NCBI GenBank assembly: GCA_021793945.1
Contig: JAJYRT010000013.1
Span: forward strand, 1-24,211
Direction of reading: 5' to 3'
DNA: 24,211 nucleotides
Source: Thermoplasmata archaeon
Lineage (GTDB): Archaea; Thermoplasmatota; Thermoplasmata; Thermoplasmatales; Thermoplasmataceae
Part shown: piece after piece, positions 1 through 24,211 of the stretch
Layout: every line of letters starts with the position of its first letter
How positions within the stretch are numbered: the stretch's first letter is position 1
Made by a program: the position numbers and the translations under genes
The notes under the pieces: generated by a model
What the model was told of the DNA's origin: nothing
Databases searched by the model: none
The model's input: the letters and a program-made list of their open reading frames with translations, nothing else

Positions 1-54
1 GTTAGCTGCTGTGGTCTCCTTTTTTCCCCTTTTCACTTTGTCAAGAAGACCCAT
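1..54 (-). CDS. 5' end of an unknown gene downstream of archaellin (partial)
   Basis: An ATG at 54-52 opens a frame that stays open to the window edge, giving 18 residues beginning MGLLDKVKRGKKETTAAN. It lies 31 nt after the archaellin stop on the same strand. A GAGG about 14 nt upstream of the ATG could be a weak ribosome binding site. In archaea, archaellin genes are usually followed by archaellum accessory genes (FlaC/D/E, F, G, H, I, J), so position suggests one of these. The visible lysine-rich start is too short to assign, and no function is claimed. Confidence 0.4.
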   Translation of the reverse strand, partial: MGLLDKVKRGKKETTAAN

Positions 55-75
55 TTGTTATCACTGTTCCTCAAA

Positions 76-102
76 TGATACAGCTTCACTGAAGCTGTAT
101 CA
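76..102 (-). terminator. perfect stem-loop across the archaellin stop codon
   Basis: Positions 76-87 and 91-102 are perfect inverted repeats (arm TGATACAGCTTC, 12 bp) around a 3-nt loop. The archaellin stop codon (88-86) lies inside the structure. No long U-run follows in the minus-strand direction, so this is not a classical intrinsic terminator. It may instead be an RNA-stabilising or partial-readthrough element between the highly expressed archaellin and the gene downstream. That function is inferred; the repeat itself is directly visible. Confidence 0.6.
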
Positions 103-865
103 CTCTCGTTGTGTACGCTATCGGCGATGTGAACGATATCGCTGCTGGTGCTCCTGTCTGTGGCGATACTTTGCCGCTGACCTGCTGGCCCTGGGCTATT
201 CCAGTTGTGACTGAAGTTGACCCGGCTTTTCCACCGAACACTGCAGACACATTGATGAGTATTGCTACCTCGTCACCTGGCTGCACTACCGGATAAGATC
301 CTGTGATCGACTTTGTTGAGTTCGTAACGCCGAGCAGAGCAAAGTGTGTTGATCCGTTTGTCGTACCGTTGATTGCACTGAAGTATGACAGGTTAAAGAC
401 ATTTGCTGTTCCCGTCAACGCAGAGTGGTATGCATTGTATGAGGCTTTGTGTACACCTGAGTCATTCACTGGACCGTACGTCAAAGAAGCACTAAAGCCC
501 TGGTAAGTCAGTGAAACAGTAACGTTTCCCATGTTTATTGGTGAGCTTCCCGCATTTGGCGTTACATATATTGCCATGTATTCAATTAGGCCTGCCTCTG
601 GAGTGGCGATATTACTGTCCTGTCCATAGATAGCCTGTATTCCCAATCCGCTCGCAACTTGCTGTGTGGTCTGTGACCCGGTTGTTTGGGCCCTCGTCTG
701 CAACTGTCCAGCCGTGTTGATGAGAACCGCTGCAGCGACTGCGGCAACAAGCACCATCGCGATAAACACGATCAGTGTTCCTATTCCCGTGTCTGCCTTG
801 CTGTTCACTTTCAGGCTGAACACCCTTTTGAGTCCCTTGACTCCTCTTATTATGGTTCTATTCAC
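86..865 (-). CDS. flaB: archaellin (archaeal flagellin, FlaB/ArlB type)
   Basis: Structural subunit of the archaellum filament, exported and assembled outside the membrane. The class III (type IV pilin-like) signal is clear: KADTG then [21 protein letters not shown], with predicted prepeptidase cleavage after G27, leaving a 232-residue mature protein. The hydrophobic stretch at residues 31-49 is the archaellin core helix. Seven N-X-S/T sequons (N114, N134, N158, N166, N170, N182, N205) lie in the outer domain, as expected for a glycosylated archaellin and an AglB substrate. The GTG start at 865 has a GAGGTG ribosome binding site 5 nt upstream and a TATA box further back. An in-frame GTG at 808 would give a more typical 8-residue prepeptide (see findings). 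The identification is firm; the exact start is less certain. Confidence 0.95.
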
Positions 866-923
866 TTAGACACCTCATCGATTCAAGGCACAGTGCTCTA
901 TTATCCGTTTTTTGCACAGAACA

Positions 924-932
924 CTATTTACT
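924..932 (-). promoter_or_regulatory. TATA box for archaellin, with SD at 871-876
   Basis: GTAAATAGT on the minus strand, about 60 nt before the GTG start. This predicts a leader of roughly 35 nt. The leader ends with GAGGTG (876-871), 5 nt from the start, a good match to the archaeal anti-SD. Confidence 0.45.
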
Positions 933-996
933 CATGAATCTGCAGAGGCGCACACCTTCCTGTATCTGCCAGTGTAGGTCAGGCGTATGCCAGCCT

Positions 997-1512
997 TTAC
1001 TTTTCCTGCTTTAGCGTGTACCTTTCAACCTTGCCTGAAAGATAAAGGTCCCTCAACCCCTGATATGACATGGCGTTGGCTATGGCGTAGTCATGCAATG
1101 CTTCACCGGTTCTCTTCAGTTCTGCCGGCACACCAGCAAGAAGACAATTCTCCAGCGTTTCGAAGTTTTCCGTTACAACCGCACCTGCCGCGACCACGCA
1201 GCCGGAACGGATGTGCGCACCGTTCAGTATTATTGCCCCCATACCTATTATGATATCATCATCCACCGTAGCACCGTGCACGATCGCGTTGTGCCCGACC
1301 GAAACGTTTTTCCCTATAACCGCAGGATTCCCGGCATCGGTGTGAATGGTGGCATTGTCCTGTATGTTTGAATTCTCCCCGATCCTGACATGATTCATAT
1401 CACCCCTTATGATCGCGCTGTCGAAAATTGATACTCCATCTGATATTTCAACCTCTCCGAGAATTACTGCAGTTGGTGCAATGTAAACATTCTTTCCGAT
1501 CTTAATTGTCAT
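997..1512 (-). CDS. gamma-class carbonic anhydrase family protein (left-handed beta-helix)
   Basis: 171 residues made of hexapeptide repeats (for example VILGEVEISDGVSIF, IIIGMGAIILNGAHI) that fold as a trimeric left-handed beta-helix. The three zinc-ligand histidines of the gamma carbonic anhydrase family are all present: H57 in ATIHTD, and H74 and H79 in VGHNAIVHG. The RGD at 36-38 is also typical. The short C-terminal helix (LHDYAIANAMSYQGLRDLY) is usual for the YrdA/PaaY/Cam-like group. The likely role is cytoplasmic CO2 hydration. Many YrdA-type members have untested or weak activity, so the enzyme call is by family. ATG start with a TATA box 24 nt upstream and no SD, so probably leaderless. 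The gene has its own promoter and is not obviously in an operon with the archaellin 131 nt downstream. Confidence 0.92.
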   Translation of the reverse strand: MTIKIGKNVYIAPTAVILGEVEISDGVSIFDSAIIRGDMNHVRIGENSNIQDNATIHTDAGNPAVIGKNVSVGHNAIVHGATVDDDIIIGMGAIILNGAHIRSGCVVAAGAVVTENFETLENCLLAGVPAELKRTGEALHDYAIANAMSYQGLRDLYLSGKVERYTLKQEK

Positions 1513-1531
1513 GTGGTGGTATCTGCAATGG

Positions 1532-1540
1532 CTTTATAGA
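1532..1540 (-). promoter_or_regulatory. TATA box for the carbonic anhydrase-like gene
   Basis: TCTATAAAG on the minus strand, centred about 24 nt before the ATG at 1512. The spacing implies transcription starting at or near the A of the start codon. Confidence 0.5.
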
Positions 1541-1588
1541 ATGTTTTCTCTGATTTGCCTCAGTGAATCTGGATTATGTGCTAAAAAG

Positions 1589-1598
1589 GTTTATAAGC
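1589..1598 (+). promoter_or_regulatory. TATA box for the RHH regulator
   Basis: GTTTATAAGC lies about 68 nt before the ATG at 1662. The predicted leader is about 40 nt and ends with GGTGG 4 nt before the start codon. The 149-nt spacer up to 1512 is therefore a divergent promoter region. Confidence 0.45.
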
Positions 1599-1661
1599 TG
1601 CAAAGAAGTGTCAGACAAGTATACGGTTAGTCACATTGGACCGTAGTTACCCGGTGGAAAT

Positions 1662-1982
1662 ATGTCAGTTCCCTATAGAATAACGGTCAGGATATCCGAA
1701 CAGGTGATGCAGAAGCTGGAGGACATGGTTGAAAATTTCCAGTATGAAAGCGTATCTGACATCATAAGGCTCGCAATTAGTGAATTCATAGAGAAGAATG
1801 AAGGCAAGGGGGGAACCAGCAAGGTCGATCTTGTCCTGCCGAAGAAGATACTCGAGGAACTGGAAAAGGATGTTGACACCGGCGGTGCAATATCCCTGGA
1901 AGATTTAATTCGCCTCGTCCTGAGGGATTATACTCTTAAAAAAGTAAATAAGGAAATAGACGAGATATCCGGCAAGAGTTAA
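1662..1982 (+). CDS. tandem ribbon-helix-helix (CopG-like) DNA-binding protein
   Basis: 106 residues, no catalytic motif. Residues ~4-45 (YRITVRISEQVMQKLEDMV, then a second helix SDIIRLAISEFI) form a typical ribbon-helix-helix unit: a basic beta-strand followed by two helices with the S-D-I-I-R turn. After a GKGGTS linker, residues ~53-96 repeat the plan (SKVDLVLPKKILEELEKDV, then SLEDLIRLVLRDYT). One chain thus appears to hold two RHH units, a covalent pseudo-dimer, whereas most CopG proteins hold one and dimerise. The usual role is transcriptional repression by contacting the major groove through the strands; the target is unknown. It lies 44 nt before pheT, which has its own TATA box, so the two are neighbours rather than a proven operon. 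Confidence 0.8.
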   Translation: MSVPYRITVRISEQVMQKLEDMVENFQYESVSDIIRLAISEFIEKNEGKGGTSKVDLVLPKKILEELEKDVDTGGAISLEDLIRLVLRDYTLKKVNKEIDEISGKS

Positions 1983-1994
1983 ATCTGCAAGACT

Positions 1995-2005
1995 TTTAAA
2001 TATAT
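1995..2005 (+). promoter_or_regulatory. TATA box for pheT
   Basis: TTTAAATATAT is centred about 26 nt before the ATG at 2027, the spacing of a leaderless archaeal transcript. No SD is present. Confidence 0.6.
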
Positions 2006-2026
2006 ATCATCAATCTGTCACACTGA

Positions 2027-3655
2027 ATGGTAGTCATCAGGGACAACACTGAATATCTCAACAGAACCTTCGGAAATGATTTTATCCATCGCCTTCAGCG
2101 TTACGCATCTGTTATTGGTTTCTCTGTGGAGATTGACGATGGAACGGTCAAGGTGGAATTCAATCCTGACCGCCCTGATCTTTACTCGTTTTATTCCCTT
2201 AACCGATCTATGGAAATCTTCGACTCAACATCAATTCCAGGAATTATCGATCTTCATGAATCAGATTTTGAGGTTCATATTGAGAAGAATGCCATGAGCA
2301 TCAGGCCATACTTTCTTTCTCTCCTGGCCACAGGTAGTGCTCTAGGTGAAAAATTGCCGCGCATAATTGAATACCAGGAGAGGCTGCACGGTACCATTGG
2401 CCGGGAGAGGCAATCAGCCTCCATAGGAATACATTCCATTAGTAACGCCTGCACTTCCGTTTCCTACTCCCTGAAGGAGTCCCGATCTGTGTCAATTAAA
2501 ACATTCGATGGCGACTTTGACGGGACAGCTTTTGATCTGATAAGCACGCATCCCCTTGGGAAGAAATACATTTCCCTGCTGCCATCAGCAGATCGCGTGA
2601 ATGTGATAGAAGACGCGGACGGAAATGTGATGTCAGTCCCGCCTATTGCAAACAGCTTCAACACAAGGCTTGCCGAAAATTCCACAAGGCTATTTGTTGA
2701 TATCGAGGGAACTGACAGGGTGGCTGTTTTTCACGTTTTCTTCCTTATGGCCTATGAATTGCAGGCAATGGGTTACTCCATTTCCATGCCAAGGCACCAT
2801 GGTATTGATAAGAAAGTAATTCCGGAGCTGAGGTCAGAAAACGGGAGGGAAATTAAATTCTCGTATGATGACATATTGAAGGTTCTTGGCTTTGAGTCAA
2901 GCGAAGAATCCATCTCAGATTCTCTCAGGAAAATGGGCTACGTTGCCACCCCAGTCCATAATGGCTACGTCGTAACTATCCCCGGGAACAGGGTCGATGT
3001 TATGGGGGCGGTAGATGTCATTGAAGATGTTGCAAAGGGAACGGGATATGACCAGATTCCATTTACTCCAATCATGCCACAGACCAATGGGATAGCACAC
3101 CATGACGATGATGTCATCGAAACTGCCAGCCAGATTCTCATCGGATCAGGTTACCAGGAAGTGAAAAGCTTTGTCGTTGGGTCGCAACTTCCGTTTTCAT
3201 TCCTAACATATAGAGGCGACGTTACGCTCTTCAACCCCAAGAGTTCTGATTTTTCTGTGGTTAGGGACAGGCTTTATGTGAACATGCTGGAGATTATCAA
3301 ACAGAACAGGCGGCGTCCTATGCCCCAAAAAATTTTTGAGATAGGAGACATAATTGAATATGGAAACCAGAAAACCCATCTTTGCTTCATGATCCACGAT
3401 ACGAAAGCGCCGTTTTCTGCTGTGAAGCAGGTGCTTGAATATCTTGTCGGGAGGTTCACACCAAGCAGGCCGGTTATTACCAGAAGTGAAGAGGACGGAC
3501 TTATTAGCGGGCGCTGCGGAAGCATCTATCTTGATGGTAAAAACATCGGGTTCATTGGAGAAATGCATCCGGCCCTGCTGGAATTATTCGGTGTAACTGA
3601 CCCAATTTCGCTTGGGGAGATTGATATTTCTGCCCTTCTGCAGACCTCACAATAA
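2027..3655 (+). CDS. pheT: phenylalanine--tRNA ligase beta subunit
   Basis: Non-catalytic beta chain of the (alpha-beta)2 phenylalanyl-tRNA synthetase, needed for tRNA(Phe) binding and editing of mischarged Tyr-tRNA. The length (542 residues) matches the archaeal/eukaryotic form, which lacks the bacterial N-terminal EMAP and C-terminal anticodon-binding extensions. Residues ~85-260 are the B3/B4 editing region. Residues ~274-350 are the B5 domain with the recognisable PGNRVDVMGAVDVIEDVAKG block. The rest is the catalytic-like fold, ending in GRCGSIYLDGKNIGFIGEM. pheS is not adjacent in this window; the upstream neighbour is an RHH regulator and the downstream neighbour is convergent. ATG start supported by the leaderless promoter. 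Confidence 0.96.
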   Translation: MVVIRDNTEYLNRTFGNDFIHRLQRYASVIGFSVEIDDGTVKVEFNPDRPDLYSFYSLNRSMEIFDSTSIPGIIDLHESDFEVHIEKNAMSIRPYFLSLLATGSALGEKLPRIIEYQERLHGTIGRERQSASIGIHSISNACTSVSYSLKESRSVSIKTFDGDFDGTAFDLISTHPLGKKYISLLPSADRVNVIEDADGNVMSVPPIANSFNTRLAENSTRLFVDIEGTDRVAVFHVFFLMAYELQAMGYSISMPRHHGIDKKVIPELRSENGREIKFSYDDILKVLGFESSEESISDSLRKMGYVATPVHNGYVVTIPGNRVDVMGAVDVIEDVAKGTGYDQIPFTPIMPQTNGIAHHDDDVIETASQILIGSGYQEVKSFVVGSQLPFSFLTYRGDVTLFNPKSSDFSVVRDRLYVNMLEIIKQNRRRPMPQKIFEIGDIIEYGNQKTHLCFMIHDTKAPFSAVKQVLEYLVGRFTPSRPVITRSEEDGLISGRCGSIYLDGKNIGFIGEMHPALLELFGVTDPISLGEIDISALLQTSQ

Positions 3656-3659
3656 TGTT

Positions 3660-4676
3660 TTAAGGTATCATATCCTGAATACTCCTGATTGAAACTGGAA
3701 TCTTCAGGATATCCATGTACCGCAATACAGTGCTTTCATCCATGTTTGCGGCAAACCTGTAATTTTCAAGCGACTCCACTATTACTTCCGGAGCGACGCC
3801 TATCTCCGAAGCCAACAGGTCGGTAGCTTCCCTCATCCGGGTGTGAGTCATGCCCTGCAATATGAGCTTGGCGTAATCGTCTACTATTTCCCTGTAAAGC
3901 ATTCTTGCCCGGTCAGAAGAGTCAGCCCTGCAGGAAGAAACACAGCATGGGTTCTCCTCAAGCACCTGACTGTATTTCAGTATCTCCCTGTATCTTCCTC
4001 TGTGCCTCAGTATGGAACAGAACGGCTCCCAAATCGTGAGGTAGGAGAATCTTCCACTTTCAAATGCATTGATTGCGTCATGTGGATCTTCATAAATATC
4101 CACATCGTTTCCGAGAGATTCCCGGAAGTAGCGTGACAAAATTATCATTGTGGACGTGTCTGATGTTCCCAGAACACCTGATTCACCGCCTCCTCTTGAG
4201 AATATAGAAGACCCGCCGGAAGCAATGGAGGAAAGCAGCTTGATCTTTCTGGTAACAATCGAATAGATAATCTGGGAATAAAAGGGAGCGAGTGCTATAT
4301 CGCTGCTGCCTGACAAAAGGCTGTCCATGACATCTGCAGGAGATTTTAATATTCTCACCCTCATTTTCATATTCCTGGAACGGCAAACCGTTATGGCTGA
4401 GGAAATGAATGGTACATATTCACTGGACGCTAGCATGGAAATTCTGATAACACCATCAATCGGGGAGGGAAAATATTCTGCCAGCCACACCCTCTTCAAC
4501 AGCCTGCCTTCCCTTCTCTCCATGACCTTTCCTTCAGATATAAGTAAAGACAGGGTCTCTGAAACATGTGCCCGAGAAAAGCCAAACTTTGACTCTATCT
4601 CGCTCTGCAATATTCCGGCCTCTTTTCTCCTGAGAAGGTCGGCCAATATTATAGTTCTGAGGTCCACATTCCCCAT
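3660..4676 (-). CDS. winged-helix regulator fused to a substrate-binding-protein (NMT1/SsuA-like) domain
   Basis: 338 residues without signal peptide or membrane segment, so cytoplasmic. Residues ~1-65 form a winged helix-turn-helix (ILQSEIESKFGFSRAHVSETLSLLISEGKVMERREG). Residues ~75-330 look like a type II periplasmic binding protein of the nitrate/sulfonate/taurine/thiamine-precursor class: DVMDSLLSGSSDIALAPF, GVLGTSDTST at 167-176, the lobe motif TIWEPF at 214-219, and NPCCVSS at 243-248. I infer a one-component sensor in which ligand binding to the SBP-like part controls DNA binding. The ligand cannot be read from the sequence. ATG start with GAGGA 6 nt upstream. The gene is divergent from an APC permease over a 44-68 nt spacer that probably holds its operator. 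It ends 4 nt from the convergent pheT stop. Confidence 0.75.
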   Translation of the reverse strand: MGNVDLRTIILADLLRRKEAGILQSEIESKFGFSRAHVSETLSLLISEGKVMERREGRLLKRVWLAEYFPSPIDGVIRISMLASSEYVPFISSAITVCRSRNMKMRVRILKSPADVMDSLLSGSSDIALAPFYSQIIYSIVTRKIKLLSSIASGGSSIFSRGGGESGVLGTSDTSTMIILSRYFRESLGNDVDIYEDPHDAINAFESGRFSYLTIWEPFCSILRHRGRYREILKYSQVLEENPCCVSSCRADSSDRARMLYREIVDDYAKLILQGMTHTRMREATDLLASEIGVAPEVIVESLENYRFAANMDESTVLRYMDILKIPVSIRSIQDMIP

Positions 4677-4710
4677 TATATTTCCTCAGGTCACATTTAC
4701 GTTTTCCAGC

Positions 4711-4720
4711 TTAAAATTAT
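4711..4720. promoter_or_regulatory. shared AT box between the divergent regulator and permease
   Basis: TTAAAATTAT reads as a TATA-like element on both strands. On the plus strand, +1 would fall near 4741-4746, pointing to the GTG at 4745 rather than the ATG at 4721 as the permease start. On the minus strand, +1 would be near 4690, leaving a short leader with GAGGA (4687-4683) before the regulator ATG. A regulator bound here would affect both genes. Confidence 0.4.
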
Positions 4721-4744
4721 ATGCGTCAAAATTATCATGCCTGT

Positions 4745-6067
4745 GTGCCAAACAAACCCGTCGGCCTTGGACATAGCGTAATGCAGTCTTTCACATCCAT
4801 CGGTCCAATGCTTGATCTTATTGCAGTATTCCCTCTTATTGCCATTTTTGCAGGAAACGACCTACCCTATGCGGTTATAATTTCCTTCCTGATATCATTC
4901 ACAACCATAAACACCACATACCAGCTTTCAAGGAGGTACTCAACCAACGGAGGATATTACTCATATGCGGGAAAAGTGCTTGGAAAGCTTCCCGGATTGT
5001 TCATAGCACTGAATTACCTTGCTTACTCCGTGGTTGTACTCCTTGCCATAGGCAGTTTTGGAGGGTATTTTATATATACCTCCCTGAATGACTTCAGCAG
5101 TGCTTCCAACGCGGTATTGACATTGGTTTTCAGCCTGGCGTTTATCTTGGCTGTATTCGGGATTGTTCTTCTGGGGCTAAGGAGATCATTGAGATTCACA
5201 TTGATTGCCGGAACAGCCGAGGCTGCATTTATCCTGTTAATCAGCCTCTTTATGATCCTCAAGCCAATTGGTCAATCCTCTGTGATTTTCCCTTCCTTTA
5301 TACCAGACGGAAATTTCTTTACCGGCGTGATATTCGGGATACTCGCTTTTTCAGGGAGCGGATCATCTATATTCTTATCCGAAGACAGCAGGAACCCAAA
5401 GCGAACCCCTGCCACTGGACTTGCACTTTCCTTCCTTATTGCCGGCCTGGTTATGATAATAGCCTCATTTGCTGTAGTGTCATTTCTCGGAAACGGGATT
5501 GCCTCATATGTGGCGAACCCAGCAGCATTGCTCTTATATGTACAGCAGAAATTTGGTTTTGTGATTCTGCTTCCGGCCGTAATTTTCCTCGTACTGAGCG
5601 CTATGAACCTTTCTGTCTCTTACCTGAATGCGCTTCTACGATCCCTGAGAAAGATGTTTTCCGATCACATATTTCGTGGGTTGGGAGTGGAGAAAGGCGG
5701 TAAGATATTCCTGGCGATCCTTTTGGCTATTCTTTTAACTACAGTCATCCTGAGTTTGATCTATGGTTCATACACTTCCTTTGTTTATATGTCGAGCCTT
5801 GCAGGGCTGTTTTTCATAACAGTTCATTCGTTCTCCAATGCAGCCCTGATAAAGCAGAAGGGCAGCATATTTTTCGCAATGATCCTGCCAGTTGCATCCC
5901 TGATTTTCCTCGTCACTGTCTTCGTTGTTTCTGTTAGTGGCTTCTTATCAGAATTCCCGGATATTGTATACATGTATGTTCTTATTCTGTTATTTATTGT
6001 TCTGGCTCTTTTCCAGGCCAGAGCAAGCAAGCAATTTTACAATGCCATTGAGTTCAACGTTAGCTAA
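4745..6067 (+). CDS. APC superfamily amino-acid/polyamine permease
   Basis: About 440 residues with roughly twelve hydrophobic segments. The first has the APC signature region (TSIGPMLDLIAVFPLIAIFAGND), and a later stretch, GVIFGILAFSGSGSSIFLSEDSRNPKRTPATG, is the TM6-TM7 region of the family with its conserved E/D and K-R-T-P. The family exchanges or proton-couples uptake of amino acids, amines or related cations across the cytoplasmic membrane; the substrate is not readable. The frame opens at an ATG at 4721, but the AT box directly before it and the family's usual short N-tail favour the GTG at 4745. The divergent SBP-type regulator and the following ABC-ATPase-tail domain suggest regulated uptake. 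Confidence 0.85.
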   Translation: MPNKPVGLGHSVMQSFTSIGPMLDLIAVFPLIAIFAGNDLPYAVIISFLISFTTINTTYQLSRRYSTNGGYYSYAGKVLGKLPGLFIALNYLAYSVVVLLAIGSFGGYFIYTSLNDFSSASNAVLTLVFSLAFILAVFGIVLLGLRRSLRFTLIAGTAEAAFILLISLFMILKPIGQSSVIFPSFIPDGNFFTGVIFGILAFSGSGSSIFLSEDSRNPKRTPATGLALSFLIAGLVMIIASFAVVSFLGNGIASYVANPAALLLYVQQKFGFVILLPAVIFLVLSAMNLSVSYLNALLRSLRKMFSDHIFRGLGVEKGGKIFLAILLAILLTTVILSLIYGSYTSFVYMSSLAGLFFITVHSFSNAALIKQKGSIFFAMILPVASLIFLVTVFVVSVSGFLSEFPDIVYMYVLILLFIVLALFQARASKQFYNAIEFNVS

Positions 6068-6076
6068 AAAAAGGAA

Positions 6077-6086
6077 ATTATTAAAA
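6077..6086 (+). promoter_or_regulatory. TATA box for the orphan AAA-associated domain gene
   Basis: ATTATTAAAA lies after the permease stop and about 30-36 nt before the start codons TTG 6112 and ATG 6118. It suggests that this gene has its own, nearly leaderless transcript besides possible readthrough from the permease. Confidence 0.4.
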
Positions 6087-6117
6087 CTAACATCCCATTA
6101 ACATAGGAATATTGGAT

Positions 6118-6588
6118 ATGCATAACCTTGAAACAAAAAACACAGGGGACCTTATAGGTCTTCTCGAGATACTGGAAGATGAGGATAGATCGGTTGATAT
6201 CGCCGAGCTTGACGACATACTTGATGAGGAACGGACTACTCTCCTGAACCTACTTGTAGACGCAGAGGCTTTGGGGTTGATTGATGTGTCCAGCGGAGAC
6301 GTTAAACTCACTGATCTTGGAAGAAAGTTCCTTAAATCTGACATAAATGAGAGGAGAGATATTCTGAGAGAACAGCTTCAGCAGATTGAACCTTTCAATT
6401 CACTGATGGACTTATACCGTAAGAGTGGGGAGAGAAGAATTTCCAGGGAGGATCTGTATGAATTCATTTCGAACGTTTTCCCTTCCGATGACAATGATAA
6501 GACCTTTGGGCTGATCATCAACTGGGGTCGATACTCCCGCCTTATTGAATATGACAGCGATAGCGAAGAGATGATCCTGCTCGGATGA
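6118..6588 (+). CDS. stand-alone AAA-associated C-terminal domain (NrtC/SsuB-type ABC ATPase tail)
   Basis: 156 residues from ATG 6118 (a TTG at 6112 would add two). The whole protein corresponds to the domain that normally follows the ATPase in nitrate/sulfonate/bicarbonate-type ABC ATP-binding proteins: DLIGLLEILEDE at the start, LLVDAEALGLIDVSSGDVKLTDLGRKF in the winged-helix-like centre, RRDILREQLQ, and the hallmark LIINWGRYSRLIEYD near the end. There is no Walker A, Walker B or ABC signature, so it is not itself an ATPase. In its usual setting this domain is thought to be regulatory. Here it stands alone, 50 nt after a permease and near an SBP-like regulator, so it may be a cytosolic sensor or a DNA-binding partner. 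Acidic and soluble. The family call is good; the role is open. Confidence 0.8.
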   Translation: MHNLETKNTGDLIGLLEILEDEDRSVDIAELDDILDEERTTLLNLLVDAEALGLIDVSSGDVKLTDLGRKFLKSDINERRDILREQLQQIEPFNSLMDLYRKSGERRISREDLYEFISNVFPSDDNDKTFGLIINWGRYSRLIEYDSDSEEMILLG

Positions 6589-6625
6589 TTTCATCGCAAT
6601 TATGCCAGAATCAACTCTCGATTAG

Positions 6626-6635
6626 TTTTTTATAT
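6626..6635 (+). promoter_or_regulatory. TATA box for aglB
   Basis: TTTTTATATG is centred about 40 nt before the ATG at 6671. The predicted leader is about 14 nt, with only a weak SD-like TAGGTAG. Confidence 0.5.
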
Positions 6636-6670
6636 GAAGATTCCATTAGAGCACCTTAGGTAGCGTTTAG

Positions 6671-9600
6671 ATGGAATTATCTTACAGGGACAGCTCTGCT
6701 GGGAATGGGGAATTTTTCAGGAAATATCCGGAAGTTGTGGTGCTCACAGTTCTGGTTGGATTTTACCTGTTCCTTGCAAATTATTTCGCTTGGTCAGTAA
6801 CTTTTCAGGGTGGATTCTTCACAACCTCTGGTGGAAGTGATCCTTATTACAACTGGATCAATGTTCTGCATGTTATACAAACCGGACACTGGCTGAGCTT
6901 CGACCCGACACTCAACTACCCTGTGGGAACCGTGAACCCTAGGACACCGTTTTTCCATCTGCTTGTGGTTTTCATAGCTGTGGTTATGTCTCCATTCATG
7001 AATATAACGAGCGCTGCTCTTCTTACATTTGAGGAACTTGATGCATTTTTTGGAGCCCTTCTCATAATACCCGTATACCTGATCGGAAAGGAGGTATTTG
7101 GAAAGAAGGGGGGGATGGTTGCTGCTCTCCTGTACACCCTCATGCCAAGCAACATCAGTGCAGGTTACCTTTCTGATGGAAGGATACACACGCCCGAACT
7201 GATCTTTGTGCTTTTTGCAATATATTTCTTTGAAAGAACAATAGTAACAATGAACAAGGGAAAGATCGTGGATAAATTGTATCCACCAACCAGGATCTTA
7301 TCCTCGATTTACAATTACTACAAGCAAAACCGACTCGCAACCATATACGCACTCTTCGCAGGCGCTTCATTGGGGGCACTGATGCTGTCATGGCAGGGTT
7401 ATGCCTATGCCGTGGTTATCCTGCTGCTCTATGTTTTAATTCAGTATATCATCAACCTTTTCCTCAAGAGACCCAGTGATTATCTTGTGTATGCTACCGC
7501 GATTACGGTATTGTTTGGATTCTTCCTCGGAGCTTATTATTATATCGGAATCGGGAACTATTCTACATGGTTCACTCCAGTCCTTCTGCTGAGCATCCTT
7601 GTCATATTTATGGGATTCGTGTTCATGGCCATCAGGAGCAGGCCCTGGATCATCTCTGTTCCCGTTATTGCCATACTCGGAGCTGCTCTTCTTGCTGCGC
7701 TTGCCATATTCGACAAGTCAAGCTTCAATACCCTGATCAGCGGTGATGGCTATTTCATAAAGACAAGGGTATATCAGACAATAGCGGAAGCCGCTTCACT
7801 CCCTCTTGGACAGTATATTTCGGGCTTTGGTGTCTTCGAATTCGTTCTGGGTATGGGAGGGATAGCCTATGCCATATACATGTATTTCAAGGAGAAGAAG
7901 GATGCGATGTTTTTCGTCCTGGTGTTTTCCCTTGTTTCAATATACATGAGCTTCGAGGCCGCAAGGTTCAACATAACTGCCGCACCGGCATATGCAATAC
8001 TTGGCGCCGGACTTCTGATGTATTTCGCTCACCTTGTAAAGCTCTATGATCTGAAAAAGAGAAGCGGAGCTCCATCTGCCAGCGTCAGGAAGGCTATCAA
8101 GGGCAACATAAGCTGGGTCCACATCGTGTTTGTATTCATTATAGTGGCGCTGCTTATCGTTCCGTCCGGTCTTGGAGTAATATCCTCTTCCATACCCGTT
8201 AACAATGCCGCAAAATATAACCAGGAAATTTATAATGCTGTCCCGGGCATACTGCAGCCGCCTAACTTCACCGCAAGCAGCCTTTACTACGTCGGTGCCA
8301 CAGGCAGCCTGATAGACAATAAATCGCAGCCACTTGCGCAATCCTTCGCATGGCTTTCCACCCAGGATTCGAAACAGCCAATCAATGACAAACCTGCGTA
8401 CGTTTCATGGTGGGATTACGGTTTCCAGGAACTGGAGCAGGGACTCCATCCCACGGTTGCCGATGACTTCCAGCAAGGATACCAGGTTGCTGGGCAGATC
8501 TTGCTGGCGCAAAATCAGAGCCAGATTTTAGCCCTTTTCATTGCGAGGACCATTGAAGTTGAGTACAACAAGTCTGCGAATGGTTTCACGCCAAGCGTCA
8601 ATAATGTCCTTACATATTACTTTGGATCGGCAGAGGCTTCATTCCTCGCAAAGATATATGTAAACCCGGAAGCGTATAGCTCCCTGATACTGAAAAATCC
8701 ATCCATCTATGGGCAATATATAAACAGCATCGGGCCGACAAATGCATATTTTGCCTTAATCAAGGGCCAACTTGCCTCGAAATATTCCATGAATACCCTC
8801 GTTAATGCCTATTCCGCACTTGAACAGGTGACGGGATATTCAATAAAGTACATACAGGCAGATCACACCCTCTTCCCATCTTCGGTGAACAATACCGGTA
8901 CATTCTATGCTCCCGCCTACCTTACAGATACCCCGTCATACTCAACCGCAGGAGGTGGCGTTGTTCCGACCGCTTTCTATAATGTCATAGTTGACACAAC
9001 AAATGGCACTTACACCCTGCAGAACACCCCCACTTCAGCCACTGTCACAAATGAATACCTGCAGTACACTTCAGCCTTCTATAATTCCACGATTTATCGC
9101 CTCCAGATAGGATTCCCGGGGAGCGCCGTCGGCGTTACCAATGGAATACCAGGTCTAGCTAGCGGCACGTCAAACCTCACTGTAATGCCCGCCTGGAACA
9201 TGAGCAACTTCGAGATTGTCTATGAACTGATTCCGTGGAATCCATATACCAATTATGCTGCTCATCCCGGTGCGTGGCAGGATATCCCACTGCAGCAGGC
9301 TTACACCTACTTGAGGGAGGGCATCGGAACCGCTGTGATTTTCCCGTCAACTTCTCAGATGCTTGGAAGCAGCGATCCCATAGTTGCATATTATCCAGGC
9401 GCAATAATCACTGGCAGGGTTACAAACCCAAGCGGGCTTCCGGTTGGTGGTGTCAATGTCACAGTTTACGACCAGTACGGAATACCACACAGTGTGGTAC
9501 ATACCAACGCCAACGGATATTACAATATAACTGCTGTACCAGGCAACGATACCGTGGTATTCAGCACGGGTTCCATGAACCCGCTTTATCTCTATGGAAA

Positions 9601-12600
9601 GAACATACTAAAGGAACAGTCCGTTTATGTGTCGAACCAGCAGGCGGAGAGACTGTCGCTGTCAGTGAATTCGACCACGGGAATGCCTAACTATTATATT
9701 CAGGATAACTACCAGGTAAAGAGCTCACAGATATCCGGTACAGCGTTCATGGAATACCAGAATGTCCCGTTCGCGAATGCGTCCAAACCTGGGCAGTTTA
9801 ACGCGAAGAAGATACAGACCGGCACTGTTTTCCTCACAAATTCAACATACAATACAAACCTGTCAATACCCATTGTGAATGGCGCTTACATCCTGAATAA
9901 CATCCAGCCCTACAACTATCAGGAATCTCTGCTTGTGAACGGAACATATTATCCGAATATACTTCAGGCAAACATCACCATAGGAGGAAACCTTGTCTAC
10001 GATGCCACCGTCTACTTTGACAGTATCTTCGTCAACACATCCTCTGCTCCCGGGTTATCCCCTGGCTACACCGTAAAAGCAGTGGACGGTTCGACAGTAT
10101 ATTCGAACGTAACCAATGCTGCAGGACACGCTACCTTATGGGTACAGCCCGGAACCTACTCCGTATACGCCATGAAGGGAAGCTCACAGACTAACACTGC
10201 CAGCATAACGTTCTCTAACTGGGGAAAGAATTCAACCACAAACCTGTCTGCATCTCTTAGCGGAACTGTCTCGGGAAAGATCTTTAATGCCAACCCCGGA
10301 ACTACTGTGTACCTGTATCCAGACGGGCAGATATCCAGTGCGTATAAGACGTTGCTGAACACCAATGACGAATTCTCCATAAACGTGCCATATGGGATTT
10401 ACACACTATATGCATCCAGCGGTAACTATTCTGTCGCCAAGACTGTTAACGTTGAATCGAATACCTCCGTGAACGCGGTCATGAGCCTCTCCTATCCATT
10501 GACTGTCTCTGCATCCCTGCCAGGAGTTTCTGCTTACAGCGGCTACTATGAGATAATGAGCAACTCCACTCTTCTCAAGTATTCGTATTCATCTCCCGGT
10601 CCGTACACCATAATGTTGCCTGTAGGCTTTTATGGAATAGCGTCCGCTGTAACATACCTGGGAAATTTCCAGGTGGGATTCCAGAATATTTATCTGGTTT
10701 CAACAAGGAGCATAGCACCGGATCTGACGTACGCTAACCAGGAAACGGTGTTTCTGCACGAATCATCGAGCACAGGACCTCACATAGGATCTGGCGTTTC
10801 CGTTCTTTACTCATCGGGTCATCCTGTTTATTTTGGAACCGTAAGCTCCGGAACTGCCACGCTTTATTATACAAACCAGAGCAAACCAGACCTCAGTATG
10901 TATTCAATGAGCGCACTGTATACGTCCTCCACTGTCCAGATCACTGGAAGCACGCTGAATTATTCCATGACACCGATGGTTATCAATGCTACATTTTCAC
11001 TGGTAAACCAGGGGACGAGCCTAAATGGCAATGTCAACCTGACCCTGACCGGAACCAATACATACTTTCTGTCAGGGAATGAGAAGGCAATATCTACCGA
11101 TGTGGTGCCCGGAATATATTTGGCTTCGGCCAGCAACGGAACCTCGTCCCTGAAGTTCTCCGAACCGGTAATTGTCATTCCAAACGTCCCGGCTCAGCAT
11201 TTCTACATCAATTCAACACCCCTGGCCACGCTGAAAGTAAATGCAACAAACTACGTGGTATTCAATTCCACAGGGAACCCCATCAACGCAAGCGCCCCCC
11301 TACCTTTTGGAAACTATCTGGTATATACATACTCTAATGTTTCCGGGAATGCAAAAGCTTCCTGGAACCTGTATTCCCTGATCGCAAACAGGGTCGTTAC
11401 CCCTGTGAACGTTTCCGCAAGATCTATAACCTTGAAGAATTCGCTTGGCGTGAGCGGCGGCCACTATGAAATAACTGTCAACGGCACTCCAGCTAATCTG
11501 TCCTCAAGCCCTGTTTACCTTCCAACGGGAAGTTACAGTATTCATTATTATAACACCGTTGTAAATTCAACCGGGTCTTACATCATCTCAGGTAGCGGAA
11601 CGATTTCAGCAAGCACAACAAATTCGTTCACGGTAAGTGTAACATCAACGCCCGTAACCACCGTGCTTACTGGAATAGTATCCTACCATGGCCAGAAAAT
11701 GGAAAATACGGTCATCGAAATTATGTCATCCTCCGGTACATTCCTTGCGAAAACTACTACTAATTCATTTAACTATTACAAGATCAGCCTTCCAACGGGG
11801 ACATGGGAAATTTACGCCCTTAACAATGCAACAGGAACCGGATATTTCGGTGGTGTTACCATACCTGCGTTCAGCGGAACTTACTATGACAACATAAGCC
11901 TGGTGAATGCATACGCCACCTCGGTAGCAGTTACGGTGGGGTCCAGATCCATGAACACAAACGTGATGATTACTGAATACCCGAATAACATTGCCTATAA
12001 CTCGTCGGAAGCATCCATTCTTCTGCCTCAGGGTAACTATTCATTCTATGCAAGTGTCACCCAGACAATGACCGCGTTCAACGGTACGGTGCTAACAGTT
12101 ACTTACAGCGAAAACGACACGTTGGACATTAACTCGGCTCAATCCGTCACCCTGGCTCTATCCCAGCAGGTGACTGGAAGTGTAGTCATTAGCCAGGGGA
12201 AACATTATCCATCCCTCAGCACTGGACTTGATCTTACTAACAGTACAGTTGTGGAGTTCAACGTCACAAACCAACAGAATGTGTACAATGACGTGACCCT
12301 GAGTTCAGGCAGCCCGTCATGGAAAATAATGTTCAATGAAACCATGTTTGGGCTAGCTCCGGGACAAACCAGAAGTGTCAATGCCACCGTGTATGCTATG
12401 GACAACCCGCAGGCTGGAGTTGACGCCATCCCCATAAACATGAGCTATTCATCGTCTACCTCTTCTGGCATAGTCAACATTGATGTTGTACAGAGGCTCT
12501 CTTTCTCCAGTCATGTAAATTCCATTTTCGGAACTCCACAAGGAAGCAATCTCGTCTATATGGTTACCCTTACCAATACAGGGAATGCTCCGATTACAGT

Positions 12601-13003
12601 GACCGGGCAGATTAACAGTTCTGCAACGAATGCAAGGGATTATGGCTGGAATGCTACGCTCGTTTACAATGGAAAGGCAGCAGGAAAAATAACAATACCA
12701 TACGCCAAGTCACTGACCGTTGAAATAGTGCTTTCCCCAACAACACAAGCCTTTGCTCCAGGTGCTACGATTAGTGCAAATTTCAACGCCACAATTAATG
12801 GAAGCACAGTGAATGAACCCATCTCCTTTACCATGGAGTACCCCTATGCCAGCATCACTCCGTCACCCAGTGGAAACGGAATTATAGCGAATTACACAGG
12901 AGATGCCCTTTCAACACTGATAACGGGAATAATAATCATTGCCGTAACAGTCGCGGGAGGATTGTTCATTGCATCATATAGAGGAAGGAGGTTCCGTAGA
13001 TGA
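6671..13003 (+). CDS. aglB: giant AglB/STT3 oligosaccharyltransferase with extracellular beta-module tail
   Basis: Transfers lipid-linked glycan to Asn of N-X-S/T sequons on the outer membrane face. Residues ~19-503 hold about 13 membrane helices and the catalytic loop motifs: GGSDPYYNW (D57), SDGRIHTPE (D169), and the TIxE motif TIAE at 370-373. The soluble domain starts near 505 with the catalytic WWDYG at 580-584. Typical archaeal enzymes end at 600-1000 residues; this one reaches 2110. A carboxypeptidase-regulatory-like module (GRVTNPSGLPVGGVNVTVYD) begins near 914. Eight degenerate P-x-G-x-Y/W modules lie between ~1155 and 1800. An Ig-like stretch (YMVTLTNTGNAPITVTG) precedes a C-terminal helix (LITGIIIIAVTVAGGLFIA) and a basic tail. 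The tail is full of sequons. The stop overlaps the next gene's ATG by 4 nt (ATGA). I could not place the DK motif with confidence. Confidence 0.93.
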   Translation: MELSYRDSSAGNGEFFRKYPEVVVLTVLVGFYLFLANYFAWSVTFQGGFFTTSGGSDPYYNWINVLHVIQTGHWLSFDPTLNYPVGTVNPRTPFFHLLVVFIAVVMSPFMNITSAALLTFEELDAFFGALLIIPVYLIGKEVFGKKGGMVAALLYTLMPSNISAGYLSDGRIHTPELIFVLFAIYFFERTIVTMNKGKIVDKLYPPTRILSSIYNYYKQNRLATIYALFAGASLGALMLSWQGYAYAVVILLLYVLIQYIINLFLKRPSDYLVYATAITVLFGFFLGAYYYIGIGNYSTWFTPVLLLSILVIFMGFVFMAIRSRPWIISVPVIAILGAALLAALAIFDKSSFNTLISGDGYFIKTRVYQTIAEAASLPLGQYISGFGVFEFVLGMGGIAYAIYMYFKEKKDAMFFVLVFSLVSIYMSFEAARFNITAAPAYAILGAGLLMYFAHLVKLYDLKKRSGAPSASVRKAIKGNISWVHIVFVFIIVALLIVPSGLGVISSSIPVNNAAKYNQEIYNAVPGILQPPNFTASSLYYVGATGSLIDNKSQPLAQSFAWLSTQDSKQPINDKPAYVSWWDYGFQELEQGLHPTVADDFQQGYQVAGQILLAQNQSQILALFIARTIEVEYNKSANGFTPSVNNVLTYYFGSAEASFLAKIYVNPEAYSSLILKNPSIYGQYINSIGPTNAYFALIKGQLASKYSMNTLVNAYSALEQVTGYSIKYIQADHTLFPSSVNNTGTFYAPAYLTDTPSYSTAGGGVVPTAFYNVIVDTTNGTYTLQNTPTSATVTNEYLQYTSAFYNSTIYRLQIGFPGSAVGVTNGIPGLASGTSNLTVMPAWNMSNFEIVYELIPWNPYTNYAAHPGAWQDIPLQQAYTYLREGIGTAVIFPSTSQMLGSSDPIVAYYPGAIITGRVTNPSGLPVGGVNVTVYDQYGIPHSVVHTNANGYYNITAVPGNDTVVFSTGSMNPLYLYGKNILKEQSVYVSNQQAERLSLSVNSTTGMPNYYIQDNYQVKSSQISGTAFMEYQNVPFANASKPGQFNAKKIQTGTVFLTNSTYNTNLSIPIVNGAYILNNIQPYNYQESLLVNGTYYPNILQANITIGGNLVYDATVYFDSIFVNTSSAPGLSPGYTVKAVDGSTVYSNVTNAAGHATLWVQPGTYSVYAMKGSSQTNTASITFSNWGKNSTTNLSASLSGTVSGKIFNANPGTTVYLYPDGQISSAYKTLLNTNDEFSINVPYGIYTLYASSGNYSVAKTVNVESNTSVNAVMSLSYPLTVSASLPGVSAYSGYYEIMSNSTLLKYSYSSPGPYTIMLPVGFYGIASAVTYLGNFQVGFQNIYLVSTRSIAPDLTYANQETVFLHESSSTGPHIGSGVSVLYSSGHPVYFGTVSSGTATLYYTNQSKPDLSMYSMSALYTSSTVQITGSTLNYSMTPMVINATFSLVNQGTSLNGNVNLTLTGTNTYFLSGNEKAISTDVVPGIYLASASNGTSSLKFSEPVIVIPNVPAQHFYINSTPLATLKVNATNYVVFNSTGNPINASAPLPFGNYLVYTYSNVSGNAKASWNLYSLIANRVVTPVNVSARSITLKNSLGVSGGHYEITVNGTPANLSSSPVYLPTGSYSIHYYNTVVNSTGSYIISGSGTISASTTNSFTVSVTSTPVTTVLTGIVSYHGQKMENTVIEIMSSSGTFLAKTTTNSFNYYKISLPTGTWEIYALNNATGTGYFGGVTIPAFSGTYYDNISLVNAYATSVAVTVGSRSMNTNVMITEYPNNIAYNSSEASILLPQGNYSFYASVTQTMTAFNGTVLTVTYSENDTLDINSAQSVTLALSQQVTGSVVISQGKHYPSLSTGLDLTNSTVVEFNVTNQQNVYNDVTLSSGSPSWKIMFNETMFGLAPGQTRSVNATVYAMDNPQAGVDAIPINMSYSSSTSSGIVNIDVVQRLSFSSHVNSIFGTPQGSNLVYMVTLTNTGNAPITVTGQINSSATNARDYGWNATLVYNGKAAGKITIPYAKSLTVEIVLSPTTQAFAPGATISANFNATINGSTVNEPISFTMEYPYASITPSPSGNGIIANYTGDALSTLITGIIIIAVTVAGGLFIASYRGRRFRR
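10140..12070 (+). repeat. eight degenerate PxGxY beta-modules within AglB
   Basis: The translated tail carries recurring short units, each a proline-glycine turn followed by Y/W and a strand: QPGTYSVYA, PYGIYTLYA, PVGFYGIAS, VPGIYLASA, PFGNYLVYT, PTGSYSIHY, PTGTWEIYA and PQGNYSFYA. Starts are near residues 1159, 1239, 1316, 1478, 1544, 1617, 1707 and 1785, so spacing is about 65-160 residues. They resemble PEGA or carboxypeptidase-regulatory-like folds. Conservation is at protein level only; I see no DNA-level repeat. Confidence 0.65.
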
Positions 13004-13770
13004 ACAAGTTACTCGCCATATTGATAATCGCAATCATGGCGTTGCCCGCCATTGCAATGGTATCTGCTGCGTCTCCAATTCCGATAGTCGACAATGTTTC
13101 AGTCACCATCCCCAGCAACGTATACACGGGACAGAGCTTCACCGTTTATGTGAACAATTCAGTAGGCTTCAGCAATTACACAACCGAGGCATACTTCTCA
13201 GGTGAAAACCTGACCGGATTCTCTCCGACAAGCACCTTCGAGAATTATGGAGGCAGCAACCCCTCAGCATCTTTCTCTGTAACTGCGCCGCTATCCCCGC
13301 AGACCATATACATTGCCGTTATAACCAGTGCTCTTTACCATGGGCAATATGTAAATTACTCCCATACCTTTGCTATCAACGTATACAACCCCATAACCCT
13401 CCGTGCAACCATAACAAATAGCCAGGCATTCGCCATAAACAACGTCGTGGTCTCCTTTGTGTTAAACGGGAATCTATACGGCACAAAGACCGTGAATCTC
13501 TCCGCAGATTCTTCCCAGGTTGTGTCTCTTGAACTCCTCAGTTCTGAACTCGGAACTGGATCATACACACTTATTGTTTCCGTAAACAACCCACTCATCA
13601 AGGTTAACGGCGGCACGCAAAGCGCATCGATCACATTTTACAACGGCACCCCCCCAAATTACGACTGGATTTACTATGTAGCTGCGGGCGTGTTCATCTT
13701 CATGGTGATACTGGTTCTTGGATCCGGAAGGAGACCCAACAGGCCGAGCAACCCAAAATGGAGAAGATAA
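13000..13770 (+). CDS. membrane-anchored surface glycoprotein coupled to aglB
   Basis: 256 residues. A signal peptide spans ~1-24 (LLAILIIAIMALPAIAMVSA). The outer part (~25-220) has two beta-sandwich-like segments: residues 27-128, and 129-212 with a CARDB-like pattern (LRATITNSQAFAINNVVVSFVLNG). One membrane helix follows at 222-241, then a basic cytoplasmic tail (GRRPNRPSNPKWRR). Seven N-X-S/T sequons are present (N32, N52, N59, N70, N119, N166, N215). The ATG overlaps the aglB stop by 4 nt, so the two are almost certainly co-transcribed and translationally coupled. I infer an accessory subunit of the oligosaccharyltransferase or a dedicated substrate/surface partner. No catalytic motif is seen and no named family is claimed. 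Confidence 0.8.
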   Translation: MNKLLAILIIAIMALPAIAMVSAASPIPIVDNVSVTIPSNVYTGQSFTVYVNNSVGFSNYTTEAYFSGENLTGFSPTSTFENYGGSNPSASFSVTAPLSPQTIYIAVITSALYHGQYVNYSHTFAINVYNPITLRATITNSQAFAINNVVVSFVLNGNLYGTKTVNLSADSSQVVSLELLSSELGTGSYTLIVSVNNPLIKVNGGTQSASITFYNGTPPNYDWIYYVAAGVFIFMVILVLGSGRRPNRPSNPKWRR

Positions 13771-13771
13771 T

Positions 13772-14284
13772 CTAATCCTTCAGCTGCTTCATTATCTCCA
13801 TAAATTTTTCCCTGTGTTTTTTTGCGGATTCCATGGCAAGGGTTACTGCCTCTTCGGGGTTGGATGCCCTGATGAATTTCCCTTCCTGTTTCTTCCTGGG
13901 AACTATTTCTACGGAATCCAGTGAGATAACGTCCTTTCCTTCGCTTATTGCGAATGATGCTTCCGACAGGGTCCCGGCTGATCCGTCAATGGCAATGACG
14001 GATTCCCCTGCCCTTACGACCAGGAAATTCCGCGCAAAGCCCATGCCTGTAGGAATGGAGACTGAGAGGTGGGAGTTCCCCTCAAGCGGACTGTATCCAG
14101 GGAGTATTCCAACTACGATTCCGTCATTGCTCTTGACCCCGTTCGCAACACACTCCATAACGCCTGAAAGGCCACCGCAAAACACTATCGATCTGCTTTT
14201 TGCAAGTAACTCCCCGACCCTGTATGCTGTCCTGCAGTATTCATCGGTGATTGTGCTTCCACCTATCACAGAAATGTTGTACAC
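13772..14284 (-). CDS. TIGR00725/LOG-like Rossmann-fold protein
   Basis: 170 residues with the nucleotide-binding fold of the LOG/lysine-decarboxylase-like superfamily: ISVIGGS at the N-terminus, VFCGGLSGVMECVANG at 34-49, ILPG at 60-63, IPTGMGFARN at 77-86, and DGSAGTLSE at 100-108, which replaces the PGGxGTxxE of phosphoribohydrolase-active LOG proteins. This variant is common in the short prokaryotic TIGR00725 group, whose substrate is unsettled. It may hydrolyse nucleotide monophosphates or just bind nucleotides. The stop is 1 nt from the convergent stop of the glycoprotein gene. The 86-nt spacer before Nep1 is a divergent promoter region; a possible TATA (AGATTAATG, 14306-14314) would make this transcript leaderless. 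Confidence 0.85.
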   Translation of the reverse strand: MYNISVIGGSTITDEYCRTAYRVGELLAKSRSIVFCGGLSGVMECVANGVKSNDGIVVGILPGYSPLEGNSHLSVSIPTGMGFARNFLVVRAGESVIAIDGSAGTLSEASFAISEGKDVISLDSVEIVPRKKQEGKFIRASNPEEAVTLAMESAKKHREKFMEIMKQLKD

Positions 14285-14337
14285 AACTACATCAGTTTAT
14301 TCTTGGCATTAATCTTTCTCCCGGCGCACTGGACCGA

Positions 14338-14347
14338 TATTTATAAT
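14338..14347 (+). promoter_or_regulatory. TATA box for nep1
   Basis: TATTTATAAT is centred about 28 nt before the GTG at 14371. No SD is present, so this looks like a leaderless transcript that begins with a GTG codon. Confidence 0.5.
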
Positions 14348-14370
14348 TCTGGATAAGGGCTACCCCCATC

Positions 14371-15042
14371 GTGCTAACCATAATTATTGCCGATGCTGAA
14401 CTTGAAACAATTCCACCTGAGATGAGGGATGACTATTCAATTAGAAAGATAGCCGGAGAGAGGAAAAAGAAAGTTGATGGAATCATCCTTGATTCAAATT
14501 ACATGCATTCCGCAATAGACCGATATTTTCCCGGAGAATCCAATAGAAGAGGAAGACCGGACATAATACACATATTCCTTCTTGTGGCAATGGACTCCAT
14601 ACTGAACAGAATGGGAAACCTTAGGGTCAGGATACACACAAGGAATGACCTTGTTATCGACATTTCAGCGGATACAAGGCTTCCCAGGGCGTACAACAGG
14701 TTCATCGGCCTTTTCGAGAAGTTGTTTGCCGAGGGAAGGATCGTTGCTGACGGAAAGACCCTGCTACAGGTGCAGAAAGGAACGCTGAATTCCGCAATAG
14801 ACAGACCTGCAGAAAGGGTGCTGGCAATGGCACCTGACGCCGTCATCAAGCCGGTTGATTCCGTTATATCTGGGCCAGAGAATATGACAGTGATCATAGG
14901 TGGATTTTCAGAGGGGAATTACAGGTCGAATGTGGATCGGTTTGAAAAAGCGTCCATTTTCAATGAAGAACTTACGATCTGGTCTGTTGGCATGGAAGTC
15001 ATAACGCAGTATGAGAGGGTCTTGAGGGACAATCCACAATAA
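14371..15042 (+). CDS. nep1: 16S rRNA pseudouridine N1-methyltransferase Nep1 (Emg1)
   Basis: 223-residue SPOUT-class methyltransferase that N1-methylates a pseudouridine in the small-subunit rRNA using S-adenosylmethionine, an archaeal/eukaryotic ribosome-biogenesis step. The family hallmark RRGRPDIIH is at 59-67, followed by the helix with DSILNRMGNLRVRIHTRND. The knotted SAM-binding end has IIGGFSEGNY at 175-184 (usually GGFPHG) and the final SVGMEVITQYE. GTG start, supported by the TATA spacing. The next genes on the strand are S15 and a DHH nuclease, fitting a translation/information cluster, but a separate S15 promoter is likely in the 76-nt gap. Confidence 0.94.
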   Translation: MLTIIIADAELETIPPEMRDDYSIRKIAGERKKKVDGIILDSNYMHSAIDRYFPGESNRRGRPDIIHIFLLVAMDSILNRMGNLRVRIHTRNDLVIDISADTRLPRAYNRFIGLFEKLFAEGRIVADGKTLLQVQKGTLNSAIDRPAERVLAMAPDAVIKPVDSVISGPENMTVIIGGFSEGNYRSNVDRFEKASIFNEELTIWSVGMEVITQYERVLRDNPQ

Positions 15043-15118
15043 TGCATCTTCGCAGGCGGAAGTGTCAAAAAATAGATTAATACCTTTGCTATGAAGAATA
15101 AATCAGGAGATACTGTTA

Positions 15119-15556
15119 ATGGCACGAATGCACACTAGAAAGAGAGGAAAATCAGGATCACACAGGGTATATGGACAGGGCAAGCCTGCGTGGCTTGGAA
15201 TGGGAGACGATGAGATAGTCAAGACTGTTCTTGAACTTAACAAGCAGGGAATGTCACATTCAGTGATTGGAATAAAGCTCAGGGATCAGTACGGAATACC
15301 CGGCACAAAACCCGTGCTGGGGAAGAAGATAGGCACAATACTGTCTGAAAACGGAATTAAGGAAGAGTTGCCGGAGGATCTTTCACACTTAATAAACAGG
15401 TACAAGAACGTAAGGAAGCACACAGAATCCAACAAGAAGGATATGAGCAACATAAGAGGAGAAATGCTCATAATGTCTAAGATGCTGAGACTTGTAAGGC
15501 ACTACAAGCGTACTGGAAGCATTGCTCCAGAGTGGAACCTCAGCAAAGTCCTGTAA
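15119..15556 (+). CDS. rps15: 30S ribosomal protein S15 (uS15)
   Basis: 145 residues, the archaeal/eukaryotic (S13-like) form with an N-terminal extension ([19 protein letters not shown]...PAWLGM) before the four-helix S15 core. The core ends in the 16S-binding stretch [20 protein letters not shown]. It binds the central domain of 16S rRNA early in assembly. ATG start with GGAGA 8 nt upstream. A possible TATA (AATAGATTAATAC, 15071-15083) would give a leader of about 18 nt. The 3' end is directly followed, or overlapped, by the DHH nuclease gene, a pairing common in archaea. Confidence 0.97.
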
Positions 15557-15561
15557 TCAAG

Positions 15562-16932
15562 ATGCTAAAGGATATAATTGATCCAAAATTTTATGAACTT
15601 CTTTTCAGGGGATCATCCCGGATAAAGAATTCTCAATATGTCAGGGTGCTGGCTCATTACGATGGGGATGGGACCAGTGCTGCGATTATATTATGCAGCA
15701 CACTCAAGAGGCTCGGCAAAAAGTTTCACCTGGGTTACATAAAGAGCCTGGACGGTGAAAACTTCAGGAAGAGGATCGAGGAAGAGCCGGATTCAATAAC
15801 GGTCATTGTGGATGCAGGTTCAGACCAGGTTCAGTATGTGCCAGAGGCTGAGAATCTCATAATTCTGGATCACCATTTCTACGGCAAATCAACTGTGCAG
15901 GCCCTGAACATCAATGCAAGGGATTTTGGAATAGATGGCACAAGGGAAACTTGCGGTTCTACCATGGCTTACCTCATGGCGCTGACAATTGACGAGAAGA
16001 ACAGGGATCTTTATCCATTCTTTCTTTCAGGAGTTATTGCAGACAAGCAGGATATCGGAGGACTGCGAGGATTGAATAGCATTCTTGAGAAAGAATACGG
16101 AAGAAATTATGACTCTGTACATACACTGAACCTGGAAGGCGGCACGGTTGTTGATGCAATAACCTATTCCACGGATCCATTCTTCAAGGATCTCACCGGG
16201 AATCCGGAAAATGTGAATAAGCTGCTTCAGAACCTTGGCATAAAACCGGAAACGAGCGTATACAACCTTCAGGATACTGAGAAAGCGTCCCTTGCAAATG
16301 CACTGGCAGCAAAACTCATCAGCCAGAACATTGGGCTGGAGGCCATGAAGTACCTTGAGGGTGACATAATCAGGTTCAAGGATCTGGATTTCTCCTCCAA
16401 GGAAGTCAGCAGCATAGTTGACGGAAACAGCAAGATCGGGAAAAATTCCATACCCGTACAGTACTTCCTCGGTGACATTTCCGTAAAGGAAGAGATGATT
16501 TCCAACTGGAAGATATCCAAGACAAAACTCATCGAATACACATATAGAGTACTCAAGGACATTTATGAGGAGGACAGCATAAGGTATTTTTATGCCCCTG
16601 AAGGCGAGATGACGGGATCAATAAGCGGTATCCTTTCCCTCTATCTTCTCAAGCAGGACAAGCCACTCATCGGCTTTAATGCCGGATCGGATAATACCAA
16701 GGTCTCGTCGCGTGGAACAAGGAAACTTGTGCAGAGGGGGTTGAACTTATCAACCGTAATGAGGGAAGCTTCCACCCAGGTAGGAGGAAGCGGTGGCGGG
16801 CACGACATAGCCGCAGGAGCGGTCATACCCAGGGGAAAGGAGAAGCAGTTCGTTGAACTTGCAAATGACATGGTAAAGGGACAGCTATCGGGTAATGGCG
16901 CCAAGGAGCCGGGATTAATTGGAGATGCCTGA
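15562..16932 (+). CDS. DHH-family single-strand nuclease (archaeal RecJ/GAN type)
   Basis: 456 residues from the ATG at 15562, 5 nt after the S15 stop. An in-frame GTG at 15532 would add ten residues inside S15. Phosphoesterase motifs, numbered from the ATG: AHYDGDGTSAA (H32, D34, D36), VIVDAGSDQ (D84), ILDHHF (D103, H104, H105), GVIADKQD (D161), and the C-terminal DHHA1 loop GGSGGGHDIAAGAV. All metal ligands are present, so it should be active. Archaeal members include GAN, a 5'-3' exonuclease bound to GINS in the replisome, and RNA/oligonucleotide phosphodiesterases. The sequence alone does not separate these. Operon partner of S15. Confidence 0.9.
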   Translation: MLKDIIDPKFYELLFRGSSRIKNSQYVRVLAHYDGDGTSAAIILCSTLKRLGKKFHLGYIKSLDGENFRKRIEEEPDSITVIVDAGSDQVQYVPEAENLIILDHHFYGKSTVQALNINARDFGIDGTRETCGSTMAYLMALTIDEKNRDLYPFFLSGVIADKQDIGGLRGLNSILEKEYGRNYDSVHTLNLEGGTVVDAITYSTDPFFKDLTGNPENVNKLLQNLGIKPETSVYNLQDTEKASLANALAAKLISQNIGLEAMKYLEGDIIRFKDLDFSSKEVSSIVDGNSKIGKNSIPVQYFLGDISVKEEMISNWKISKTKLIEYTYRVLKDIYEEDSIRYFYAPEGEMTGSISGILSLYLLKQDKPLIGFNAGSDNTKVSSRGTRKLVQRGLNLSTVMREASTQVGGSGGGHDIAAGAVIPRGKEKQFVELANDMVKGQLSGNGAKEPGLIGDA

Positions 16933-16980
16933 TTCTGCCTATTCTGGACGTAACTCCAGACGGGAACAGCAATTGGCGCC

Positions 16981-17211
16981 ATGGGACCCGGTTTGCCCGT
17001 CTACCTGATCACGCCAAGTGCCAGTGTGATCGCAGGAAACATACCTGCGATTGGTATTCTCTACGCATTTAACTTTGCGGCGGGAGTGATAGTTGCCATG
17101 GCCAGCCTCATGGGGAATGGAATCAAACATCTCACTCTTGATTCTTTTCGCCAATTGTCCGGAGTTGAGAAAAACACCTATATACGATTAACGGGAGGTC
17201 AAGGAGGGTGA
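16981..17211 (+). CDS. doubtful small membrane ORF (possible remnant)
   Basis: 76 codons giving one or two hydrophobic segments (VIAGNIPAIGILYAFNFAAGVIVAMASLMG) then a polar tail. The hydrophobic character continues upstream of the ATG (ALQTGTAIGA-like) only as far as a TAA eight codons earlier. No TATA box or SD lies before the ATG. It could be a real small membrane protein read through from the DHH gene, or the surviving part of a longer permease-like gene. I do not recognise the family. The opposite-strand frame here looks like a shadow. Confidence 0.3.
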   Translation: MGPGLPVYLITPSASVIAGNIPAIGILYAFNFAAGVIVAMASLMGNGIKHLTLDSFRQLSGVEKNTYIRLTGGQGG

Positions 17212-17213
17212 GA

Positions 17214-17300
17214 TTGTGCAATGTTTCCAGTGGTGTTGAATTGCTCATTCCACAGGAACAGTTGAAAATCATATTGAGCTGCCAACAAAAAAATAGGTAA
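17214..17300 (+). other. short SD-preceded ORF or leader RNA (28 codons)
   Basis: GGAGGGTGA at 17203-17211 is the strongest SD-like stretch in the window. It lies 6 nt (measured from GGAGG) before TTG 17214, which opens MCNVSSGVELLIPQEQLKIILSCQQKNR and stops at 17300. A TATA-like CCTATATACG at 17177-17186 is correctly placed to start a transcript here. It could be a small protein or just a chance site; no homology is known to me. Confidence 0.2.
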
Positions 17301-17313
17301 AGTCACGAAGAAC

Positions 17314-17324
17314 CTTTAAATATT
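17314..17324 (+). promoter_or_regulatory. TATA box for the small membrane protein
   Basis: CTTTAAATATT is centred about 29 nt before ATG 17348, consistent with a near-leaderless transcript. Confidence 0.5.
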
Positions 17325-17347
17325 TATCAAATCATCATGTTTATATC

Positions 17348-17557
17348 ATGATTCCGACGCCACTTCTGAAGAACCTCATAATGATTTCCATCATAATCTC
17401 CTTCCTTGCAACATTCCTCAACCAACTGGGAATACTGCAGTATCCTTTCGGGGCTACGTATGGGACCATCTGGAATATTGGTGACATAATAGGGCTTATG
17501 TTCGCAATAATAGCCATCCGCCTCGTTGTAAGGGTGCCGGAAAAACAACCAGCATGA
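17348..17557 (+). CDS. small two-helix membrane protein, function unknown
   Basis: 69 residues, starting MIPTPLLKNLIM. Two hydrophobic helices at ~9-27 (LIMISIIISFLATFLNQLG) and ~43-63 (IWNIGDIIGLMFAIIAIRLVV) are joined by a loop with PFGATYGTIW. The tail VRVPEKQPA is short. A good TATA box precedes it and the frame has sensible codon use, so I think it is expressed. I do not recognise the family. The next gene is on the same strand 81 nt away and has its own TATA box. Confidence 0.6.
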   Translation: MIPTPLLKNLIMISIIISFLATFLNQLGILQYPFGATYGTIWNIGDIIGLMFAIIAIRLVVRVPEKQPA

Positions 17558-17609
17558 ACTTCTCTGTCCATTTTTACCTCCAGAAGGATCAAATCAAAAT
17601 GCGTAAAGC

Positions 17610-17619
17610 ATTTAAATCA
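17610..17619 (+). promoter_or_regulatory. TATA box for the RNase H-fold gene
   Basis: ATTTAAATCA is centred about 24 nt before the ATG at 17639, so the transcript is predicted to be leaderless. Confidence 0.55.
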
Positions 17620-17638
17620 TATGTGCATAGGCACTTGA

Positions 17639-18301
17639 ATGGGTCGGATAGGCATATTTACCCAGGACTTCAAGTTTTACCACGATGTTATTTACCGCCT
17701 CAAGGAATGGGATCTCCCGTTCGTGAGCATTGAGGATCCTGGACAGGTACCGGAAGACGTTTCAGTTGTCTTGAGCGCTGGCAGTGATGATCTGCTGCCA
17801 AGACAGATCAGGTCAAACAACCCTGTCAAGGCCATAAGAATGGCTCTCCCAAGGCTGTTGAACCGGTATGATTTCAACAGCGTGGTTATAGGCATTGACC
17901 CGGGGCCACGACCAGGACTTGCCGTGACGGCCGACAGGATTCTGACTGAGGCTTACGAATGCCCTGACACGCTATCAGTGGGAAAGGAAGTACAGGACAT
18001 TGCCGACTTCTATTCTTACAAGAGCATCTCTATAAAGATTGGAAATGGAGACGGCCCCAACAGGAAGGAAATAATAGACCACCTGGAAAAGACAAAAATA
18101 GGTATTACAATAGTCGATGAGACCAATACAAGCATGCCACACAAGATACACGATAACGCCCTGTCAGCCGCACGAATCGCATTCATCGAGGGAAATAATT
18201 ACCCACTTGCTGTGCCGAAGAAATTCAACCGCAAGGACGTTTACGATAAGGAATTTGTGACAATAAGGAAACTAGCTCTTTCCGGAAGAGGGAATTCCTG
18301 A
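17639..18301 (+). CDS. YqgF/RuvC-like RNase H-fold protein (predicted nuclease)
   Basis: 220 residues. Residues ~1-78 are an N-terminal domain of unknown fold (MGRIGIFTQDFKFYHDVIYRL...). From ~80 the chain follows the YqgF/RuvC plan: strand with first acid VVIGIDPGPRPGLAV (D87), a middle turn IKIGNGDGPNRKEIIDHL (D138) like the YqgF G-L-P-x-x-D-G region, then ITIVDETNTSMPHKIHDNALSAARIAF, where V-D-E-x-x-T/S (D160, E161) and the helix D-N-A-x-S-A-A (D172) match YqgF and the last RuvC acid. I infer a metal-dependent nucleic-acid nuclease: Holliday-junction resolvase, RNA processing, or an inactive relative. Its 3' end overlaps the convergent thiI by 30 nt. The fold call is fairly good; the substrate is unknown. 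Confidence 0.65.
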   Translation: MGRIGIFTQDFKFYHDVIYRLKEWDLPFVSIEDPGQVPEDVSVVLSAGSDDLLPRQIRSNNPVKAIRMALPRLLNRYDFNSVVIGIDPGPRPGLAVTADRILTEAYECPDTLSVGKEVQDIADFYSYKSISIKIGNGDGPNRKEIIDHLEKTKIGITIVDETNTSMPHKIHDNALSAARIAFIEGNNYPLAVPKKFNRKDVYDKEFVTIRKLALSGRGNS

Positions 18302-19723
18302 TATCTTTTTCATGGATTCCTCGCTCGCGTAAAAGGCATTCGCCCCAAGTGACTTGATCCTTGACGCCGCATAGGCACTCTGGAGACCTTTCTGGCAGTA
18401 GACAATGTAAACCTTGTCTTTGCCGTGATCATCAATTATTCGGGAGATGTCTCCGATTCCACCTCTTATGGCGCCAGGGTAATGCCATGCCCTGTACCTT
18501 TCCTCGCTTCTCATGTCTATCACTACGGAATTCTGCGCGATCCTGTCAGCACCGGCTACCGATCCGGATAGTGAGTTCCTGTATTGATCCAGTCCTGAGA
18601 ATTTGAAGGAAACACGATCTGCGACAAGCCGATCGACCAGGTCAAAATCACTCATGTCCCGGTCAAGGGTCTCTGGACTTATCCTGGTTATTGGAGTATC
18701 TGCAAATAACGAGCAGAATTCCCCGAGGTCCGCCTCGGGAACCGTGCCAATCCTCCGCGCGAGCTCGATTATGTCATCCTTGTCAAACCCTATGAGCGGC
18801 CTGAAAATTGGTATCTCAAGGCCGTGGCTTGTGGAACCCAGGTTCTCGGCTGTCTGGGAGGATACCTGTCCCAGGGACTCGCCTGTAACTATGCCATGTG
18901 CACCAGTCGATATTGCTATTTCCTGCGCAATAAGGTATAGCGCACGCTTGAACTCCACGTTCTGGAAGTGATACCTGTCCCTGTTTGCGAAAGTCTCGAT
19001 CATAGGCCTGCCATCTATGATGTTGATCGTTGGATCTGTACCTGTGGACCACCTGCTCAAAAGCTTTTCAGCAGACTTAAGGAAGGCAAGAGTGTCCACA
19101 GGATGCGCCAGTGAGCAGAATATCAGGTCAACCGGCGATCCACGCTTCATTATCATCCATGTTGCCACGGGTGAATCAAACCCTCCAGACATAAGACTGA
19201 CCATTCTTCCCTGCGACCCGAGTGGGAGGCCACCGGGCCCCTTGATTACCCGGCTATAGAGAAAGAGATCGCCATCCCTCAACTCCGCGCCGATTTCGAT
19301 CTGAGGGCTGCTTAGATCAACGCCAGTAGAATTTTCAAACAGTGCGGAACCGATTGCCCTGTCCATGTCCATAGAAGTGAAGCTGTGTGTTCCGGTTCTC
19401 CTGGATCTGACAGCGAAGGTTTTTCCCTTCACCGAATGATAGAATTCCTCTCTTGCCAGTCCAACAACATCTTCTAGACTGGTTGCCCTGTATTCTTTGC
19501 ATGGAGAAAATGACTTTACTCCTGCAACTGAACCTATGGCATATTCAGCCTCGTCGCCTTCCCTCTCCGGATAAAGCAGTATCCTGCCGGATTCTCTCTT
19601 AGCTGTAGCTGATATTCCATGTCTTGAGAGCGATGCCAGAAGGTTGTCGGCAAGCATCCTCTCCATTGATGCCCGGGCTTTCCTTCCCTTGAGGCCTATT
19701 TCAGAATACCTGACAATGAACAC
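18272..19723 (-). CDS. thiI: tRNA 4-thiouridine synthase ThiI with rhodanese domain
   Basis: 483 residues from GTG 19723 (a TTG at 19732 would add three). It adenylates U8 of tRNA and inserts sulfur to form s4U; it may also act in thiazole synthesis. Order: N-terminal ferredoxin-like/THUMP region (~1-160), PP-loop ATP pyrophosphatase with SGGFDSP (179-185), and a C-terminal rhodanese domain (~380-483). The rhodanese active-site loop YCQKGLQS has C443; C337 in GEFCSLF is the partner cysteine known from E. coli ThiI (C344/C456 there). Full three-domain ThiI is unusual in archaea, most of which lack the rhodanese part. A TATA box 25 nt before 19723 supports the GTG start. Confidence 0.95.
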   Translation of the reverse strand: MFIVRYSEIGLKGRKARASMERMLADNLLASLSRHGISATAKRESGRILLYPEREGDEAEYAIGSVAGVKSFSPCKEYRATSLEDVVGLAREEFYHSVKGKTFAVRSRRTGTHSFTSMDMDRAIGSALFENSTGVDLSSPQIEIGAELRDGDLFLYSRVIKGPGGLPLGSQGRMVSLMSGGFDSPVATWMIMKRGSPVDLIFCSLAHPVDTLAFLKSAEKLLSRWSTGTDPTINIIDGRPMIETFANRDRYHFQNVEFKRALYLIAQEIAISTGAHGIVTGESLGQVSSQTAENLGSTSHGLEIPIFRPLIGFDKDDIIELARRIGTVPEADLGEFCSLFADTPITRISPETLDRDMSDFDLVDRLVADRVSFKFSGLDQYRNSLSGSVAGADRIAQNSVVIDMRSEERYRAWHYPGAIRGGIGDISRIIDDHGKDKVYIVYCQKGLQSAYAASRIKSLGANAFYASEESMKKISGIPSSGKS

Positions 19724-19742
19724 TGTCTCCAAATGAGGAGGC

Positions 19743-19752
19743 GATTAAAAAG
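19743..19752 (-). promoter_or_regulatory. TATA box for thiI
   Basis: CTTTTTAATC on the minus strand is centred 25 nt before GTG 19723 but only 16 nt before TTG 19732. The spacing decides in favour of the GTG start on a leaderless transcript. Confidence 0.5.
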
Positions 19753-19850
19753 GATTTAGTGCTTAAGGCATGCTGAATAGCCTTTTCCTATCAGAATTAC
19801 CGGTGACATATGTTTATTTACTATTTTGATGTGACATAATATCAAGGGGT

Positions 19851-20321
19851 GTGAATTCGACGAACGTTGTTAAGCATCTTACCCTTAAGGAAATCAACAG
19901 GCTTGTTTCTGAGTACCAGAAGAGCGTAAAAATGTACAGGAAACTGATTTTTATCAGGATGCTATACCAGGGGTTGCCTGTATCAAAGGCGTGTTCAAGG
20001 ATAGGAATAACGGAGGTCTGCGGTTATAAGTGGCTATGGGCATGGAACGAGAACGGTCCTTACAGCCTGAAGCCCGGGGACAGGAGTGGGAGAACTCCCC
20101 GCGTCAATATAGACAGGCTTGGTAATTTTATCGCAAAGGCCCCGGATTTGCTCAAAAGCGAGAAGCTCCTCTCTGACTTCATCACTTCAAATTTTCACGT
20201 CAAATATTCCAAGCGCCAGATTGCCAGGATTTCACATACCCTGAAAGCAAGCCTCGCCACAAACCTTAATCACCATCAAAGGGTGCTTGACGATCATCGA
20301 AATTATGACTTAATGAATTAA
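19851..20321 (+). pseudogene. IS630-like transposase N-terminal HTH part, catalytic domain absent
   Basis: 156 residues from GTG 19851. Residues ~30-66 (KLIFIRMLYQGLPVSKACSRIGITEVCGYKWLWAWNENG) are the first helix-turn-helix of IS630-type transposases, followed by the linker LKPGDRSGRTPR. Residues ~105-132 (LLSDFITSNFHVKYSKRQIARISHTL) are the second, winged HTH. A complete IS630 protein continues into an RNase H-like DDE domain; here the frame stops after LNHHQRVLDDHRNYDLMN, and no DDE-coding frame follows in the 203 nt before the protease gene. It is either a decayed insertion sequence or a retained DNA-binding protein. A TATA-like TTTATTTAC (19812-19820) precedes it. I found no convincing terminal inverted repeats or target duplication. 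Confidence 0.65.
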
Positions 20322-20458
20322 TGTCATTTAGACCTTCTCATATAACCAAGAGAAACCTGAATTCCCAGTATTTCCATTTTTATGCAGTCTTAATGATAAA
20401 TAGAATTTTTCACTTTTGATTTGTTTCGCAGGTTTACAATACGCTTATGAAACATTAT

Positions 20459-20470
20459 GGATTTAATTTT
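20459..20470 (+). promoter_or_regulatory. TATA box and SD for the sedolisin gene
   Basis: GGATTTAATTTT lies about 60 nt before GTG 20525, giving a leader of about 35 nt. The leader ends in GAGGTGA (20511-20517), 7 nt before the start, a near-perfect SD. This is the same layout as the archaellin gene. Confidence 0.5.
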
Positions 20471-20524
20471 TTTAGATCGGAATTTGCCCAATGGGCATAG
20501 CCCGGTCGACGAGGTGAACAACCA

Positions 20525-23500
20525 GTGAATAACAGGAATCGAGTGTTTTTTGCGTTGTTGATAGCTGTACTTTTTATGGCCTCCGCCTTTGTCTTTGTGG
20601 ATCAGGGCCAGGCTGCCGCTGCTTCAACGCATTGGGGATACAAGACGTCCGCAGGCATGGAACCGCTGGTCAGCGTCCAGAATTCATCCCTGAATCAACT
20701 GGCCTCAACGGCGGGTACATACACGTTGATGGATGAACAGAGCCACTTTAACCCATCCGCAATAGTGATTGTAACCATCAGCCTGAAAACCGGATCGGGA
20801 TTTGGCAACCTGATTAACGCTGTTTCAAACCCGGCTTCAATGCAATACAGGCAGTACGTATCGACAGGGGAACTTGGGAACCAGTATGGGATCAGCACAT
20901 CTGCCTATAACGGAATAATCAGCTACTTCGAAGGATTTGGCATAACTGTGTACACCAGCAGCGCAAGAATTTCGCTCACCCTGCAGGGTACAGTGCAGGA
21001 GTACGAGGAGGCTTTCCACACACAGATAGGGGCGTATGCAATCGAATACACTAGCAATGGCATATGGAACCCGCTGTTTGGAAATGAAAGCGGAACACCA
21101 GGATCGGTTTCTGTTTCACCAATAATATATGTTGACACAAGTGGATTGGATCTACCTGCCTCCATAGCACAGTATGTCTCAGGTATCACCGGTCTGGACG
21201 GCATGGTTGCCCAGCCCGACGTAATGCTTCCATTCGGAATGAATCCATCGATGGTCACGGTCGGCTCGTCTTACATAACTGGCGGGAATGCCCAGTTCCC
21301 GATATATACTGGAAACAATGCATCCTACCCACTGGGTAACGCGAGCAATCCGTACACAATAGACCAGATACAGAACATATCTTATGCTAACTTCACCTGG
21401 ACGCCAAATAGCCTGACCCCAACTGATGCTGCTTTCAACGATCCCTCCGGGAATTACCAGTTCATATACCCCAGCACAATGCACGTACTCACGGGAGCCA
21501 GCAACCTCTGGAGCGGCCGGAGCACAATTGGAGGTGCCCCTGACCTTGGCCAGGGCATAACTGTCGCAGTTATTGAGGTGGGTACTCTTCCGCTGTCATG
21601 GCTGCAGGGATTCTCACAGGAGGTTTTCAACAATCCTAACCAGATCACCGATCGACTCAGCGTTGTTCCACTGCTTGGAGCAAACCTGTTTGATGGGGAG
21701 ATTTACGGTTGGACCCTGGAAACTGCACTTGACATAGAGTACATTGCTGCAATGGCACCAGCTGCACACATAGACCTGGTGGCTGTTCCGAACCCGAACT
21801 TCTCAGCCTTTGACTACGCCTACCAGTACATTGCGCAGAACCTTGTCAGCGGAAACAACGCTACGGATTCCATAACAATAACCAGCAATTCATACGGAAG
21901 TGACGAGGCATATACGGCATTCTTCGGATCCCCAACCTATATGCAGGTGGAGAACACTCTGCTGACCGAACTCAACCTTGTTGGAGTAACGAATTTCTTT
22001 GCAACGGGAGACTACGGATCATACGCAGGGCTTTATGAATATGGAGCAACGAGCGCAGGCATCCCTGCCATAGCCAACGGATCGACCAGTGTCGGTGGTG
22101 GACAGTTGACTGCTGAAAGCGCAGGACAGGCTTTTCCAGATACAAACGTATGGGCATACTACCCTGAGTACGGAATAATGATGCAGGTAGCACCGGCATC
22201 CGGAGAACAGTCATTCACTTACTGGGCTTACGGTGAGGGTTTAAGCGGGACCTTCAAGGGAATAATTGGAGGAGGCTTCGGGCAATCCCTTATGACACAG
22301 CAGCCCTGGTGGCAAAACGCCCTGGATACCTACACATCCGGAGCAAGAATGGATCCTGTCGTAAGCGGAGCAGCAGCTTTCAACATGTCAGTATACACAG
22401 GTTTCTGGAACCTCTTCTATGGCGGCACTTCATTTGCAACACCGATAACAGCAGGTGAATGGGCGCTCATTGAGGAGCAGGCTAACATAATACTAGGCAC
22501 TCCAGCTCTGGGTGACATAAACCCTGTCCTGTATGGAGCACATAATGCATACGAAGCTGGAATTTCATCGTTCCACTACAATCCATACCTGCTGATGCAG
22601 AACATTGGATCTGGATTCAACTATGGTCCTACAAACAGTTTTGCCTGGTACTACTTCAATCTCAGCATTGCAGTCCCATCGGATCCAATAGTGCCCTGGT
22701 GGATGTTCTCGCTTGAAAGCCCGGCCGGAAACGGTTGGAACTACCTGCAGGGACTCGGCATGATCCGGGCAGACGTCATGGATCAGGAGCTGCTTGGGCT
22801 TGTCGACTCAGCAGGGCATGCGCTGCTGAACGAGGAATTCACTGTCCTGATGGCTACTCCATCCGGCCTTGAGCCCATAACGACACTAACGGGAGGGCAG
22901 ACGTACACATTCCAGATTCTTCTTGCAAACGGCCAGGCAGGAGGGCTTTACAAGGTATACGCGTACTCCGGTGGCCCAAATAACGGCGCATATGGAGGGG
23001 GGACGGTTTCCACTTTTACAACCAGCAGCAACGGCGAGTTCACTTACACGCCAGCTTACAACATGAACTCGCCTTCGATTGCGGGATCTGAGTACGGCTA
23101 CTTCAAGATACTTTCACAGGGAAGCATCCAGTGGTCATTCCAGCAGTTTGCTGTAAGCTCGCCCGCGGCAACGGGAACGCTGACACTCGGAGTCACCAAT
23201 GCCATGGGTATGCTTGAAACCGGAATTGCAGAGGTGCCAATGTTCATTGATACACAGACGGGATTTTACAACTATCTAGGAGCCACAGGGGAAGTGTTCC
23301 TGAACGGAAACCCTGTTAGCAATGCAGTTGTGCACCAGATTTCTGTGAACAATACCCAGTTCTCGCAGGAGTTCAGCGGATTGCCTGTGTCGAGCTATGC
23401 TCCCGGGGTTGAACTCGGCACCTTTTTGACAGACGGAAGGGGAATGTTCAATTTCTGGACGGATGCTGGTCTTGCGGAACTGAATGCCTCACTTTTCACG

Positions 23501-24076
23501 CAGGTAGACACCCTGTATGCCACATACAACGGTCTTACAAGCAATGCTGTTACAGTTTTCGTTGAACCTCAGACAGGGAGCTTCTATGCTAACGTAGCAA
23601 TGGGATCCGGAGGAACGCTGACTGGACAGGTGACCTTCAGCGACATGAAGTACGTGAATTACGTGAACGTATCCATCGGATCAGCGCCGGGACAGTACAT
23701 AAATGAAACTTTTGCACCCTCATTTGTGGATTCCACAACAGGAGTCGGGGTAAGCGGAGTCTTCAATGGCGTGATCCCTGTAACGTTTACGACAAAGGGA
23801 ATTTCCGGGCCGGTTGAACTGCATATGGTTGCCGGAGGATACAATGACCTGAGCCTTAAGTACAGCTTCTTCGGGTTCTCATTCGTGTCCTACTCCATAC
23901 AGAATCCCATAGTATGGTCTGATCCAATAAGCATCGGATCCGCAGTACAGGGCAACTCTCATGCAGTTCCTGCCTCCACTCTCCCAGGAGCAGCAGTGTT
24001 GGCAGCAATAGCAGGCAGCATTGGCTCAGCGGGAGCAGCAGTAGCATACGTGTCAGTTATAAAAAAGAGGAAGTAA
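20525..24076 (+). CDS. large membrane-anchored sedolisin (S53) acid protease
   Basis: 1183 residues. A signal peptide (~1-34) is followed by a pro-kumamolisin activation domain (~74-170: SNPASMQYRQYVSTGELGNQYG ... EEYEEAFHTQIGAY-type pattern). The catalytic domain begins near 335. S53 residues: E399 and D403 in TLETALDIEY, oxyanion D496 in FFATGDYGS, and nucleophile S636 in GGTSFATP. The rest (~700-1150) is beta-rich with many sequons (WSFQQFAVSSP, LTLGVTNAMGMLETG). It ends in one helix (LPGAAVLAAIAGSIGSAGAA ...) and KKRK, anchoring the enzyme outside the cell. Active sedolisins work at low pH, fitting an acidophile that digests external protein. The full catalytic set suggests activity; the usual C-terminal calcium site was not located with confidence. 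GTG start with strong SD. Confidence 0.92.
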   Translation: MNNRNRVFFALLIAVLFMASAFVFVDQGQAAAASTHWGYKTSAGMEPLVSVQNSSLNQLASTAGTYTLMDEQSHFNPSAIVIVTISLKTGSGFGNLINAVSNPASMQYRQYVSTGELGNQYGISTSAYNGIISYFEGFGITVYTSSARISLTLQGTVQEYEEAFHTQIGAYAIEYTSNGIWNPLFGNESGTPGSVSVSPIIYVDTSGLDLPASIAQYVSGITGLDGMVAQPDVMLPFGMNPSMVTVGSSYITGGNAQFPIYTGNNASYPLGNASNPYTIDQIQNISYANFTWTPNSLTPTDAAFNDPSGNYQFIYPSTMHVLTGASNLWSGRSTIGGAPDLGQGITVAVIEVGTLPLSWLQGFSQEVFNNPNQITDRLSVVPLLGANLFDGEIYGWTLETALDIEYIAAMAPAAHIDLVAVPNPNFSAFDYAYQYIAQNLVSGNNATDSITITSNSYGSDEAYTAFFGSPTYMQVENTLLTELNLVGVTNFFATGDYGSYAGLYEYGATSAGIPAIANGSTSVGGGQLTAESAGQAFPDTNVWAYYPEYGIMMQVAPASGEQSFTYWAYGEGLSGTFKGIIGGGFGQSLMTQQPWWQNALDTYTSGARMDPVVSGAAAFNMSVYTGFWNLFYGGTSFATPITAGEWALIEEQANIILGTPALGDINPVLYGAHNAYEAGISSFHYNPYLLMQNIGSGFNYGPTNSFAWYYFNLSIAVPSDPIVPWWMFSLESPAGNGWNYLQGLGMIRADVMDQELLGLVDSAGHALLNEEFTVLMATPSGLEPITTLTGGQTYTFQILLANGQAGGLYKVYAYSGGPNNGAYGGGTVSTFTTSSNGEFTYTPAYNMNSPSIAGSEYGYFKILSQGSIQWSFQQFAVSSPAATGTLTLGVTNAMGMLETGIAEVPMFIDTQTGFYNYLGATGEVFLNGNPVSNAVVHQISVNNTQFSQEFSGLPVSSYAPGVELGTFLTDGRGMFNFWTDAGLAELNASLFTQVDTLYATYNGLTSNAVTVFVEPQTGSFYANVAMGSGGTLTGQVTFSDMKYVNYVNVSIGSAPGQYINETFAPSFVDSTTGVGVSGVFNGVIPVTFTTKGISGPVELHMVAGGYNDLSLKYSFFGFSFVSYSIQNPIVWSDPISIGSAVQGNSHAVPASTLPGAAVLAAIAGSIGSAGAAVAYVSVIKKRK

Positions 24077-24097
24077 ATTTAAAGCTTCCCCACATAA

Positions 24098-24121
24098 ATT
24101 TTATTTTTAAAACAATTTTTC
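24098..24121 (+). terminator. T-rich terminator after the sedolisin gene
   Basis: Two T-runs (ATTTTATTTTTAAAA and CAATTTTTC) start 22 nt after the stop codon. Archaeal termination commonly uses such oligo-T tracts. The tract also lies over the 3' end of the convergent partial gene. Confidence 0.4.
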
Positions 24122-24211
24122 TTTCAGTATGCCAACTATTATCGGCGTTTCGTTAACAATCCATTTTCTTGCGCGTGCTTCCCTGAGTTTCCTGGTTGCG
24201 TGTGACCACGC
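24107..24211 (-). CDS. C-terminal end of an unknown gene (partial)
   Basis: A minus-strand frame open from the window edge runs 34 codons to a TAA at 24109-24107. It reads AWSHATRKLREARARKWI and then VNETPIIVGILKEKLF: a basic helix followed by a hydrophobic strand. It converges on the sedolisin gene with 30 nt between stops. Too short to assign, and the frame could be chance, but the composition looks coding. Confidence 0.35.
   Translation of the reverse strand, partial: AWSHATRKLREARARKWIVNETPIIVGILKEKLF

Follow-up and report, generated by a model that had tools for sequence, protein, structure and literature searches.

A long, two-anchored AglB oligosaccharyltransferase and a candidate partner gene in the Thermoplasmatota

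The locus described here carries aglB, the gene for a long STT3/AglB oligosaccharyltransferase (OST), and directly behind it on the same strand a short gene for a putative membrane protein, the partner. It lies in a window, meaning the whole stretch of DNA analysed, of 24,211 nucleotides from a Thermoplasmata archaeon of the order Thermoplasmatales (contig JAJYRT010000013.1). The features are collected in Table 1. The partner gene is missing from an earlier sequence-only reading of this DNA.

Table 1. Features of the aglB-partner locus, in window coordinates.
Feature	Position	Strand	Remarks
aglB	6671..13003	+	single frame, 2,110 aa; STT3/AglB oligosaccharyltransferase
Residues 1-904: membrane domain and WWDYG core	6671..9382	+	
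WWDYG codons	8408-8422	+	within aglB
Residues 905-1014: carboxypeptidase-regulatory-like module	9383..9712	+	PF13620 at 913-971; inside the span superposing on AfAglB
Residues 1015-1832: extension, beta-module chain with eight family-conserved PxGxY marks	9713..12166	+	borders approximate
Residues 1833-2058: two distal Ig-like domains	12167..12844	+	borders approximate
Residues 2079-2103: C-terminal transmembrane helix, then basic end	12905..12979	+	
ATGA: aglB stop overlapping partner start	13000..13003	+	
Partner gene, 256 aa	13000..13770	+	hydrophobic segment at the N-terminus; CARDB-like ectodomain; TM helix 221-245; PKW in a basic tail

By profile, motifs, and fold, the window AglB belongs to the STT3/AglB oligosaccharyltransferases, with glycan transfer to N-x-S/T as its predicted activity. 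PF02516 covers residues 56-495 (28.8 bits against a cut-off of 24.5). PF13620 scores 55.7 bits against a cut-off of 32.3 and is found in three stretches, the best at 913-971. The archaeosortase-A-system STT3 model TIGR04154 gives 176.4 bits, short of its 450-bit threshold. We aligned 44 sequences: the query and 43 picked from the 120 relatives listed, with partial entries left out. D57, H173, T370, I371, E373, W580, D582, Y583, and G584 are present in all 44 and W581 in 43. In the second metal-binding motif, position 169 holds Asp in 37 sequences and Gly in the other 7. The complete catalytic unit claimed from the letters alone is borne out, with TI-x-E, WWDYG, and D57 essentially invariant. 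In Foldseek and VIA-align comparisons, the closest fold match is AglB-L of A. fulgidus (AfAglB), whose chain (7e9s, 6-872) superposes on residues 13-1018 of the window AglB model, these being the first and last aligned residues only.

Beyond this point the two enzymes differ. AfAglB (3waj, 5gmy, 7e9s) ends at residue 868, with neither further modules nor a C-terminal membrane helix; the window protein keeps to the usual AglB fold as far as about residue 1014, followed by what sequence and model indicate to be roughly a dozen extracellular beta modules and a helix with a basic end. Because the AfAglB superposition reaches residue 1018, we count the extension from about 1015 to 2110, some 1,095 residues. 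The earlier estimate of about 1,200 extra residues was right about a large extension and too generous about its size, since the first regulatory-like module lies inside the ordinary fold. The AlphaFold2 model of residues 905-2104 (mean pLDDT 84.6) is beta throughout up to a weak linker and a single helix at 2079-2103, in keeping with the proposed extracellular beta-module tail and second membrane anchor; at a pTM of 0.49, it gives no prediction of the overall shape. With the AglB fold before it and the C-terminal helix at its close, the extension is, by sequence and model, tied to the membrane at both ends. The strict pattern P.G.[YFW] occurs six times in the window tail (shuffles: mean 0.5, maximum 5). 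The looser PxGx[YFW]/PGx[YFW] falls at 1163, 1244, 1321, 1483, 1549, 1622, 1712, and 1790, each in at least 15 of the 44 members, so the eight modules named from the sequence are a fair count.

Long AglBs are widespread. Among the 120 relatives listed, 116 are 2,045-2,161 aa long, with 37-94% identity to the query over 97-100% of its length. Of the 107 genomes in the order that have a match, 85 carry a frame of 2,000 aa or more, and across the phylum AglB frames of 2,000-3,300 aa are common. The long AglBs of Thermoplasma, Cuniculiplasma, Oxyplasma, and Ferroplasma (about 2,050-2,120 aa) are the same gene with the same extension and anchor. The extra-module stretch measures 1,012-1,055 residues in the 44 sequences, at identities down to 36%. 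Homologues ending near residue 900 were looked for in the order and the fusion stood: no close relative without the tail was found, the short candidates examined being contig ends or frame-breaks. A separate tail gene was also considered and rejected: profile A7 matched only AglB in ten genomes, except for one weak match to a 915-aa frame of G088. A pattern search of viral contigs gave no match.

Comparison shows the extension to be older than the order, collinear, and kept at both ends where its middle is lost. Extensions from deeper lineages align nearly end to end with that of the window (hhalign E 1.2e-73 over 1,072 columns and 3e-59 over 1,046), which places its origin before the order. 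Three Acidiplasma-type aglB genes, 608-629 residues shorter than that of Ferroplasma, have lost the middle and kept both ends; they resume at about 1917-1925, retaining only the last Ig-like domain, with over half of the extension gone. The full-length extension is therefore dispensable. An OST doubling as a surface stalk in a wall-less acidophile had been put forward as a novelty; as worded, this finds no support, since the tail is not peculiar to this organism: long frames are common in the phylum, and tails align with it from lineages outside the order, which may or may not be wall-less. Some long tails outside the order are acidic, with D+E at 20.6% in L102 and 17.3% in L107.

The partner has a membrane-proximal consensus, PPNYxWIYY, and a PKW motif that is at least 90% conserved. 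Its ectodomain is CARDB-like: the window partner scores 20.2 bits with PF07705, under the 22.7 cut-off, and 41 of the 45 partner sequences give matches at E <= 1, the strongest at 7.2e-11. Its seven sequons against 4.7 expected are no excess. Compared with AglB's own C-terminal end, of which it might be a duplicate, it gives hhalign probabilities of 74% and 85%. Eukaryotic OST accessory subunits are small membrane proteins with a beta ectodomain that stand beside STT3, and the partner is likened to them in idea only; none of their families is among the best 25 of the 63 Pfam families matched by 45 partner sequences.

How closely is the partner tied to aglB? It lies directly downstream in 89 of the 131 loci examined, with a 4-base overlap in 73. 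It adjoins 53 of 69 AglBs of 2,000-2,650 aa, none of 55 of 1,100-1,450 aa, and none of 12 above 2,650 aa. Within the order, 62 of 71 loci hold a partner match, in every case on the same strand and downstream (62/62). The same 71 loci have other steady neighbours: w17639 in 61 (59 of them on the opposite strand) and the PheT-like w2027 in 49. With the whole neighbourhood fairly conserved, the presence of the partner alone says little within the order; because w17639 also reaches 61 of 71, the case for the pairing is carried by its strand, its overlap, and its survival beyond the order. As judged by homology searches, the partner outlasts the regional synteny. Plain tblastn over 19 loci, of which L146 belongs to the order, found the partner in 7 and the order's next downstream gene in 1, and a partner profile matched in all 19 of those loci, with the proviso that six of the loci it finds outside the main group had helped build it. 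In a quickly built tree of the core, which carries long-branch and composition warnings, all 42 partner carriers fall in one group with one change; as the partner arose once, its link to the anchor counts as one event. Of the anchored rows in this tree, 55 have sufficient sequence downstream, and 13 of these are without partner; an independent-pairs test of anchor against partner found 2-3 pairs and has no power (p = 1).

Taken together, the AglB architecture and the aglB-partner gene pairing are close to certain. What the pair does is a more tentative matter. The reading we favour, at rather less than an even chance, is a joint complex and scaffold, with the partner as candidate second subunit of a two-anchored AglB. 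The two proteins would be made together and form a complex; the extension would form an arch above the membrane next to the catalytic site, with the partner contacting its anchored end; and the arch, itself glycosylated, would take hold of emerging surface proteins and position them. Archaeal OST is described as single-subunit (PMC8342417, PMC3703281), and a partner next to a two-anchored AglB would, if true, challenge such statements. It is possible, though we lean against it, that OST in this large Thermoplasmatota clade is a two-protein machine of scaffolded AglB and CARDB-like partner, so that archaeal OST is not always single-subunit, and that this machine would parallel by analogy the use of separate lumenal beta-module subunits by eukaryotic OST and translocon. 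Database entries for long AglBs, where named, are named after catalysis or a domain, and our literature search found no published description of the extension or the partner.

A competing but unlikely view sees in the extension a shield or regulator that is itself glycosylated: the enzyme would be protected in acid, or tuned to it, by these glycans, and the exact protein fold would matter little. The many sequons noticed at the outset are a true excess: residues 905-2070 hold 45 against 26.7 +/- 4.3 expected, none of 2,000 shuffles reaching as high, and the 44 tails together hold 2,542 forward motifs against 1,408 reversed. Their positions mostly drift while their density stays at 3.8-7.4 per 100 residues. 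The forward surplus, however, extends to the core and membrane parts of AglB; the few conserved tail sequons (959 in 97% and 1057 in 87% of 39 relatives) fit structural sites; and near-constant length and collinear modules exceed the needs of a glycan brush. Self-glycosylation as first suggested has this sequon excess behind it, but a glycosylated AglB as such is already known: Haloferax AglB, like eukaryotic STT3, is N-glycosylated (PMC8241124).

Somewhat less probable again is a mainly structural role, a modified form of the surface-layer idea put forward at the outset, with the extension as a glycan-coated arch forming part of an unordered exterior layer of these wall-less cells. Picrophilus has an S-layer. 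A beta module measures about 4 nm, and a dozen of them, fixed to the membrane at either end, could reach a height of about 20 nm. An unordered exterior layer of about this thickness, its identity unknown, was seen by cryo-tomography in Cuniculiplasma and Oxyplasma, and that paper (PMC12448462) reports no S-layer lattice in two Thermoplasmatales species. The two-anchored AglB is a concrete candidate for this layer; Oxyplasma has the long form (P0022, 2,113 aa), and the sequon excess, 6.8% charged residues, and lack of cysteine would suit it. Against this, the enzyme would need the abundance of a coat, Acidiplasma-type genes do without over half of the extension, and long tails, the acid-rich L102 and L107 among them, also occur outside the order.

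We rate it as quite improbable that the extension merely fills space, a passive string of common surface modules that has no role of its own and is kept by inertia. The module family is indeed common (3-41 matches per genome in 20 genomes), and the mid-tail is poorly conserved, at 0.31-0.46 in blocks of 50 residues between about 1101 and 2050. The spacer account is opposed by the retention of the extension well outside the order, its end fixed and its length nearly so, and by the coupled neighbour gene in the window's clade. Structure searches with the whole tail (Foldseek and VIA-align) return generic beta-module matches. NOMO, a BOS translocon subunit, likewise strings together carboxypeptidase-regulatory-like modules and closes with a membrane helix at its C-terminus, though it is not known to be fused to STT3. 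It is the top PDB sequence match for three tail profiles (E 1.8e-6, 7e-26, and 1.9e-29), but a control profile built from eight archaeal proteins that carry such modules and are not AglBs also puts NOMO2 on top (E 6.9e-23). A second control, of four proteins, gave E 0.0079, and single-sequence checks were uninformative. The match largely reflects what modules of this kind share in general; we retain the likeness in module chain and C-terminal helix and no claim of special kinship.

That two genes were joined by faulty assembly or annotation can be set aside, the same gene recurring in many independent genomes, the broken copies examined being frame-breaks or contig ends, and the lengths of the listed relatives agreeing with the single frame read at the outset. 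The NxGN...W pattern of the distal Ig-like domains is also present in the consensus of the deeper lineages.

The aglB gene of the window is a single reading frame, as the sequence-only reading had it, and its product matches two Pfam families, STT3 (PF02516) and the carboxypeptidase-regulatory-like modules (PF13620). We modeled the protein with AlphaFold2 and family alignments in two pieces: residues 1–1200 (mean pLDDT 85.1, pTM 0.74) and residues 905–2104 (mean pLDDT 84.6, pTM 0.49). The best PDB match of the first piece is A. fulgidus AglB; by first and last residues only, the structural alignment with 7e9s pairs model residues 13 to 1018 with chain residues 6 to 872. The first regulatory-like module (913–971), counted in that reading as part of the extra chain, therefore belongs to the ordinary AglB fold; the extension starts near residue 1015. 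In the tail model, beta modules lead through a weak linker (about 2059–2077) to a helix (2079–2103); its 96 strands of at least 3 residues are enough for about a dozen modules. Within the catalytic part (window 6671–9382), the second supposed metal-binding motif has its Asp at residue 169, a position occupied by Gly in 7 of 44 relatives; in L047, L048, L056, and L062 the whole motif is different. Judged by sequence, the metal ligands of this group may need reassigning.

Genes of the window discussed in the text
Gene	Position	Strand	Product
aglB	6671-13003	+	2,110 aa, single frame
partner	13000-13770	+	256 aa, directly 3' of aglB
archaellin	86-865	-	259 aa
w17639	17639-18301	+	220 aa, no Pfam match
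pro-kumamolisin-like	20525-24076	+	1,183 aa; sole Pfam match the pro-kumamolisin activation domain, no protease domain matched

The long form is the rule among the relatives listed and in genomes of the order Thermoplasmatales. We found 142 relatives; among the 120 listed, 116 measure 2,045–2,161 aa with query coverage of 97–100%, and 4 are shorter (P0088, P0105, P0106, P0120). By genome, AglB is matched in 107 of 117, with a frame of 2,000 aa or more (2,026–2,134) in 85 and a shorter one in 22. Eleven short frames are contig ends or frame-breaks by sequence (G004, G005, G198, G322, G331, G339, G344, G347, G356, G358, G365), several of these genomes being matched to their locus via frame length and coordinates; eight others were assessed by coordinates only (G301, G308, G311, G314, G315, G319, G327, G367). 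The remaining three are Acidiplasma-type genes (L034, L035, L037) of 1,433–1,454 aa, against 2,062 in Ferroplasma. Their alignment to the window stops at residue 1196–1276 or so and restarts near 1917–1925, so these genes retain the proximal modules as well as the last Ig-like domain and anchor; the layout was also checked by profile, and L034 has an additional weak match of 70-odd residues between the two aligned parts. Frame changes break AglB in some assemblies (L059, L036, L122, L123), where the remainder of the gene is present in other frames. The Cuniculiplasma MAG KMA_Bin18 carries two different AglB genes, L041 and L048 (51% and 35% identical to that of the window), either paralogues or the product of a mixed bin.

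Across the phylum Thermoplasmatota, a TIGR04154 relative occurs in 289 of the 294 genomes scanned, above the curated cut-off in only 4. We compared C-terminal ends in 60 fetched genes and 15 earlier ones: a hydrophobic stretch closes all 3'-complete genes with 2,041 aa or more, as well as the set's two Acidiplasma-type genes, and is absent from the genes of 926–1,432 aa. L118, one of these unanchored genes, clusters in the tree with anchored genes longer than 3,000 aa and is perhaps a broken copy. When tail profiles built outside the order are aligned by hhalign to those of the order, the matches extend over 1,072 columns (E 1.2e-73) and 1,046 columns (E 3e-59), with shifts in repeat register possible; the extension thus predates the order. 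The D+E content of tails outside the order ranges from 2.3% to 20.6%, a compositional hint that not all of these lineages are acidophiles. Even longer extensions occur in frames of 3,145–3,324 aa that lack an adjoining partner (G098, G107, G128, G149, G197, G215, G219, G244, G264, G272). A set of AglBs of 1,170–1,432 aa (L101, L103, L110, L117, L163, L165–L169) has neither C-terminal anchor nor adjoining partner; where measured, about 300–550 aa follow the core.

In the partner, a hydrophobic segment at the N terminus precedes a CARDB-like ectodomain, and a C-terminal helix leads into a basic end that carries PKW. In 131 loci examined by partner profile, it lies directly downstream of AglB in 89, some of these being near-identical or overlapping records, with a 4-base overlap in 73 of the 89. 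It is absent in 29, AglB runs off the contig end in 11, and 2 are undecidable; the 29 include L059, a broken gene with the partner present by tblastn, and L048, with merely 269 bases remaining. Partner matches away from AglB occur in five genomes, AglB being cut by a contig end in two (G273, G129). The longest AglB frame, in 145 listed of the 294 genomes and with some short frames cut by contig ends, is below 1,100 aa in 6, 1,100–1,450 in 55, 1,450–2,000 in 3, 2,000–2,650 in 69, and above 2,650 in 12; the partner adjoins 53 of the 69 and none in any other class (0/6, 0/55, 0/3, 0/12). Partner-profile matches span one stop codon in G043, G102, G123, G132, G153, G195, G230, G231, G235, and G251.

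Proximity within the order is not special to the partner, since other window genes are common there as well. By tblastn, the partner is matched in 62 of 71 loci of the order, w17639 in 61, w2027 (PheT-like) and w15532 in 49 each, w1662 in 48, and the gene directly upstream of aglB in 18. On the sequence evidence, the partner is set apart by strand, overlap, and persistence beyond the order. Every partner match is downstream on the same strand, and 59 of the w17639 matches are on the opposite strand. Of 19 loci sampled, 18 fall outside the order as scanned; plain tblastn detects the partner at 7 of the 19 and w17639 at 1 (L146, inside the order), while the profile recovers the partner at 19/19. 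The w17639 homologue lies 0.8–3.5 kb downstream of AglB in the 59 opposite-strand loci, and on the AglB strand in L127 and L128. In a quick tree built from 70 core sequences with a chosen outgroup, the 42 partner carriers form one group (SH-aLRT 86) within a wider set of anchored genes, which would place the anchored extension first and a single later gain of the partner, with no loss in this sample. Because this gain is one event, correlation tests of anchor and partner have no power.

A scaffold next to the catalytic site is suggested by the combination of two anchors, ends that are retained, a nearly constant length, and a coupled partner in the membrane. The sequence-only reading had raised a surface stalk or layer. 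With modules of about 4 nm each, a two-anchored chain of a dozen could reach about 20 nm. For Cuniculiplasma and Oxyplasma, an unordered layer some 20 nm thick and of unknown identity is reported on the cell exterior (PMC12448462), which leaves room for the surface idea; the main text of that paper names neither AglB nor STT3 nor oligosaccharyltransferase.

Long AglB genes are already in databases (T. volcanium, 2,076 aa). The accessible portions of earlier papers term the archaeal enzyme single-subunit (PMC8342417, PMC3703281), give AglB lengths of 754 to 1,054 aa across the species compared (PMC5131992), and, for Thermoplasmatales, note AglB merely as present (PMC5155288, PMC3750248, PMC10354927). 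Neither extension nor partner is described in the literature searched, which was mostly open-access.

The tail is likely glycosylated, judging by its motifs. Residues 905–2070 hold 45 N-x-S/T sequons against 26.7 ± 4.3 in same-composition shuffles (0/2,000 as high), and 44 tails hold 2,542 forward against 1,408 reversed motifs, the counts being 473 against 213 in the core and 166 against 95 in the membrane part. Self-glycosylation, also raised in the sequence-only reading, is not new, because Haloferax AglB was found N-glycosylated (PMC8241124, accessible portion). Elsewhere in the window, the archaellin has 8 sequons against 3.0 ± 1.5 in shuffles, the pro-kumamolisin-like protein 15 against 13.9 by chance, and the partner 7 against 4.7; none of the cytosolic genes tested rises above chance.
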